Assembly (NCBI RefSeq): GCF_000743535.1
Contig: NZ_AVCJ01000001.1
Span: forward strand, 248,001-312,000
DNA from: Arenimonas donghaensis DSM 18148 = HO3-R19
GTDB taxonomy: Bacteria > Pseudomonadota > Gammaproteobacteria > Xanthomonadales > Xanthomonadaceae
Direction: 5' to 3'
Length of the DNA: 64,000 nt
Under the pieces are notes generated by a model that had not been told where the DNA came from, made no database searches, and saw only the letters and a program-made list of their open reading frames with translations. Positions 1 through 64,000 of this stretch are shown in pieces; position 1 is the first letter of the stretch; every line of letters starts with the position of its first letter. Made by a program: the position numbers and the translations under genes.

Positions 1-125
1 GTCGGGGAAAGGCTCGACGTCCCCGGCATGCAGGGCCGGCCAGGCCTTCTTGAGCTTGTCGCCGGCGTAGTCGAACGACTTGTCGGGGTGGGGGAAACGG
101 GCCCATGCGGTTTTCTTGGCGGCCA
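1..125 (-). CDS. Hypothetical protein, N-terminal part only (truncated by window edge)
   Basis: Reading leftwards from an ATG at 125 there is an open frame that runs off the window, giving about 41 residues beginning MAAKKTAWARFPHPDKSF. The sequence is rich in Lys, Ala, Pro and Trp and has no signal peptide or membrane segment. I do not recognise the family. It is divergent from the small basic protein at 271. The natural residue composition and the clean run to the edge make it likely to be coding, but function cannot be assigned. Confidence 0.55.
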
Positions 126-270
126 TGCCGATGCTCCTGCGCGTCAGGCAGCCAGCATCGCCCGAGCCACGCCGGCCCGCAAGCCGGCCCACTAGTGTGA
201 AAGCTCGGGTCGCAGCGACCACACTGGCCTTCGACACGGGGCCTTCCGCCCCCCGACAGTGAGGCACGCC

Positions 271-615
271 ATGACCCGCCAGACCCCCAATCGTCGTCGC
301 AAGGCCCAGATCGAAGTCAACCCGCGCACCCTGCTGCTCGCCGGCCTGGGCGCCGCGGTGCTCGCCCGCAAGCAGGCCCGCCGTTCGCTCGACGCCGTCG
401 CCGGCAACGCCGACCTGCTGCGCGAGCGCGCCGAAGCCGCCGCCTGCGAGGCCGGCCGCCAGGTCGCCCGCCTGCGCACCCAGGCCGAAGCCTTCGCCGA
501 ACGCGCCCAGGCCGAATTCGAGCAGCGCTTCGTCGCAGGCAAGACCACCAGGAAGGCAGGTGCCCGCCGCGCCCAGCGCGCCACCGCGCCGCGCAGCCGC
601 CGCAAGCGCGCCTGA
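271..615 (+). CDS. Small, very basic hypothetical protein
   Basis: This 114-residue protein starts at the ATG at 271, which has a GTGAGG ribosome-binding stretch just upstream; an in-frame ATG at 259 is less well placed. It has a basic N-terminus, a short Ala/Gly/Leu-rich stretch, a central helix rich in Ala, Arg and Glu that could form a coiled coil, and an Arg/Lys-rich tail. Such a composition suggests an abundant nucleic-acid- or surface-associated small protein, but that is inference; no family is recognised. A strong intrinsic terminator follows 32 bases after the stop, so it is probably a single-gene unit. Confidence 0.65.
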
Positions 616-647
616 CACCAGACTCTCTATCCCGTCAGTGGGACTTC

Positions 648-680
648 AACGCCCCGGCTTCGCAGCCGGGGCGTTTTTTT
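648..680 (+). terminator. Intrinsic terminator of the small basic protein gene
   Basis: A perfect 12-bp stem (648-659 with 664-675) closes a TCGC tetraloop and runs into seven Ts ending at 680. The T-tract is only on the plus strand, so it terminates the gene ending at 615. The stop codon of the opposing DUF1244 gene lies in the tract. Confidence 0.92.
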
Positions 681-969
681 ATCCGCGGTGCCGGGTGGCT
701 TCGAAGGCCGCCAGCTGCTCCGGCGTGGCCTCGCGCTGGTGCAGGCGCTTGAATTCCGCGAAAGGCATGCCGTACACGTGTTCGCGGGCCTGGTCGCGGT
801 CCATCGCGACGCCGGCCTCCCCGGCGGCCTCGCGCAGCCAGTCGGCCAGGCAGTTGCGGCAAAAGCCCGCCAGGATCATCAGGTCGATGTTCTGTACTTC
901 GGTGCGTTCGCGCAGGTGGGCAAGCAGGCGCCGGAAGGCGGCGGCTTCAAGGGCAGTCGTGTCATTCAT
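679..969 (-). CDS. DUF1244 family protein
   Basis: This 96-residue cytoplasmic protein starts at the ATG at 969 ([12 protein letters not shown]); a longer frame exists upstream but would overlap the folD promoter region. It carries the DUF1244 hallmarks: [11 protein letters not shown], then [17 protein letters not shown] with two Cys, and [18 protein letters not shown] near the end. The family is short, widespread in Alpha- and Gammaproteobacteria and of unknown function; the conserved Cys pair suggests metal or redox chemistry but this is unproven. It is divergent from folD, with 37 bases between the starts. Confidence 0.88.
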
Positions 970-1006
970 GTGGCGGTACCGGGTGGGGTTCGGGGATAAT
1001 CGTGCC

Positions 1007-1882
1007 ATGAGCGCCCGCATTCTCGACGGCAAGGGCATTGCCGATACCCTCCTGGTCGACCTCGCGCAGCGCGTGAAAGCCCGGCTGGCCGCCGGAAAGT
1101 GCGCGCCAGGCCTGGCGGTCGTGTTGGTGGGGGCGGATCCGGCCTCGGCGGTTTACGTGCGCAACAAGCGCCGGGCGGCGAAGAAGGTCGGCATCCGCGC
1201 CGTCGACTTCGACCTGCCGGCCGCTGCCTCCGATGCCGAGCTGGCCGCGCTGATCGATCGCCTCAACGCCGATCCGGACATCCACGGCATCCTGGTGCAG
1301 CTGCCGCTGCCGGGGAACCGGGACGCCAGCTGGCTGATCAATCGCATCGACCCGCGCAAGGACGTGGACGGATTCCACCCGGAAAACGTCGGCCACCTGG
1401 CCCTGCGCCAGTTCGGCCTGCGACCCTGCACGCCACGCGGCATCACCACTTTGCTGGCCTACACCGACCAGCCGGTTCGCGGTCGCAGCGCCACCATCGT
1501 CGGCGTCAGCAACCACGTCGGCCGGCCGATGGCGCTGGAACTGCTGATCGCCGGTTGCACCACCACCAGCTGCCACAAGTTCACGCCGCAGGACGTACTG
1601 CGTCGCCATGTCGGCGAGGCCGATATCCTGGTGGTCGCGGTCGGACGGCCCGGCATCGTGCCCGGGGAGTGGGTCAAGCCCGGCGCCGTGGTCATCGACG
1701 TCGGCATCAACCGGCTCGATGACGGCCGCCTGGTCGGCGACGTCGGTTTCCAGGCCGCCGCCGAGCGGGCCAGCTGGATCACCCCGGTGCCCGGCGGCGT
1801 CGGCCCGATGACCGTGGCGACGCTGATGCAGAACACGCTGGAAGCCGCCGAAGCGCTCGACGCCGCGCAATCGTCACGCTGA
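1007..1882 (+). CDS. folD: Bifunctional methylenetetrahydrofolate dehydrogenase / methenyltetrahydrofolate cyclohydrolase
   Basis: FolD oxidises 5,10-methylene-THF with NADP+ and hydrolyses methenyl-THF to 10-formyl-THF, supplying one-carbon units for purine and formyl-Met synthesis in the cytoplasm. The 291-residue length is typical. Visible signatures are [18 protein letters not shown] with the catalytic Lys, the [12 protein letters not shown] motif, [12 protein letters not shown], the nucleotide-binding [15 protein letters not shown] and the C-terminal [18 protein letters not shown]. The start follows a GC-rich stretch containing GGATAAT. The folate product feeds the purine pathway that guaB and guaA complete further on, but they are not in one operon. 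Confidence 0.97.
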
Positions 1883-1899
1883 GCCGGCACACTGGGCCC

Positions 1900-2790
1900 A
1901 TGTCCGACCCCGTGCACCCGACCCGCCTGCTCCGGATGATCGCCGCCAGCGTCGTCCTGCTGGTGCTGGCCGGCTGCGCCGCGGTCGTGGGCCGGGCAGG
2001 GGACCGGTTCGCGCATGACCTGGGCGCCGCCGTCTACGACAGCAACGATCCTGCAACGGTCCGCGATGGCCTGCCGGCCTACCTGTTGCTGCTCGACGCC
2101 CTGGTCCAGGGGCAGGCGCCGGGCAAGGCCGCCAACGCGCCGCTGCTTTTCGCCGCCGCCAGCCTCAATGGCGCCTACGCCGGCAGCTTCACCGGCGACG
2201 ACACGCTGCGGGCGCAGCGCCTGTCGGAAAAGTCCCTCGATTACGCCCGGCGCGGCACCTGCCTGCGCGATGCCGGCCTGTGCCAGGCCATGGCCGGCCC
2301 GGTCGAACCCTTCGAGGCCGAGGTGGCCGCGGCCGGCGTCGACGACGTGGACACCCTGTACGCGCTCGGTGCCGCCTGGGCAGGCTACCTGCAGGCCCAT
2401 CGCGACGACTGGGGCGCGATCGCCGAACTGCCCAAGATCCAGGCCCTGCTCGAACGGGTGGTGGCCCTGGACCCCGGCCACGACCGGGGCATGGCGCGGG
2501 TCTACCTGGGGGTGCTGCACTCGCTGCGGCCGGAAGCCGTCGGTGGCCGCCCCGACATCGGCCGTGGCCACTTCGAAGCGGCCATCGCCCAGTCAGGCGG
2601 CCGCAACCTCTACGCCAAGGTGCTGATGGCGGAAACCTATTCCCGGCTGGTGTTCGACCAGGCGCTGCACGACCGGCTGCTGGCCGAGGTCCTGGCCGCT
2701 GATCCCGCCGAACCGGGTTTTACCCTGATGAACGTGCTGGCCCAGGAGCGTGCGCATGCGCTGGTGGCCAGCGGCAAGGACTTTTTCTGA
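1900..2790 (+). CDS. TRAP transporter accessory lipoprotein, TatT family
   Basis: This 296-residue protein has a signal peptide ending in a lipobox (LVLAGC), so it is probably a lipoprotein. The rest is alpha-helical and TPR-like, with repeated Ala/Leu-rich helices and motifs such as ALLERVVALDPGHDRGMARVYLGVL, as in TatT proteins that form trimers with periplasmic TRAP binding proteins. It lies 17 bases after folD and 13 bases before a DctP-type binding protein, followed by DctQ and DctM subunits. This TatT-P-Q-M order supports the assignment. The ligand is unknown. Confidence 0.88.
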   Translation: MSDPVHPTRLLRMIAASVVLLVLAGCAAVVGRAGDRFAHDLGAAVYDSNDPATVRDGLPAYLLLLDALVQGQAPGKAANAPLLFAAASLNGAYAGSFTGDDTLRAQRLSEKSLDYARRGTCLRDAGLCQAMAGPVEPFEAEVAAAGVDDVDTLYALGAAWAGYLQAHRDDWGAIAELPKIQALLERVVALDPGHDRGMARVYLGVLHSLRPEAVGGRPDIGRGHFEAAIAQSGGRNLYAKVLMAETYSRLVFDQALHDRLLAEVLAADPAEPGFTLMNVLAQERAHALVASGKDFF

Positions 2791-2803
2791 TCCGGGAGTC
2801 GCC

Positions 2804-3790
2804 ATGTTCCGCCTGCTGCTGACCTGCCTGCTGCTCGCGTCCTCGTGGTCCGCCGCGGCCCAGGTGCTCAAGATCGCCACCCTGGCTCCCGAGGGGTCGG
2901 CCTGGATGCGCGAACTGCGCGCCGCCGCCGACGAAGTCGGGCAGGGCAGCAACGGCCGGATGCAGGTGAAGTTCTACCCCGGCGGCGTCATGGGCAACGA
3001 CGCCGTCGTGCTGCGCAAGATGCGCCTTGGGCAGCTGCAGGGGGGCGTGCTCACGTCCAGCGAGCTGTCCCTGGTCTATCCGGACGCGCCGGTCTACAGC
3101 CTGCCTTTCATGTTCGACGACTGGGACGACGTGCAGCGCGCCCGTGCCGCCGTCGACCCGCTGCTGGCCAAGGGTTTCCAGGAACGTGGCCTGCGCATGC
3201 TGGGCGTGTCCGGCGTCGGCTTCGCCTACCTGATGGGTGACCGCCCGCTGCGCGACCGGGGCGACGTCGCGGGCATCAAGTTGTGGGTGCCGCAGAACGA
3301 CGTCATCGCCATCCGCACTTTCGAGGCCGCCGGCATCAGTCCGATCCCGCTGCCCATCGGCGACGTCTTCACCAGCCTGCAGACCGGCATGGTGGACACG
3401 GTGGCCAACACCCCGAGCGGCGCCATCGCGCTGCAGTGGCACGGCAAGCTCGGGCACATGGTGGACCTGCCGCTGACCTTCGTCATCGGTTACCTCGTGC
3501 TCGACGAGAAGGCCTGGAAGCGGCTCTCCCCGGCGGACCAGCAACTGCTGGCGACGGCCTTTGGCAACGCCGCGACGCGCATGGATGCCACCGTCAAGCG
3601 CGACAACCTGGCCGCGCTCGAGGCCTTGAAGAAGCAGGGCATGCAGGTCAACGCCCTGGCGCCCGAAGAAGCCGCGCGCTGGCGTGCCGCCGGTGCCGGC
3701 GTGGTCGCCGACATGGAGGCCAGGGGTGAACTCTCGCCCGTGGTCATGACCGCCCTGCGGCGCGCCCTGGCCGGGTCCGGGGACGACTGA
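2804..3790 (+). CDS. TRAP transporter periplasmic substrate-binding protein (DctP family)
   Basis: The 328-residue protein begins with a cleavable signal peptide (MFRLLLTCLLLASSWSAAAQ) followed by VLKIATLAPEGSAWM, the usual N-terminal beta strand of DctP proteins that pair with TatT. Further typical features are the GGVMGNDAVVLRKMRLGQL region, SLPFMFDDWDDV and the long hinge helix region with QTGMVDTVANTP. It should capture an organic ligand in the periplasm and deliver it to the DctQM permease. The start at 2804 follows GGGAG. Substrate cannot be told from sequence. Confidence 0.93.
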   Translation: MFRLLLTCLLLASSWSAAAQVLKIATLAPEGSAWMRELRAAADEVGQGSNGRMQVKFYPGGVMGNDAVVLRKMRLGQLQGGVLTSSELSLVYPDAPVYSLPFMFDDWDDVQRARAAVDPLLAKGFQERGLRMLGVSGVGFAYLMGDRPLRDRGDVAGIKLWVPQNDVIAIRTFEAAGISPIPLPIGDVFTSLQTGMVDTVANTPSGAIALQWHGKLGHMVDLPLTFVIGYLVLDEKAWKRLSPADQQLLATAFGNAATRMDATVKRDNLAALEALKKQGMQVNALAPEEAARWRAAGAGVVADMEARGELSPVVMTALRRALAGSGDD

Positions 3791-3793
3791 GGC

Positions 3794-4279
3794 ATGAGCC
3801 GCGCCTGGGTCCGGCGCCTGCACCAGGCGGAGGACGTACTGCTGGCGTCCTTGCTGGGATCCTTGCTGCTGCTGTCGCTGGCACAGATCGCGCTGCGGCT
3901 TTTTTTCGACACCGGCCTGGCCTGGGCTGAACCGGTCGGCCGCGCCGGCGTGCTCTGGCTGGCGCTGCTGGGCGCCCTGGGCGCCACCCGCCGCCATCGC
4001 CACATCGCCATCGACGCCTTGCCGCGCCTGCTGCCGCCCGGGGCGCGGCGGGTGGCCTGGGCGGTGGCGCAGGCCTCGACGGCGGTGCTCTGCGCCGGCA
4101 TGGCCTGGCTGGGCTGGGGACTGGTGCAGCTCGAGCGCGAGATGCCCTTGCCCTTCGTCGCCGGCGTGCCCAGTTGGGTGCCGATGCTGGCGCTGCCGCT
4201 TGGCTTTGGCCTGATGGCGCTGCGTTTCGCGATCGCCGCCGCGGCGCCGCCGCCAGCGCCGATGGATTCGACGTCATGA
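3794..4279 (+). CDS. TRAP transporter small permease, DctQ family
   Basis: A 161-residue integral membrane protein with four predicted hydrophobic segments (roughly residues 18-37, 48-66, 87-110, 127-150), as in DctQ subunits. It sits 3 bases after the binding protein, and its stop overlaps the ATG of the large permease (ATGA), so the pair should be translated together. It acts in the inner membrane as the small subunit of the sodium- or proton-coupled TRAP complex. Confidence 0.9.
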   Translation: MSRAWVRRLHQAEDVLLASLLGSLLLLSLAQIALRLFFDTGLAWAEPVGRAGVLWLALLGALGATRRHRHIAIDALPRLLPPGARRVAWAVAQASTAVLCAGMAWLGWGLVQLEREMPLPFVAGVPSWVPMLALPLGFGLMALRFAIAAAAPPPAPMDSTS

Positions 4280-5556
4280 GCCTGGGCCTGGGCCTGCTGC
4301 TGATCGCCCTGCTGGCGGCGCTGGGCAAGCCGCTGTTCGCGGTGATCCTGGCCGTGGCCCTGCTGGGCTTTCACCTGGCCGGCTACGACCTGATGGTGGT
4401 GGCGGTCGAGGTCTACCGCCTGGGCGACCTGCCCGGGCTGGTGGCGATCCCGCTGTTCACCCTGGCGGGATACCTGCTGGGCGAAAGCGGGGCACCCGGC
4501 CGGCTGGTCCGGCTGTCGAACGCGCTGCTGGGCTGGTTGCCCGGCGGCCTGGCGATCGTGGCCATCGTCGCCTGCGCGCTGTTCACCGCCTTCACCGGGG
4601 CCTCGGGCGTGACCATCGTCGCGCTCGGCGCGTTGCTGTACCCGGCGCTGCGTGAGGCGGGCTATTCCGAGCGCTACAGCCTGGGCCTGGTTACTTCGGC
4701 GGGCAGCCTGGGCCTGCTGTTCGCGCCGTCGCTGCCGCTGATCGTCTACGGCTTCGTGGCCGGGCAAGTGGGTGGGCCGACGCCGGTGACCATCCCCGAT
4801 TTGTTCCTGGCCGGGCTGCTTCCGGGCCTGCTGATGATCGCGATGCTGTCGGCCCATGCGATGTGGGCGGGGCGGGGCCTGGCCAGTGCCCGCCGTGGCT
4901 TCGACGGCCGGGAACTGCGGCAGGCGCTGAAGGAGTGCGCCTGGGAGCTGCCGCTGCCGGTGATCGTGCTGGGCGCGATCTATTCGGGAGCGCTCGCCGC
5001 CAGTGAAACCGCAGCTGTTACAGCACTTTATGTGTTCATCGTAATTGTTTGTATAAAAAGGGAAATAAGCTGGTCGAAACTGCCTGGCGTGATGGCCGAA
5101 TCGATGCGCCTGGTCGGCGCCATCCTGATGATCCTGGCCGCGGCGCTGGCACTGTCGAACTGGCTGGTGGACCAGCAGGTGCCGACCCGGCTGTTCGAGT
5201 GGATCAGCCGGCACGTGGACAGCCCGTGGGTATTCCTGGGCCTGCTGAACCTGTTCCTGCTGGCCGTGGGCATGCTGCTGGACATCTTCTCGGCCATCGT
5301 CATCCTGGCGCCGCTGCTGATCCCGGTCGCCGCGGCCTTCGGCATCCACCCGGTGCACCTGGGCATCGTGATGCTGGCCAACCTGCAGCTGGGCTACTTC
5401 ACGCCGCCGGTCGGCATGAACCTGTTCATCGCCGCCTACCGCTTCTCCAAGCCCATCGGCACCCTGGTCCGGGCCTGCCTGCCGTTTTTCCTGGTGCTGG
5501 GGCTGGCGGTCGCGCTGCTGACCTGGTGGCCGGCCTTGAGCCTGGCGTTGCTGTAG
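4276..5556 (+). CDS. TRAP transporter large permease, DctM family
   Basis: The 426-residue protein has the multi-spanning layout of DctM, with AIPLFTLAGYLLGESG early, FTGASGVTIVALG in the middle and AVGMLLDIFSAIVILAPLLIPVAAAFGI followed by LQLGYFTPPVGMNLF near the end. It forms the transport channel with DctQ. Its ATG overlaps the DctQ stop. One oddity: codons at about 5008-5070 (within ETAAVTALYVFIV...KREIS) are strikingly AT-rich, about 37 percent GC by hand count, although the encoded motif is normal. A long palindrome follows the stop. Confidence 0.93.
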   Translation: MSLGLGLLLIALLAALGKPLFAVILAVALLGFHLAGYDLMVVAVEVYRLGDLPGLVAIPLFTLAGYLLGESGAPGRLVRLSNALLGWLPGGLAIVAIVACALFTAFTGASGVTIVALGALLYPALREAGYSERYSLGLVTSAGSLGLLFAPSLPLIVYGFVAGQVGGPTPVTIPDLFLAGLLPGLLMIAMLSAHAMWAGRGLASARRGFDGRELRQALKECAWELPLPVIVLGAIYSGALAASETAAVTALYVFIVIVCIKREISWSKLPGVMAESMRLVGAILMILAAALALSNWLVDQQVPTRLFEWISRHVDSPWVFLGLLNLFLLAVGMLLDIFSAIVILAPLLIPVAAAFGIHPVHLGIVMLANLQLGYFTPPVGMNLFIAAYRFSKPIGTLVRACLPFFLVLGLAVALLTWWPALSLALL

Positions 5557-7122
<1,566 letters not shown>

Positions 7123-7131
7123 TCCGACCCC

Positions 7132-8696
<1,565 letters not shown>

Positions 8697-8700
<4 letters not shown>

Positions 8701-9179
8701 AACCCGACTTCTCCGCCCAGGACACCGCCTGGATGCAGCAGGCCCTGGCGCTGGCCCGGCAGGCCGAAGCCGAGGGTGAGGTCCCGGTCGGCGCGGTGCT
8801 GGTCGGCCCGGACGGCGAATGCCTCGGCAAGGGCTGGAACCGCAACATCGCCGAGCATGATCCGACCGCACACGCGGAAATCGTCGCCATGCGCGAAGCC
8901 GGGCGGGCGCTTGGCAACCATCGCCTGGTCGGCTGCACCCTCTACGTGACGTTGGAGCCCTGTGCCATGTGTGCGATGGCCATGGTCCATGCGCGCCTGG
9001 CCCGGGTGGTCTACGGCGCCAAGGACCCCAAGACCGGCGCCGCCGGCAGCGTCTTCGACCTGCTGACCGATTCGCGACACAACCATCGACTCACCGCCCA
9101 GGGCGGGTTGCTGGGCGAAGAGGCGGGGCAGCGCCTGACCGACTATTTCCGCCGCAAGCGGGCCAGGCCGGGGCTCTGA
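8697..9179 (+). CDS. tadA: tRNA-specific adenosine-34 deaminase
   Basis: TadA deaminates A34 of tRNA-Arg(ACG) to inosine. The 160-residue protein has the cytidine-deaminase zinc site: H59-A-E61 with the proton-shuttling Glu, and PCAMC with Cys89 and Cys92. [10 protein letters not shown] and the [20 protein letters not shown] substrate loop are typical of TadA. The ATG at 8697 overlaps the guaA stop; a GTG two codons upstream is an alternative. It is the last gene of the guaBA-tadA unit. Confidence 0.96.
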
Positions 9180-9180
9180 C

Positions 9181-9648
9181 TCAGTCGCTGCGTCCGCGAC
9201 GGGACATTTCGATGTCCAGTTCGGCATCGAAATTGCGCACCGCCATCACCACTTCCAGGCCCATGAACAGGCTGGCCGCCAGCATGCTCAGCACGCCGGC
9301 GATCGCCAGCACGGTCGGGGCCAGGCCCATCCGGAAGCCGCTGAAGGCGTCCGCGGCCAACGCCAGGCTGGTGCCGACGAAGCAGCCCAGGGACACGTAG
9401 AGCATCACGCAGGCGCGCATCACATGGGTGGCGCGCGCCCGGTGGCGACGAATCTGCACCTCCAGCACGGCCCGGTGTTCGGTGGCCGTGGACTCCCACT
9501 GTCCCAGCACGCTGCGCAGGCGATCGACCACGCGCGCCAGCCGGTTGTTGGCCGAGATCAGCAGCGAGCCGGTAGCGGCCATCAGCAGGGCAGGGGCCAG
9601 CATCGAGGACAGGATGCGGTAGTGGTCGAGGTTGTCGAGCGGGAACAT
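9181..9648 (-). CDS. DUF2721 family membrane protein
   Basis: This 155-residue protein, read from the ATG at 9648, starts [37 protein letters not shown] and has three hydrophobic segments with the conserved [11 protein letters not shown] and [18 protein letters not shown] stretches of the DUF2721 family. Function is unknown. It converges on tadA with one base between the stop codons and is divergent from orn (66 bases). The longer upstream frame crosses into orn and is rejected. Confidence 0.85.
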
Positions 9649-9714
9649 GGGCGGGCCTGGCGGCGTGTGGGTGCGCGGTATGATGCCGGCTTCGCCACCT
9701 TCACGGCCACCCGC

Positions 9715-10290
9715 ATGCCCGCCAGTCCGAACAACCTGATCTGGATCGACCTGGAAATGACCGGCCTGGACCCGGACACCGATTCGGTCATCGAGATCGC
9801 CACCCTGGTCACCGACAGCCAGCTCAACATCCTGGCCGAAGGCCCCGAACTGGCCATCCGGCACCCGCTGGCGCGGCTCGAGGCGATGGACGACTGGAAT
9901 CGGGGCACGCACACCCGCTCGGGGCTGTGGCAGCGGGTGCTCGACAGCGAGATCACGATGGCCCAGGCCGAGGCACTGACGATTGCCTTCCTGGCCGACT
10001 GGGTGCCGGCGGGGAAGTCGCCGATCTGCGGCAACTCCATCTGCCAGGACCGACGCTTCCTGGTGCGGCACATGCCGCGCCTGGAACGTTATTTCCACTA
10101 CCGCAACCTGGACGTCTCCACGCTCAAGGAATTGTCGCGGCGCTGGTCGCCGCAGGTGTTGGCGGGCGTGGAGAAGGTCGGGGCGCATACCGCGCTTTCC
10201 GATATCCGCGAATCGGTGAAGGAGCTGGCGCATTACCGCCGGCACATGGGCCGGCTCGGCGGGCTGCCGGAGGCAGGCGACGGCGCCTGA
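9715..10290 (+). CDS. orn: Oligoribonuclease
   Basis: Orn is a 3'-5' exonuclease that degrades dinucleotides, including pGpG from c-di-GMP turnover. The 191-residue protein shows the DEDDh residues: D and E in [11 protein letters not shown], the D in the [12 protein letters not shown] region, and H and D in [12 protein letters not shown]. The start [14 protein letters not shown] fits the family. A possible -10 (TATGAT, 9679-9684) lies upstream. It converges on the mechanosensitive channel gene. Confidence 0.97.
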
Positions 10291-10298
10291 GCCCCGGC

Positions 10299-11327
10299 TC
10301 AGTCCTTGGGGTCGGAGACCAGCCGCACCTGCGGCGATTCGAGCACCTTGCCGTCCTGGCCGTGGTGGTAGATGTGCAGGTCGCGCTGCGGGAACGGGAT
10401 GGAGATGCCGATCTCGCCGAAGTTGCGGTGCACGGCTTCCTTGAGGTCGCTGCCGGTGGCGATGTAGTCCGGGGTTTGGGTCCAGGCCCGCAGCACCAGG
10501 TCCACGCTCGACTCGCCCAGCCCGGTGACCAGCACCTGCGGTTCGGGGTCCTTGAGCACCTTCTCATGCCCGTGCGCCAGCGCCATCAGCGCTTCCCGGG
10601 CCTTCTTGATGTCGTCGTCGTAGCCGATGCCGATGGCCAGGTCGATGCGACGCTGCCCGCGCGCCGTGTAATTGATGATGGGCGCCGTGGTGATTTCGCT
10701 GTTGGGCAGCACGATGTCGTGGTTCTGGTAGGCCCGCAGCACCGTCTGGAAGATGCCGACGCGCTCGACCACGCCTTCTTCGCCGGCGGCCTGCACCGCG
10801 TCGCCGGCCCGGAACGGCCGCAGCACGATCAGCATCACGCCGGCGGCGATGTTCGACAGGGAATCCTTCAGCGCCAGGCCGATCGCCAGGCCGGCGGCAC
10901 CGAGCACCGCCAGCAGGGACGTGGTCGGCACGCCGATCGCATCGAGCACCGCCACGAACACCACCACCAGGCCAACGACACGCACCAGGTTGCCCAGGAA
11001 GTTGCGCAGGATTTCTTCCATGCCCGAGCGCACCATCACCCGGTCGGCGCCTCGCACCAGCAGCTTGATCAGGAACCAGCCAACCAGGCCAACGGCAATC
11101 GCCAGCATGACCTTCACGGCCCAGGGCGGCATGTTGAGCAGGTCGGCCAGCTGCGATTCGACGCCGTCTATCCGTGACGCCGCACGCGCCGCGGCGTCCG
11201 CGGCCTCCGCGGCCTCACTGGCCGATTCGGCGGCCTGCTCGACGGTCCCGGCCGCATCGGCGCTGGCCGCGGCGGCCTGGGAGGGGGTGGATGGATCGTT
11301 CGTCGGGGCAGGGGTCGCCTGGGTCAT
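10299..11327 (-). CDS. Small-conductance mechanosensitive channel, MscS family
   Basis: The 342-residue protein has an Ala/Glu-rich N-terminal region (about 50 residues), then three membrane segments and the MscS pore helix LLAVLGAAGLAIGLALKDSLSNIAAG, followed by the beta domain (VVERVGIFQTVLRAYQNHDIVLPNSEI) and C-terminal cage. It should relieve turgor on osmotic downshock at the inner membrane. The ATG at 11327 shares one base with the ppsA stop (TGATG), so it is probably translated from the ppsA message, an unusual pairing. Confidence 0.93.
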   Translation of the reverse strand: MTQATPAPTNDPSTPSQAAAASADAAGTVEQAAESASEAAEAADAAARAASRIDGVESQLADLLNMPPWAVKVMLAIAVGLVGWFLIKLLVRGADRVMVRSGMEEILRNFLGNLVRVVGLVVVFVAVLDAIGVPTTSLLAVLGAAGLAIGLALKDSLSNIAAGVMLIVLRPFRAGDAVQAAGEEGVVERVGIFQTVLRAYQNHDIVLPNSEITTAPIINYTARGQRRIDLAIGIGYDDDIKKAREALMALAHGHEKVLKDPEPQVLVTGLGESSVDLVLRAWTQTPDYIATGSDLKEAVHRNFGEIGISIPFPQRDLHIYHHGQDGKVLESPQVRLVSDPKD

Positions 11328-13699
11328 CAATTCGCCTTTAGTTTGGCCAGTCGCAGCCAGGTATCAATGACGGTATCGGGGTTGAGCGATACCGATTCGA
11401 TGCCCTGCTGCATCAACCAGTCGGCCAGGTCGGGGTGGTCGGACGGGCCCTGGCCACAGATTCCGATGTACTTGCCCTTGGCTTTCGCGGCGGAAATGGC
11501 CATGGACAGCAGCTTCTTGACGGCGGGATCGCGCTCGTCGAAGAGATGGGCAACGATACCCGAATCGCGGTCCAGGCCGAGTGAAAGCTGGGTGAGGTCG
11601 TTCGAGCCGATCGAAAAACCATCGAACATTTCGAGGAATTCATCGGCGAGCAGCGCGTTCGAGGGCAGCTCGCACATCATGATGATCTTGAGTCCGTTTT
11701 CGCCGCGCTTGAGTCCATTGGCTTCCAGCGTTTCGATCACGGCCCGGCCCTCGGCCAGGGTGCGGACGAACGGGATCATGATCCAGCAGTTGGTCAGGCC
11801 CATCTCGTCGCGGACCTTGCGCACGGCCCGGCACTCGAGCGCGAAACACTCCCGGAACTCGGGGTGCACGTAGCGCGAGGCGCCGCGGAACCCGATCATC
11901 GGGTTCTCCTCGTGCGGCTCGTACTGCTTACCACCGACCAGGTTGGCGTATTCGTTGGACTTGAAGTCCGACAACCGCACGATGACCGCATTGGGCGCGA
12001 AGGCGGCCGTCAGGGTGGCGATGCCCTCGACCAGGCGCTCGACGTAGAAGGACACCGGGTCGGCATAACCGGCGGTGATCTGGTCGATCTGCTTCCTGAT
12101 GTCGGCCGGCTGCTTCGAATACTCCAGCAGCGCCCGCGGATGCACGCCGATCTGGCGGGCGATGATGAACTCCAGGCGCGCCAGGCCGATGCCCTGGTTG
12201 GGCAACTGGGCAAAGTCGAAGGCCCGCTCGGGGTTGCCGACGTTCATCATGATCTTCAGCGGCGCCGGCGGCATGTTGCCCAGGTCCGTGGTGGTGACCT
12301 CGAAACCCAGCTTGCCGTCGTAGATGTAGCCGGTATCGCCCTCGGAGCAGCTGACGGTGACGTCGGCGCCCTCCGGGATCGACTGCATGGCGTCGCCGGT
12401 GCCGACGACGGCCGGCACGCCCAGTTCGCGGGCGATGATGGCGGCGTGGCAGGTGCGACCGCCGCGGTTGGTGACGATGGCCGCGGCGCGCTTCATGATC
12501 GGCTCCCAGTCCGGGTCGGTCATGTCGGCCACCAGGACGTCGCCGGGCTCGAACTTGCTCATCTCGGCCAGGCTGCGCACGATGCGCGCCTTGCCGGCGC
12601 CGATCTTGTGGCCGATGGCGCGGCCTTCCGACAGCACCTCGCCGCGCTTGTCGAGGTGGAAACGTTCGATCTGGGTGGCGTGCGAGCGCGACTTCACCGT
12701 TTCCGGGCGCGCCTGCACGATGTAGAGCTTGCCGGTGTTGCCGTCCTTGGCCCACTCGATGTCCATCGGACGCTCGTAGTGTTTTTCGATGACCAGGGCC
12801 TGGCGGGAGAGCTCCTCGACATCGGCGTCGGAGATCGAGAACTGGCGCTGCAGTTCGACCGGCGTGTCTTCGGTCCTGACCCGCTCGCCGGGCGCATCGG
12901 AATACACCATGCGCAGCTGCTTGCTGCCCAGGGTGCGACGCAGCACGGCCGGCTTGCCCTGCTCAAGGGTGGGCTTGTAAACGTAGAACTCGTCGGGATT
13001 GACCGCGCCCTGGACCACCATCTCGCCCAGGCCGAAGCTGGAGGTCACGAAGACCACGTCGCGGAAGCCCGACTCGGTGTCGAGCGTGAACAGCACGCCC
13101 GAGGCGCCGATGTCCGAACGCACCATCAGCTGCACGCCGGCGCTGAGGAAGACGTCTTCGTGCTTGAAGCCGTGGTGCACCCGGTAGGCGATGGCGCGGT
13201 CGTTGTAGAGGCTGGCGAAGACCTCCTTGACCTTGCGCACCACGTCGTCCTCGCCGGTGACGTTGAGGAAGGTCTCCTGCTGGCCCGCGAAGCTGGCGTC
13301 GGGCAGGTCCTCGGCGGTGGCCGACGAGCGCACGGCCACGGCGATGTCGCCGGCACCGGCGTCCTCGCACATGCGGCGATAGCCATCGCGGATGGCCTGG
13401 TCGAGCTCGGGCTGCAGCGGCGCCTCGATGACCCAGCCGCGGATCTCGCCGCCGGCCTTGACCAGCGCCTCGACGTCCTCGACGTCCAGGTCGGCCAGAC
13501 GATCAAAGATGCGCTGGCTCAGGTTGTTGTGGGCGATGAAGCGCCGGAAGGCATCGGCGGTGGTGGCGAAACCGCCGGGCACCGACACCCCGAGCTGGGC
13601 CAGGTGGCCGATCATCTCGCCGAGCGAGGAATTCTTGCCGCCGACCTGGGCCAGGTCGGTCAGGCGAAGTTCGTGGAGCCAGAGGACGTCGGCGTTCAA
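11327..13699 (-). CDS. ppsA: Phosphoenolpyruvate synthase (pyruvate, water dikinase)
   Basis: PpsA makes PEP from pyruvate and ATP for gluconeogenesis. The 790-residue protein has the N-terminal ATP-grasp domain ([15 protein letters not shown], then [20 protein letters not shown]), the phosphohistidine swivel domain with His418 in [11 protein letters not shown], and the C-terminal PEP-binding barrel with GLARLEFI and [15 protein letters not shown] at 13699 with GGAG upstream gives the right N-terminus ([21 protein letters not shown] follows); upstream ATGs would lengthen it into the promoter region. ppsR, encoding its regulatory kinase/phosphorylase, is divergent. Confidence 0.96.
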
Positions 13700-13710
13700 G
13701 GGGGTCTCCG

Positions 13711-13729
13711 TACGCAGCCAAGCTGCGTA
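13711..13729. promoter_or_regulatory. Inverted repeat in the ppsA-ppsR divergent promoter region
   Basis: TACGCAGC (13711-13718) and GCTGCGTA (13722-13729) form an 8-bp perfect inverted repeat with a CAA spacer, 11 bases upstream of the ppsA start. A TATGAT (13728-13733) overlapping its right arm could serve as the ppsR -10. It could be an operator for a regulator acting on both genes, or a 5' UTR hairpin. Confidence 0.4.
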
Positions 13730-13784
13730 TGATGCGACCCGAGCGCACGCCATACAAGCTTGAATTTTCTGGAGAAAGCAGGGC

Positions 13785-14606
13785 ATGGAAGGGATCAGGC
13801 CGGTTTTTTACGTCTCCGACGGCACGGGCATTACGGCCGAAACCATTGGCCACAGCCTGCTGACCCAGTTCAGCGACGTCGAGGTCACCACCCGGCGCAT
13901 CGCTTTCGTGGACAGCGTCGAGAAGGCCGACGCCGCGGTGGCCGAGATCCGGGCCGCCGGCGAGTCCAGCGGGCTGCGGCCGGTGGTGGTCAATACCGTC
14001 GTCGACCCCGACCTCAACGCCCTGCTGGCCGAGAGCGGCGCCCTGATGCTGGACGTCTTCGCGCCCTTCATCAGCCCGCTGGAGCAGGAGCTGGGGCTCA
14101 AGCGCCAGGCCCGGGTCGGCCGCGCCCACGGACTGGTGGATTTCGCCGCCTACGAACAGCGCATCAACGCCACCAACTACGCGCTCACCCACGACGACGG
14201 CATGGACATCCATTACGACGATGCCGACGTCCTGCTGGTCGGCGTGTCGCGTTCCGGAAAGACGCCGACCTGCCTCTACCTGGCCCTGCATTACGGCGTG
14301 AAGGCGGCCAACTACCCGCTGACCGAAGAGGACCTGGAGGGCCGCGAACTGCCGCGACGCCTGCGCGCCCACCGCAGCAAGCTGTTCGGGCTGAGCATCG
14401 ACCCCGAGCGCCTGTCCCATATCCGGGAGGAGCGCCGCCCCAATTCCCGCTACGCCAAGCTCGACACCTGCCGGTCGGAAGTGCTGGCGGCCGAGGCCCT
14501 GTTCCGCCAGGAAAACATCCCGGTGCTGAGCACCACGCATACCTCGATCGAGGAAATCGCCGGCAAGGTTTTGGCCAAGCTGGGCATCCACCGGCACATG
14601 TACTAG
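13785..14606 (+). CDS. ppsR: PEP synthase regulatory protein (bifunctional kinase/pyrophosphorylase)
   Basis: PpsR inactivates PpsA by ADP-dependent phosphorylation of the active-site Thr and reactivates it by Pi-dependent removal. The 273-residue protein matches the DUF299/PSRP family: [22 protein letters not shown] at the start, the P-loop [10 protein letters not shown] at about 153-162 and [17 protein letters not shown]. The target Thr region GGRTCHA is present in the adjacent ppsA product. The ATG at 13785 is preceded by TGGAGAAAG. Confidence 0.96.
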
Positions 14607-14622
14607 GTGCTAGCATCGGGCC

Positions 14623-15123
14623 ATGCCTGCTGCCGCGCATAAACCCCGGTTCCCGCCGCGAATGGGCCGCTTCGAGTGGCTCATGGGGCTGTATGGCGAG
14701 AACTTCGGCCGCCTGACCCGGATGTTCCAGCCGCAGGTGCTGGTCGAGGGACGCTACCTGTCGCGGGTGCCCGGGGGTCTGGACCTTCAGGTCGACGTGC
14801 TGGCCCAGCACGCCTACACGGTCGAACTCCGCCTGAGCTACCTGATGATCGACGCCCGGACCGGCCAGCCCGACCCCTCGGCCTACGTCCGCCTTTACCG
14901 CGACGCACGCCAGGCGGAGGCCACGCACTGCTACGTGGGCCGCCACTGGCAGGACGTGCTTGGTCTGCGGCCGAGCGTGCAGGCCCTGGTCGGCCACCGG
15001 CTCCGGATGAACGGATTCCTAAACAAGTGGCTCGACTATCTGGAAGGGCAGGGCCACGGCCCGCACTCGCTTACCGACGGCGACCCGAGCCCTGCGGAGA
15101 AGAAAAACGTCGCATGCGCTTGA
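14623..15123 (+). CDS. DUF1249 family protein (YqiB-like)
   Basis: A 166-residue cytoplasmic protein with the DUF1249 pattern: FEWLMGLYGENFGRLTRMF, then LDLQVDVLAQHAYTVELRLSY and VRLYRDARQAEATHCY. It follows ppsR by 16 bases and could be co-transcribed. Family function is unknown. The last bases of the gene hold the -35 element of the tRNA promoter downstream. Confidence 0.85.
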   Translation: MPAAAHKPRFPPRMGRFEWLMGLYGENFGRLTRMFQPQVLVEGRYLSRVPGGLDLQVDVLAQHAYTVELRLSYLMIDARTGQPDPSAYVRLYRDARQAEATHCYVGRHWQDVLGLRPSVQALVGHRLRMNGFLNKWLDYLEGQGHGPHSLTDGDPSPAEKKNVACA

Positions 15124-15148
15124 CGGATTAGCGAGGCATGTCTAAACT
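15120..15148 (+). promoter_or_regulatory. Promoter for the tRNA-Ala/tRNA-Glu unit
   Basis: TTGACG (15120-15125) is 17 bases upstream of TAAACT (15143-15148), placing a start about 10 bases before the tRNA-Ala 5' end. The -35 box overlaps the stop codon of the preceding gene. Confidence 0.6.
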
Positions 15149-15166
15149 TCCGCTTCTTCCTTCGGT

Positions 15167-15242
<76 letters not shown>

Positions 15243-15262
15243 CCCGATTCAAAGTGTTCACT

Positions 15263-15338
15263 GTCCCCATCGTCTAGAGGCCTAGGACATTACCCTTTCA
15301 CGGTAGCGACCGGGGTTCGAATCCCCGTGGGGACGCCA
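15263..15338 (+). tRNA. tRNA-Glu (anticodon TTC)
   Basis: Acceptor GTCCCCA/TGGGGAC, anticodon stem TTACC/GGTAG (mismatch at the end typical for tRNA-Glu) with loop CTTTCAC giving TTC, T arm GGGG TTCGAAT CCCC, discriminator G and encoded CCA. It is 20 bases after tRNA-Ala, so both come from one transcript. Confidence 0.96.
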
Positions 15339-15351
15339 CTTGAGCGTCGTG

Positions 15352-15379
15352 AAAAAGCCCGGCTCCGGCCGGGCTTTTT
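15352..15379 (+). terminator. Intrinsic terminator after the tRNA unit
   Basis: Stem 15352-15363 pairs with 15368-15379 around a TCCG loop and ends in a five-T tract followed by CTTT. It closes the tRNA transcript just before the aryl-polyene cluster. Confidence 0.92.
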
Positions 15380-15436
15380 CTTTGTCCGCACTGCGGCCAA
15401 CATGGCGCCTGGGAACAGACCGGGGAGCGACAAAGG

Positions 15437-16168
15437 ATGCACAACCGATTCATCGTCGCCGACTGGTCCGCCTTCGCGTCCGGCCTGGACAGCCCCGAGG
15501 ACTGGCGGGCCTGGGCACGGGCACCGCGACTGCCGGAAGGCGATCCGATGCCGGCCCTGGCCGAGATGCCGGCCATGCAGCGGCGGCGGCTGGAGCGGCT
15601 GGGACGCATGGCGCTGCAGGTGGCCTGGCGCCTGCAGCCGGAGCCCGAGCCCGAGGTGCCGGTGGTGTTTTCCTCTCGCCATGGCGACATCACCCGCACC
15701 TTCCAGATGTTGCGCGACCTGGCGCGCGGCGAGCCGCTGTCGCCGACCCAGTTCGGCCTGTCCACGCACAACGCCGTGATCGCCCAGTATTCGATCGCCC
15801 GCGGCCTCACCGGCAACTACCTGGCGACCTCGGCCGGCCGCGAGTCCCCGGAAGCCGCAGTCACCGAAGCGCTGGGCCTGCTCGCCGACGGTGCCGGTTC
15901 GGTCGTGGTGGTGCACTGCGACGACCGCACGCCGGAAGACTATGCGGGCTACCGCGACGAGCCCGAAGCCCCGTTTGCCTGGGCCTGGCGGCTGCGGCAG
16001 CCCGGCGCCGGCGAACCGGCCCTTTGCCTGTCGCCGGCCGGCGAGGGCAGGGCGGTCGCCGGTGCGGGCGGGTTGCCGCATGGCCTGGACGTCCTGCGGT
16101 GGTTCCTCTCGGGCGACGCCAGCCTGCTGGCCCCGGCGTCCGGGCGGCGCTGGACCCGCGATGGCTGA
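15437..16168 (+). CDS. Beta-ketoacyl synthase chain-length factor of the aryl-polyene cluster
   Basis: The 243-residue protein is a short ketosynthase-like N-terminal domain of the type found as the chain-length-factor partner in aryl-polyene clusters (ApeC-like). It has VVFSSRHGDITRTFQMLRDLARGEPLSPTQFGLSTHNAVIAQYSI but no catalytic Cys in a TAC-S context, consistent with a non-catalytic partner of the ketosynthase encoded at 28049. It is the first gene of a plus-strand run of overlapping genes and overlaps the next by 8 bases. GGGGAG lies about 12 bases before the ATG. Confidence 0.85.
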   Translation: MHNRFIVADWSAFASGLDSPEDWRAWARAPRLPEGDPMPALAEMPAMQRRRLERLGRMALQVAWRLQPEPEPEVPVVFSSRHGDITRTFQMLRDLARGEPLSPTQFGLSTHNAVIAQYSIARGLTGNYLATSAGRESPEAAVTEALGLLADGAGSVVVVHCDDRTPEDYAGYRDEPEAPFAWAWRLRQPGAGEPALCLSPAGEGRAVAGAGGLPHGLDVLRWFLSGDASLLAPASGRRWTRDG

Positions 16169-16946
16169 CCTGGCCGGCCGGGCCTGGCGGACCTTCGGCA
16201 CCGCGGTTTCGTTCGTGGCCTTCGGGCTGGGCGGACTGGTGCTGGGCCTGCTGGTCTTCCCGCTGCTGCGGCTGGCCGTCCGCGACCCGGCGCGCCTGGG
16301 TGGACTGGCGCGCGGGCTCATCCAGCGCAGCTTCGCCGGCCACATCGCACTGATGCACCGGCTGGGCGTGCTCAGCTACGAGCTGCACGGGCTCGAACGG
16401 CTCGATCGCCGCGGGTTGCTGGTGCTGGCCAACCACCCGACGCTGATCGACGTGGTGTTCCTGGTGTCGCTGATCCCCCAGGCCGACTGCGTCGTCAAGT
16501 CGCGCCTGCTCGCCAACCCCTTCACCCGCGGCCCGGTCCGCGCCACCGGCTATGTCTGCAACGACAGCGGCGCCGGCCTGGTCGAGGACTGCATCCGGAC
16601 GGTGCAGTCGGGCCGCAACCTGGTGATCTTCCCGGAGGGCACCCGCACCCCGCGGGGCCAGGCCCTGGGACCCCTGCAGCGCGGCGCCGCCAACATCGCG
16701 GTGCGCGGCCGCATCGACGTCACCCCGGTGCTGGTCACCTGCCAGCCGCGAACCTTGGCCAAGGGTGAGAAATGGTATCGTGTGCCTTCACGGCGATTTC
16801 ACGTCAGGATCGAGGTGTTGCCGGACATCCCGGTCGCTCCTTTCCTGGACGGAGCCGCGGCCGAAGCACTGGCCGCCCGGCGCCTGACCGAAACCCTGGA
16901 CCACTTCTTCAAGACGGAGCTGTCGCGTGTCGGCGCTGCAAACTGA
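16161..16946 (+). CDS. Lysophospholipid-type acyltransferase (PlsC family), aryl-polyene cluster
   Basis: A 261-residue membrane-associated acyltransferase. A hydrophobic N-terminus (about residues 12-36) precedes the catalytic motif VLANHPTLIDVVFL, where NHPTLID is a variant of HX4D, followed by FPEGTRTPRGQ. In aryl-polyene clusters the corresponding protein (ApeD-like) is thought to attach or transfer the acyl chain to the lipid carrier at the inner membrane. Its ATG at 16161 overlaps the upstream gene, and its end overlaps the ACP gene by 20 bases. Confidence 0.85.
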   Translation: MADLAGRAWRTFGTAVSFVAFGLGGLVLGLLVFPLLRLAVRDPARLGGLARGLIQRSFAGHIALMHRLGVLSYELHGLERLDRRGLLVLANHPTLIDVVFLVSLIPQADCVVKSRLLANPFTRGPVRATGYVCNDSGAGLVEDCIRTVQSGRNLVIFPEGTRTPRGQALGPLQRGAANIAVRGRIDVTPVLVTCQPRTLAKGEKWYRVPSRRFHVRIEVLPDIPVAPFLDGAAAEALAARRLTETLDHFFKTELSRVGAAN

Positions 16947-17187
16947 AATCAAGGAACTGATCATCGCCACGCTGTCGCTCGAGGACATCACGCCCGGTGA
17001 CATCGACGCGTCCGCGCCCCTGTTCAACGAAGGCCTGGGCCTGGATTCGATCGACGCGCTGGAGCTGGGCCTGGCCCTGCAAAAGCGCTACGGCGTGACC
17101 CTCGCGGCCGATTCGGCCGAAACCCGCCAGCATTTCGCCAGCGTCGATGCACTGTGTGCCTTCGTCGCCGCGAACCAGAAGCCGTAA
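16927..17187 (+). CDS. Acyl carrier protein 1 of the aryl-polyene cluster
   Basis: An 86-residue acidic ACP with the phosphopantetheine attachment Ser41 in GLGLDSIDALE. It carries the growing polyene chain on a 4'-phosphopantetheine arm, presumably installed by the transferase at 32135. A GTG start at 16927 lies within the end of the acyltransferase gene, indicating coupling. It resembles ApeE-type carriers. Confidence 0.9.
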   Translation: MSALQTEIKELIIATLSLEDITPGDIDASAPLFNEGLGLDSIDALELGLALQKRYGVTLAADSAETRQHFASVDALCAFVAANQKP

Positions 17188-17221
17188 GCCCGGCCCCGGG
17201 CCGGAGCAAGAGTTCCAGAAA

Positions 17222-17491
17222 ATGACCAAGGACCAGCTCTTCCAACGCATCGTCGGCATCCTGCACGACACCTTCGACATCGAACCGGACCGGGTGACGC
17301 CGGACTCGCGCCTGGGCGAGGACCTGGACATCGACAGCATCGACGCGGTCGACCTGATTGTGCAGCTCAAGCCGCTGCTGGGCGGCAACCTCAGGCCCGA
17401 GGCCTTCCGCTCGGTGCGCACCGTCCAGGACGTCGTGGACGCGCTGTATTCGATGATGCACGCCGGCGACGGTTCCGCCGCGGTCGGCTGA
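17222..17491 (+). CDS. Acyl carrier protein 2 of the aryl-polyene cluster
   Basis: A second, 89-residue ACP with Ser39 in GEDLDIDSIDAVDL and acidic helices. Two different ACPs are normal for aryl-polyene systems (ApeE and ApeF): one loads the aryl starter or the elongating chain and the other assists. The ATG at 17222 has CCAGAAA upstream; a longer in-frame start at 17147 overlaps ACP1 and is not needed for the fold. Confidence 0.9.
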   Translation: MTKDQLFQRIVGILHDTFDIEPDRVTPDSRLGEDLDIDSIDAVDLIVQLKPLLGGNLRPEAFRSVRTVQDVVDALYSMMHAGDGSAAVG

Positions 17492-17493
17492 AC

Positions 17494-18027
17494 ATGCGCG
17501 CCGCGACCGGCCTGGCCTGGCTGGCGACCTTGCTGTACCCGCTGGCCGTCTGGTTCGGCCTGGCCCATTTCGAACCGCGCTGGCTGGCCCTGGTGCTGCT
17601 GGTCGTGGCCGGCCTGCGCGCCCTGGCCTCGCCCGAACCGATCTGGCGGGTTGCCGTGGCCGGCGCCTGCCTGCTGGTGCTGGCCAGCTTCCTGGCCAAC
17701 GACGGCCTGCCGCTCAAGCTCTACCCGGTCCTGGTCAACGCGGCGCTGCTGGGCGTCTTCGCCACCAGCCTGTGGCGGCCGCCGACGGTGATCGAACGGC
17801 TGGCGCGCCTGCAGACCCCGGACCTGCCAGCGCAGGCGATTCCCTACGTCACCCGGGTCACCCAAGTCTGGTGCGCCTTTTTCGTGCTCAACGGCGGTAT
17901 CGCCCTGTGGACCGCGCTGGCCGCCTCGGATGCGACCTGGGCGTTGTACAACGGGCTGGTCGCCTACGTGTTGATCGGCGCCCTGGTCCTGGGCGAACGC
18001 CTGCTGCGCCCGCGCCATGAGCACTGA
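17494..18027 (+). CDS. Integral membrane protein of the aryl-polyene cluster (COG4648-like)
   Basis: A 177-residue protein with about five hydrophobic segments (LAWLATLLYPLAVWFGLA, ALVLLVVAGLRAL, VAVAGACLLVLASFLAN, LVNAALLGVFATSLW, WCAFFVLNGGIALW and a last one at 158-170). Small membrane proteins of this kind are constant members of aryl-polyene clusters (ApeG position) but their role is not established. It lies 2 bases after ACP2 and overlaps the ligase by 11 bases. Confidence 0.8.
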   Translation: MRAATGLAWLATLLYPLAVWFGLAHFEPRWLALVLLVVAGLRALASPEPIWRVAVAGACLLVLASFLANDGLPLKLYPVLVNAALLGVFATSLWRPPTVIERLARLQTPDLPAQAIPYVTRVTQVWCAFFVLNGGIALWTALAASDATWALYNGLVAYVLIGALVLGERLLRPRHEH

Positions 18028-19699
18028 CGCGCGCCTGCCCCTGTCGCGCCTGTGTGCGCCGGGCGCCGTGCCCGCCGGCCGGGACATCCTGCCGGGCGTG
18101 CCCGCCCGCGCCTGGCTGGCGCGGGTGGATGCCTGGCGGCGGACCCTGCTGGCGGCGCCGCCGGGCGACGTGGCCCTGTTCGAGGAGGACGCCGGCGAAT
18201 TCGCCGCCGCGCTCTTCGGCGCCTGGCAGGCCGGGCGCACGCCCTGGCTGCCCGGCGACGCGTTGCCGGCGACGCTTCGGCGGCTGGAGGCGCACGCCGG
18301 CCTGGCCATCGGCCAGCTGCCGGGCGCCCTGGTCGCGGACCCCGGCGGCGACCCCGGCGCGCTGGACCAGCTCGATCCTGCCGCCTGCCGGCTGGTGCTG
18401 CATACCTCCGGGTCGACCGGCGAACCGGCGGCGATCATCAAGACCCTGGACCAGCTCGACCGCGAGGTGGATGCCCTGGAAGCCGCCTTTGGGCCGCGCC
18501 TGGCGGGCGTCCAGGTCCATGGCACGGTGTCGCACCAGCACATCTACGGGCTGCTGTTCCGGGTGCTGTGGCCGCTGTCTGCCGGACGCCCGTTCTCACC
18601 GCGGCGCCTGGCCTTCAACGAACAGCTCACCGCCTTGGGCGCGACGCCGCTGGCCCTGGTCGCCAGTCCCGCGCACCTCAAGCGCCTGCCGGCGAACCAG
18701 GACTGGTCGGGGCTGTCGGCCGGCCTGCGGGCGGTTTTTTCTTCCGGTGGCCCGCTGCCATCGGACGCCGCGCTGGACGTGTGCCGGCTCTGGGGACAGG
18801 CGGCGATCGAAGTTTTTGGCAGCACCGAAACCGGCGGCATCGCCTGGCGCGCCCCTGGCGGCGAACAGGCCCCGTGGCAGGCCCTGCCCGGGGTGCAGTG
18901 GCGTGTCGAGCAGGGGCGCCTGCACCTGCGCTCGCCGCATCTTGGCCACGACCAGTGGCTGGCCACCCAGGACCGGGCCGAAGCCTCGCCGGTCGGCGGT
19001 TTCCTGTTGCTGGGCCGGGCCGACCGCATCGTCAAGATCGAAGAACGCCGGGTGTCCCTGGAAGCAATCGAGAGCGCACTGCAAGGCCTGCCCTGGGTCG
19101 CCGAGGCACGGGTGGTGCCGCTGCCCGGACACCGGGTGCTGCTGGGCGCGGCCATCGTGCCGACCGCGGCGGGGCAGGCCATTCTGGACGGGCAGGACCG
19201 GGCCGCACTGGCCGGCCTCCTGCGCGACGGTCTGGCCGGCCAGGTCGATCCCATTGCCTGGCCGCGGCGTTGGCGGTTCATGACCACCCTGCCGACCGAC
19301 GCCCGCGGCAAGACGTCCCAGCGCGAACTGATGGCCTTGTTCCGCCCACACATGCCGACGCCCCGGTGGCGCGAACGCAGTGAAGATTGCGTGCGCCTGG
19401 AACTGGAAGTGGACGGCGGCCTGGCGGTTTTCGACGGGCATTTCCCGGACGTCGCCATCCTGCCGGGCGTGGCGCTGCTGGATTGGGCTAACCGGCTGGG
19501 CCGGGAGGTCTTCGGCCTGCAGGGCGATTTCACCGGCATGGACGCGGTGAAATTCCAGCACCTGGTGCGCCCGGGCGCGCATCTGGACGTGGAATTGACC
19601 TGGCGTGCCGACAAGGGCCAGCTGGGTTTCCGCTTCAGCTCCGACACCGGCGTGCATGCCAGCGGGCGGCTTCGCTTCGCAGCGGGGCAGGGCGCATGA
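18017..19699 (+). CDS. Fused AMP-dependent aryl-acid ligase and hot-dog dehydratase
   Basis: The 560-residue protein has an acyl-adenylating domain (A3 motif LVLHTSGSTGE at about 127-136, FGSTETGGIAWR at 267-278, GRADRIVKIEERRVS at 333-347 and C-terminal Lys432 in RGKTSQ) followed by a FabA/FabZ-like hot-dog domain with FDGHFPDVAILPGVALLDW, catalytic His475. In E. coli-type clusters these are separate (ApeH and ApeI); here they are one chain. It should activate the aryl carboxylate and load it on ACP, and dehydrate 3-hydroxyacyl intermediates. It overlaps the membrane-protein gene upstream and the glycosyltransferase downstream. Confidence 0.9.
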   Translation: MSTDARLPLSRLCAPGAVPAGRDILPGVPARAWLARVDAWRRTLLAAPPGDVALFEEDAGEFAAALFGAWQAGRTPWLPGDALPATLRRLEAHAGLAIGQLPGALVADPGGDPGALDQLDPAACRLVLHTSGSTGEPAAIIKTLDQLDREVDALEAAFGPRLAGVQVHGTVSHQHIYGLLFRVLWPLSAGRPFSPRRLAFNEQLTALGATPLALVASPAHLKRLPANQDWSGLSAGLRAVFSSGGPLPSDAALDVCRLWGQAAIEVFGSTETGGIAWRAPGGEQAPWQALPGVQWRVEQGRLHLRSPHLGHDQWLATQDRAEASPVGGFLLLGRADRIVKIEERRVSLEAIESALQGLPWVAEARVVPLPGHRVLLGAAIVPTAAGQAILDGQDRAALAGLLRDGLAGQVDPIAWPRRWRFMTTLPTDARGKTSQRELMALFRPHMPTPRWRERSEDCVRLELEVDGGLAVFDGHFPDVAILPGVALLDWANRLGREVFGLQGDFTGMDAVKFQHLVRPGAHLDVELTWRADKGQLGFRFSSDTGVHASGRLRFAAGQGA

Positions 19700-20454
19700 G
19701 CACGGCATTTTCGCCGCTGGTGGTGGTGCCGGTGTTCGACCACCCCCAGGCCATCGCCGGCCTGGTGGAGACGATCCGCGGCCACGGCGTGCCCTGCCTG
19801 CTGGTGGACGACGGCTCGGGCCCCGAATGCGCGGCGCTGCTCGAACGCCTGGCCGCACGCGACCCCGGCGCCGTGTCGCTGCTGCGGCTGGCAAGCAACC
19901 AGGGCAAGGGAGCCGCGGTGATGGCCGGCCTGCGCGAGGCCGGCCGCCGCGGCCACAGCCACGCGCTGCAGATCGACGCCGACGGCCAGCATGACCCGCG
20001 CGACATACCGACCTTCCTGGCCATGGCGCGTGAGACCCCCGATGCCGTGGTCAACGGCCGCCCGGTCTACGACCGATCGGTTCCCAAGGCGCGGCTCTAC
20101 GGTCGCTACGCCACCCACGTCTGGGTCTGGATCAACACGCTGTCGCTCGACATCCGCGATTCGATGTGCGGATTCCGGGTCTACCCCCTGGCCCCGACGC
20201 TGGCGCTGCTCGACACGCAGCACGTGGGCAGGCGCATGGACTTCGACACCGAAATCCTGGTGCGCCTGCACTGGCAGGGCCTGGCCATCCGCGACTGCCC
20301 GGCGCGGGTGACCTATCCCGAGCACGGCGTCTCGCATTTCCGCCTGCTGCACGACAACCTGCGCATCTCGGCCATGCACACACGCCTGTTCTTCGGCATG
20401 TTGCGACGCCTGCCGCGGCTGCTGGCCCGCAAGGCAAGACGGGGGCGGCGCTGA
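19696..20454 (+). CDS. Family 2 glycosyltransferase, aryl-polyene cluster
   Basis: The 252-residue GT-A enzyme resembles dolichol-phosphate-mannose-synthase-like GT2 proteins: VVPVFDHPQAIAGLVETI, CLLVDDGSG, ASNQGKGAAVMAGLREA and the DXD-like LQIDADGQHDP, then DSMCGFRVYP. No membrane anchor is obvious. It probably adds a sugar to the aryl-polyene lipid head. In some clusters this domain is fused to an acyltransferase (ApeJ); here the acyltransferase is the next gene, overlapping by one base. Confidence 0.88.
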   Translation: MSTAFSPLVVVPVFDHPQAIAGLVETIRGHGVPCLLVDDGSGPECAALLERLAARDPGAVSLLRLASNQGKGAAVMAGLREAGRRGHSHALQIDADGQHDPRDIPTFLAMARETPDAVVNGRPVYDRSVPKARLYGRYATHVWVWINTLSLDIRDSMCGFRVYPLAPTLALLDTQHVGRRMDFDTEILVRLHWQGLAIRDCPARVTYPEHGVSHFRLLHDNLRISAMHTRLFFGMLRRLPRLLARKARRGRR

Positions 20455-21398
20455 TGGCCGGCAGGCACTGGGCCGACCTGGGCGAGTCGACCTTCGTCGC
20501 CGGCACCTGGCTGCTTTACGGCGTGCACCGGTTTCTTGGCCGCTGGCCGTTCCGGCTGTGCCTGTACCCGGTCGTGCTGGCGTATTGGCTGGGCAGTCCG
20601 CTGGCGCGTCGCAGTTCGTTGCAATACCTGCGACGCCTGCACGCGGCCGAACCCGGCGTCTTCGCCCATAACCCGGGCTGGCGTGAAAGCCTGCGCCACT
20701 TCACCTGTTTCGCGGAAACCCTGCTCGACAAGATGCTGGCGATCGGCGGCCGTTACCGCCGCGACCGGGTCAGGTTCACTGGCTACGCGCCGATGCTGGC
20801 CGCCGCGCGCGAAGGGCAGGGCGGCATCATCGTCACCGCCCACATGGGCTGCCTGGAACTGATGCAGGTGGCGGCCACGTGGCGCGAGGGCCTGCGCGTC
20901 TCGATCCTGGTGCACACCGCGCATGCCCAGCGTTTCAACCAGATCCTCGACCGGATCAACCCCGACGCCAGCGTGCGCCTGCTGCAGGTGACGGACTTCT
21001 CGCCGGCCACCGCCATGATGCTGGCCGATCGTGTTGCCGACGGCGAGTTCATCGCCATCGCCGGCGACCGCGTGCCGGTGGCCGGCGACCGCATCGCCCG
21101 GGCCCCCTTCCTGGGGCACCTGGCCGAGCTGCCAGCGGGCCCCTACCTGATGGCCGCGGTGCTGCGCTGCCCGGTCTGGCTGCTGTCCTGCCAGCACGAA
21201 GGCGAGGGCTACCACGCCCGCATCGAGGCGCTGGCCGCGAAAGTGACGCTGGCCCGCCACGACCGCCAGGCCGGCCTGGATGAACAAGCCACCCGCTTCG
21301 CTGCCTGGATGGCCGCGCGGCTGCGAGAATCCCCGTATGACTGGTTCAACTTCTATCCCTTCTGGGAACCAAGCCCCCATGCCAAGCGCCCTGACTGA
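20454..21398 (+). CDS. LpxL/HtrB-like lipid acyltransferase, aryl-polyene cluster
   Basis: A 314-residue protein of the lysophospholipid/lauroyl acyltransferase (LpxL) group. It has a hydrophobic N-terminal segment (WPFRLCLYPVVLAYWLGS), the active-site-like TAHMGCLELMQVAATW (H-X4-E) and EFIAIAGDRVPVAGDR. It likely acylates the glycosylated polyene precursor at the inner membrane. The ATG at 20454 shares a base with the glycosyltransferase stop, and the end overlaps the ammonia-lyase by 20 bases. Confidence 0.85.
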   Translation: MAGRHWADLGESTFVAGTWLLYGVHRFLGRWPFRLCLYPVVLAYWLGSPLARRSSLQYLRRLHAAEPGVFAHNPGWRESLRHFTCFAETLLDKMLAIGGRYRRDRVRFTGYAPMLAAAREGQGGIIVTAHMGCLELMQVAATWREGLRVSILVHTAHAQRFNQILDRINPDASVRLLQVTDFSPATAMMLADRVADGEFIAIAGDRVPVAGDRIARAPFLGHLAELPAGPYLMAAVLRCPVWLLSCQHEGEGYHARIEALAAKVTLARHDRQAGLDEQATRFAAWMAARLRESPYDWFNFYPFWEPSPHAKRPD

Positions 21399-22932
21399 AA
21401 CGCGCACCCTGGCCATCGACGGCAGCCCGCTGCGCATCGAGGACGTGGCCGACGTCGCCCGCGGCCGGGCGCACTGCCGCCTGTCCGGCGAAACCAGCTT
21501 CCGGGACCGCATCAACCGCGGCGCCGAGTTCGTCGACCGGCTGATCGCCGAGGACGGCGCCGTCTACGGCGTCAGCACCGGCTACGGCGATTCATGCACG
21601 GTGGTGATCCCGCCGGCCCAGGTCGCGGAACTGCCGCACCGGCTCTACACCTACCACGGCGTCGGACTGGGACGGTTCCTGGATCCGGAGGAAACCCGCG
21701 CCGTGCTGCTCGCGCGCCTGGCCTCGCTGGCGCAGGGCATGTCGGGTGTCAGCCTGGGCCTGCTGCAGCAGCTGCAGGCCCTGATCGAACACGACATCCT
21801 GCCGATGATCCCGGCCGAGGGCTCGGTCGGCGCCAGCGGCGACCTGACCCCGCTGTCCTACGTGGCCGCGGTGCTGTGCGGCGAACGCGAGGTCTGGCAC
21901 GCCGGGCGCGTCCGCCCGGCCGCCGAGGCGCTGGCGGAACACGGCCTGGCGCCGTTGAAGCTGCGCCCCAAGGAAGGCCTGGCCATCATGAACGGCACCG
22001 CGGTGATGACCGCGCTGGCCTGCCTGGCCTGGCGCCGGGCCGACTACCTGGGCCGGCTGGCGACGCGCATCACCGCCTTCAACGTGCTGGCCAGCGATGG
22101 CAATGCCCACCATTTCGATGAAGCCCTGTTCGCGGTCAAGCCCCATCCGGGGCAGCAGCGCGTCGCTGCCCGCCTGCGCCGGGACCTGGCCTCGGACCGG
22201 CCACCGCGCAATGAGCTGCGCATCCAGGACCGCTATTCGCTGCGCTGCGCCCCGCACGTGATCGGCGTGCTCGAGGACGCGCTGCCCTGGCTGCGCGCCA
22301 ACATCGAGAACGAACTCAACAGCGCCAACGACAATCCCATCATCGACGCCGGCCAGGAGATGGTGCTGCACGGCGGCCACTTCTACGGCGGCCACATCGC
22401 CTTCGCGATGGATTCGCTCAAGAACCTGGTGGCCAACCTCGCCGACCTGCTCGACCGCCAGATGGCCCTGCTGGTGGACGCGCGCTACAACCACGGCCTG
22501 CCAGCCAACCTGTCGGCCGCCTCGGGCGAACGCGCCGCGCTCAACCATGGCCTCAAGGCGCTGCAGATCAGCGCCTCGGCCTGGACCGCCGAAGCCCTGA
22601 AGCTGACCATGCCGGCCTCGGTGTTTTCACGGTCCACCGAGTGCCACAACCAGGACAAGGTGAGCATGGGCACGATCGCCGCCCGCGACTGCCTGCGCGT
22701 GCTCGAGCTCACCGAGCAGGTGACGGCGGCGCTGCTGGTCACCGCGCGCCAGGGCGTGGCCCTGCGTCGCGCCCTCGAGCGCGGCACCCGGCTGTCGGCG
22801 GCGCCCGAGGCGATGCTCGAAGACCTGGGCGCGCGCATCCCGCTGCTGGTCGAGGACCGCGCCCTGGACGGCGAGCTGCGCCAGCTCCTGCAGGCCATCC
22901 GCGAGCGCGCCTGGAGCCTGTATGAAGACTGA
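21379..22932 (+). CDS. MIO-type aromatic amino acid ammonia-lyase, aryl-polyene cluster
   Basis: The 517-residue protein belongs to the HAL/PAL/TAL family. The MIO cofactor arises from Ala152-Ser153-Gly154 in GSVGASGDLTPLSY; catalytic Tyr63 is in AVYGVSTGYG and NENSANDNP is present. A His at residue 93 (LYTYHGVGLG) lies in the selectivity region where tyrosine ammonia-lyases carry His, so it may make 4-coumarate-type starters for the ligase; histidine as substrate is not excluded. The start at 21379 is chosen for length; a longer frame from 21280 overlaps the acyltransferase by more than 100 bases. Confidence 0.88.
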   Translation: MPSALTETRTLAIDGSPLRIEDVADVARGRAHCRLSGETSFRDRINRGAEFVDRLIAEDGAVYGVSTGYGDSCTVVIPPAQVAELPHRLYTYHGVGLGRFLDPEETRAVLLARLASLAQGMSGVSLGLLQQLQALIEHDILPMIPAEGSVGASGDLTPLSYVAAVLCGEREVWHAGRVRPAAEALAEHGLAPLKLRPKEGLAIMNGTAVMTALACLAWRRADYLGRLATRITAFNVLASDGNAHHFDEALFAVKPHPGQQRVAARLRRDLASDRPPRNELRIQDRYSLRCAPHVIGVLEDALPWLRANIENELNSANDNPIIDAGQEMVLHGGHFYGGHIAFAMDSLKNLVANLADLLDRQMALLVDARYNHGLPANLSAASGERAALNHGLKALQISASAWTAEALKLTMPASVFSRSTECHNQDKVSMGTIAARDCLRVLELTEQVTAALLVTARQGVALRRALERGTRLSAAPEAMLEDLGARIPLLVEDRALDGELRQLLQAIRERAWSLYED

Positions 22933-23338
22933 GTTCACCGTCGAAGTGACGCTGTCCCCGGCCTTCCATGACGTCGACGTCATGGAGATCGTCTGGCACG
23001 GCCACTACGTCAAGTATTTCGAGATCGCGCGCTGCGCGCTGCTGCAGTCGTTCGACTACGACTATCCGCAGATGCGCGCGTCCGGTTACGCCTGGCCGAT
23101 CGTCGACCTGCGCAGCAAGTACGTGCGTCCGGCGCGCTACGGCCAGCCGCTGACCGTGCGCGCCACCCTGGTGGAATGGGAAAACCGGCTGAAGATCGAC
23201 TACCAGGTGCTCGACGCAGGCACCGGCGAGGTGCTGACCCGCGCCAGCACGATCCAGGTCGCCGTGGACCTGGCCTCCGGCGAGATGTGTTTTGCTTCGC
23301 CGCCGGTGTTGTTCGAACGCCTGGGGAAAACGCCGTGA
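22922..23338 (+). CDS. 4HBT-type acyl thioesterase, aryl-polyene cluster
   Basis: A 138-residue hot-dog thioesterase with FHDVDVMEIVWHGHYVKYFEIARC, the usual Asp and His region of YbgC/FadM-type enzymes. It should hydrolyse acyl-ACP or correct mis-primed carriers (ApeK position). It overlaps the ammonia-lyase by 11 bases and the next gene by 4 (GTGA). Confidence 0.9.
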   Translation: MKTEFTVEVTLSPAFHDVDVMEIVWHGHYVKYFEIARCALLQSFDYDYPQMRASGYAWPIVDLRSKYVRPARYGQPLTVRATLVEWENRLKIDYQVLDAGTGEVLTRASTIQVAVDLASGEMCFASPPVLFERLGKTP

Positions 23339-23958
23339 GCCGCGCCGGAGGGCTCATGGTTTGCCTGGCCTGCCTGCTGTGGCTGGCCGCGCCGGTATCC
23401 GCGGCGGACGTCGCCGCCGGTGTCCGCGAACGCCTCGAGCAGCCCACCGTGCTGCGCGGCCGATTCGAACAGGAGAAGCAGGTCCAGGGCTTCAAGAACC
23501 CCCTGCGTTCCAGCGGCGACTTCCTGCTGCTGCGCGAGCACGGCATCGCCTGGGACACCACCGCGCCCTTCGCGTCCAACGCGGTGCTCACGCGCCAGCG
23601 CATGGCCACGCGCCTGCCCGACGGCAGCGAACAGGTCCTCATCGATGCCGCCGAGGGCCCGGCGGCCAGCGCCACGGCCAGCCTGCTGATGGCCCTGGTG
23701 GCCGGCGACCTGGACGTGCTGGCGGAACGATTCGACATCAGGGAAACGCTGCACGGCAGCGCTGCCTGGGAGTTGCACCTGGTGCCGAAGGAGGCCGCGC
23801 TGCAGCGTGTCTTCAGCGGCTTGCGCCTGGCCGGGGACCGCCATGTCCGCGAGGTGCTGATCGAAGAGGCGGGGGGTGACCGCACCCGCGTGCGCCTGCT
23901 CGACCTGGCCAGCGATCCGCCCGCGCCGAGCGACGCCGAGGTCGCCCGTTTTGACTGA
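23335..23958 (+). CDS. LolA-like periplasmic lipoprotein carrier, aryl-polyene cluster
   Basis: The 207-residue protein starts at a GTG overlapping the thioesterase stop, has a signal peptide (GGLMVCLACLLWLAAPVSA), and the LolA-like segment VLRGRFEQEKQVQGFKNPLRSSGDFLLLREHGIAWDT. It probably shuttles the hydrophobic pigment lipid across the periplasm, together with the exporter that follows (ApeL and ApeM positions). Confidence 0.87.
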   Translation: MSRAGGLMVCLACLLWLAAPVSAADVAAGVRERLEQPTVLRGRFEQEKQVQGFKNPLRSSGDFLLLREHGIAWDTTAPFASNAVLTRQRMATRLPDGSEQVLIDAAEGPAASATASLLMALVAGDLDVLAERFDIRETLHGSAAWELHLVPKEAALQRVFSGLRLAGDRHVREVLIEEAGGDRTRVRLLDLASDPPAPSDAEVARFD

Positions 23959-26260
23959 ACCCCGTTCCCGCGCCTGGGCCGGGCTGGCCCTGCTGTGGTT
24001 GCTGGCCGTGGCCGGACTGGCCTGGCAGCAAACCGGCTTCTGGCAGGCGGCCCGGCTCGACAGCGATGTGCTGGCCCTGCTGCCCGGCGCCGCCGAGGAC
24101 GGCCGGGTCGCCCTGGCCAACCAGCGGCTGGCCCAGGGTAGTACCCGGCAGATCGTGGTCTTGCTCGGCCACGACGACTGGGCACCCCTGCAGCGCGGCG
24201 CGAAGGCATTCGCGAGCCGGCTGCAGGACGAGCCACGCCTGCAGGCGTTGCCGCCCGATGCCGCCGTCGGCGACGCGATGGCGGCCTACGCGCCCTACCA
24301 GCGCGGGCTGCTGACCCGCGACCAGCGCCAGCGCCTGCTGGACGAGGAACCCCAGGCCCTGGCCAGCCTCGCGCTGGCGCGCCTGTTCGCCCCCGGCGCG
24401 GCGCCGGACTGGGCCGCCGACCCGCTGGGCCTGGAGCTGGGCTGGTGGCAGGCCAGGGCAGGGCGCGGCCCGGCACCCCGCGAAGGCCTGCTGGCCCTGG
24501 ACAGCCCGGTGGGTCCTTGGGTGGTGCAGCGCTTCGAACAGCGCGGATCACCCTTCGCGCTCGACGGCGATCGCCATCTGCAGGCGGCACTGGACCGTGC
24601 GTTCGCCGACGCCCAGGCCGCCGCCGGGCGGCCGCTGCGGCGACTGCAGGCCGGCGTGCCGCTGCACGCGGAAGCCGCCGCGGCCCGCGCCAGCCAGGAA
24701 GTCGCCACCATCGGCCTGGGCTCGCTGCTGGCGGTGCTGTTGCTGGTCTGGCTGGCGTTCCGAAGCCTGCGGCCGATCCTGCTGGTGGCGCTGTCGCTGC
24801 TGGTCGGCGTCGCCGCCGGCGTGGCGGCGACGGCCTGGGTTTTCGGGCAGGTGCACCTGCTGACCCTGGTCTTCGGCGCCAGCCTGGTCGGCGTGGCCGA
24901 GGACTACGGCATCCACTATTTCGCCAGCCGCCAGCAGGACGGCGCCGCGCCGCGGCCGCTGATGCGACGCCTGCTGCCCGCCTTGGCCCTGGCCCTGGCC
25001 ACCAGCGTGGTCGCCTACCTGACCCTGGCGATCGCGCCATTCCCCGGGCTGCGGCAGATGGCGGTTTTTTCCGCCGCCGGATTGGCCGCCGCCTTCCTGA
25101 CGGTGGTGCTGTGGTTCCCTTTCCTGGACCGCGCCTCGCCCCGTCCCAGCCGGTTCAGCCGATGGGTGGCGGGCAGCCTGGCACGCTGGCTGCGCTGGCC
25201 GCGCGGCGTCGCCGGCATCGCCATCGGCCTGGCGCTGGCCACGGTCGTGGGCGTGGGCCTGCTGCAGCTGCAGGTACGCGACGACCTGCGCAGCCTGCAG
25301 GCCTCGCCGCCGGAATTGCTGGCCAGCGAGCGCGAGGCCGCGGCCCTGCTTTCCCTGCCGAGCCCGGCGCAATATTTCCTGGTCGAAGCCGGGGACCCGC
25401 AGGCCCTGCTGCGCGCGGAAGAATCGTTGGTGGACGCGCTGCATGAGCTGCGTGCGTCCGGAACCCTGGCCGGTTGGCGGGCCGTGTCGGACTACCTGCC
25501 TTCTCAGTCGCGCCAGCAGGCCGATGCCGGGCTGCGCCGGACGGCGGAGGCCGCGATCCTGGCGCAGGCCTCCGCGGTGCTCGGTGAATCCCTGGTCGCC
25601 GCGCCCGAACCCGATGCCTGGCTGGGCCCGGACACCTGGCTGGCGGCGCCGGCCTCGGCGCCCCTGCGACCGCTGTGGCTGGGCGAGCAGGGTGGCCCGG
25701 GCTGGGCCTCGGTCGTGCTGCTCGAAGGCCTGACGCCCGACTCGACGGCGGCGCTGGCGCGTCTGGCCGAATCCAGGCCGCAGGTCCGCTGGATCGACCG
25801 CACCGCGAGTTACTCGGCGCTGCTGTCGCATTACCGCCAGATGATGGGCTGGCTGGTCCTGGTCGCCTATGTCGCCGTCGGTCTCGCCCTGGTGCTGCGA
25901 TTCGGCCGCGCGGCCTGGCGGGCACTGCTGCCGACCGCGCTGGCGGCGACGATCACGCTGGGCCTGCTGGGCTGGCTGGGCGTGCCGCTGGACCTGTTCG
26001 GCGTGCTCGCGCAGCTGCTGCTGCTGGGTTTTGGCATCGACTACGGCATCTTCCTGCTTGAACACGACGGCGACCCGGCCAGTTGGCTGGCGGTGTGCCT
26101 GGGCGCGGCCAGCACCTCGCTGGCCTTCGGCCTGCTGGCGCTCTCGGCGACGCCGGCGCTGCACAGCTTCGGGCTGAGCCTGCTGCTGGGCATCAGCCTG
26201 GTCTGGCTGCTGTCGCCGTGTTTCCGACCGCGCCGCGAAATCGGCGCATTGGCCCGATGA
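23951..26260 (+). CDS. MMPL/RND-type exporter of the aryl-polyene lipid
   Basis: The 769-residue inner membrane protein has an N-terminal membrane segment, a periplasmic domain, a first block of membrane segments (SLLAVLLLVWLAFRSLRPILL onward, with GVAEDYGIHYFAS), a second periplasmic domain and a second block (LLGFGIDYGIFLLEHDGD). GxxxDYGI/H motifs are the proton-relay signatures of MMPL/RND exporters. A TTG at 23951 overlapping the LolA-like gene by 8 bases is the likely start; the upstream ATG at 23876 would add shadow sequence. Its stop overlaps the ATG of the flavoprotein. Confidence 0.9.
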   Translation: MTEPRSRAWAGLALLWLLAVAGLAWQQTGFWQAARLDSDVLALLPGAAEDGRVALANQRLAQGSTRQIVVLLGHDDWAPLQRGAKAFASRLQDEPRLQALPPDAAVGDAMAAYAPYQRGLLTRDQRQRLLDEEPQALASLALARLFAPGAAPDWAADPLGLELGWWQARAGRGPAPREGLLALDSPVGPWVVQRFEQRGSPFALDGDRHLQAALDRAFADAQAAAGRPLRRLQAGVPLHAEAAAARASQEVATIGLGSLLAVLLLVWLAFRSLRPILLVALSLLVGVAAGVAATAWVFGQVHLLTLVFGASLVGVAEDYGIHYFASRQQDGAAPRPLMRRLLPALALALATSVVAYLTLAIAPFPGLRQMAVFSAAGLAAAFLTVVLWFPFLDRASPRPSRFSRWVAGSLARWLRWPRGVAGIAIGLALATVVGVGLLQLQVRDDLRSLQASPPELLASEREAAALLSLPSPAQYFLVEAGDPQALLRAEESLVDALHELRASGTLAGWRAVSDYLPSQSRQQADAGLRRTAEAAILAQASAVLGESLVAAPEPDAWLGPDTWLAAPASAPLRPLWLGEQGGPGWASVVLLEGLTPDSTAALARLAESRPQVRWIDRTASYSALLSHYRQMMGWLVLVAYVAVGLALVLRFGRAAWRALLPTALAATITLGLLGWLGVPLDLFGVLAQLLLLGFGIDYGIFLLEHDGDPASWLAVCLGAASTSLAFGLLALSATPALHSFGLSLLLGISLVWLLSPCFRPRREIGALAR

Positions 26261-27525
26261 CCCCTTCCTGCGAGACTGAGCCGATGCATTCCCGGATCGA
26301 ATCCACCCACGTCCTGATCATCGGCGCCGGCCCGGCCGGCTCCGTCGCCGCCGCCCTGTTGCGCCAGCAGGGCAGGCAGGTGCTGATGCTGGAAAAGCAG
26401 CAATTCCCGCGTTTTTCCATCGGCGAAAGCCTGCTGCCCCAGAGCATGCAGTTCCTGGAGCAGGCCGGGCTGCTGCAGGCGGTGGTCGAGGCGGGCTTCC
26501 AGTACAAGAACGGTGCGGCCTTCGCCTGCGACGGCCGCCACACCGCCTTCGATTTCCGCAACAAGTCCAGCGCCGGCTGGGGCACCACCTACCAGGTCCA
26601 GCGCGCGGACTTCGACCACGTGCTGGCGCTGGAAGCCGAGCGCGCCGGCGCCGAGCTGCGTTTCCAGCATGAAGTCCTGGCCGTGGACGTCACCGGCGAC
26701 AAACCGCAGGTCACCGTCAGGTCGCCCGAGGGCGAGACCTACCAGGTGCAGGCCGACTTCCTGCTCGACGCCAGCGGCTTCGCGCGCATCCTGCCGCGCC
26801 TGCTGGACCTCGAGCGCCCCTCGCGGTTCCCCGTGCGCGGCGCGATCTTCACCCACGTGCGCGACGGCATCGCGCCGGGCAGCGCCGGTTTCGACCGCAA
26901 CAAGATCCTGATCACCGTGCATCCACGCCACCAGGACGTGTGGTACTGGACCATCCCGTTCTCCAACGGCAACTGCTCGCTGGGCGTGGTGGCCGAGCAA
27001 GCCTTCCTGGCGCGCTACGAAGGCAGCGAGACCGAACGCCTGCAGGCCATCGTCGGCGAGGATCCCGGTTTGTCGCGCCTGCTGGCGAACGCCGAGTGGC
27101 ACACGCCGGCGCGCCAGATCGTCGGCTATTCGGCCAACGTCGATTCACTCTGGGGCCGCAACTATGCGCTGCTCGGCAACGCCGGGGAGTTCCTCGACCC
27201 GGTGTTTTCCTCGGGCGTCACGATCGCCTTCAAGTCGGCCAGCCTCGCCGCGGCGTGCCTTGAACGCCAGTTCGCCGGGGAAACCATCGACTGGGAGGCC
27301 TCCTACGGCGCGCCGCTGCGCAAGGGCGTGGACACGTTCCGGGTCTTCGTCGAAAGCTGGTACGCCGGGGGCTTCCAGAAGATCATCTTCCACGAGAACC
27401 AGAACCCGGCGATCCGGGAAATGATCTGCTCCATCCTCGCCGGCTACGCCTGGGACCTGTCCAACCCCTACGTTGCCGACGCCAAACGACGGCTGGGGGT
27501 CCTGGAACAGCTATGCGCGGAATGA
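26257..27525 (+). CDS. Flavin-dependent halogenase-like monooxygenase, aryl-polyene cluster
   Basis: The 422-residue flavoprotein has the FAD motif GAGPAG (23-28), GESLLP (56-61) and Lys84 in FQYKNGAAF. It also carries WYWTIP at 229-234, matching the halogenase signature WxWxIP, and FLDPVFSSG at 312-320, matching the second reported signature. Brominated aryl polyenes (xanthomonadins) are well known in Xanthomonas, so aryl-ring halogenation is a reasonable role; hydroxylation cannot be excluded. It overlaps the exporter (ATGA) and the lipoprotein gene that follows by 13 bases. A second ATG at 26284 is possible. Confidence 0.85.
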   Translation: MTPSCETEPMHSRIESTHVLIIGAGPAGSVAAALLRQQGRQVLMLEKQQFPRFSIGESLLPQSMQFLEQAGLLQAVVEAGFQYKNGAAFACDGRHTAFDFRNKSSAGWGTTYQVQRADFDHVLALEAERAGAELRFQHEVLAVDVTGDKPQVTVRSPEGETYQVQADFLLDASGFARILPRLLDLERPSRFPVRGAIFTHVRDGIAPGSAGFDRNKILITVHPRHQDVWYWTIPFSNGNCSLGVVAEQAFLARYEGSETERLQAIVGEDPGLSRLLANAEWHTPARQIVGYSANVDSLWGRNYALLGNAGEFLDPVFSSGVTIAFKSASLAAACLERQFAGETIDWEASYGAPLRKGVDTFRVFVESWYAGGFQKIIFHENQNPAIREMICSILAGYAWDLSNPYVADAKRRLGVLEQLCAE

Positions 27526-28052
27526 TCGCCCTGGCCGCGGCGGCGTTGCTGGCCGCGTGTTCGACGCAGCCGCCGCGCGCCGTGGCCCGCGGCATGCCAT
27601 CGCTGCAGCTGGCACCGTCCTCGCTGGGCGGCACCCTGGCGCTGCAGCAGCGGCTGGTCTTCACGCACGGCCAGCGCAGTGACACCGTCGATGCCTTGCT
27701 CGAAGCCGACGCCGACAGTGTGCGCGTCGTGCTGCACCAGCACGGCCAGGTGATGCTGCGACTGGTTTGGGACGGCGAATCGCTGCGACAGGATCGCGCC
27801 GCGCAGTTGCCCGAGGCGCTGTCGGCGCAGCGCGTGCTCGACGACCTGCAGCTGGTGCATTGGCCAGCGCCCGCGATCCGCGCGGCGCTGCCGCCGGGAT
27901 GGCAGCTTCTCGAAGCCCCCGGTGCCCGGCACTTGCTCAACCACGGCGAAACCGTGGCAAGCGTGAGCTGGCCGGACGAGCATGCCGCACGCCTGGACAA
28001 CCACCGTGAGGGCTATCGCCTGGACATCCGTTCGGCAGCCGCGCAGCCATGA
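27513..28052 (+). CDS. DUF3261 lipoprotein, aryl-polyene cluster
   Basis: A 179-residue protein with a lipoprotein signal (ALLAACS, Cys16) and a beta-rich LolB-like body, including QRLVFTHGQRSDTVDALLEAD and VMLRLVWDGESL. DUF3261 proteins are regular members of aryl-polyene clusters (ApeN position), probably outer-membrane receptors working with the LolA-like carrier. It overlaps both neighbours. Confidence 0.85.
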   Translation: MRGMIALAAAALLAACSTQPPRAVARGMPSLQLAPSSLGGTLALQQRLVFTHGQRSDTVDALLEADADSVRVVLHQHGQVMLRLVWDGESLRQDRAAQLPEALSAQRVLDDLQLVHWPAPAIRAALPPGWQLLEAPGARHLLNHGETVASVSWPDEHAARLDNHREGYRLDIRSAAAQP

Positions 28053-29236
28053 GCGCCGTTTTCCTCAACCAGCTCGGACTCGCCTGCGCCCTCGGCGCCG
28101 ACCGCGATGCGGTGGCGGCGGCGCTGTTTGCGGCGGAGGCGCCGGGTGGCCTGGTCCAGAGCGATATCGCCAGCCCCGGCCAGCCCCTCGCCGTGGGCTG
28201 CGTGCCCGGCGAACTGCCGTCGCTGGACGAACTGGATGTCGCCCTGCGCGGCCGCAACAACATGCTGCTCGAGCTCGCGCTGTCGTCGATCCGCAGCGAT
28301 GTCCAGGCGCTGGTCGCCAAACACGGGGCCGACCGGGTCGCCGTGGTGCTGGGCACCAGCACGTCCGGCGTCGGCGAGAGCGAAGCGGCGCATCGTTATT
28401 ACCTCGCCCACGGCCGCTGGCCGGACAACTTCCACTACAGCCAGCAGGAAATGGGCATGCCCGCCCGGTTCATCGCCAGCCGGCTGGGGCTGCGGGGACC
28501 GGCGCACGTGATCTCCACGGCGTGTTCGTCCAGCGCCAAGGCCCTGGCCTCGGCCGCCCGGCTGTTGCACGCCGGCCTGGCCGACGCGGTGGTTGCCGGC
28601 GGCGCGGATTCGCTGTGTGCCTTCACCGTGGCTGGTTTCAGCGCCCTGGGCTCGGTGGCCGAAGCGCGCTGCCAGCCGTTTTCGCGTCATCGCTGCGGCA
28701 TCAACATCGGCGAGGGCGCGGCGCTGTTCGTGGTCACGCGCGACCCCGGGCCGGTCCGGCTCAGCGGCTGGGGCGAAAGCTCGGACGCGCACCACATGTC
28801 GGCGCCCGAGCCCGAAGGGCAGGGGCCCGAACGCGCCATCCGTGCCGCCCTTGAACGCGCCGGCCTGCAGCCTTCCGACATCGACTACGTCAACCTCCAT
28901 GGCACCGCCACGCCCCAGAACGATGCGATGGAAGCGCGCATGATGGCGCGCGTGTTCGGGCCGGGCGTGCCCTGCAGTTCCACCAAGTCACTGACCGGGC
29001 ACACGCTGGGCGCCGCCGGCGCGATCGAGGCGGGCATTGCCTGGATCACCCTGGCGCAGAATCCCGGCCGGCACCTGCCGCCGCACTGGTGGGACGGCGC
29101 CGCCGACCCCGAGCTGCCGCCGATCCACCTGGTCGCGCCGGGAACACGCGCCCTGCACCCGCCGCGGCGGGTGCTGAGCCAATCGTTCGCCTTCGGCGGC
29201 TCCAACGCCGCGCTCGTGCTCGAGGCCACGGCATGA
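28049..29236 (+). CDS. Beta-ketoacyl-ACP synthase (elongating ketosynthase), aryl-polyene cluster
   Basis: The 395-residue ketosynthase has the full triad: Cys159 in ISTACSSS, His284 in NLHGTAT and His318 in SLTGHTLG. It condenses malonyl-ACP onto the growing chain, probably as a heterodimer with the chain-length factor at 15437 (ApeO-ApeC type). The ATG at 28049 overlaps the DUF3261 stop, and its end overlaps the dehydratase start. Confidence 0.93.
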   Translation: MSAVFLNQLGLACALGADRDAVAAALFAAEAPGGLVQSDIASPGQPLAVGCVPGELPSLDELDVALRGRNNMLLELALSSIRSDVQALVAKHGADRVAVVLGTSTSGVGESEAAHRYYLAHGRWPDNFHYSQQEMGMPARFIASRLGLRGPAHVISTACSSSAKALASAARLLHAGLADAVVAGGADSLCAFTVAGFSALGSVAEARCQPFSRHRCGINIGEGAALFVVTRDPGPVRLSGWGESSDAHHMSAPEPEGQGPERAIRAALERAGLQPSDIDYVNLHGTATPQNDAMEARMMARVFGPGVPCSSTKSLTGHTLGAAGAIEAGIAWITLAQNPGRHLPPHWWDGAADPELPPIHLVAPGTRALHPPRRVLSQSFAFGGSNAALVLEATA

Positions 29237-29694
29237 ACGACGCCGTACGCGCCGCCGTCGAGCGACTGGTGCCGCACCGCGGCGGCATGCTTTGGCTGGA
29301 CCGCATCCTGGAATGCGACGACGAAGGTGCCGTGGCCGAAGCGGTCGTGCGCGACAACCACCCCTTCCTCGACGGCGAAGCCGTGCCGGCCTGGGTCGGC
29401 ATCGAATACATGGCCCAGTGCATCGCCGCCTGGGCCGGCGGCCAGGCGCTGGCACGCGGCGAACCGGTGAAGCCCGGCTTCCTGCTGGGCACGCGGCGCT
29501 ACGATTGCACGCGGCCGGCACTGGCGCTCGGTACCCGCCTGCGCATCGAAGCCCGCCGCGAACTGATGGGCGACAACGGCCTGGGGCTGTTCGCCTGCCG
29601 CCTCTTCGACGGCGACGACGAAATCGCCGTCGCCAACGTCTCGGTGTTCGAACCACCCGACCCCGACGCTTACCTGGGAACCCACGCGCAATGA
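29233..29694 (+). CDS. 3-hydroxyacyl-ACP dehydratase (ApeP-like), aryl-polyene cluster
   Basis: A 153-residue hot-dog protein with VPHRGGMLWLDRILE and FLDGEAVPAWVGIEYMAQCIAAWAG, the FabZ-like helix. It is the cluster's second dehydratase; in characterised systems ApeP and ApeI form a complex, which here would be with the C-terminal domain of the ligase fusion. It overlaps both neighbours by 4 bases. Confidence 0.9.
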   Translation: MNDAVRAAVERLVPHRGGMLWLDRILECDDEGAVAEAVVRDNHPFLDGEAVPAWVGIEYMAQCIAAWAGGQALARGEPVKPGFLLGTRRYDCTRPALALGTRLRIEARRELMGDNGLGLFACRLFDGDDEIAVANVSVFEPPDPDAYLGTHAQ

Positions 29695-30419
29695 CTTCAC
29701 GCACCGTCCTGATCACCGGCGCCAGCCGCGGCATCGGCCGCGCCATCGCCCTGCGCCTGGCGCGTGACGGCTTCGACCTGGTCGTGCACTGCCGCAGCCG
29801 GCGCGAGCAGGCCGAGGACGTCGCCACGCAGGCACGCGAACTCGGCCGCCAGGCGCGGGTCCTGTGCTTCGACGTCGCCGATCGTGGTGCCTGCGCCGAA
29901 GCCCTGGCGGCAGACATCCAAGCGCACGGTGCCTACCACGGCGTGGTCTGCAACGCCGGCATCGCCCGCGACAACGCGTTCCCGGCGATGCCCGGCGAGG
30001 ACTGGGACGCGGTGGTGCACACCAACCTCGATGCGTTCTACAACGTGCTGCAGCCGGTCGTGATGCCGATGGTCCGGCGCCGGCAGCCGGGCCGCATCGT
30101 CACGATGTCCTCGGTCTCGGGCCTGGCGGGCAACCGCGGCCAGACCAACTACAGCGCCGCAAAGGCCGGCATCATCGGCGCCACCAAGGCGCTGGCGCTG
30201 GAGCTCGCCAAGCGCGAGATCACCGTCAACTGCGTCGCCCCCGGCCTGATCGACACCGAAATGCTGGACGAACATGTCATCGAGGAAGCCCTGAAGATGG
30301 TGCCGCTGCGGCGCGTGGGCAAGGTCGATGAAGTCGCCGCCGTGGTCTCCTTCCTGATGTCCGACGACGCCGCCTACGTGACCCGCCAGGTCATCTCGGT
30401 GAACGGGGGCATGCTGTGA
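29691..30419 (+). CDS. 3-oxoacyl-ACP reductase (FabG family), aryl-polyene cluster
   Basis: A 242-residue short-chain dehydrogenase: NADPH motif TGASRGIG, NAG in VVCNAGIARDN, catalytic Ser in VTMSSVSG and YSAAK with Tyr and Lys. It reduces the 3-keto intermediate in each elongation cycle (ApeQ position). It ends with the FabG-typical VNGGML and overlaps the next ketosynthase by 4 bases. Confidence 0.93.
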   Translation: MTSRTVLITGASRGIGRAIALRLARDGFDLVVHCRSRREQAEDVATQARELGRQARVLCFDVADRGACAEALAADIQAHGAYHGVVCNAGIARDNAFPAMPGEDWDAVVHTNLDAFYNVLQPVVMPMVRRRQPGRIVTMSSVSGLAGNRGQTNYSAAKAGIIGATKALALELAKREITVNCVAPGLIDTEMLDEHVIEEALKMVPLRRVGKVDEVAAVVSFLMSDDAAYVTRQVISVNGGML

Positions 30420-31663
30420 GCCGGCCGGCGACGGAGCGCCGCGTCGTCGTCACCGGCCGCGGCGTGATCAGCCCGCTGGGCCATGACTGGCCGACGGTGC
30501 TGGCGCACCTCAGGTCCGGCCGCAACGCCGTGAAGCGCTTTGACGACTGGGGGCGCTACAAGGGGCTCAACACCCGCCTGGGCGTGCCCGCCGCCGATTT
30601 CGAGCTGCCGGCGCACTACACCCGCAAGACCACCCGCAGCATGGGCCGGGTGGCGTTGCTGGCGAGCCTGGCCAGCGAACGCGCGCTGGCCGATGCCGGC
30701 CTGCTCGGCGACCCGCTGCTGTCATCGGGCAAGGTCGGCATTTCCTACGGCAGCTCCGCGGGCACGCCCTCGTCGATGAGCGATTTCGGGCGCATGCTGG
30801 CCGAGCTCAACACGCAGTACATCAACGCCACGACCTACATCAAGATGATGAGCCACACCGCGCCGGTGAACATGGGCGTGTTCTTCGGCATCACCGGCCG
30901 CATCATCACCACGTCCAGCGCCTGCACCTCGGGCAGCCAGGGCATTGGTTATGCCTACGAAGCGATCCGTGCCGGCAGGCAGGTCGCCATGCTGGCCGGT
31001 GGTTCGGAAGAACTGGACGTCACCGCGGCGACCGTGTTCGACACGCTGTTCGCGACCAGCAATGCCAACGACACGCCCGAACTGACGCCGCGCCCCTTCG
31101 ATGCCGACCGCGACGGCCTGGTGGTGGGCGAGGGCGCCTGCACGCTGGTCCTGGAGGAGCTCGAGCACGCGCTTGCCCGCGGCGCCACCATCCACGCCGA
31201 GATCGTCGGCTTCGGCACCAACAGCGACGGCCAGCACGTCACCCAGCCGAACGCACCGACCATGGCGGCGGCCATGCGCCTGGCCCTGGACGACGCCGGG
31301 CTGGCGCCGGACGCCATCGGCTACGTCAATGCCCACGGCACCGCGACCGGACACGGCGACATCGCCGAAACCACGGCGACGCACGATGTATTCGGCGAGC
31401 GCATGCCGATCAGTTCGCTCAAGAGTTACACCGGCCACACCCTGGGCGCCTGCGGTGCGCTCGAAGCCTGGGTGACGCTGGAGATGATGCGCGAAGGCTG
31501 GATGCACCCGACGCTCAACCTGCGCAATGTCGACCCGCTCTGCGGATGCCTGGACTACATCACCGGCGAGGGCCGGGCGCTGGACACCGAATTCGCCATG
31601 AGCAACAACTTCGCCTTCGGCGGCATCAACACCTCGCTGGTGTTGCGCCGCTGGAAGAACTGA
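30416..31663 (+). CDS. Beta-ketoacyl-ACP synthase II-like (second ketosynthase), aryl-polyene cluster
   Basis: The 415-residue FabF-like ketosynthase starts at a GTG overlapping the reductase stop. Cys170 is in TTSSACTSGSQ, His307 in NAHGTATGHGD and His341 in SYTGHTLGACGA. It corresponds to ApeR, proposed to provide early elongation steps or the starter condensation. Confidence 0.92.
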   Translation: MSRPATERRVVVTGRGVISPLGHDWPTVLAHLRSGRNAVKRFDDWGRYKGLNTRLGVPAADFELPAHYTRKTTRSMGRVALLASLASERALADAGLLGDPLLSSGKVGISYGSSAGTPSSMSDFGRMLAELNTQYINATTYIKMMSHTAPVNMGVFFGITGRIITTSSACTSGSQGIGYAYEAIRAGRQVAMLAGGSEELDVTAATVFDTLFATSNANDTPELTPRPFDADRDGLVVGEGACTLVLEELEHALARGATIHAEIVGFGTNSDGQHVTQPNAPTMAAAMRLALDDAGLAPDAIGYVNAHGTATGHGDIAETTATHDVFGERMPISSLKSYTGHTLGACGALEAWVTLEMMREGWMHPTLNLRNVDPLCGCLDYITGEGRALDTEFAMSNNFAFGGINTSLVLRRWKN

Positions 31664-31687
31664 CCGAGCAAGGGAGCCCCACGCCTG

Positions 31688-32125
31688 ATGAAGCTGCTAG
31701 CCCCGATTTTCCTGATCGCCGCCCTGGCCACCACGACCGCGCAGGCGCGTGATTCACGGCTTCACCTGGATTTCGCCGAAGCCGTGGAGTCCGGCCTGGC
31801 CGACGGCACGCTCGATGGTTCGGTCAGCTTCCACCTGGCCGGCGCGGCCACCCCGGCCATCAGCAAGCGTCACGGCCCGGCCAACTCCAACCGCAAGACC
31901 AATGCGCTCAACAAAAGCGACGAGGAAGCCTGCCGCTGGGTACTGATGAGCGTGCTGGTGGCCATGCAGGACCAGGCGCGTTCGCAGGGCGCCAACGCGG
32001 TGGTGGACATCACCAGCAACTACAAGAAGCAGGCATTCTCCAGCCCCACGCAGTACGAATGCGCGGCCGGGGCGATCATGGCCGGCGTGGCGCTCAAGGG
32101 CACCTACGCCACGGTTTCGCGCTGA
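31688..32125 (+). CDS. Small exported protein at the end of the aryl-polyene cluster
   Basis: A 145-residue protein with a signal peptide (LLAPIFLIAALATTTAQA) and two conserved Cys (EEACRWVLMSVLVAMQDQA and TQYECAAGAIM). Proteins like this are often mislabelled as excinuclease subunits in Xanthomonas genomes; nothing here supports DNA repair. The ACRWVLMSV, GANAVVDI and CAAGAIMAGVAL blocks look like a small YbjQ/YdgH-type periplasmic fold. It lies 24 bases after the ketosynthase and 9 before the phosphopantetheinyl transferase. Confidence 0.75.
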   Translation: MKLLAPIFLIAALATTTAQARDSRLHLDFAEAVESGLADGTLDGSVSFHLAGAATPAISKRHGPANSNRKTNALNKSDEEACRWVLMSVLVAMQDQARSQGANAVVDITSNYKKQAFSSPTQYECAAGAIMAGVALKGTYATVSR

Positions 32126-32134
32126 TTGCGCACA

Positions 32135-32818
32135 ATGGCTGACTGCCACGTCGAGCTGGCCGCACTGGAGGCGATCGAGTCGCTGGCCATCGTCGGTCTC
32201 GACTGGCTGGTCGACGACGAGCGCGAGCGGCTCGGGAAAATCACGGCACCGCTGCGGCGGCGCCAGTACCTGGCCGGCCACTGGCTCGTTCGCGACCTGG
32301 CCGCGCGCATCCGGGGCGGCACGGCCGCCGACTGGCAGCTGGCAAGTGATGACCGCGGGCAGCCGGCGCTCCGACGCCGGAACACCCGCCTGTCGGCCTC
32401 GATAAGCCACAGCGGCGGCTTCGTGGCCGTCGCGGTCGCGAACCAGCCCGTGGGGCTGGACCTGGAATTTCCCGGCCGCCCCCGCGACCTGGAGGCGCTG
32501 GCCGCCTTCACGTTTTCACCGGAGGAATGCCGCGCCCTGGAAGCCAGCCCGGCCGAACGGCGGGTGTGGCAGTTCCTGTCCACCTGGAGCCTGAAGGAAG
32601 CCTTCGGCAAACGAAGCGGGGAAGGGCTGCAGCCCTCACGCGCCCGCCGCATGCTGGCGCGCGAAGCGGATCCCGCCTCCGCCGAGGCCTGGCTGTGGGA
32701 TCTGCCGGGGCAGGGGGTGCTGGCGCTGGCCGCCTGGCCCGGCGCCCGGGTCAGCGTGCAGGCCGCCCAGGCGCTTCGAGCGCCGAGCGCCTGGTGCTAC
32801 GGGGACCTCCCGGCCTGA
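32135..32818 (+). CDS. 4'-phosphopantetheinyl transferase (Sfp/AcpT type)
   Basis: The 227-residue enzyme has the magnesium motif VGLDLE (Asp109, Glu111) and WSLKEAFGK (Trp151, Lys154, Glu155), with SISHSGGFVAVA upstream. It should convert the two cluster ACPs from apo to holo form. The ATG at 32135 is preferred to the TTG three codons upstream. As the last gene of the run it makes the cluster self-sufficient for carrier activation. Confidence 0.9.
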   Translation: MADCHVELAALEAIESLAIVGLDWLVDDERERLGKITAPLRRRQYLAGHWLVRDLAARIRGGTAADWQLASDDRGQPALRRRNTRLSASISHSGGFVAVAVANQPVGLDLEFPGRPRDLEALAAFTFSPEECRALEASPAERRVWQFLSTWSLKEAFGKRSGEGLQPSRARRMLAREADPASAEAWLWDLPGQGVLALAAWPGARVSVQAAQALRAPSAWCYGDLPA

Positions 32819-32839
32819 ATCCGGCCCGGCGACAGGCGA

Positions 32840-33289
32840 CTACAGTTCCCCGGCCGCCAGGTCGTCGAGAATGGGGCAGTCGGGGCGGTTGTCGCCGTGG
32901 CAATGCTGCGCGAGCCTCTCGAGCGTGCGCTGCATGGCCTGCATTTCGGCGATCCGGTTCGACAGATCCCGGGCATGCGCCAGCGCCAGCTGTTTGACCT
33001 CCGCGCTGCTGCGCCCGGGATCGGACCACAGCCCGAGCAACTGTTCGATCTGCTTCATCGAAAAGCCCAGGGTGCGCGAGCGCTTGATGAATCGCAGGCG
33101 GTGCAGGTCGGCCTCGCTGTAGAGCCGGTAGTTGGCGAAGGTGCGGCTGGCCGGCGGGATCAGGCCGGTGGCTTCGTAGTGCCGGATCATCTTGGCCGAC
33201 ACGCCGGTCTGGGCCGAGGCCTCGCCGATGTTGTGCAGGCCCCGGCCCTTGGCTTCGGACAGTTCGGGACGAATGGCGCGTGTGGCCAT
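32840..33289 (-). CDS. cueR: Copper-responsive MerR-family regulator
   Basis: The 149-residue protein has the MerR winged helix (HNIGEASAQTGVSAKMIRHYEATGLIPP), dimerisation helix and a C-terminal metal loop with Cys130 and Cys138 (C-x7-C as in CueR). Ser is present at SSAEV where divalent-metal MerR proteins have Cys, which fits a monovalent copper sensor. The ATG at 33289 has AGGAGATC upstream. It follows copA by 16 bases, so it is probably autoregulated from the copA promoter. Copper-type boxes in front of four transcripts in this window are its likely targets. Confidence 0.9.
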   Translation of the reverse strand: MATRAIRPELSEAKGRGLHNIGEASAQTGVSAKMIRHYEATGLIPPASRTFANYRLYSEADLHRLRFIKRSRTLGFSMKQIEQLLGLWSDPGRSSAEVKQLALAHARDLSNRIAEMQAMQRTLERLAQHCHGDNRPDCPILDDLAAGEL

Positions 33290-33305
33290 GGCGATCTCCT
33301 TGGTC

Positions 33306-35546
33306 TCAATGCCGCGCCCGCGGCGCCCAGCGGCGCAGCAGCAGGGTGTTGGATACCACGCTGACGCTCGACAGCGCCATGGCCGCCCCGGCGACCACCG
33401 GGTCGAGCAGACCGGCCGCGGCCAGCGGGATGCCGACAACGTTGTAGATGAAGGCCCAGAACAGGTTCTGGTGGATCTTGCGGGTGGTGCGGCGGGACAC
33501 ATCAATAGCGTCGGCGACCAGGCGCGGGTCGCCGCGCATCAGGGTGATGCCGGCGGCGTGCATGGCGACATCGGTGCCGCCACCCATCGCGAAACCCACG
33601 GCCGCCGCGGCCAGCGCCGGGGCGTCGTTGACGCCGTCGCCGACCATGCCCACGGGACCGTGGGCGGAAAGCGCGCGGACCACGTTCGCCTTGTCGGCGG
33701 GCAGCACGTCGGCGCGCACGTCGGACGGATCGATGCCCACCGTCGCGGCGACGGCGCGGGCGGCGCCGGCGTTGTCACCCGACACCATCACCGGGCGGAC
33801 GCCCTGCGCCCTGAGCAGGGCCATCGCCTCGGCGGCTTCCGGGCGCGGCGGGTCACCGAAGGCCAGCAGGCCGACCAGGCGCGGTGCCTGTCGGGTGCCA
33901 GCCGCCAGCCACGACACCGAATGGCCCTGGTTGGCCTGTTCGCCGCCGATTTGCGCCAATGCGCCAAGGTCGACGCCCAGCTCCTGCATCAAGCGTGCGC
34001 TGCCCAACACGACGTGTTCACCGGCCACCGTGCCCTCGATGCCGCGACCCTGCAGCACCGCGGTATCCGACGCCGGTGGCGGCAGCGCACCGCGGGCCGA
34101 TGCGGCGTCCAGAACGGCGCGGGCGAGGGGGTGTTCGCTGCCCTGCTGCAATGCAGCGGCCAGCGCAAGCAGTCGGCCGTCGTCGCCTTCCACGGCCTGC
34201 AGCGCCGCAAGCGTCGGCGCACCCAGGGTCAGCGTGCCGGTCTTGTCGAAGGCGATCGTGCGCAAGCCGCGGGTGGTTTCCAGCGCCTCGGCGTCCTTGA
34301 TCAGGATGCCCGCCTTGGCCGCGACGCCGGTGCCGGCCATGATCGCCGTCGGCGTGGCCAGTCCCAGCGCACAGGGGCAGGCAATGACCAGCACGGCGAC
34401 GGCGTTGAGCACGGCGTTCGTCCAGTCGCCGGTGGCCAGGCCCCAGCCCAGCAGCGTCGCCAGCGCGATCAGCACCACCACCGGCACGAACACCGCGCTG
34501 ACGCGATCGACGATGCGCTGGATCGGCGCCTTCCTGGCCTGCGCGTCCTCGACCAGGCGGATGATGCGCGCCAGCGCCGATTCGGCACCGACCGCGGTCG
34601 TGCGCACGAGCAGGCGCCCTTCGCCATTGACGGCGCCGCCGGTAACCCGGTCGCCGGATTCTTTTGGAACCGGCAGCGATTCGCCGCTGATCAGGGATTC
34701 GTCGGCGTGGCTGCGCCCTTCGAGCACTTCGCCGTCCACCGGGAAACGCTCACCCGGCAGCACGACAACCGCATCGTCAACGCGCACCTGCGACACCGGC
34801 ACCTCGGTTTCGCGCCCGTCGGGCTGGCGCACGCGCGCCGTCGACGGCCGCAGTGCCTGCAGCGCGCGGATCGCTTCGGTGGTCTGGCGCTTGGCCCGCG
34901 CCTCGAGCCACTTGCCCATCAGGATCAGCGTGATGATCACCGCCGAGGCTTCGAAATACAGCGGCGGTTCGCCATGATGCGGCTGGGTGAACAGCAGGTG
35001 GTAGACGCTCAGGCCGTAGCCCGCGCTGGTGCCCAGCGCGACCAGCAGGTCCATGTTGCCGGCGCGGGCCTTGAGGGCTTTCCAGGCCGCCTTGTAGAAG
35101 CGCGCACCCAACCAGAACTGCACCGGCGTCGCCAGCGCCAGCTGCCACCAGCCCGGCAGCATCCAGTGCGCGTCGAAGAGCATGCCAATCATCGGCAGCG
35201 CCAGGGGCAAGGAGAGCAGGGCGGCGATGATCAGGTGCCGACGTTCGCGGTCGGCCGCCTGCGCCTGCGGCGTCGTTGGCGTCGCGGCATCGTCGGGCCC
35301 GCTGATGATCGCCACGCGGTAGCCCGCCTTCTCCACGGCGGTGGCGAGGGCGGCGGCCGGGGTGCTGCCATCGGTGGCGATGGTGGCTGACTCAGTGGCC
35401 AGATTGACGCTGGCGGACTGTACGCCCGGCACCTGCGCCAGCGCTTTTTCAACCCGACCCACGCACGAGGCGCAGGTCATGCCGGTCACGCCGAACCGGA
35501 AGTGCGACGCGGCGTCGATGGGAGGGGTGGGCAACGTCGTGTTCAT
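33306..35546 (-). CDS. copA: Cu(+)-exporting P1B-type ATPase
   Basis: The 746-residue pump has one N-terminal HMA domain (GMTCASC, Cys25 and Cys28), eight membrane segments with the CPC motif in [17 protein letters not shown], the phosphorylation site DKTGT, the TGES-like SGESLPV actuator and [10 protein letters not shown]. It exports cytoplasmic Cu(+) to the periplasm. The ATG at 35546 follows AGGAG. A copper-box promoter with a 19-bp spacer lies upstream (35574-35604), and cueR is downstream in the same operon. Confidence 0.97.
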
Positions 35547-35573
35547 GGCAGGGCTCCTGCAAGGGGTGGATGC

Positions 35574-35604
35574 AGGCTGGGGCTTCCCATCATGGCAAGG
35601 TCAA
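35574..35604 (-). promoter_or_regulatory. CueR-type promoter of copA-cueR
   Basis: On the minus strand TTGACC (35604-35599) is separated by 19 bases from CAGCCT (35579-35574). The spacer holds the imperfect dyad CTTGCC...GGGAAG. The long spacer plus dyad is the MerR-family activation geometry. Confidence 0.75.
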
Positions 35605-35633
35605 CCGGCATTTTCAGGGGCTCGACCCCAGGC

Positions 35634-35664
35634 TTGACCTTGCCCCCGGGGCAATCCGGACGAT
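35634..35664 (+). promoter_or_regulatory. CueR-type promoter of the HMA copper chaperone gene
   Basis: TTGACC (35634-35639), 19-base spacer, GACGAT (35659-35664). The spacer contains the palindrome TTGCCCC-C-GGGGCAA (35640-35654). It points toward the gene at 35713 and is back to back with the copA promoter. Confidence 0.75.
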
Positions 35665-35712
35665 GTCGCCAAACCGGCCCCCGGCCGGCCCCGAAACCCT
35701 CTGGAGAAAACC

Positions 35713-35967
35713 ATGAAATTCAACGTCAGCCCCCTTACTTGCGGCCGCTGCGTCACCACCATCACGCAGGCCCTTCAGGCCGTCGACCCGGATGCCCGGG
35801 TGACGGTCGACCTGGCCGCCGGCACCCTCGATTTCGACGGCGGCCTGGACGCCACCGCGCTTGCAGCGACCCTGGCTCCCCACGGTTACAGTGCGGTTCC
35901 GGCCGATGCCCCGGCCGATCCGGGCCCCGCGGGCGCCGCTTCATGCTGCGGGACCTGCCACGCCTGA
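35713..35967 (+). CDS. HMA-domain copper chaperone with a Cys-rich tail
   Basis: An 84-residue protein with a single heavy-metal-associated domain; the metal motif is CGRC (Cys10, Cys13) after SPLT, and the tail ends SCCGTCHA, adding three Cys and a His. It resembles CopZ-type chaperones that hand Cu(+) to CopA, with an extra C-terminal metal site. TGGAGAAA precedes the ATG and a copper-box promoter lies 49 bases upstream. Confidence 0.85.
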   Translation: MKFNVSPLTCGRCVTTITQALQAVDPDARVTVDLAAGTLDFDGGLDATALAATLAPHGYSAVPADAPADPGPAGAASCCGTCHA

Positions 35968-36030
35968 CCCCTTCGCGCTGCGCTGCGCCGGGCTTATCCT
36001 GCGCGCAGCCGGTGCCTTCCCGAGACAACC

Positions 36031-36357
36031 ATGTACATCGCAGCGTTCCATTGGTTACCCGCCCAGTACGACGAGCAGTTCCACCAGCTCAACGCACGCA
36101 TCGACGCCGTCGCGCGCGCCAACCCGGGATTCATTGGTTCCGAATCCTGGCAAAACGACGACGGCACCCGTCGATGCGCCAGCTACTACTGGCGCGACCT
36201 TGACTCGCTGCAGGCGTTCGCAACCGATCCCGCCCACCTGGAAGCCAAGCGCGAGTACGCCCGCTGGTACGCGGGCTACCAGATCGTCATCTCCGAAGTC
36301 GTGCGCAGCTACGGCGACGGGCGCATGCCGCACCTGGCGGCGGCCACCGCCGGCTGA
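36031..36357 (+). CDS. ABM-domain (antibiotic biosynthesis monooxygenase-like) protein
   Basis: A 108-residue ferredoxin-like protein: FHWLPAQYDEQFHQLNARIDAVARANPGFIGSESW, then CASYYWRDLDSLQAFATDPAHLEAKREYARWYAGYQI. This is the dimeric ABM fold, seen in heme-degrading or cofactor-free oxygenases and many unknowns. It lies 63 bases after the chaperone and may share its copper-controlled transcript. The specific reaction is not known. Confidence 0.75.
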   Translation: MYIAAFHWLPAQYDEQFHQLNARIDAVARANPGFIGSESWQNDDGTRRCASYYWRDLDSLQAFATDPAHLEAKREYARWYAGYQIVISEVVRSYGDGRMPHLAAATAG

Positions 36358-36423
36358 CCACCCGGCGATCCGTCGCCCGCGCAGGCCGCTGCCCAATGCA
36401 ATGCCTGGACCGCTGCCTGCGCC

Positions 36424-36915
36424 TCAGCCGCCGTGGCGGGCGAACGCCTCGGCCTTGCCGTCCGGCGTGATCAGCTCGACGGTGTAGGGCTGCACGCGAC
36501 CGTCCGGCATTTCCATGCCGGGCGAGCCGGCAGGCATGCCCGGCACGGACAACCCGCGAGCGTCGGGGCGCTCACGCAGCAGGCGCTTGACGTCGTCGGC
36601 GGGCACGTGGCCCTCGACGAAATAGCCGTCCACTTCGGCGGTGTGGCAAGAGCCTTTCGCAGGCGGGATGCCGACCCGGGCCTTCACCGGACCCAGGTCC
36701 TCGGTTTCCACGACCTTTATTTCGAAGCCTTCGCTGCGCATGTGCTCCACCCACTTCGTGCAGCAGCCGCAGTAGGGGCTCTTGTGCACGGTGACCAGCG
36801 GCAGGCTGTTGTCCACCGGACTGGCGTTGGCGGGCGCCCCGGCGGCCGGTTGCGCGGCTGCCGGTGCGGCAAGCAGCAGCGCGGCCAGGGCGAGGGTGGC
36901 GGATATCATTTTCAT
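36424..36915 (-). CDS. DUF411 periplasmic metal-binding protein
   Basis: The 163-residue protein has a signal peptide (MKMISATLALAALLLAAPAAAQ) and the DUF411 features VTVHKSPYCGCCTKWVEHM, PAKGSCHTAEVDGYFVEGHVPA and MPDGRVQPYTV. The Cys cluster and SCHT motif suggest copper handling in the periplasm. It is the last gene of the minus-strand copper operon, 14 bases after the multicopper oxidase, with AGGAGAC before its ATG. Confidence 0.87.
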   Translation of the reverse strand: MKMISATLALAALLLAAPAAAQPAAGAPANASPVDNSLPLVTVHKSPYCGCCTKWVEHMRSEGFEIKVVETEDLGPVKARVGIPPAKGSCHTAEVDGYFVEGHVPADDVKRLLRERPDARGLSVPGMPAGSPGMEMPDGRVQPYTVELITPDGKAEAFARHGG

Positions 36916-36929
36916 GGGGAGTCTCCTGC

Positions 36930-38237
36930 TCAGGGGTTCTGGCGGCGCACGGGGGCACCAAACGAGGGATCGCTGCTGACGCGGCGCGCGACCGTGCCGG
37001 GCGGGTTCGCGTACCAGCCGGGGTCGCTGAAGTCGCCGGGCGCGATGTCGTCGCGCACCTTGACCACGGTGAACATGCCGCCCATCTCGATGTTCCCGAA
37101 CGGCCCCTTGCCGGCCATCATCGCCAGCGTGTTCTCCGGGCCCTTCATGTGGCCGCTGTCGGTGTGTTCCTGGTGTTCGGACATGCCGTGCTGGCCCATG
37201 GCCATGTAGCCCGGCAACATCCGGCGGATCTTCTGCTCGACGCCGGACTGGTCCACGCCCTGGGTATTGGGGATTTCGTGCCCCATCGGTCCCATGGTGT
37301 GGTGCGACATGTGGCAGTGGAAGGCCCAGTCGCCGGGCACGGCGGTGAACTCGATGTCGCGCATCTGGCCGACGCCGACGATTTCGGTGACTTCCCGGCG
37401 CCACTGCGCCTTGGGCCAGCGGCCGCCGTCGCTGCCGGTCACTTCGAACTGCACCCCATGCAGGTGGATCGGGTGGTTCCACATGCTCAGGTTGCCGACG
37501 CGGATGCGCACGCGCTCGCCGGTACGGGCCACCATGGGTTCGATCGCCGGGAAGACCTTGGAATTGAAGGTCCACAGGTCGAAGTCCTGCATCACCGAGG
37601 GGTCGGGCCGGTAGGTGCCTGGGTGCAGCGCGAAGTTGTGAAGCAGCAGTGCGTAGTCGCGGTCGACGTGGTCGCCGCCCTTGGGGTGGATGATCAGCAG
37701 GCCCATCATGCCCATGGCCAGTTGCACCATTTCGTCGGCGTGCGGGTGGTACATGTGGGTGCCGTGCTGGACCAGGTCGAACTCGTAGGCGAAGGTCTCG
37801 CCGGGCTGGATCTGCGGCTGGCTCAGGCCGCCGACGCCGTCCATGCCGCTGGGCAGGATCAGGCCGTGCCAGTGGATGGTGGTGGCTTCCTTGAGGCGGT
37901 TGGTGACGTAGATGCGCACGCGATCACCCTGCGTGGCCTCGATGGTCGGGCCGGGCGTTGATCCGTTGTAACCCCAGACCACGGCCTTCGAACCGGGCGC
38001 GAACTCATGCTCGAACTCTTCGGCGACCAGGTGGAATTCCTTGACGCCGCCGTTCATGCGGTGGGGCAGGGACCAGCCGTTGAGCGTGCGCACCCTGCCG
38101 TGGGCGCGCCGGGCGGCCGGGGCGTTTTCGGTGGCTGTTCGCATCGCGGGGGCGGTCTGGGCGAGTGCGGGCAGGGCGGCGGCACCGGCCAGGCCGGCAC
38201 CGGCGCCGATCAGCAGCTTGCGTCGGGACAGGCTCAT
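36930..38237 (-). CDS. Multicopper oxidase (CopA-like), Tat-exported
   Basis: The 435-residue protein starts MSLSRRKLLIGAGAGLAGAA, a twin-arginine signal. Copper-ligand motifs are TIHWHGLILP, THMYHPHADE, NHPIHLHGVQF and WAFHCHMSHH, giving the type 1, 2 and 3 sites. A Met/His-rich stretch (YMAMGQHGMSEHQEHTDSGHMKG) follows the last site. It probably oxidises Cu(I) in the periplasm. It is shorter than classical CopA of plant pathogens (about 600 residues). Its ATG overlaps the stop of the efflux protein gene by 4 bases. Confidence 0.92.
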   Translation of the reverse strand: MSLSRRKLLIGAGAGLAGAAALPALAQTAPAMRTATENAPAARRAHGRVRTLNGWSLPHRMNGGVKEFHLVAEEFEHEFAPGSKAVVWGYNGSTPGPTIEATQGDRVRIYVTNRLKEATTIHWHGLILPSGMDGVGGLSQPQIQPGETFAYEFDLVQHGTHMYHPHADEMVQLAMGMMGLLIIHPKGGDHVDRDYALLLHNFALHPGTYRPDPSVMQDFDLWTFNSKVFPAIEPMVARTGERVRIRVGNLSMWNHPIHLHGVQFEVTGSDGGRWPKAQWRREVTEIVGVGQMRDIEFTAVPGDWAFHCHMSHHTMGPMGHEIPNTQGVDQSGVEQKIRRMLPGYMAMGQHGMSEHQEHTDSGHMKGPENTLAMMAGKGPFGNIEMGGMFTVVKVRDDIAPGDFSDPGWYANPPGTVARRVSSDPSFGAPVRRQNP

Positions 38238-39940
38238 GGGGTGGCTCCGTGGTGGTGGTGGTGATGTTCGTCCGCTTGCGTGTCGTCACCGGCGTCTTCA
38301 GGCGCGTCGGTGGGTTCAGGGCTCGCCGGCATGTCGTGCCCGGAATGGTCCATGCCCTTGTGCTCGGTGGGGTCCGTCTGCGCCGGCCCGGCGGGCGGCG
38401 CCGCCTGGTGCATCGAATGGTCCATGCCCCCATGCATCGAGTGATCCATTTCTTCCGTTTCGGCAGGCTTGTCCTGTTCGTGCATGGAGTGGTCCATGCC
38501 TGCATGCGCCGAGTGGTCCATGGCCGGCGCCTCCGGCGGGCCGAGGATTTCCTCAAGCGAAGGTGTGCGCGCCTCGATGTCCGCGTCACTGGGGAGGCGG
38601 CGGCCGACCAGGCGGGCCAGCTCGACGCGCGCCAGCCAGTAGTCGCGCACCGCCTCGAGGTAGGCCTGGTAGGCGTCGTACTCGGCGACCTTGGCCTGGA
38701 TCAGCTCGAACACGCCGATCAGCATGAAGTTCTGGCGTTCCTGCTGGCGCGCCACGATCGACTCACGCTGCGGCACCAGGGCCAGGCGGTGGATGTCCAC
38801 GACCTCGCGCAGCGCCGCCACGGCCTGGGCGCCCATGCGCACGCCGTTGTCGGCGGCCAGCTCGGCTTGCTGCAGGCGCGCCAGCGCTTCCATCAAGCGG
38901 GCTTCGGCCCGGGCCAGCTTCGCCTGGCCCTGGTTGAAGATCGGCAGCTCCAGCGAGATCTCCGGACCCTGCAGGCGGGCGCCGTCGGCTTCGCGTTCGC
39001 GCTCGTAGCCGATTTCACTGCCACCGAACCAGCGCAAGGTGCGGGTCAGGCCCAGCGCATCGGCCAGCACGTCGGCTTCGGCGCGTGCGGCCAGGACGCC
39101 CAGGTTGCCGTCGCGGGCCAGGCTCGCAAGCTGCTCCGGGTCGTCTTCGACGGGAACCGGGAGCGGCAGGGACTCGCTGGCTTCCCAGTTCGTTTCCTCG
39201 CCGCGCAGGCCCAGCAGGGTATGCAGCGCCAGCCGATGACGGCCGGCGTCGGCGCGCGCTTGCAGCGCTTCGATGTAGGCCTGGCTGGCGGCGGCCTGTT
39301 CCTGCGCCAGTTGCAGGGCGCTGATGTTGCCGGCCGCGTGGAAGCGCCCGGCCAGTTCGGCGCTGGCCGCGGCGGCTTCGCTGACCGCCTCGCGCATGCC
39401 CGCCACCTGGCGGGCGGTCACGTAGGCGTACCAGGCGGCTTCGACGTCGGCCACGGTGTCGAGCACCGCGCCGGCGACGTCGTACCGGGCCCGGTCGTAG
39501 TCGGTGGCGGCCAGGCGCGCCTTGGCCGGCAGCAGCAGCAGGTCCAGCAGCGGCATCGACAGCCCGGTCGTCCGGTTGTGGCCGCCGCCGTCGATCGACA
39601 TCCGCTGGAAGGACAGCCGCGGATTCGCGATCTCCACCGCTTCCAGGACCTCGGCCCGGGCCAGGCCGAGCCGGGCGTAGTGTTCACGCAGGCGCGGACT
39701 GCGCAGCATCGCCACGCGGGTGGCGGCATCCAGGGTCATGGGCTGGGCAAGCCAGCGGTCCAGGCTTTCGGCTTCTTCGTCGGTGCCGGCCACGGCCGAC
39801 CAGTCGACGGCGGGACCGCCGCGTTCGGACAGCAGTTGGGCGATATCCGCATCGCGCGGTTGCCGCGACAGCGAGGCACAGCCGGCAAGCGCCGACATCA
39901 GGACCAGCGCCATCAGGGCGCGGGAGGGCAGGGTACTCAT
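38234..39940 (-). CDS. TolC-family outer membrane protein with CopB-like MDHS metal-binding tail
   Basis: The 568-residue protein has a lipobox (ALAGCAS), a TolC-like body of long helices (LARAEVLEAVEIANPRLSF; LELPIFNQGQAKLARAEARL, the repeated LPIFNQG-type motif) and a tail of about 95 residues with five MDHS-x-H motifs and a final run of six His. Such tails are typical of CopB/PcoB, not of TolC proteins. No RND pump or membrane-fusion gene is adjacent. It may bind copper at the cell surface or serve an efflux path with a partner elsewhere. Confidence 0.9.
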   Translation of the reverse strand: MSTLPSRALMALVLMSALAGCASLSRQPRDADIAQLLSERGGPAVDWSAVAGTDEEAESLDRWLAQPMTLDAATRVAMLRSPRLREHYARLGLARAEVLEAVEIANPRLSFQRMSIDGGGHNRTTGLSMPLLDLLLLPAKARLAATDYDRARYDVAGAVLDTVADVEAAWYAYVTARQVAGMREAVSEAAAASAELAGRFHAAGNISALQLAQEQAAASQAYIEALQARADAGRHRLALHTLLGLRGEETNWEASESLPLPVPVEDDPEQLASLARDGNLGVLAARAEADVLADALGLTRTLRWFGGSEIGYEREREADGARLQGPEISLELPIFNQGQAKLARAEARLMEALARLQQAELAADNGVRMGAQAVAALREVVDIHRLALVPQRESIVARQQERQNFMLIGVFELIQAKVAEYDAYQAYLEAVRDYWLARVELARLVGRRLPSDADIEARTPSLEEILGPPEAPAMDHSAHAGMDHSMHEQDKPAETEEMDHSMHGGMDHSMHQAAPPAGPAQTDPTEHKGMDHSGHDMPASPEPTDAPEDAGDDTQADEHHHHHHGATP

Positions 39941-40027
39941 GGAAATCTCCGAAAACGTCCCGTCGGGGGACCCGGCCCGGCGTCAGCCGGGCGGCAGCAG
40001 GCGTGGCGGACGAGCGTCCGCCAGGCC

Positions 40028-40378
40028 TCAGGCGATCGGAGGTCGGGTCGCGGGTAGTGTTCGCGCCGGCACGTGGCCGGGCGTACCGGACTGGGCGGGC
40101 TGGCGTGCCGTGGCGATCTGCGCAAGCTGGCGCAGCGCGGCCACGCCGGCCGGGGTGTGCTGGAGACAGTCGCAGCGGCAGTCGCCGGCGTCGCAGCAGT
40201 CCGCATGGACCACGGGCTCCGGCGCCACGTCGACCCGTTCACCGTCCATGCCATGGCAGGGCGAATGCATCGGCGCCTCGGCCACCGGATGCGCCTCCTG
40301 GGCAAAACCGGGCGCCACGCCACCGGCCACGAGGGCCAGGACAAGCACCAGATAGCTCAGGATGCGAAACAAGGGCAT
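40028..40378 (-). CDS. copL: CopL-family metal-binding protein, first gene of the copper operon
   Basis: A 116-residue protein with a signal peptide (LSYLVLVLALVAGGVAPGFAQ) and a His/Cys-rich centre (APMHSPCHGMD, then HADCCDAGDCRCDCLQH). This matches the small CopL proteins that precede copA/copB in Xanthomonas, where copL is needed for copper induction. The ATG at 40378 is preferred over longer in-frame options. A copper-box promoter lies about 32 bases upstream, and the operon continues with the efflux protein after an 87-base gap. Confidence 0.85.
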   Translation of the reverse strand: MPLFRILSYLVLVLALVAGGVAPGFAQEAHPVAEAPMHSPCHGMDGERVDVAPEPVVHADCCDAGDCRCDCLQHTPAGVAALRQLAQIATARQPAQSGTPGHVPARTLPATRPPIA

Positions 40379-40409
40379 GGGCGTGAGTTTACACCGGGCA
40401 AGTGCATCC

Positions 40410-40440
40410 AGCGTGAGCCTTGCCCCTGGGTCAAGGTCAA
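40410..40440 (-). promoter_or_regulatory. CueR-type promoter of the copL operon
   Basis: On the minus strand TTGACC (40440-40435) is followed by a 19-base spacer carrying the dyad CCTTG-ACCCAGGGG-CAAGG; the -10 position (CACGCT, 40415-40410) is weak, as in the copA promoter here. Confidence 0.7.
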
Positions 40441-40487
40441 GCTTCCCGGCATGGGCTCCCGGTGGGCGCACTCACGCCTTGCGAGGT

Positions 40488-40916
40488 TCAGGCCGGCGGA
40501 CGATTCACGATGGGCGGATCGATCAGCCCGAGCGCTTCCTCGTTGATACCGACGACGAGCATGGCGAACTCATAGCTCGAAGACGTGTCGGCGGTGTCGG
40601 TCAGGGTCAGCGTCGAACTGCTTCCGGCGAGGTTGAGAACGACATTGGGAAAGGTGCAGGTGCCGTTGGGGTCGGACTTGCCGGAGCCGGTTTCCCTGAA
40701 ACAGATGCCGGCCAGCAGATAGGCCCCTGTGGCGGTGAAGACGATTTGCACGGGGCTCTTGGAGGACACCGTGAGCGTGTTGGTCGACGGGTCCAGGGTC
40801 ACCACCGAACCGCCGCCGGCCAGGGACATGCTGTAGTCGCAGTAGCGGTGCTTGCCGCCGATCTTGTGGAACTTGGTGATGTCGAACGTGACGGTGGGCA
40901 CGGTGGGCTCGGTCAT
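40488..40916 (-). CDS. Small beta-rich protein, third gene of the SLOG/TIR operon
   Basis: A 142-residue protein with no signal peptide or membrane segment. It is rich in Thr, Ser, Val and Gly, with alternating strand-like stretches (VTFDITKFHKIGGKHRYCDYSM, SVVTLDPSTNTLTVSSKSP, LNLAGSSSTLTLTDT), suggesting a beta-sandwich. It ends GLIDPPIVNRPPA; similar termini occur in small families of unknown role, but I am not sure of a match. Its ATG overlaps the stop of the TIR gene (ATGA), so it is made with the TIR protein and may be its partner or ligand-recognition subunit. Confidence 0.75.
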   Translation of the reverse strand: MTEPTVPTVTFDITKFHKIGGKHRYCDYSMSLAGGGSVVTLDPSTNTLTVSSKSPVQIVFTATGAYLLAGICFRETGSGKSDPNGTCTFPNVVLNLAGSSSTLTLTDTADTSSSYEFAMLVVGINEEALGLIDPPIVNRPPA

Positions 40917-43030
40917 GGCGCTGTCCTCTGGCTGGCGGGTTCGCCCGCGAAATCGTTGACGCAGGCCGCCGGCAAGGGCTCGGGAACGGCACCGGCCTGG
41001 TGCAGGCGCTTGAGCGAGGCATCGGCTGCCTCGTCGTCACCCAATGCACGCTGCAGCGAAAGCAATTGTTCGAGATGGGCGAATGGGGCTTCGCCCCCCC
41101 GGGGGTCGAGAAGTCGCGCCAAGGCCGCCAGTCTCAGCGTGCGTGCGGCCCCGTCGTCGCCGCGCAGGTCGAAGACGGCGGCTTCGAGTTGGTCGCGCCG
41201 GGCCAGCAGTTCCAGCAAGGTGTCCGAGCCCGCCCGCCGGGAGGCTTTCGCCAACGGCGCTGCGATGCGGGCAAGTGCCTCGGTCGCCATCGCCGGCTGG
41301 CCGGCCCGAAGCGCCCATTCCGCGTCGAGCAAACCGGCACGCACGAAATAGGCGATCGCAAGGTTTTCCTCCGGCGCTTCCGCCAGGGCCTGCGACAGGA
41401 TCGGCCGTGCCTGGGCGAGCGCCGACGCCGCGGCCTCGTCGTCCCCGCAGGCCAGGTCAACCGCGGCCAGCGAAAGCAGGGCATTGCCGTGCGAACGACG
41501 CCAGGCCGCGTTGTCGGGATCGTGGAGGGACAGTGCCGCCGCCTGGTCGACCGCAGTCCGCAGGCCGGCGCGCGCGTCGGCCAGCTTGCCCAGGCGAACA
41601 CGAACCCTGGCCAGCAGGACCGAGCTGTCGATGCGGTTGTCGGTCCAGGCCATGACGTCGGGCTCAAGGGCCTGGTTGGCGGCATGGCCCCGGTCGGCTT
41701 CCAGGAAATACGATTCCGCCTCGGCCAGGTGGCCCAGGCGCTGTTTCACCGAGCCGAGCCAGGAAGCGACATTGGCGGCCTCGAAGCGGAGCATGCTGTC
41801 GCGCGGGTGGTCCGGCAGCCAGTCGCGGTAGAGCGCGAGTTCACGCTCGAAGGCTTCGGCGGCCTCGGCGTGGCGGCCCCGGCCGTCGTCGAGCACGGCC
41901 AGGTTGTGGTACCCGTAGGCCACTTCGCGCTGCCAGTCGAAGCGGGAGGGGTCGAGCGCGACCAGCGCTTGCGAACGGTCGCGATAGGCGCGCAGCCAAC
42001 GTTCGGCGACATCGAGGTCGCCCTGGCGCCAACCCACCAGGCCGATCCAGTATTCGGCCTGGGCCAGGTCGAACAGGCGGGCACCGTCATCCGGCGCACG
42101 CCGCGAAAGCTCCAACGCGCGGGCATGCGCCGCCATGAAGGCCGCCAACGCGGGCTCATGCTTGCCCTGGTCCAGCCTGACCTGGCCGATCTGGGTAAGC
42201 GCGCGCACTTGCTGCGAGAGCGCGGTGTCGGTCTGGTCCCGGGAGGGCAGGGAGTCGAAGTAGTCCAGCGCCTTGTCTCCCACCGCGTCGAGCAGGCTGA
42301 GCTGGCCGAGGCGTTCAAGCTTGGGCCGCAGATCGTCGATCATGAAACCCAGCAGGTCCTCGGCCTGTGCCTGGCGGCGCAGGGCATCATTGCGCGCCAC
42401 GTGGGCCTGGCCGGCCAGGACCGCGGCGACCGCCATGCCGGCGATCGAGGCGGCGGTGATCCAGACAAGACGCCGTTGGCGGCGCTGCGCCTCGCGCTGG
42501 CGCAGGTCGTCCAGGCCAAGCCCGAGCAGGCCCGCGATTATTTTTTGCCGGGCGAGGGCAGGGCCGTCACCGCTTGCGCGCAGATCGGCGGCGATCGGTT
42601 CCGGCGGCATTTCCGCCGCATCGATCACTTCGACCAGGGCAGGGGGGAAGTGCGGCGCGCCGTCGTCACCGGAAGGGTCCGGCACCAGCAGGCAGTGGAT
42701 GCGACCGGACCGGCCGAGCCGACGGTAGCTGCGGATCTCCTCGTTCACCCACGGCGAGCGTGCCGCGGCCGCGGAGCAGACCACCACCAGTGCATCCGAG
42801 GCTTCCAGGGCCTGCCTGATGCGCCCGCCGAGATCGTTCGCACTGGCCAGTTCCTCGCGGTCGCGGAACACCGGCGCCAGCCGCGACGGCACCGGGCCGT
42901 TTTCACCGGCCGTGCCGACCAGCCGGCGCGGCACCCGAAAGGATTCAAGCTGCTTTTGCAGCCACGACGCCCAGCGCGCATCGGCATGGCTGTAGCTGAT
43001 GAACGCGGCGTAGCGCCGTCGGCTGCTCAC
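40913..43030 (-). CDS. TIR-domain protein with membrane segment and TPR-like repeats
   Basis: The 705-residue protein has an N-terminal TIR domain (YAAFISYSHADARWASWLQKQLES; VFRDREELA; SPWVNEEI with Glu98 at the NADase position), a single membrane segment at about 188-210 (LVWITAASIAGMAVAAVLAGQ) and a C-terminal array of TPR-like helices (FDLAQAEYWIGLVGWRQGDLDVAERWL, VAYGYHNLAVLDDGRGRHAEAAEAF). TIR domains of this kind cleave NAD+ or make cyclic ADP-ribose signals in immunity. The GTG start at 43030 overlaps the upstream stop (GTGA), replacing the longer ATG frame from 43078. Confidence 0.85.
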   Translation of the reverse strand: MSSRRRYAAFISYSHADARWASWLQKQLESFRVPRRLVGTAGENGPVPSRLAPVFRDREELASANDLGGRIRQALEASDALVVVCSAAAARSPWVNEEIRSYRRLGRSGRIHCLLVPDPSGDDGAPHFPPALVEVIDAAEMPPEPIAADLRASGDGPALARQKIIAGLLGLGLDDLRQREAQRRQRRLVWITAASIAGMAVAAVLAGQAHVARNDALRRQAQAEDLLGFMIDDLRPKLERLGQLSLLDAVGDKALDYFDSLPSRDQTDTALSQQVRALTQIGQVRLDQGKHEPALAAFMAAHARALELSRRAPDDGARLFDLAQAEYWIGLVGWRQGDLDVAERWLRAYRDRSQALVALDPSRFDWQREVAYGYHNLAVLDDGRGRHAEAAEAFERELALYRDWLPDHPRDSMLRFEAANVASWLGSVKQRLGHLAEAESYFLEADRGHAANQALEPDVMAWTDNRIDSSVLLARVRVRLGKLADARAGLRTAVDQAAALSLHDPDNAAWRRSHGNALLSLAAVDLACGDDEAAASALAQARPILSQALAEAPEENLAIAYFVRAGLLDAEWALRAGQPAMATEALARIAAPLAKASRRAGSDTLLELLARRDQLEAAVFDLRGDDGAARTLRLAALARLLDPRGGEAPFAHLEQLLSLQRALGDDEAADASLKRLHQAGAVPEPLPAACVNDFAGEPASQRTAP

Positions 43031-44757
43031 TGCGGCCCCTGCAGCTCGAGCGGCCGGTCGCGGTGGAGCAGGATCCACTCGGCGTGTTCCTCCAGGCAGG
43101 CGCGGCCCAGGGCGAGCAGCAGTTCGCGCCGTTCTTCGTCGGACGCGGCGCGGGCGAGCCTGGCGCTGCAGCTGGTGAACAGGCGCGCCATGAACTGGAA
43201 CTGCTTGATCAGCTCCTTGTCGGCCTTCTTGAAGGAATAGGCCTCCCGGATACCCGCGATCAGTGGCAGCAGGCCCATGAAGATCACCAGGCCTGCCTGG
43301 CTGCTTTCGTCCAGACCCGGTCCGGCCAGGGCCAGCACCAGCGCGCCGCCCAGGCCCGCCAGGAGGGCCAGTCGCCCGAGGCGTTCGGTATAGAGGTAAG
43401 CCGTGGCACGTTGCTGGCTGCCGTGGCGGAAATACGCCAGCTGGCCGCCGTCACCTTCGGCGTCACCCACCCAGTTTTGCACCGTCCAGTGCAGCCAGCG
43501 CGAATCACTGGGGGCGCCGCTGTCCTGGACCAGGCTGGTGCCGCGCATGGCGTGGCGGATCCAGCTCAGTTCGACGTCCTGTTTTTGCAGGAAGCTGTCG
43601 TAGCCCAGGCTGCCGTCCGCCGGGACCTGCACGCCGGCCAGTCGCCAGTAGAGCTGCACGCGAAGCCCCTCCGACAGGCCGCGGTAGTCGAGGTACTTGC
43701 GCTGCCACTGGCGGCGCTGGCCGATCCAGGCCACGGCATAGCCGAGCACGAACAACGCCAGGAAGGCGATCACCAATTCCCGCCGTGGTGCCAGGTCGGA
43801 GTACACGATAAAGGCCAGGCCCATCAGCGCGGCCGCGAGGTGCGTGGCCTGCAGGTTCATGCGAACCCGCTGGCGAAAGTGCAGGGCCAGCCAGTCGGCG
43901 GCACCGAACAGGCGTTCGATGCGAAGGATGCCAGCAGGTACCGGCGCCGGCGGATCGGCCGGCAGCAGGCGAGGGTAGTTGGCTTCGATCGCAGGCCAAT
44001 GCCGCTGGGTGTCGAGGTTGAAGGCCGACATCTGCGCGAACACGCGGCGATAGGCAGCAGGCACCTCGACGCTGTCGTCGGCAGTTCCTTCGGCCGTGAC
44101 CCAGCGGCCGACGCCGGCCACCTGCAGGGGCGACGCGCCGCCGGGCGCCAGCTGGCGTGAACAGGCGATATGGAAAACCAGGTCGCTTTCGTCATCGGCC
44201 AAAAGGTTGGGAGCGACCTCGCGGGCGCTGACCTCGGGCATGACGTTGGCGATATGGAAGGCCACGACCTGGCCGGTTCCACCCAGGGCCGTGCTGGGCT
44301 TGCCGTCCCAAAGCGCCAGCAGCACCTGGCAATGGGAGGAAATGAACATGCCCAGCTGCGCGTACTGGAGGTTGCGGGCCTGGCCGCGCTCGCGAATGGC
44401 TTCTTCGGTGATGCCCGGCGCCAACGGCAGCACGCGCACCTGGCTTCCGGCCAGCAGCTCGCGGAACTCGGCGAGCGACTCCGCTGTCTCGAAGTCCTTT
44501 TCATATTCCGCCACGGAAAAGGGCAGGGGCACGAACAGGGGCACCGCCTGCGCCAGGGCGGCCCGGGCCGCGATGCGGTCGCCGCCTTCGGCGAGCGGAT
44601 TGAGCATGAGCAGCGGGAGATGGGGAAACTGCGCCCGCAGGGAACGAATCAGGTCGGTCACCCGGGCATGCAGCGCCGCATGTTCCGCGACCGGGATGTC
44701 CCTGTGCCCGGTGACGCCAATCACCAGGGTAAGCAGGGCATCGTGGACCTGTGGCAT
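43027..44757 (-). CDS. SLOG-superfamily (LSDCAT-like) protein with four membrane segments
   Basis: The 576-residue protein begins with a Rossmann-like domain carrying IGVTGHRDI (13-21), NPLAEGGDRIAARAAL (53-68) and YEKDF (85-89), the pattern of SLOG/LSDCAT nucleotide-binding domains. Membrane segments lie at about 304-321, 327-345, 461-480 and 487-503, in two hairpins separated by a soluble part. Families linking such SLOG proteins to TIR proteins have been predicted by genome comparison. With the TIR gene overlapping downstream, it may sense a TIR-made nucleotide and act at the membrane. The ATG at 44757 follows a G-rich stretch. Confidence 0.8.
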   Translation of the reverse strand: MPQVHDALLTLVIGVTGHRDIPVAEHAALHARVTDLIRSLRAQFPHLPLLMLNPLAEGGDRIAARAALAQAVPLFVPLPFSVAEYEKDFETAESLAEFRELLAGSQVRVLPLAPGITEEAIRERGQARNLQYAQLGMFISSHCQVLLALWDGKPSTALGGTGQVVAFHIANVMPEVSAREVAPNLLADDESDLVFHIACSRQLAPGGASPLQVAGVGRWVTAEGTADDSVEVPAAYRRVFAQMSAFNLDTQRHWPAIEANYPRLLPADPPAPVPAGILRIERLFGAADWLALHFRQRVRMNLQATHLAAALMGLAFIVYSDLAPRRELVIAFLALFVLGYAVAWIGQRRQWQRKYLDYRGLSEGLRVQLYWRLAGVQVPADGSLGYDSFLQKQDVELSWIRHAMRGTSLVQDSGAPSDSRWLHWTVQNWVGDAEGDGGQLAYFRHGSQQRATAYLYTERLGRLALLAGLGGALVLALAGPGLDESSQAGLVIFMGLLPLIAGIREAYSFKKADKELIKQFQFMARLFTSCSARLARAASDEERRELLLALGRACLEEHAEWILLHRDRPLELQGPQ

Positions 44758-44881
44758 GGATTCCCCCCAGGATCGCGGCGCCGATGGCAACGGGTGTCCA
44801 CCAGCCAACGGCACATGCGGGAAAGACCGGCCAGGCCCAAGCTGACCGATTCCGCAGTCCGCGCGAGACAAGGTACCGACC

Positions 44882-46621
44882 ATGAGCCTTCCCGCAGCCA
44901 TTCTTCAGTGCCGTGCGTCTGCTGCCTGGCTGCTCTGCCTGCTGTTGGCCGGCACGGCAGGGGCGAAGAATCCAGACGAACCCATGCGCCGGCTTGCCGA
45001 CGACTACCTGCACGCCGAACTCGCGCGCGACCCTGCACAGGCCTATTTCGTGGGCTTGCCGGCACCGCGCCACGACCGCCTGGCCGATCGTTCACCCGAA
45101 GCGCTGGCCGCCTGGCGGGCGAGGGAAGACCAATTCCTGGCCCGCTTGCTGGCCATCGACGCCGCCACCTTGCACGACCGCGCCCTGGCACGGGCCCATG
45201 CCCAAATGCGCGAACACCTGGAGGCGAGCGTCCAGCAGCGCGTTTGCCGGCGCGAGGGCTGGCACCTGAGCCACATGGATGGTTGGCACCTGGTGATGGC
45301 CGAAGTCGCCAGCCGGCAGCCGGTTGAAACGGCCTCGGAACGTGCGCAAGCCCTGGCCCGCCTGCGCGAGATGGCGCGGTACGTGGCGCAAGAGCAGGCC
45401 AACCTTGCCACGGGCCTCGCGGCCGGCTATTCGGTGCCGCGCACGGTCGTGGAACGTGTCATTGCCCAGATCGAAGGCTACGCGACCGACGACCCGGCCT
45501 TGTCGCCCCTCGATTCCCCGGCAGCGCGCAGCGAGGACAACACCTTCCGCCAAGCCTATCGACGGCGCCTGCAGGTCGAGGTCGTGCCCGCCTTGCGCCG
45601 TTACCGCGACTTCCTGTCGGCACAATACCTGCCACGTGCAAGGACCACGCTGGCGGTTTCCGCGCTGCCGGATGGCGAACGCTGTTATCGCGCACTCTTG
45701 CGTGCCGCCACCACGCTCGACGTCGCGCCCCGGGAAATCATCGAACGCGGCGAGCGCACCGTTGCCGGCAACCTGCAGACGGTTTCAGCCCTGGGCCGGC
45801 AGTATTTCGACCAGGCCGACCTGCCGTTGCTGGTGGCCCGGCTCGATGCGGATCCGGACAACCGGTTCCAATCCGCCCAGGAGCTGCTGGCGTTCTCGCG
45901 CGAGCTGGTGGCGCGTTCGGAAACCGCGACGCGGCCGCTTTTCCGGCAATGGCCGCGGCAGGCGATGCAGGTCCTGCCGCTGCCCGAACATGAGCAGGGC
46001 TCCGGGCTGAGCTCGCACTACGATCCCGAACCCGACCCAGGGCAGCCGGCAACCTATCGCCTCAACCTGGATCGCTGGCAAACCGACACCCGCGCCACCG
46101 CCGCCATCACCGCGGTGCACGAGGGCTGGCCCGGCCACCACCTGCAGATGGCCATCGCGGCCGGGCAGGGCGACCAGCACCCGGTGTCCCTGCTTTTCTA
46201 TAACCCGGCCTACGTCGAAGGCTGGGCCCGATACGCCGAAGGCCTGGCCGAAGAGGCCGGGCTGCTGGACGACCCCAAGGCCCGCATCGCACGGCGCATC
46301 TGGCCCGGCCGGGGCATGGTCGTGGACCCGGGGATCCATGCCGGTGGCTGGACCCGTGAACAGGCCCGTGACTACCTGGTGGCCAGCGGCCGTTTTGACC
46401 CGGTACGCGCCGAGGCCCAGATCGACCGCATCGCGGCCATTCCCGGACAGCTGACGTCGTACGACACCGGCGCGCTGGAGATCGCGGCGCTGCGTGCGGA
46501 AGCCGAAGCCCGCCAGGGCGCCGACTTCGACCTGGCCGCCTTCCACGAACAAGTGCTCGATGCCGGCATCGTGCCGCTGGGTGAGTTGCGCCGCCGGCTG
46601 GAAGCCTGGATCAGCCGGTGA
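44882..46621 (+). CDS. DUF885 family metallopeptidase-like protein, exported
   Basis: A 579-residue protein with a signal peptide (CRASAAWLLCLLLAGTAGA) and the DUF885 zinc motif HEGWPGHHLQ, followed by EGWARYAEGLAEE and a C-terminal YLVASGRFDPVRAEAQIDRIAAIPGQLTSYDTG. DUF885 proteins are predicted periplasmic zinc carboxypeptidase-like enzymes with few characterised members. It is divergent from the SLOG operon (124 bases) and its end overlaps the GST gene end by 11 bases on the other strand. Confidence 0.9.
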   Translation: MSLPAAILQCRASAAWLLCLLLAGTAGAKNPDEPMRRLADDYLHAELARDPAQAYFVGLPAPRHDRLADRSPEALAAWRAREDQFLARLLAIDAATLHDRALARAHAQMREHLEASVQQRVCRREGWHLSHMDGWHLVMAEVASRQPVETASERAQALARLREMARYVAQEQANLATGLAAGYSVPRTVVERVIAQIEGYATDDPALSPLDSPAARSEDNTFRQAYRRRLQVEVVPALRRYRDFLSAQYLPRARTTLAVSALPDGERCYRALLRAATTLDVAPREIIERGERTVAGNLQTVSALGRQYFDQADLPLLVARLDADPDNRFQSAQELLAFSRELVARSETATRPLFRQWPRQAMQVLPLPEHEQGSGLSSHYDPEPDPGQPATYRLNLDRWQTDTRATAAITAVHEGWPGHHLQMAIAAGQGDQHPVSLLFYNPAYVEGWARYAEGLAEEAGLLDDPKARIARRIWPGRGMVVDPGIHAGGWTREQARDYLVASGRFDPVRAEAQIDRIAAIPGQLTSYDTGALEIAALRAEAEARQGADFDLAAFHEQVLDAGIVPLGELRRRLEAWISR

Positions 46622-47261
46622 GGCGCTCGAGGCTGTCGAGGCGGATGCCTTCGGCGGCCAAGGCGCCCGCCATGGCCGGATGCGCAGCCATGCGCGTGCG
46701 CAGCGCTTCGCATTCGGGGCCCAGGCCCTGTGGATCAACGGCGGCGGACCAGCGCAGGAATACACCGGTATAAAACGCCAGGAAACCTTCCGGCGCGCCC
46801 TGGCCCCAGCTTCCTTCCGCCAGGCGCTGTTCGAGTTCGCCATGGAATTCGCGCAGGCGACGGGTTGCGGTGGACTTGAGCGTGTCATGGGCCGCCGGGT
46901 CGTCGGCGAACCAGCCTGATCGCCACAGTGCGCGGTACAGGGGGTGGATGTCCGATGACAGCCGCTGGATGGCCGCCATGTCCTGGGCCCGGGCGAAATC
47001 GTCGGTCGGCAGCAGCGCCGCCTGCGGGAAACACCGGTCGAGGTAATCGGCAATGGCGACCACCTCGACCAGCGCCCGGCCATCGACGCTCAGCGTCGGA
47101 ACGCGTGCCTGGGGATTGAGGCGCAGGTAGTCCGGGGCCAGTTGCTGCTTCTCGCGCAGATCGACGCGAACTGCTTCGAAGTCGGCCTGCGTCTGCCGGA
47201 GCGCCGCGTGGACGGCAAGCGAACACGCACCGGGGGAGTAGAAGAAGACCAGGGAAGCCAT
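46611..47261 (-). CDS. Glutathione S-transferase family protein
   Basis: The 216-residue protein has a thioredoxin-like GST N-domain (MASLVFFYSPGACSLAVHAAL, NPQARVPTLSVDGRALVEVVAIADYLD) with SPGACS resembling the bacterial beta-class motif containing a Cys, and an all-helical C-domain. It conjugates or reduces electrophiles with glutathione. A MerR/CueR-type promoter with a 19-bp spacer sits 31 bases upstream, so it is probably induced by copper. Confidence 0.9.
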   Translation of the reverse strand: MASLVFFYSPGACSLAVHAALRQTQADFEAVRVDLREKQQLAPDYLRLNPQARVPTLSVDGRALVEVVAIADYLDRCFPQAALLPTDDFARAQDMAAIQRLSSDIHPLYRALWRSGWFADDPAAHDTLKSTATRRLREFHGELEQRLAEGSWGQGAPEGFLAFYTGVFLRWSAAVDPQGLGPECEALRTRMAAHPAMAGALAAEGIRLDSLERLTG

Positions 47262-47292
47262 GCGGGTGCCGGATTGCGCCAAGAGGGCGTCA

Positions 47293-47323
47293 ATGATGAG
47301 GCTTGCTCAAGGGGCAAGGTCAA
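47293..47323 (-). promoter_or_regulatory. CueR-type promoter of the GST gene
   Basis: On the minus strand TTGACC (47323-47318), a 19-base spacer with dyad CTTGC-CCCTTGA-GCAAG, then CATCAT (47298-47293), which matches four of six -10 positions. Same layout as the copA and copL promoters. Confidence 0.75.
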
Positions 47324-47347
47324 TGGCCCGGACTGGGGTCATCCTTG

Positions 47348-47375
47348 ATTTGACATAATATACATTATGCGCATT
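47348..47375 (-). other. XerCD dif site (chromosome dimer resolution site)
   Basis: Read on the minus strand, the 28 bases have an 11-base XerC arm AATGCGCATAA, the 6-base centre TGTATA and an 11-base XerD arm TTATGTCAAAT. This differs from the E. coli dif I know at three positions only. It lies in the intergenic space between the GST promoter and the TniQ-like gene. dif sits at the replication terminus and is also used by phages and islands that exploit XerCD. Confidence 0.92.
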
Positions 47376-47558
47376 TCAATATGGTCCGCTCGGGCGCTTC
47401 TGCGCCGTTGGCGGTCGCTGATTGTGGCTGCGCGCCTGAGTTTCCCAACTCACGACACCAAATTTGGTTCGAATGCGGCTGCAACTCGTTGGCTTGGGGA
47501 GGAAACGGATTTCAGCATCAGATCTTTCCCAGTTCGCAGCGGAACATCTTGATTTACC

Positions 47559-49199
47559 CTACTCGGCGGCTTCGCCCTGCTTGCGCCGCAGCAACCAAGC
47601 TGCGGCCTCCGCGGTCCGAGCCGAGGTGTCCCAGATACAGCGGTACAGCTTTGACTCCTCTTTTTCATATCGGCGCATGGGTACCGGAATCAAGTATGCG
47701 GTCAGTTGGGTGTTGGCAGCGATCGCTGCAAGCATCCATGACTGGCCCGGCGGCGGCCGGTTCATGTCTACGAGGGGCCATCCCGGAATTACTTCCGTTT
47801 CCGGACACTCCTTCGGAGAAAGCCGCGCAGATTCGTGGATTGCCGTCGTCGTGGTTTGAATAAGCGAAAGTGACAACAGGTGCTCGTACCACCAGGCAAC
47901 GACCCCACCCACAGCGCCCTCATCTTGATATTCCAAGCTACGCCTCATCTGGTTTACAACTGCCAACAGCCGCACGCAGGTAAGCCCTGACAACCGTCCC
48001 TTAGCGACCGACAAAGACGTATCACCCACAAGACTGGTCCCGACGAATACGGTCACGGCCCGAGACCGATATCCGCGTGCTCGAACAGATGCCGGCGGCG
48101 GACTGGACTTGTGATAGTCGATATGAAATGACGGGTGCGTCAGCGCCTTCTTCTCCTGCGGTGTCAGGCCCTGGAGCTTTCGCCATCGTCTGTAATAGTG
48201 ATAGTGATCGCGCACCGCTCGTGACTCGGTTTGGTCCGACTTATCCTGCAGGCGTCTCTCCAATTTTACGAGCCACCGGGACTGCTCAAGTGAGCAAGGA
48301 AAATACTTGAACTCCCCAAGCGGCGCATCCACCGCCCTCTTAAACAACTTACACAGCTGGTCAATTTCGGTCTGGCTCGAAATCACCGCGGAGCGCGATA
48401 AGCCTGGCAAGCGCGCCTGACTCGAGGCGACGTAGGGCGCCAGTTCCTTAGGCCAGCCCACGCCGGTAACGTCGATCAACGACATCAACGTGCTGCGGTC
48501 GGGTTCGACTTCGCCACCGGGACAGGTCGGCGGAACCGCGTACGCATCTGACATCTTTCGACACCAACGAAAATGAGAGGCGACTACCTCGTTCCATCGG
48601 TCTGAACTCGCATGCGTGGCCATAACGATGGCGTCAGACTCAGCGAGAACTCGCCTGCAACGCGTGCACGTAAAGGCTTCCATAGGATCATACGGATGAG
48701 ACAGCCCTCGAAGCTTGCCTCCGCAGTGTCGGCACGAATCGCACAATTCGACTGCGTGAACCGGGCAGCGCAATAGCCACGGCAAATCAAACAAGTGCGA
48801 ATGGTAACCCTGCTTCAGGCATTCGGGGCAAAAGCGCGGTGGCGCACTGAAGGTAGAAAATAGCGGCTGAAGCGCGCGGGGCCACCAAGCACAGCTGTCA
48901 AAAGCCAGCGTCAATTCGGAAGGACGCAAGCGAAGTGTTTTCTCGACGAATCGCTTCTTGATTTTTAAGCGACCCTCCGTATGCAGCGAACTCACAAGCG
49001 ATTGCAGGTACGCCTGGCTTGGCGTGAACGCAGCCGCCACGTCCTGTGGTTCCAGCACATTAATCTGTGCCAGGCAGCCTAAAAGGCTTAGGGCGGACGG
49101 AAACGGCCATGGATGGCGTACGAAAAACAACGGCACGGGTTTGACGGCCTTCACGCCTGGGCACACACTTGATTGTGTAGCAGCGGCCCTTTGAGCCAA
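47559..49199 (-). CDS. TniQ-like zinc-finger protein
   Basis: The 546-residue protein has the TniQ signature in its N-terminal third: PLFFVRHPWPFPSALSLLG, then FCPECLKQGYHSHLFDLPWLLRCPVHAVELCDSCRHCGGKL and a second pair CTRCRRVL. TniQ/TnsD proteins choose the target site for Tn7- or Tn5053-like transposons, but no TniA or TniB gene is nearby. Codon use is less GC-biased than the backbone. The start is uncertain: TTG at 49199, or GTG at 49154 directly before VKAVKPVPLFF. It sits 183 bases from dif. Confidence 0.8.
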   Translation of the reverse strand: MAQRAAATQSSVCPGVKAVKPVPLFFVRHPWPFPSALSLLGCLAQINVLEPQDVAAAFTPSQAYLQSLVSSLHTEGRLKIKKRFVEKTLRLRPSELTLAFDSCAWWPRALQPLFSTFSAPPRFCPECLKQGYHSHLFDLPWLLRCPVHAVELCDSCRHCGGKLRGLSHPYDPMEAFTCTRCRRVLAESDAIVMATHASSDRWNEVVASHFRWCRKMSDAYAVPPTCPGGEVEPDRSTLMSLIDVTGVGWPKELAPYVASSQARLPGLSRSAVISSQTEIDQLCKLFKRAVDAPLGEFKYFPCSLEQSRWLVKLERRLQDKSDQTESRAVRDHYHYYRRWRKLQGLTPQEKKALTHPSFHIDYHKSSPPPASVRARGYRSRAVTVFVGTSLVGDTSLSVAKGRLSGLTCVRLLAVVNQMRRSLEYQDEGAVGGVVAWWYEHLLSLSLIQTTTTAIHESARLSPKECPETEVIPGWPLVDMNRPPPGQSWMLAAIAANTQLTAYLIPVPMRRYEKEESKLYRCIWDTSARTAEAAAWLLRRKQGEAAE

Positions 49200-49375
49200 G
49201 TCACGTCGCTCACCAGGGATGCCTCACTATCAAGAGACTCCGGCTTGGCCAAGACCGAAGAAGCCGGTGGGCTCGATTCGGTTGGTCCCAGCCATGCGGG
49301 CAGCCAGCGACTGCTTAGCACCTTCCACGTGCTTTCCTCCGCCCAACTCGAGAATCGATGGGCCATTCGGTGAGC

Positions 49376-49723
49376 CTATGGCATATCGGAGATCAACCCG
49401 CGATAGCGCGCGAAGGCCATGTCCGCTTCGACCTCCGTCGGCACGGGCTGCAAATGTGCCCCGTGCCGCACTCGCCACGCCACGCAATACCACGACCCGA
49501 ACTCTTCACGCGTCAGCTGGATCCCCGCGCGTGCCAGGTCGTACTCCACCGCCAGTGAATCACTGTGATCGAGCCCCAAGCGACGCAAGTCCGACACTAA
49601 AGCATCGGCGTGTTCGGCTGCAAAAGTCGGATCGTCCGGGTGTTGCGCGTAGCTTGACGCCCAAACTAAGCGCTCGCGGTCCGTCAGGGTCTGCCAAGGA
49701 AAAAAGGCGCAGCGGTCAGCCAT
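49376..49723 (-). CDS. Hypothetical protein of the accessory region
   Basis: A 115-residue acidic, soluble protein starting MADRCAFFPWQTLTDRERLVWASSYAQ. The ATG at 49723 has GGAGGAG nine bases upstream, better than the ATG at 49738. No motif is recognised; it has several conserved-looking aromatic residues (GSWYCVAWRVRHGAHLQP). It lies 176 bases upstream of the TniQ-like gene on the same strand. Confidence 0.6.
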   Translation of the reverse strand: MADRCAFFPWQTLTDRERLVWASSYAQHPDDPTFAAEHADALVSDLRRLGLDHSDSLAVEYDLARAGIQLTREEFGSWYCVAWRVRHGAHLQPVPTEVEADMAFARYRGLISDMP

Positions 49724-49906
49724 GGGCGCTCCTCCCATGTTTCGGATCGCCGAACGGTCAGCGACCAGCTTCCTATGTTACGCCTGTACGCGAGCGGTGA
49801 CGAGGTGCTGGCCCAAGAGCGAAACTGGGCTGCGTTCCGCGCGCACCCCGATAACCATGTTGTTCAGCGGAAAGCAGATTCCCCTGAAAAGCCAATCCGA
49901 AGACCG

Positions 49907-50185
49907 TCAGTCCGGCCAACGAAGGCGGGTCATGTCGGTTAACGGCCCCTGTTCTAGATCATTGCACCATGTCTCTAGCCCCCTCTGGCTCAGGCGGTCA
50001 ACACTTGGCACTAGGAGATCCACTTGCGTGGGTAGTCGCCCAACATCTTCGATTGTGGGGAAATGCCGCGCAATGACAGTCGCCTGTCGGCGCAGCTCCA
50101 GCGGCAGGCTGGGGTTACGGCTTATTTGAACGAGAAACCCGCCAGCCCACACAAGGGCTCTGGCTTTCTCATCAGGTGTCGACAT
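49907..50185 (-). CDS. Small helical protein resembling the BPSL0761 family
   Basis: A 92-residue protein: MSTPDEKARALVWAGGFL, then RNPSLPLELRRQATVIARHFPTIEDV. This layout (helix, PLELRRQA, then RHFP) resembles BPSL0761-like proteins found in proteobacterial islands. Function unknown. The ATG at 50185 has GAGAGCTGTC just upstream. Confidence 0.65.
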   Translation of the reverse strand: MSTPDEKARALVWAGGFLVQISRNPSLPLELRRQATVIARHFPTIEDVGRLPTQVDLLVPSVDRLSQRGLETWCNDLEQGPLTDMTRLRWPD

Positions 50186-50325
50186 GACAGCTCTCCTGGT
50201 TCGCTGGCTGGCAATAGTCCCAGCTTGTTGTCTGTCGTACCGCTACTGGGTCAACCCCTTGGAGGCCGGATCCGGCAAACACCTAGAGCTTGACCCGACT
50301 TGCGGCCGAGCCACTTCAAAGTGAA

Positions 50326-50349
50326 TTTAGGAAGTTTAGGGCGGTTTAG
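50326..50349 (+). repeat. Three TTTAG repeats at about 10-bp spacing in a 215-bp gene-free stretch
   Basis: TTTAG starts at 50326, 50335 and 50345, so the copies fall on one helix face. The rest of 50186-50400 shows no gene, tRNA or terminator. It could be a binding array or chance; the tract is AT-rich around 50320-50370. Confidence 0.3.
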
Positions 50350-50400
50350 CCAAAATGAATAAACTTCGGTGGCACTTGTTGTGGCGGGAAGGCGAGGCCG

Positions 50401-51309
50401 CTACAGGGCCGAGTCCGTTTTCTTGGCCGCGGGCCTGCGTCGCGCAGGCCTCGACGGCTTCAATTGCGCCTTGATCTGCTCATGCAATCGATCCAGTTGG
50501 CTCTCGAGGGCCGCTGCACGCGCTGTTGCCGCCGCCTCCCGGCGGCCGACATCTCTGACCTGACCCGATAGTAATGAGAGCCGTGATTCTCCATCCTGGA
50601 GCTTGGATCGGAACTCCTTCTCCGCCTGCTGCAACTGGCGACTCATTCGAGTGCGCTCCTGCCGCAATTGGTCCACTTCGGTCAGCCAACGGTTCTCGGC
50701 GGCGCGATGACTTGCCTCTAGGTTCCGCCGGTCAGCGGCTGCCTCTTCCTGTGTCTGGGCTCGCGCGGCCTCCGCTCGCTGCAGCTGGATCGCCAGCTCA
50801 GAAGCACTCTTGTCGGCGGCTATAAGGCGGGATTGGAGGTCTGCAATCTGACTGCTTTGCTGGTCGACTAGGCGCTGCATATCCGCTAGACGAACTTGCG
50901 TGTCCAGATTGGCCTGCTCTGCACGGTTCTGGGCCAGCTGCGCGGCTGCCAAGGCAGCTGCCATGGCCTGTTTTTCGTCCTCCAGCGCCTGCCGTTCCGC
51001 GGTCAGGGCTTCCCTGACCCCTTCGAGATCGCGTTCAACCGCCTCCCCTGCAGCTTTCAGTGCTATTTCCCAGAGAGCAGATGCGGCGTCGACCACCAGA
51101 GTGGGCGCGTTCGGGATGGCCGCGGACCGTCGGTGGGCTGCCAGCCTCTCTCCGAGCCCCTGCCACCAGACGTCCAGCATGCGCGTCAGGGTGTTCGGAG
51201 ACCCAGTTCCGAGCGTGGCCCGGACCCTTTCGATGGTGGGCCGCTCGCCAGCCAGCAGCAGCTGCTCGATCGCGGTGTTGACCTGTTCCTGGGTGACACC
51301 CCGTGCCAT
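50401..51309 (-). CDS. KfrA-like DNA-binding coiled-coil protein
   Basis: The 302-residue protein starts MARGVTQEQVNTAIEQLLLAGERPTIERVRATLGTGSPNTLTRML, the KfrA N-terminal DNA-binding domain, followed by about 170 residues of heptad-like coiled coil (ALTAERQALEDEKQAM through LESQLDRLHEQIKAQL) and a basic tail (RPARRRPAAKK). KfrA proteins are plasmid or island autorepressors with a partition-like role. It is divergent from a tyrosine recombinase, with tandem palindromes between them that are likely operators. Confidence 0.87.
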   Translation of the reverse strand: MARGVTQEQVNTAIEQLLLAGERPTIERVRATLGTGSPNTLTRMLDVWWQGLGERLAAHRRSAAIPNAPTLVVDAASALWEIALKAAGEAVERDLEGVREALTAERQALEDEKQAMAAALAAAQLAQNRAEQANLDTQVRLADMQRLVDQQSSQIADLQSRLIAADKSASELAIQLQRAEAARAQTQEEAAADRRNLEASHRAAENRWLTEVDQLRQERTRMSRQLQQAEKEFRSKLQDGESRLSLLSGQVRDVGRREAAATARAAALESQLDRLHEQIKAQLKPSRPARRRPAAKKTDSAL

Positions 51310-51345
51310 TGAAAAGTCCTCCTACTGCGACGCCCTACCCCGGGC

Positions 51346-51374
51346 TTGACCTACCGACGATAAGTGATGATTAT
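51346..51374 (+). promoter_or_regulatory. Possible promoter of the integrase gene
   Basis: TTGACC (51346-51351), 17-base spacer, GATTAT (51369-51374). The start of transcription would fall on the first palindrome at 51377. A TATAAT at 51411-51416 overlaps the ATG and is less useful for this gene. Confidence 0.4.
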
Positions 51375-51376
51375 CG

Positions 51377-51409
51377 TTGGTACAGACCAATTCGTGTAGT
51401 ACAGACTAC
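51377..51409. promoter_or_regulatory. Tandem palindromic operators between kfrA-like and integrase genes
   Basis: Two 14-base inverted repeats share the core GTACAGAC: TTGGTACAGACCAA (51377-51390) and GTAGTACAGACTAC (51396-51409). Their starts are 19 bases apart. They lie just before the integrase ATG and are good candidates for KfrA-like or integrase binding. Confidence 0.6.
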
Positions 51410-51414
51410 ATATA

Positions 51415-52500
51415 ATGAAGCGAAAGGACACTCTACCCGCCCTCGCCTCACCCGCAGCCGGACTCGCGTTGCCCGAGCAACTCGCGCAACAGGCCGCGGA
51501 TGCCGTACGTGAGCTGCTGGCCGAAGCGGCGGCCGCAAACACCACGCGCAGCTACGCCTCGGCCTTACGTTACTGGGCCGGCTGGCACGTAGCTCGCTAC
51601 GGGATTGAGCTGCCCTTTCCGACGCCTGAGGCAACCGTGCTGCAGTTCCTGGTCGACCACACGGCCCGCCGGACCGAGGATGGACGCCTGACCTGGGAGT
51701 TGCCGCTGGAGGTCGACCACGCGCTCGTGGCTGCGGGTCTCAAGGCCAAGCCCGGCGCTTGGACCTTGGCCACCGTTCGGCACCGGGTAGCTGTCCTGTC
51801 GACCGCCCATCGCCTTAAACATCTGACCAATCCCTGTGAGCAGCCAGCGGTTCGGACGGTCCTTAGCCGAGCTGGCCGTGCCGCCGTGAAACGCGGTGAG
51901 CGCCCCCGCAAGAAGACGGCCATCACCTTGACCGAGCTCGAGGCCATGCTGGCCACGTGCGACGACAGCCTCGAGGGGTTGCGGGATCGAGCCCTGCTCT
52001 GCTTTGGGTTTGCCAGCGGCGGACGCAGGCGGAGCGAAATCGCCGCGGCCGACATACGCGACCTGCGCCGGATCGGTCCCCAGGGGTTCATTTACCGCTT
52101 GGAGCACAGCAAGACGCAGCAAGCCGGCGTCACCGCATCCTCGACCCCTGACAAGCCGGTGCTCGAACGGGCAGCGCTAGCAATGGAAGACTGGCTCGAG
52201 GCTTCTGGGATTGCGGATGGTGCGATCTTCCGGCGGCTTTGGAAGCAGCGCGTGGGCCCCGCCCTATCCCCAGCTGCGGTCGGAGAGATCGTGCAGCGGC
52301 GTGCGCGCCTGGCAGGGCTGCAGGGGGACTTTGGGGGACACAGCCTCAGATCCGGGTTTGTGACCGAGGCAAGCCGCCAGGGCGTGGCGCTGCCGGCCAT
52401 CATGCAACTAACTGAGCATCGAGCGGTGTCCAGCGTGATCGGGTACTTTCAGTCAGGAGGCACGACGACCAATCCCGCGGCGCGGCTACTGGAAGACTGA
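51415..52500 (+). CDS. Tyrosine-type site-specific recombinase (integrase)
   Basis: The 361-residue recombinase has a SAM-like core-binding domain (NTTRSYASALRYWAGWHVARYGI) and a catalytic domain with Arg in SGGRRRSEIAAADI, HSLRSGFVTEA, TEHR and the nucleophile Tyr in VIGYFQSG. It can integrate or invert DNA. The ATG at 51415 gives the full N-terminus. Its target site is unknown; attachment repeats were not found in the window. Divergent from the kfrA-like gene. Confidence 0.92.
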   Translation: MKRKDTLPALASPAAGLALPEQLAQQAADAVRELLAEAAAANTTRSYASALRYWAGWHVARYGIELPFPTPEATVLQFLVDHTARRTEDGRLTWELPLEVDHALVAAGLKAKPGAWTLATVRHRVAVLSTAHRLKHLTNPCEQPAVRTVLSRAGRAAVKRGERPRKKTAITLTELEAMLATCDDSLEGLRDRALLCFGFASGGRRRSEIAAADIRDLRRIGPQGFIYRLEHSKTQQAGVTASSTPDKPVLERAALAMEDWLEASGIADGAIFRRLWKQRVGPALSPAAVGEIVQRRARLAGLQGDFGGHSLRSGFVTEASRQGVALPAIMQLTEHRAVSSVIGYFQSGGTTTNPAARLLED

Positions 52501-52509
52501 TGGGTGCGT

Positions 52510-54783
52510 TCACGGCGCAAGATCCGGGGCGAACGTTAGGACTTGGCCCAAGGTAACGCCCAAACCATTCTCACCGGCGATCGCCATCACTGCCGGCACA
52601 CCATCTGCGCTCAACTGCAGGGTCAATGTCGCGAGCAACTCGACGTCCATCATGCTCGGCGTGTTGGCCAGGCCCGGTGGGTGGGAATGCCACTCACCCA
52701 CGTAGCCGACCATGTCGCGGGTCAACCGCCGGCACTCCTGAACCGCCTCCAGTACATTGAGCTTGCCTCGGGTGAAGCCGCTTTCATCTGCCTGGCTATC
52801 GGCAGGTGCAAGCCAGCCATCCACAAGGTGTATGGTCCGTAGCTTGTGGTCGATAACGCCCACCAGTACGCCCCCAGTTTCCGTCGGAAATGCCGCACGG
52901 CGAGCCGCTTCAAGCTGCGCCTCAAGGGCTGCGTCCCAGCGCACCTGCCAAGCGCCGCACTGCACCGATCGCGTGGGCGCCGGCAACATGCTCTCACAGG
53001 TCACCTCCCCCGTTGCGTCGTCCAGGCTCCATACGGCGATCTGCGCGCCGGGCTCGGCCACGCCACGGCGGATCCGCCGTGCGAGCTGCGCGGCGTGCAG
53101 ATGAATCAATTCATCCGAGAGCACGAAAGAGCGGTCGCGGCAGCCACCACCTACGCGTAACGGCTGGACGGAGTCCAGATGGTGGCGCCCCCAAGGCTGT
53201 TGCAGCAACGCGCGGTAGTACTGCGCTTCCAGACTCGAAACCCGAATCGCGCGTGCGTCGTCCTCAAGAAGCAGTACGGCGGCTAGGCCAGAAGGTGTCA
53301 GGAACGCTGAAGCAATGCGCGGACCTTCGCGCTCGGACAGGTCTCGCGGGACGTCGATCGTCGTGGTGGCGTCGACCAGCAACTGCGCGCGCAGTAGCGC
53401 CGCCTCTACTTCGGCGCACTGTACGGCGTTAGCGCGCGCAACAATCGCAGCCCCTTGCGGCCCCGGGGTGTCGAGGAGCGCGTCGATCCGGGCGCGTACG
53501 AGTTCCGCCTTTGCCTGCCCGACATCGCGGAACACACCAACATGCCGTATTGGATTGTGCGGTTCGAGCGTGTCTGGATCGACAAGATCCCACTGTCCCC
53601 AGCCCTCCCGCGACCACAATTCCGCCATTACCGACCCCAACGCGCCCGTGCCTGCGAGGACACCGCGAAATTCTGCCTCCGTGGCGGAAACTCCGGATAT
53701 CGCCTGCGCCAAGGCGCGATCGGGAGAAAATCGAACATCCACAGGATAGAGCTTGTATTCGCGCCATCGATGTTCGGTGGGAAGCAACGGCGTCGTGTCT
53801 GGCGACAGAATCTGAAACGAATACGCTTTGTTTCCCTGCAGCTGGAGCACGCCCAAGGCCATGCCCAAGCGGGCCAAGTCGATTTCCAGGATGAACCCGC
53901 GCACGTCGATGCGCTGCACCTGCCCTTCGTGCACACGCGGAATGCTCGCAAGCAAGAGCACGCGCCGTGGCGGTTCACTCGGTGCCAAGGTGATGCCGCC
54001 CTTCCCGTGCGTTCGCATCACCTCGAGCATCGATGGGAACAGGGAAGTTCCCATGGCCTGCAACCGCGCCTCCAACTCCGCGAGCGTATGCGGGGGACCC
54101 TGAATCGGCAAGTGGGAGATAGGCGCGAGTGTGATTTGCAGCAGGTCGAGGCCGGGGTGTGTGGGAGACGTACCGTCGAGACGTTCGACAATCATCGTGC
54201 CGCGATTGCCTGCCATCACCGTGCACGTCACGCGCAATGGGCCTGTCTTGCCGCCACCGGGACGCCCAAGCTCCGCTGGAACCACGACCTGCTCGCCGGT
54301 GGAGAAGAACAGCTGTTCCAGTGCTTGATCACCCTCATGCAAGGTGCCGTCGGCGGTTTTCTCGAGCCAGCGCAGCAGCTGGCGTAGGTGCGCTTGCGGG
54401 GTCCAACTGCGTTCCACGGTCGTCCACGAGGGCTCATACAGGCACAGGGAGCGTGGCTGCCCACTTTCAACTCCATTCTGGTGCAACGTGTCGGGAAAAT
54501 CCCGACGCAGCGCACGCACCTCCGGCGGCATTTCCGCGCCCGATCGATAGGTGAGCGCCAGCCGCTCGCGACGCCGGATGCCCACCAAGTTCCCTGGGAC
54601 CACGGCCCCATCCCCCGCATCGACGATGACCGCGAAATAATCAGGTGACCCGTCGATACGGCGCAGTTCGACCACGTCGAAGTCCGGGTGCGCCATGCAC
54701 GCCTGCAGGATTTCCCGCAGACGCGCCTGCCCGGGCTCATTAGGAATCGCGGGGACTATCTCACCCCAGTCGATCAACTCCAC
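52510..54783 (-). CDS. E2-E1-JAB triple-fusion ubiquitin-like conjugation protein
   Basis: The 757-residue protein joins three modules. An E2-like part (about 1-170) has the ALRRDFPDTLHQNG and PRSLCLYEPSW pattern, with candidate catalytic Cys114. An E1/ThiF Rossmann domain (about 355-560) has GTGALGS at 378-384 and WDLVDPDTLEPHNPIRH. A JAMM isopeptidase (about 615-757) has Glu635 in PTETGG and EWHSHPPG...S..D (His699, His701, Ser710, Asp713). Type II CBASS and related systems use these activities as separate proteins. A GTG start at 54783 is 2 bases from the upstream MBL gene stop. No ubiquitin-like modifier gene is evident nearby. Confidence 0.88.
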   Translation of the reverse strand: MELIDWGEIVPAIPNEPGQARLREILQACMAHPDFDVVELRRIDGSPDYFAVIVDAGDGAVVPGNLVGIRRRERLALTYRSGAEMPPEVRALRRDFPDTLHQNGVESGQPRSLCLYEPSWTTVERSWTPQAHLRQLLRWLEKTADGTLHEGDQALEQLFFSTGEQVVVPAELGRPGGGKTGPLRVTCTVMAGNRGTMIVERLDGTSPTHPGLDLLQITLAPISHLPIQGPPHTLAELEARLQAMGTSLFPSMLEVMRTHGKGGITLAPSEPPRRVLLLASIPRVHEGQVQRIDVRGFILEIDLARLGMALGVLQLQGNKAYSFQILSPDTTPLLPTEHRWREYKLYPVDVRFSPDRALAQAISGVSATEAEFRGVLAGTGALGSVMAELWSREGWGQWDLVDPDTLEPHNPIRHVGVFRDVGQAKAELVRARIDALLDTPGPQGAAIVARANAVQCAEVEAALLRAQLLVDATTTIDVPRDLSEREGPRIASAFLTPSGLAAVLLLEDDARAIRVSSLEAQYYRALLQQPWGRHHLDSVQPLRVGGGCRDRSFVLSDELIHLHAAQLARRIRRGVAEPGAQIAVWSLDDATGEVTCESMLPAPTRSVQCGAWQVRWDAALEAQLEAARRAAFPTETGGVLVGVIDHKLRTIHLVDGWLAPADSQADESGFTRGKLNVLEAVQECRRLTRDMVGYVGEWHSHPPGLANTPSMMDVELLATLTLQLSADGVPAVMAIAGENGLGVTLGQVLTFAPDLAP

Positions 54784-54785
54784 GA

Positions 54786-55952
54786 TCAGCCCGCACGCGG
54801 TGCTGCCGCAGCCGCGACTGCCGCGGCCGCCGACTTCCGAGCGGCCTTCTTCTTCGCGCCAGCGGCGGTGATCTCGATCTCCAGCGGCTCGGGGGCCCAG
54901 CTATTGGGCGATTCGCCGGTGCAAAGGAACACGCCGTCATGCTCGGCCAAGATCGCCTTGTACTCTCGTCGCGCACGCACACACGGCGGGTCCGCGTCAT
55001 CATCCTTGATGGGCTTGCTGCTGGCGATGATTATCGCGCCGTAGCGCGCTTGCGCCAAGGCGGACCGCGCATCGGCAGCTACCTCGACCTTCTCCTTGAG
55101 CTTTGACCAGCTGTCATAAGACAGCGAGTGCCAAGAGCAGTGGTGCGGCGCCTGAAGCACGTCGTAGCTGAGCACATCGGGAGTATCTCGGTAGCGCTTC
55201 CACAACCGCTCCCAAATCGCTACCTCCGCGTCGCCAGCGGTGAGGAAGCGGCAGCTGTCCAAGAAGGACAACGAGCTAGCCAAGGTCATGTTCAAGATCA
55301 CACTCGAGTGATTCTTTGACACCACGTCCTCATCATCATCGCTATCCGACGGCAGTGGAGCGAGCAGCTGCGCATTGAAGTAGGCGTTGTGCTTGCCGTT
55401 GATAGTCTGGAAGCGATCACCAACCTTCACAAGGATATCGCCCAAGTCGTCGGTCTTACCGTCCTCGTCCTCGCCCATGACTCGGATGCGATCACCCTCG
55501 CCCACCGCCCCGTCGCGGAAACACTGGACTCGGCGCTTGACCTCCCTGCTGAAGGCCTTGGCATCAGGGCAAAGCGGTAGGGTTTTGCTCGCGCGGCGAA
55601 ACACAATCGGCGAAGACCAGATCTCCCGGATCACGATGCGTTTCTCGGCATCCGGCTTCTTATCGTCCGGATAGTCGGTCAGAGGTCCGAGATAGAAGTG
55701 CGCTTCCAGGCCGGTACAGTGATCCTTGTCAGGATGGCTGAGCAGAAAAGCATCGACATAAGGGCGCCCCTCGCTGTCGCGCTGAAGGCGCTCGCGCAGA
55801 TCTGCAGCCACGTTGCGAGTTGGGTCATCCGAGTCGTCGGCGGCAGCGCGGATGTTGCAGTCGATCAGGAGCGTTGTGGCTTCCTCATCAGCCATGCGCA
55901 CCAGGGTCATGTCGCCGCAGCCGACAGGGAAAAAGGTGAGATTGGCGTTCAA
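54786..55952 (-). CDS. MBL-fold hydrolase (ComEC-like) upstream of the E2-E1-JAB gene
   Basis: The 388-residue protein has the metallo-beta-lactamase motif LSHPDKDH (His73, Asp75, Asp77, His78), a downstream TAGDAE Asp and QAPHHCSWHS, the ComEC-type variant of PHHGS. A long Ala/Lys-rich tail ends the protein. It could hydrolyse a nucleotide or nucleic acid. The frame has no ATG near the start; TTG at 55952 (MNANLTFFPVGCGD) is the best start. It is divergent from the WYL regulator by 134 bases. Confidence 0.85.
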   Translation of the reverse strand: MNANLTFFPVGCGDMTLVRMADEEATTLLIDCNIRAAADDSDDPTRNVAADLRERLQRDSEGRPYVDAFLLSHPDKDHCTGLEAHFYLGPLTDYPDDKKPDAEKRIVIREIWSSPIVFRRASKTLPLCPDAKAFSREVKRRVQCFRDGAVGEGDRIRVMGEDEDGKTDDLGDILVKVGDRFQTINGKHNAYFNAQLLAPLPSDSDDDEDVVSKNHSSVILNMTLASSLSFLDSCRFLTAGDAEVAIWERLWKRYRDTPDVLSYDVLQAPHHCSWHSLSYDSWSKLKEKVEVAADARSALAQARYGAIIIASSKPIKDDDADPPCVRARREYKAILAEHDGVFLCTGESPNSWAPEPLEIEITAAGAKKKAARKSAAAAVAAAAAPRAG

Positions 55953-56007
55953 TTGGGCGGTACCTACGAATAGAGCCGTGGCTTGCTACCGGTCACGGGA
56001 CGGCAGC

Positions 56008-56028
56008 GCTATAATACGACTATTAAGC
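56008..56028. promoter_or_regulatory. Imperfect palindrome with -10 elements between the MBL and WYL genes
   Basis: A 21-base imperfect palindrome with GCT...AGC ends and AATA...TATT inside. It contains TATAAT on the plus strand (56010-56015) and TATTAT on the minus strand (56016-56011), so it could hold both divergent -10 boxes and an operator for the WYL regulator. Confidence 0.45.
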
Positions 56029-56086
56029 CGATGGGTCTACTCAATATGCGCGTTTACTCAGTACCATCAAACCCTTTCCAATCAAT

Positions 56087-56989
56087 ATGTTAACTGATTC
56101 TGACAACCGCAGGGGCCGCTGGGGGCAGGACCGACGTCTTGAATTTATAGACACCCGGCTAACTTGGTTAGGACGGATCAACCGTAAGGAACTGACCGAA
56201 TTCTTCAAGATCTCGGTCCCTCAAGCGTCGCTGGACCTGGCCGAGTACCAGGCCCGCGCGCCCTCGAATGTTATCTACGACCGAAACGAGAAGGCATATG
56301 TAGCCACATCAGACTTCCAGCCCATCCTGATCGACGGCGGCAGCGCGCGGTATCTGGCTGAGCTGTACGCGCTAAGTACCGGCGTCATCGGTCCCGACGT
56401 AAGTTTTCTTGGCTGGACGCCGACGGCGGACGTAGTGCGTCATCCAACGCGGATGGTGTCGCCGAGTGTGTTGCGCTCGGTCGCGCACGCCATTCGCGAA
56501 CGCGAGTCTTTGAGTATCCACTATCAATCAATGACGAGGCCCGAACCTACCGCGCGGGTCATCAGTCCTCGCGCCTTTGCCTACGACGGTTTTCGATGGC
56601 ACCTCCGCGCGTACTGCCACCTACGAGACGATTTTCGCGACTTCGTCTTTGCGAGGATCCTGAATTTGGCCAAGGCGTCCGAACAAAAATCGGTTCCACA
56701 CGTGGATGTAGAGTGGGAGCGTGAGCTTTCGATCGTCATCGGCCCCAACCCATTACTGGATGACAACAGGAAGCGTGTACTGGCGCTCGACTACGGCATG
56801 GCGAACGATCGTTTGGTCTTGAAGACCCGACAGGCACTCGCCTTCTACCTGCTCCGGCGACTAGGACTTGACAAGTCAATGGATCAGCCGCCAGAAGAAC
56901 AGCAAATCGTCCTGCTCAATCGCGAAGACCTGGTGCCGTTTCTGCCGCAGCTCCAGAAGAGGAGTGAGAGAATGTCGCAGTCGCTCTAG
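56087..56989 (+). CDS. CapW/BrxR-like WYL-domain transcriptional regulator
   Basis: The 300-residue protein has an N-terminal winged helix (RRLEFIDTRLTWLGRINRKELTEFFKISVPQASLDLAEYQARAP), a WYL domain (SIHYQSMTRPEPTARVISPRAF, FRWHLRAYC at 169-177) and a C-terminal WCX-like part. This arrangement, including NVIYDRNEKAYVA, is that of the CapW/BrxR repressors that control CBASS, BREX and other defence loci. It is divergent from the MBL and E2-E1-JAB genes and probably represses them until infection or damage. Confidence 0.88.
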   Translation: MLTDSDNRRGRWGQDRRLEFIDTRLTWLGRINRKELTEFFKISVPQASLDLAEYQARAPSNVIYDRNEKAYVATSDFQPILIDGGSARYLAELYALSTGVIGPDVSFLGWTPTADVVRHPTRMVSPSVLRSVAHAIRERESLSIHYQSMTRPEPTARVISPRAFAYDGFRWHLRAYCHLRDDFRDFVFARILNLAKASEQKSVPHVDVEWERELSIVIGPNPLLDDNRKRVLALDYGMANDRLVLKTRQALAFYLLRRLGLDKSMDQPPEEQQIVLLNREDLVPFLPQLQKRSERMSQSL

Positions 56990-57256
56990 TCCTGATGTGA
57001 TGGCCCGAAACTTTGGTCCTGATGGAGCCAGCACGGGGCCTCACAGATCTGCGGGCCGCCCACCTCGCTTTGCAGCCACTGCCGAACATCCCTCCCGCAG
57101 GATGACAGGCCGCTTCATTTTTGCGTGCAGATGGACAAAGGGGCGCGAAGGGCCAAGGCTAGTTCGAGTGAGGGCGCGAAGACACTGCAGTGGACTACTG
57201 CGTGGACCCTCGATTCCACCGTGTGGGCGAGATAACCAAAACCGAGGTAACGCGTC

Positions 57257-57883
57257 ATGTCTGCAAAGCAAGGCCTGCTCAAATGGTTGGGTGCGTTCGT
57301 AGCCTTCGATATCGTGGTGATTAGTGCCCTGCTAGCACCACAACTACTTGGCACACCTGCGGTCGGAGCCCGGATCGCCGGCGCCTTGACCGCGCTTCTC
57401 GCACCCCCTGTGCTGCTCTTACTGAACACGCTGGTGCCGCAGGACTTCAAGCACATACTCGTCTTCTGGCGCCTTCGTGACGTGCTTCCCGCACACCGCG
57501 CATTCACTCTCTATGTGAATGGCGATCCGAGGATTGATGCCGCTGCCCTCAAGGCGAGAATCGGCGAATTCCCCTTGGATCCGCGGGACCAACAGAACCT
57601 ATGGTTCCGCATATACCAAAGGTACAAGACGGAACTTTCTGTAGTGGATGCGCATCGACCTTTTCTTATTTTTCGGGACTTGGCTGCGCTTTCCTTCCTG
57701 CTGGCGGTAATTGTACCGGTGGTGCTGTATGGACTCGCATTCTCGATCGCAGCGTGGAGTACGCTTGCCGTTTTTTCTGGCCAATATTTCCTGGCCACTT
57801 TAGCGTCGCGCCAAGCTGCTAGGCGTTTCGTTTGCACAGTCCTATCGCTGGAAAGCCACTCTCCTTCTCCGGCAAACTCATAA
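57257..57883 (+). CDS. Four-TM membrane protein paired with a cyclase-like gene
   Basis: A 208-residue protein with two N-terminal membrane segments (about 10-31 and 36-62), a soluble middle (RLRDVLPAHRAFTLYVNGDPRID, DQQNLWFRIYQRY, HRPFLIFRDL) and two C-terminal segments (145-165, 167-190). The middle block looks conserved. No enzyme motif is seen, so it could be a membrane effector. It lies 267 bases after the WYL gene and 69 before the cyclase-like gene, same strand. The 56990-57256 gap shows no gene. Confidence 0.7.
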   Translation: MSAKQGLLKWLGAFVAFDIVVISALLAPQLLGTPAVGARIAGALTALLAPPVLLLLNTLVPQDFKHILVFWRLRDVLPAHRAFTLYVNGDPRIDAAALKARIGEFPLDPRDQQNLWFRIYQRYKTELSVVDAHRPFLIFRDLAALSFLLAVIVPVVLYGLAFSIAAWSTLAVFSGQYFLATLASRQAARRFVCTVLSLESHSPSPANS

Positions 57884-57952
57884 GCAAATTGAGTGAGAGG
57901 AAGAATGTCATCAAGAGCCTGACCACGCACCTTTCCTCGAGGACCACTACGC

Positions 57953-58951
57953 ATGTTCTCGCGCGCTGAAATTGAACACCACGACTTCACCGCCGTTCCT
58001 GTCGATCGCGACATCTACTTGATGGACGAGAAGTGGATTCCGGAATACGAGGCGTACATCGACGCGATCTACGCAGGGAACCATCCCGACCCGCCGGGCT
58101 TCATCTCCTACGCCTCGGTGCGATCGATCGCCACAGACCATCTCGAGATCTCGTGGTACCCCAACATCCACGACCGCTACCACGAGCTACTGCTGCGCCT
58201 GCCGCATTGCGACTTCATTGTCTGCGTGGAGTGCAGAGATATCGACGAAAAGCCGCGGATCTTCGTGCGCAGCGAATGGCTCGATGACCTGCATCGCAGG
58301 CCGTACAGCGCATTCGCGCTAGTCGACGCGATCGGCGTAAAGAATGCGCTCCGTGCTGGGAACCTGGCCGAGAGCAGGCTTGTGGCTCTGCGGGGTGCCT
58401 TGGACGAAATCGCCGCCCGTCAAACCCAAATCGCTATCTTTAGCTTTGCCGACAGCGTGCTTATCAAGTCCCACTGGACCGTGGGCGCGTTTGATACACC
58501 AGTGGACTACACTTACACGCCTGAGATGATGATCGACCTCGTGGAAGAGGTCTTCTCGGCGTTCAAGATACATCTCAGTCTGGACTGCTATGCGTGCATC
58601 ACGCAAGGCTTCAACGAGTACAGCGATGGTGCGATCGTGCACACATCGCCGTCTGGTCACCACATATCGCTCAACAGCCTCGGCCTGCCGTTCGCGCAAC
58701 TCCTGAGCATCGATCACGCGACCCACCAGGCGATTCGTACTGGCCGCCATGCCGCTGCAGAGCTTTACCTCGACCAGCTCTACTACCGCTCTTTGCGCTG
58801 GCAATACGGCTTCGACCGGGATGGCCAACCGGCGGGTGAGTATGACGCACCGCTCAGCCACCACCCGGGTCAGTACTACTGCCTAAGCCTGGATCTGGTT
58901 CGCGCCAACCTGAAAGGGCCAGAAGGACGTGAGGATTTGGCTGCCGGGTAG
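57953..58951 (+). CDS. Putative nucleotidyl-cyclase-like protein
   Basis: A 332-residue soluble protein. From residue 119 it shows SAFALVDAIGVKNAL (Asp125) and then SFADSVLIKSHW (Asp167), the two metal-aspartate strands seen in class III nucleotidyl cyclases (pattern FxDxxGF and FSDS). The N-terminal 110 residues (MFSRAEIEHHDFTAVPVDRDIYLMDEK onward) are unrecognised. With a membrane protein gene upstream the pair has the layout of Pycsar cyclase plus effector, but without a canonical effector. Cyclase activity is an inference from two motifs. Confidence 0.6.
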   Translation: MFSRAEIEHHDFTAVPVDRDIYLMDEKWIPEYEAYIDAIYAGNHPDPPGFISYASVRSIATDHLEISWYPNIHDRYHELLLRLPHCDFIVCVECRDIDEKPRIFVRSEWLDDLHRRPYSAFALVDAIGVKNALRAGNLAESRLVALRGALDEIAARQTQIAIFSFADSVLIKSHWTVGAFDTPVDYTYTPEMMIDLVEEVFSAFKIHLSLDCYACITQGFNEYSDGAIVHTSPSGHHISLNSLGLPFAQLLSIDHATHQAIRTGRHAAAELYLDQLYYRSLRWQYGFDRDGQPAGEYDAPLSHHPGQYYCLSLDLVRANLKGPEGREDLAAG

Positions 58952-59412
58952 TACATGGCGGCACGTCCGCGCAAGCGATGTAAGCCCCCGGACCATTCGC
59001 CGGGCCCATCAGGCCCTCGACCGACTAAAATTCCTTCACGGCGTCACTGGCTGATAGCCGCTGTGGGTCGAAAGCTGCCCTCCCCTACCCCCGATAATGG
59101 TCCCTAACCGAACCCCATGAGGGCCAACGTCGGGGAGAACTCCAGACGGCCACCAGCGGCAGCTGACGTCTCGCCCTGTTAAGGCAAGCCATCTTGGGGC
59201 CAGGCCCGGTGCCCCCCCGAAAGGGCTGAGAATTTTTCGCGCCCGAGTTGAGGTCAACCGGCCTGCTCACTTGCCAGATCGGCACTTAAGGGGACTTGCT
59301 TTGAGTTCGATACCGTAGTCAGGGTGGTGCAGGTGGAGCCAGCCAACTGACAGTCGTGCTGTATGACACGATCGAGGTGGCCCAAGATGGGCTCCAAAAG
59401 AGTGAGACCACT
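58952..59412. other. Gene-free stretch in the accessory island
   Basis: About 460 bases without a convincing gene. It contains GGGTCGAAAGCTGCC, which looks like a degenerate dispersed intergenic repeat, and one copy of the 21-base sequence at 59087-59107. Short frames here lack coding character, and no tRNA or terminator is seen. Confidence 0.5.
59087..59107 (+). repeat. Copy A of a 21-base near-repeat
   Basis: Begins ACCCCCGATAATGG and ends TCCCTAA. It resembles 61291-61311 in the same orientation, with about 18 of 22 aligned positions matching by eye. The two copies bracket a 2.2-kb segment. Confidence 0.4.
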
Positions 59413-60123
59413 ATGTGGGACTGGATCCGTAAGCTACTCGGCGCCCCAGCTGCCCGGCCGCCCGCCGCGACTGATGTCGCGCGATCGGTGAGCTTCACCG
59501 GCGACGAGTTCTATGGCGCGAACAGCGACATCCTGGATGGAGTTCAGTTCAGCGCAACGCTTCAGGTGCGCACGCCCCTATGGATACTCGAACACCACGG
59601 CGAGGTGTTCCGTGGCCCGCCATCGCAGGCACCCGATTACGGTGGCCAGGCACACGGGATCTGGCTACCAAAGACGAAGGACGAGCTGGGTGATCTTCTT
59701 CAGCAAGGCGCCACACATGCCAGTGACGCCGGCCCCGTAGCGCCCGCAGACTACCTCCCGTTTCTGAAGGCGTTCCGCGCAATCGTGGAAGGCCCCGGCG
59801 ACGAGATGGAGAAGCTCCGCCTCCTGCGCCAGGTGCCCAAGGAATCGCCAGCGTTCAAGCGGTTCTGGAGCAAGCTCACGGCTTACTACCCGGACTTTCC
59901 CGAAAGCTTCTTCTACCTGCGGCTGACCGAGCTCGAGGGCGTCGGCCCAACGACAGCCAAGCGCCTGTTCGAGGTTGGGATCAAGTCGATTGAAGACGTG
60001 CACGCAGCCACGGACGCCGACCTACTCGCGGTTCGAGGGGTAGGCAAAGCGCTGGTGGCTAGGATCCGCGGCGCCGGCCCGTCAGGTGCCGCGCGGCAGC
60101 GGCAAGAGGGTGCATCCCCGTAG
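59413..60123 (+). CDS. Helix-hairpin-helix protein of unknown role
   Basis: A 236-residue protein starting MWDWIRKLLG (ATG at 59413; a 19-codon longer start at 59356 exists). The C-terminal part carries two helix-hairpin-helix motifs, ELEGVGPTTAKRLFEVGIKSIEDV and LLAVRGVGKALVARIRG, which usually bind DNA without sequence specificity. The first 150 residues are unrecognised (FSATLQVRTPLWILEHHGEVFRG). It may be a nucleic-acid-binding component of the island. The similar 21-base sequences flank this gene and the next. Confidence 0.7.
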   Translation: MWDWIRKLLGAPAARPPAATDVARSVSFTGDEFYGANSDILDGVQFSATLQVRTPLWILEHHGEVFRGPPSQAPDYGGQAHGIWLPKTKDELGDLLQQGATHASDAGPVAPADYLPFLKAFRAIVEGPGDEMEKLRLLRQVPKESPAFKRFWSKLTAYYPDFPESFFYLRLTELEGVGPTTAKRLFEVGIKSIEDVHAATDADLLAVRGVGKALVARIRGAGPSGAARQRQEGASP

Positions 60124-60261
60124 CAGCGCGGGATCGAAGCTGAAGTCGTGCTCGTGCGTCGCGGCAGCGCACCGACCGACAACGCGATCGGGAAACACCT
60201 TGCCGCCGTCTTGGAGTTCCACGTCGTTACAGCAATCCTCGATTGCCCCGGGTTCCAGCAC
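60082..60261 (-). CDS. Possible small or truncated gene overlapping the HhH gene end
   Basis: A minus-strand frame (open from 60327) reads SVLEPGAIEDCCNDVELQDGG followed by KVFPDRVVGRCAAATHEHDFSFDPALLRGC, a natural-looking composition unlike the other frames. It lacks an ATG; a GTG at 60261 is the only clear start and has no strong ribosome-binding site. It overlaps the last 42 bases of the HhH gene. It may be a gene remnant. The remainder of 60262-60481 shows nothing else except an 18-base palindrome at 60352-60369. Confidence 0.3.
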   Translation of the reverse strand: MLEPGAIEDCCNDVELQDGGKVFPDRVVGRCAAATHEHDFSFDPALLRGCTLLPLPRGT

Positions 60262-60481
60262 CGAGATACGGAGCCCGTCGAGCGCAACAGCCCTACGGCT
60301 ACCTCGCCAGCCCTTAAACGCGCGCGCTCACCAGCTATACGCCGACACAACGCCGCTTCGAGAAGCGGCTAGCTGACGGCGGCGGGGATTTCGCTGGCCG
60401 ATGCAGAAACACAGCGTCAGCAGCTGCCCCACTTTGCCCCTTACGCAAGGGAAACCTAACTGCAGGAGGGGGCAAAGCCTA

Positions 60482-61021
60482 CTACCTCTCCGAAATAATT
60501 AGTCGAACCAGCTGGATATTCCCGACAAGGGCTACGCCGAAAAGCACAAGACACAACGCAACCAGTTCATTGGTCCACGCAACAAGAAATGGCTGACCGA
60601 CCCCATACATCGAAGTGACGGAGAGAAAAATCACGACACTTGAAAGAAGCAACAATCCGACGAGAACTTTCACAATCCGAGGCCGCCACCGGGACAGTGT
60701 CCGCAGATCTATCAAGTATCTCTGCTCAAGCTCATTAAGCTTCACTGCCGGCGTAGCTATCAGGAGGTCTCTGAGGAGCCTTGCGCCCTCATAAAAATAC
60801 CCCCTAGCAATGGACTCCAATACCTCATCAGTTCGGCGATAGTCGAACAACCCAGGATTGCTTCTTACTACGCGCACCAGCGGCTCAGCTAGTTCGCGCA
60901 TTTGCGAATCAATTGACTGAAGCCTAAATAGCGCCGCCGCAGACACTAAACCCATGATGGCAGCTAACGCCTGCGCGATCGTGCTAAGTGTGTAGAACGC
61001 TCTCGTAATTTCCAGTTCCAT
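60482..61021 (-). CDS. Hypothetical membrane protein of the island
   Basis: A 179-residue protein with an N-terminal membrane segment (TLSTIAQALAAIMGLVSAAALF), a helical soluble part (ELAEPLVRVVRSNPGLFDYRRTDEVLESIARG; EGARLLRDLLI) and two C-terminal segments (VKVLVGLLLLSSVVIFLSV and ELVALCLVLFGVALVGNIQL). Its codons are AT-richer than the backbone, consistent with transfer. Family not recognised. The ATG at 61021 is the first in frame. Confidence 0.7.
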   Translation of the reverse strand: MELEITRAFYTLSTIAQALAAIMGLVSAAALFRLQSIDSQMRELAEPLVRVVRSNPGLFDYRRTDEVLESIARGYFYEGARLLRDLLIATPAVKLNELEQRYLIDLRTLSRWRPRIVKVLVGLLLLSSVVIFLSVTSMYGVGQPFLVAWTNELVALCLVLFGVALVGNIQLVRLIISER

Positions 61022-61554
61022 TCATGGCCCCACGCAAAGTAGCCGCACTGGTACTAATGAATCGCCCTGAGTTCTAAAGAGAACACCGGGGCGATTCAAC
61101 CGCACCCATCTGCCAGCGCGCAGTAAACCGTCGGCTACGTCCTGAGCCTGAGAGTCGACTCACATATTGACGACGTCTGGCACGCATGCCCCATTGCCCT
61201 GTACTTCCTGGAGATTAGCGCAGAGCACGGCTCCGTGGCTGCAAAAGGGGCTGGTGACGTCGAGCCAAGGGCCGACCGACCCCGGTCCACACCCCCGATA
61301 ACGTGTCCTAATCCCCGGCCTGGCCCGTCTCCTTTCGGCCTATTCTGTTGAAAAACCCGGGCTGCGAGATGTTGCCTCGGATTTGCACTGGGCGGTGCTC
61401 GCGACAGCATGTTTCTGATTCTCCAGATGACTGCTTACCGCGCAGAAGTGAACTGTCGCGAGCGTCACGCGACTGGTCGTCCAATCGAACCGCGTGTTTC
61501 AAAAGAATTGGCCGGAAGTGGACATGACGGGCCAGGAAATATACTTCGCGGCTG
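61022..61554. other. Gene-free stretch between the island and the metal genes
   Basis: About 530 bases with only short frames of poor coding character. It includes copy B of the 21-base sequence and GTTGAAAAACCC at 61348-61359, reminiscent of transposon-end sequences but not diagnostic. No tRNA, terminator or att-like direct repeat is seen. Confidence 0.5.
61291..61311 (+). repeat. Copy B of a 21-base near-repeat
   Basis: Begins ACCCCCGATAACGTG and ends TCCTAA; same orientation as copy A at 59087-59107. Confidence 0.4.
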
Positions 61555-62169
61555 TCATTGAATTACATGCTTCCTGTGCTTGTCCGTCTCAAGATGGGCA
61601 TCATGAAGTATTTCAAAGCCGCCCTTCAACGCGATACCCGCGACTGCAACTCCAACCGCGAGATCCGGCCATGATTGATCCAGCCAGAGCACGAGTCCGC
61701 CGCCCACAAGGACACCTGCATTCGCGACGAAATCATTGGTGCTGAAAGTGCTTGCGGCGCGGATGTTCACATCGGGACGACGGATGCGCTTGAGAAGCCA
61801 AACGCAGAGGAGATTGACTGCGGCCGCAGCCAAAGCCATCCACATCATCATGCTGCCAATCGGCTCGGTGCCGGTAAGGAACCGCCGCGCGACGTCGAAC
61901 AGCACCCCCGCCGAAAACAGGATCAACAAGATCCCAGATACGCGAGCAGCACCGCGCTTCCACACAAGTGATCGGCTCAATGCGAGCAGAGTGATCACGT
62001 ACACCACGCTGTCTGATAGGTTGTCCAAACCGTTGGCGATCAAAGCACTGGAATCGGCGGAAAGGCCGGTCACGGCGAACGCTGCAGCCAATCCGACGTT
62101 CAGTGCCAGAACTATCCAGAGGATCCTACGTTGGCTGGATGTTCCAACGTCGATATTTTCCTGGCTCAT
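61555..62169 (-). CDS. Cation diffusion facilitator family exporter (short form)
   Basis: A 204-residue membrane protein with the CDF pattern: RRILWIVLALNVGLAAAFAVTGLSADSSALIANGLDNLSDSVVY, where the Asp/Asn residues form part of the metal site, and STNDFVANAGVLVGGGLVLW in a later helix (ND-x3-N). It lacks the usual C-terminal cytoplasmic domain. The ATG at 62169 follows TTGAGAGG. It lies 82 bases downstream of the MerR gene on the same strand, and is a divergent paralogue of the exporter at 62767 with lower-GC codons. Confidence 0.85.
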   Translation of the reverse strand: MSQENIDVGTSSQRRILWIVLALNVGLAAAFAVTGLSADSSALIANGLDNLSDSVVYVITLLALSRSLVWKRGAARVSGILLILFSAGVLFDVARRFLTGTEPIGSMMMWMALAAAAVNLLCVWLLKRIRRPDVNIRAASTFSTNDFVANAGVLVGGGLVLWLDQSWPDLAVGVAVAGIALKGGFEILHDAHLETDKHRKHVIQ

Positions 62170-62251
62170 GGGCCTCTCAAGAATTAGCTTCAGTTCACGG
62201 CACTGTGACCCATACCCATTGAATGTTTCCTTATCGTGAGGAAAAGCTTCC

Positions 62252-62692
62252 TCAGGGCAGACGATGCACGTTTTCGGTGCGCTTCCGATTAGAGGGTTGG
62301 GATGCGGGTTGCTGCAATACCTTGAGTATCGCGCAGGTGCCCCGACGGCCACCGGCGCAGCCTGCAATGGTGCGCTCCAGTTCGCGGGCAATGCGCTGCA
62401 GTTCCTTCTGCCTGGCCCGAATCTCGCTCAAATGATGCCGCGCCAAGGAATCCACCTCTTCGCAGGACAGCTCAGGATCCTCGGCCAGGCGTAACAGGCT
62501 TCGGATCTCGTCCAGACTGAAGCCGAGATCCCGGCCGCGTGTGATGAACCGGATTCGCTCCACGTCCTGACCCGTATAGGCCCGATATCCGCCGGCAGTG
62601 CGCGCTGGGCGCGGCAGTAACCCGATGCGTTCATAGTAGCGGATGGTCTCCTGATGGCAGCCACTTGCGGCCGCGACCTCCCCGATCTTCAA
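62252..62692 (-). CDS. Divalent-metal-responsive MerR-family regulator (ZntR/CadR/PbrR type)
   Basis: The 146-residue protein starts MKIGEVAAASGCHQETIRYYERIGLLPRP, the MerR helix-turn-helix. Cys77 at the start of the dimerisation helix (ELSCEEVD) and Cys112/Cys120 in the terminal loop (GCAGGRRGTCAI) match Zn/Cd/Pb sensors rather than CueR. The dyad promoter at 62712-62742 lies between it and the exporter gene on the other strand. Confidence 0.9.
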   Translation of the reverse strand: MKIGEVAAASGCHQETIRYYERIGLLPRPARTAGGYRAYTGQDVERIRFITRGRDLGFSLDEIRSLLRLAEDPELSCEEVDSLARHHLSEIRARQKELQRIARELERTIAGCAGGRRGTCAILKVLQQPASQPSNRKRTENVHRLP

Positions 62693-62711
62693 GACGCACC
62701 TCCCAAGGGGC

Positions 62712-62742
62712 TTGACCCTGTAGCGACTACAGGCTTTAGGGT
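62712..62742 (+). promoter_or_regulatory. MerR-type promoter with perfect 7-bp dyad
   Basis: TTGACC (62712-62717), 19-base spacer, TAGGGT (62737-62742). The dyad CCTGTAG-CGA-CTACAGG (62717-62733) is that of Zn/Cd/Pb-responsive MerR operators. It directs transcription to the exporter at 62767. Confidence 0.82.
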
Positions 62743-62766
62743 AGCGCCTCCAATGGAGAAAGCGCC

Positions 62767-63417
62767 ATGTCCGGATGTCACTGCAACGACACCGCCAAAA
62801 GCCTGAGCCAGTTCCAGGACGCCACCCGGCGCCGGGTCCTGTGGACCGTGCTGGTCATCAACGCGGCGCTGTTCATCGGAGAGTTCACCGCGGGCTGGTG
62901 GGCCGACTCCAGCGCCCTGCAGGCCGATTCGCTCGACAGCCTGGGCGATGCCGGGGTGTATGCCCTGAGCCTGGCCGTCGTCGGCGGCAGCCTTCGCCGG
63001 CGGAATGGAGCGGCCGTGGCAAAGGGCTTGCTGCAGGGTCTGTTCGGGCTGGTGGTGCTGGCAGAAGTCGGGCGCCGGCTCCTGTTCGGGGCCGAACCGC
63101 TGGCGCCCCTGATGGCCGGGGCGGCGGCAATAGCTCTGCTGGCCAACCTGGCCTGTTTCAGACTGCTGATGCGCTTTCGGGGTGAAGACCTGAACATGCG
63201 CTCGGTCTGGCTGTGCTCGCGTAACGACCTGGCCAGCAATGCCGGGGTGATCGGCGCCGCGGGTATCGTGGCGCTGACGGGAAGTGCCTGGCCTGACATC
63301 GTGATCGGGACCCTCATCGCCATGTTGTTTTTGCATACGTCCTGGCAAGTGCTGCGCGAGGCCTGGCCGGGCTGGCGCCACCCGGCAGCAGCCTGCTCAA
63401 AGGAGACGACACCATGA
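62767..63417 (+). CDS. Cation diffusion facilitator family exporter
   Basis: A 216-residue protein: N-terminal Cys/His motif MSGCHCND, then RRVLWTVLVINAALFIGEFTAGWWADSSALQADSLDSLGD with metal-site residues, and CSRNDLASNAGVIGAAG in a later helix. It has five or six membrane segments and no long C-terminal domain. It should export Zn, Cd or a similar ion under control of the MerR protein. The gene overlaps the DUF3703 gene (ATGA). Confidence 0.9.
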   Translation: MSGCHCNDTAKSLSQFQDATRRRVLWTVLVINAALFIGEFTAGWWADSSALQADSLDSLGDAGVYALSLAVVGGSLRRRNGAAVAKGLLQGLFGLVVLAEVGRRLLFGAEPLAPLMAGAAAIALLANLACFRLLMRFRGEDLNMRSVWLCSRNDLASNAGVIGAAGIVALTGSAWPDIVIGTLIAMLFLHTSWQVLREAWPGWRHPAAACSKETTP

Positions 63418-63758
63418 CGCGACTGGATCAAGCCTTCGCGCAGGAATGGGAGCTCGCCCAAGCCGCGCGACGCGGCGGTGACCTGAATCTCGCCTTCCAC
63501 CATCTCGAGCGCGCCCACATCCTCGGTCAACGGCGTACGTGGCTGCATATGAAGAGCCATCTCGCGATGCTGCAGATTGGCTGGCAACGGCGCGACGGAC
63601 GCGAGATCCGGGGGCAGGCGGCGCGTATCGTAGCGGCCGCGCTGTTCTCGCGCCTTTGGGTGCCGGTGGGCAACACCGGCGGCGCCAATGTGCCCGCGAC
63701 CCAGCCGATGCCCGTGCCGCCGGATCTGCAGGCCGTGCTTGATGAACATGGTGCCTGA
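63414..63758 (+). CDS. DUF3703 family protein
   Basis: A 114-residue soluble protein: FAQEWELAQAARRGGDLNLAFHHLERAHILGQRRTWLHMKSHLAML, matching DUF3703 proteins that often accompany heavy-metal exporters. The role is unknown; several conserved His could bind metal. Translationally coupled to the exporter. Confidence 0.85.
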   Translation: MTRLDQAFAQEWELAQAARRGGDLNLAFHHLERAHILGQRRTWLHMKSHLAMLQIGWQRRDGREIRGQAARIVAAALFSRLWVPVGNTGGANVPATQPMPVPPDLQAVLDEHGA

Positions 63759-63798
63759 AATTGTGTTGCCGCCACCAAACCCGCTACCCTGCCTCGCG

Positions 63799-64000
63799 AT
63801 GACTCTGTCTCTGCGCTCACTTTTGCACTCCGTGCGAAGCCTGTTCTGGGGCCTGACGGTGCTGTGCCTGCTGGCGCAGCCCGTGCTTTCGGCTGCGCAT
63901 GAAATGCACGAAACCGAGCATGCAATTGCCGATGCCGCCGCAGGTGTCCTGGATGACGCGGTAGCTGGGGAGTCGCTGGCCCCCGGCACCTTGGATGGCC
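63799..64000 (+). CDS. Exported protein, N-terminal part (truncated by window edge)
   Basis: The frame opens at an ATG at 63799 and runs off the window, giving 67 residues: MTLSLRSLLHSVRSLFWGL, a hydrophobic signal stretch ending VLSAAHE, then HEMHETEHAIADAAAG. The His/Glu-rich mature start and its position after metal-export genes suggest a periplasmic metal-binding protein such as the small proteins that precede czc-type efflux operons, but the rest is not visible. Confidence 0.65.
   Translation, partial: MTLSLRSLLHSVRSLFWGLTVLCLLAQPVLSAAHEMHETEHAIADAAAGVLDDAVAGESLAPGTLDG

What the first reader, a model, noticed from the sequence alone, without database searches (positions are those of the whole stretch)
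52510..56989. E2-E1-JAB fusion with an MBL hydrolase under a CapW-like regulator: a probable ubiquitin-like antiphage cassette
Seen: one 757-residue protein carries an E2-like part (LCLY, Cys114), an E1 Rossmann motif (GTGALGS) and a complete JAMM motif (Glu635, HSHP, S..D). It is 2 bases from an MBL-fold gene (SHPDKDH, PHHCS) and divergent from a WYL protein of CapW/BrxR layout. Established: E1/E2 and JAB proteins act in type II CBASS and Bil-type defence, and CapW/BrxR regulators control defence operons. Inference: this is a compact conjugation-deconjugation defence module. What is odd: all three activities are in one chain, there is no CD-NTase, and no modifier gene is evident, so the MBL protein or a host protein may be the target or modifier.
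Basis: partly seen in the sequence, partly recalled or inferred. Interest (0 to 1): 0.88.

Follow-up and report, generated by a model that had tools for sequence, protein, structure and literature searches.

The report
Defence nuclease wearing a ubiquitin-like tail
This is a known type of bacterial anti-virus gene pair, and comparing its relatives suggests that its nuclease-like enzyme itself plays the part of ubiquitin, carrying a short interchangeable tail that tells the partner enzyme to attach it to something.

Summary
The pair belongs to a known system: NCBIfam '6A-MBL_cap2_3' (661 bits, cut-off 320) and '6A-MBL_enzyme' (440, cut-off 220) match the two genes, and Iyer 2006 described this operon as type 6a. 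The regulator is CapW-like. The missing modifier is very probably the MBL protein itself. Its disordered tail ends in Pro-Arg-Ala-Gly. RAG or xHG stands at or near the C-terminus in 51 of 51 MBL clusters beside a triple protein; shuffles give 2.9, and 0 of 21 weakly related control proteins have it. Four MBLs sit beside separate E1 and JAB genes; their tails differ, and one origin for them is rejected (p 3e-5). Two of these tails match those of CD-NTases beside related E1-E2 genes at up to 13 of 18 residues. So Cap2-like enzymes seem to read portable tails shared by unrelated enzymes. A membrane protein gene (57257-57883) is a likely accessory (20 of 103 other loci). I found no report of MBL conjugation in the papers searched, but did not see the source of the NCBIfam name. 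Conjugation, nuclease activity and defence are untested.

The parts
52510..54783 (-). Triple protein E2-E1-JAB (757 aa), '6A-MBL cap2_3'; E2 about 54268-54603, E1 about 53341-53667, JAB about 52573-52929
   Evidence: NCBIfam NF058523 661 bits; Pfam Prok-E2_A, ThiF, Prok-JAB; catalytic residues invariant in 62 of 62
54442..54444 (-). codon of E2 cysteine Cys114
   Evidence: invariant in 62 of 62
53140..53142 (-). codon of putative E1 cysteine Cys548
   Evidence: invariant in 62 of 62
54786..55952 (-). MBL-fold enzyme (388 aa), '6A-MBL enzyme', ComEC-like; proposed modifier and effector
   Evidence: NCBIfam NF058524 440 bits; model pLDDT 89.4; nearest PDB 9ic4, ComEC MBL domain, E 1.5e-12
54789..54836 (-). 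disordered C-terminal tail of the MBL, residues 373-388, ending PRAG: proposed E1-recognised conjugation tail
   Evidence: pLDDT under 50; RAG/xHG in 51 of 51 clusters with a triple protein
55953..56086 (.). divergent promoter region between MBL and regulator; imperfect palindromes at its edges are weak candidate operators
   Evidence: the five relatives in the same search show other repeats or none; inconclusive
56087..56989 (+). CapW-like WYL regulator (300 aa)
   Evidence: phmmer to S. maltophilia CapW 7tb6, E 4.4e-72 over residues 5-285; Pfam WYL
57257..57883 (+). helical membrane protein (208 aa), likely accessory component; no Pfam, PADLOC or NCBIfam match
   Evidence: relatives at 20 of 103 other loci; model pLDDT 87.7, no PDB match at E 0.001
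51415..52500 (+). tyrosine integrase beside the module (context)
   Evidence: Pfam Phage_integrase; relatives in L032, L034, L091

Best explanation
A CapW-controlled 6A-MBL defence operon in which the ComEC-like MBL enzyme is itself the protein that gets conjugated. Proposed working: CapW keeps the operon low until infection or DNA damage relieves it (inferred from CapW papers). The E1 part adenylates the C-terminal glycine of the MBL's flexible PRAG tail, the thioester passes to Cys114 of the E2 part, and the MBL is joined to an unknown amine target; the JAB part removes it, and in relatives with 1-6 extra residues after the glycine may first trim them (all inferred; the matching sequence features are shown). 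Conjugation would place or activate the MBL, probably a DNase by kinship with ComEC and HamM, perhaps at the membrane with the 57257-57883 protein (speculative). It works like type II CBASS conjugation with an MBL in place of the CD-NTase. The E1-E2 enzyme reads a portable tail: the tail goes with the enzyme machine more than with the MBL lineage.
For: (1) RAG or xHG within 8 residues of the MBL C-terminus in 51 of 51 clusters (90% identity) with an adjacent triple protein; shuffled tails give mean 2.9, maximum 10 in 2000 shuffles; the triple proteins' own C-termini 2 of 51. (2) 0 of 21 control proteins that match the MBL model weakly carry these or the G[FY]G/A tails, nor do the MBLs of L140 and L141 (L019 and L140 are the same gene); the triple-protein profile finds nothing in those loci. 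(3) The tail is disordered in the model. (4) In L062, L073, L097 and L116 an MBL over the NF058524 cut-off sits beside separate E1 and JAB genes; L062's match PADLOC E1-E2 and JAB models at 621 and 183 bits. These MBLs end in GFA, RYA or GYA; one clade for them is rejected, p 3e-5. (5) The L062 and L097 tails match 18 tails read beside other E1-E2 genes at 1-13 of 18 positions, sum 257 against a shuffled mean of 67.0 and maximum of 103; against 60 triple-linked MBLs the mean is 1.5, maximum 3. For the ten most similar in kind the range is 5-13; seven of those ten have CD-NTase domains and one a guanylate cyclase domain. (6) In type II CBASS a C-terminal Gly or Ala is conserved only with Cap2+Cap3 and is conjugated (PMC10097602, passages). 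(7) In a sample of 398 genomes 7 have the MBL over cut-off and 6 the triple; those 6 are next to the MBL, and the 7th has separate E1-E2 and JAB genes.
Against: No biochemical test. The RAG/xHG split follows the triple protein's tree in one change and needs more on the MBL core tree, but a single RAG clade on the MBL tree is not rejected (p 0.129). Two triple-linked loci, L124 and L126, end in G[FY]G plus 4 and 1 residues instead. Not all tails beside E1-E2 genes fit: L148, L153, L154 and L168 match L062 and L097 at only 1-4 of 18 positions; the tails of L073 and L116 match best at 8 and 6 of 18, and L116's best is no better than its best among triple-linked MBLs. The tail-coding end lies against the E2 start codon, so tail and machine could travel together by linkage. 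Nuclease activity is inferred from fold only, and the Foldseek fit to ComEC is partial (TM 0.52 by query, 0.71 by target).
Confidence: 0.8

Rival explanations
1. The MBL is the target rather than the modifier: an unencoded or distant ubiquitin-like protein is joined to it, and the MBL tail only docks the enzyme.
For: No beta-grasp family was found among ten window proteins scanned; shorter neighbouring ORFs and the rest of the genome were not scanned for one, so a distant modifier is not ruled out.
Against: The conserved point of the tail is a glycine at or near the C-terminus; two MBL tails resemble those of CD-NTases, which are the conjugated protein in CBASS.
Confidence: 0.1
2. The tail motif is a linkage by-product: it reflects constraint on the abutting start of the E2 gene (ribosome binding, translational coupling), not E1 recognition.
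For: The MBL stop and the triple start lie 2 bases apart in the window and close together in most loci (starts there are estimated from alignments).
Against: The motif is followed by 0 to 6 further residues before the stop, so its distance to the E2 start varies; tails match at the protein level between unrelated enzymes.
Confidence: 0.06
3. The JAB activates the MBL by proteolysis, as proteases activate the MBL nuclease HamM, and conjugation is secondary.
For: MBL-type nucleases of other defence systems are proenzymes opened by a partner protease (PMC12799240, passages); the JAMM residues are invariant in 62 of 62.
Against: It does not explain the invariant E1 and E2 cysteines or the tail. 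I did not look for a cleavage site in the MBL core.
Confidence: 0.08

Closest known systems
6A-MBL anti-phage system (NCBIfam NF058523/NF058524) = operon type 6a of Iyer et al. 2006
   Same: Same two genes in the same domain order, scores at about twice the curated cut-offs.
   Different: Nothing seen in the two core genes; CapW and the membrane protein are additional to those two models.
Type II CBASS (CD-NTase + Cap2 + Cap3)
   Same: E1-E2 and JAB chemistry; the best solved structure for the triple profile is Cap2 7to3, over positions 134-487; C-terminal Gly/Ala on the upstream enzyme; CapW-like regulator.
   Different: MBL instead of CD-NTase; no CD-NTase family among the ten window proteins scanned; E1-E2 and JAB in one chain.
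Bil / Bub ubiquitin-like systems
   Same: E1, E2 and JAB set used in defence (as I recall; BubCD is a weak hit of the E1 part).
   Different: No beta-grasp gene found among the ten proteins scanned; the proposed modifier is an enzyme.
MBL nucleases of Avs1/Hachiman/Lamassu and ComEC
   Same: MBL fold, HxDxDH motif, weak profile matches to LmuA, RTasMBL and Avs1a.
   Different: No protease family among the ten proteins scanned; control by conjugation proposed.
PADLOC candidate PDC-M48B
   Same: The MBL of L140, next to a gene of the same membrane protein family, matches it at 302 bits.
   Different: No triple-protein match in L140 and no conjugation tail.

Membership tests
6A-MBL / Iyer type 6a | single protein with E2, E1, JAB in that order | tested here: met
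6A-MBL / Iyer type 6a | adjacent specialised MBL gene | tested here: met
   NF058524 440 bits against 220
6A-MBL / Iyer type 6a | anti-phage activity | not testable with these tools
   name only; source publication not seen
Type II CBASS | CD-NTase gene in the operon | tested here: not met
   no CD-NTase family among ten proteins at 47559-61021
Type II CBASS | Cap2-like and Cap3-like domains | tested here: met
Bil/Bub | beta-grasp ubiquitin-like gene | tested here: not met
   none among the ten proteins scanned; shorter ORFs not scanned
CapW/BrxR regulators | near full-length similarity to CapW | tested here: met
   7tb6 E 4.4e-72, residues 5-285 of 300
CapW/BrxR regulators | palindromic operator over the -10 of the operon promoter | tested here: inconclusive
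   imperfect palindromes at 55949-55974 and 56084-56099, not the same in the five relatives searched
Cap2-type non-ubiquitin conjugated protein | C-terminal Gly/Ala conserved with the E1-E2-JAB machine and not without it | tested here: met
   at or up to 6 residues before the C-terminus
Cap2-type non-ubiquitin conjugated protein | thioester and isopeptide bond formation | not testable with these tools
   bench assay needed
ComEC-like MBL nuclease | fold and metal motif | tested here: met
   9ic4 E 1.5e-12; an HxDxDH-type motif in 69 of 69 MBLs, one with His at the third position
ComEC-like MBL nuclease | DNA cleavage | not testable with these tools
   bench assay needed

The most novel reading that the evidence does not exclude
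Bacterial E1-E2 (Cap2-type) enzymes recognise short, portable C-terminal tails that have been passed between unrelated defence enzymes: CD-NTases, a guanylate cyclase and ComEC-like MBL nucleases. Each machine clade has its own tail (PRAG, xHG, FPxRPxxPxKPxGFA, GGxRYA/G). 6A-MBL would then be a second conjugation system whose modifier lacks the ubiquitin fold, and the conjugation machine a chassis on which different effectors are mounted; a membrane protein is a recurrent partner of the MBL.
Probability: 0.72. Interest if true: 0.8.

Novelty: new member of a known kind. Interest (0 to 1): 0.62.

Why it matters
[quoted passage not shown] The tail evidence names a likely second one, gives a single-residue test (the terminal glycine of the MBL), and gives a sequence rule, the shared tail, for finding further conjugated enzymes beside Cap2 genes. 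MBL relatives lie on 247 PLSDB plasmid records (238 covering at least 80% of the query).

Tried and rejected
No match to the triple or the MBL in 50,697 phage records at E 1e-5; five MBL loci in viral contigs. Operator search inconclusive. Co-variation of RAG/xHG with the triple tree: direction as expected, but the AU test does not reject one RAG clade, so the argument rests on the swaps to separate E1 and JAB genes. In that test the group had been noticed by its tails and genes before the tree, and L116 is a long branch. L072 has the MBL fused in frame to the triple protein; the genes abut or overlap, so it may be a frame change and got no weight.

Rows dropped: one search leaves out L072 (fused), L088 (MBL cut short) and L003 (same locus as L034). 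L004-L008 showed no triple there because the loci were short; in longer stretches four have one (L117-L120) and the fifth, L121, has separate genes. L069 showed no triple by the search. One search adds seven more triple-linked plasmid loci with RAG or xHG (L128, L129, L131-L135, some close to earlier clusters) and two without (L124, L126). The MBL tree leaves out L103, L132 and L135; searches also lack L115 and L126; and 96 further leave out L120, L124, L128 and L129. Alignment A3 holds 47 of the 53 references, which already lacked L103 and L115. One search used 10 of the 18 tails read; one search repeats it with all 18. The control set is 21 of 22 (L027 runs off its locus; L028 is partly masked).

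The membrane protein gave no Pfam family shared by its members and no PDB match at E 0.001; L033's and L082's copies are partial. Literature searches. Papers seen in passages only: PMC1779556, PMC13373217, PMC10097602, PMC12355090, PMC12799240, PMC9122588; others as listings. PMC10292035, PMC11476048 and PMC12145246 are not held.
Full report
WHAT IS THERE. The 757-residue protein has Prok-E2_A, ThiF and Prok-JAB domains over Pfam's cut-offs. Across 62 triple proteins the E2 cysteine (114), a second cysteine in the E1 part (548), the glycine loop, Asp402, Arg413, Lys425 and the JAMM residues are invariant, so these sites look intact in the window. The MBL gene stops 2 bases before the triple protein's GTG. 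The divergent WYL protein is CapW-like along almost its whole length: its best match among solved structures is S. maltophilia CapW, E 4.4e-72.

WHAT IT IS. NCBIfam has models for both proteins, 'anti-phage 6A-MBL system', and both match at about twice the cut-off. The name fits Table 1 row 6a of Iyer et al. 2006, which describes a triple-module E2-E1-JAB protein almost always next to a metallo-beta-lactamase (PMC1779556, passages). So the finding is a member of a described system. I did not see the publication behind the NCBIfam name; '6A-MBL' occurs in no paper of the library. [quoted passage not shown]

HOW COMMON. In a sample of 398 genomes of the phylum, 7 have the MBL over cut-off and 6 the triple protein; those 6 lie next to the MBL, and the seventh genome (G006) has separate E1-E2 and JAB genes. 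A scan of genome contigs matched 219 relatives, of which 80 were kept. 247 plasmid records hold a match to the MBL, none of 50,697 phage records does at E 1e-5, and five viral contigs do.

THE MODIFIER. The MBL ends in an Ala-rich stretch and PRAG. In the AlphaFold2 model (pLDDT 89.4) residues 373-388 are the only segment of three or more residues under 50. I read the C-termini of 89 MBLs and reduced them to 60 clusters at 90% identity. Of the 51 clusters with an adjacent triple protein, 51 carry RAG or xHG within 8 residues of the end; shuffling the last 25 residues gives 2.9 on average and at most 10 in 2000 rounds; the triple proteins' own C-termini give 2 of 51. In a set of 69 MBLs, 60 carry the motif; 31 of these end exactly at the glycine and 29 have 1-6 further residues, like ubiquitin precursors. 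Distant members keep it: L120, L128 and L129 end in RAG, and L130, whose E1-E2 gene ends without a JAB, in RAG plus three residues. Exceptions: L124 and L126, with triple proteins, end in G[FY]G plus 4 and 1 residues. Control: of 22 proteins that match the family model weakly, 21 have a readable end and 0 carry the motif (one is partly masked), and the triple-protein profile finds nothing in their loci (these loci are about 3 kb).

MACHINE SWAPS. In L062, L073, L097 and L116 the MBL sits beside separate E1 and JAB genes (an E2 domain is recognised in L073 and L116, only weakly in L062, not in L097). L062's pair matches PADLOC E1-E2 and JAB models at 621 and 183 bits, and L116's E1-E2 one at 348 bits; that these are PADLOC's CBASS models is my recollection, but plasmid relatives of L062's E1-E2 are annotated beside DncV-like nucleotidyltransferases. 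The four MBLs are over the 6A-MBL cut-off, yet their tails end in GFA, RYA or GYA. One clade of the four is rejected, p 3e-5.

SHARED TAILS. I fetched ten plasmid regions holding relatives of these E1-E2 genes. The upstream enzyme is a CD-NTase in seven (L146, L148-L152, L154), a guanylate cyclase domain protein in one (L147), an MBL in one (L153) and unclassified in one (L155). Eight genome loci were read too. The last 18 residues of L062 and L097 match the 18 tails at 1-13 positions, sum 257 against a shuffled mean of 67.0 and maximum of 103, while 60 triple-linked MBLs give a mean of 1.5 and at most 3. The first count, with the ten tails most alike in kind, gave 185 against 38.9 and 73. Not all fit: L148, L153, L154 and L168 match at 1-4 positions only. 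For L073 the best matches are L153 (8, itself an MBL), L154 (7, a CD-NTase, '...GGDRYG' against '...GGNTRYA') and L168 (7); L116 reaches 6, no more than its best among triple-linked MBLs. The set consists of best hits, not a random draw.

READING. In type II CBASS, the CD-NTase C-terminus is Gly or Ala where Cap2 and Cap3 are present and not conserved otherwise, and deleting the glycine abolishes conjugation (PMC10097602, passages). The MBL shows the same pattern and, in L062 and L097, has a tail like that of CD-NTases beside related E1-E2 enzymes. The simplest explanation is that the E1 reads the tail and that the MBL is the conjugated protein. The tail could have moved together with the machine genes as one block, since it lies against the E2 start; the tail would then still belong with the machine. 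On trees, RAG and xHG separate in one change on the triple protein and need more on the MBL core, but one RAG clade is not rejected there (p 0.129).

WHAT THE MBL MAY DO. Its nearest solved structure is the MBL domain of ComEC (9ic4, E 1.5e-12). MBL nucleases of this kind cut DNA in other defence systems once activated by a protease (PMC12799240, passages). That conjugation activates or places the MBL here is inference. Two relatives (L125, L129) carry a patatin phospholipase gene downstream, as some CBASS operons do (L146, L149, L154), so in some loci the MBL may work upstream of another effector.

A THIRD GENE. The window gene at 57257-57883 encodes a helical protein with hydrophobic regions at about residues 6-38, 36-61 and 134-174 and no known family. 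Relatives occur at 20 of 103 other loci (19 at E under 1e-10; near-identical loci not removed), in several positions and orientations. In the 398-genome sample 4 genomes have it: two beside a 6A-MBL operon and two in a pair with a ComEC-like MBL (L140, L141), in which the triple-protein profile finds nothing and whose MBLs lack the tail. So it seems to be a partner of the MBL rather than of the conjugation enzyme.

CONTEXT. An integrase lies beside the module and related integrases in three other loci. WYL proteins similar to the window's lie at 65 of 103 other loci.

LIMITS. No experiment; the target, the nuclease activity and phage defence of this locus are untested. The triple protein was not modelled, nor its complex with the MBL. 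The literature search covers open papers only.

Noticed in passing
L147:1128-2681 and L155 upstream of 686: Mesorhizobium plasmid: a guanylate cyclase domain protein ends in ...KKDGFS beside ThiF and JAB genes, with a TIR gene next to them; in Sphingobium an unclassified protein ends in the same kind of tail (...KPAGFA) beside E1-E2, JAB and TIR genes. Possibly a cyclase system using CBASS-type conjugation.
   Followed up: partly
L140:5669-7410 and L141:6020-7827: Pairs of a ComEC-like MBL and the 208-aa membrane protein family without a triple-protein match; the L140 MBL matches PADLOC candidate PDC-M48B.
   Followed up: partly
L125:8805-9905, L129:8214-9365: Patatin phospholipase genes downstream of MBL plus E1-E2 genes.
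   Followed up: partly
L153:1291-2475: Gene annotated as cobalamin biosynthesis protein CobQ reads as an MBL of this kind (HPDQDH, PHHCS), ending ...PAYA, beside separate ThiF and JAB genes.
   Followed up: partly
L072:6980-10408: MBL fused in frame to the triple protein without the usual tail.
   Followed up: no
L088:6983-7750, L122: MBL reading frames that stop early near E1-E2 and JAB genes.
   Followed up: no
57953-58951 and 59356-60123: A 332-aa protein without Pfam or NCBIfam matches and a 255-aa protein with a helix-hairpin-helix end lie downstream of the membrane protein gene; neither has relatives in the 91 loci searched.
   Followed up: partly
47559-49199, 50401-51309: A TniQ-like protein (weak match) and a KfrA-type plasmid protein near the integrase, suggesting a mobile element.
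   Followed up: no
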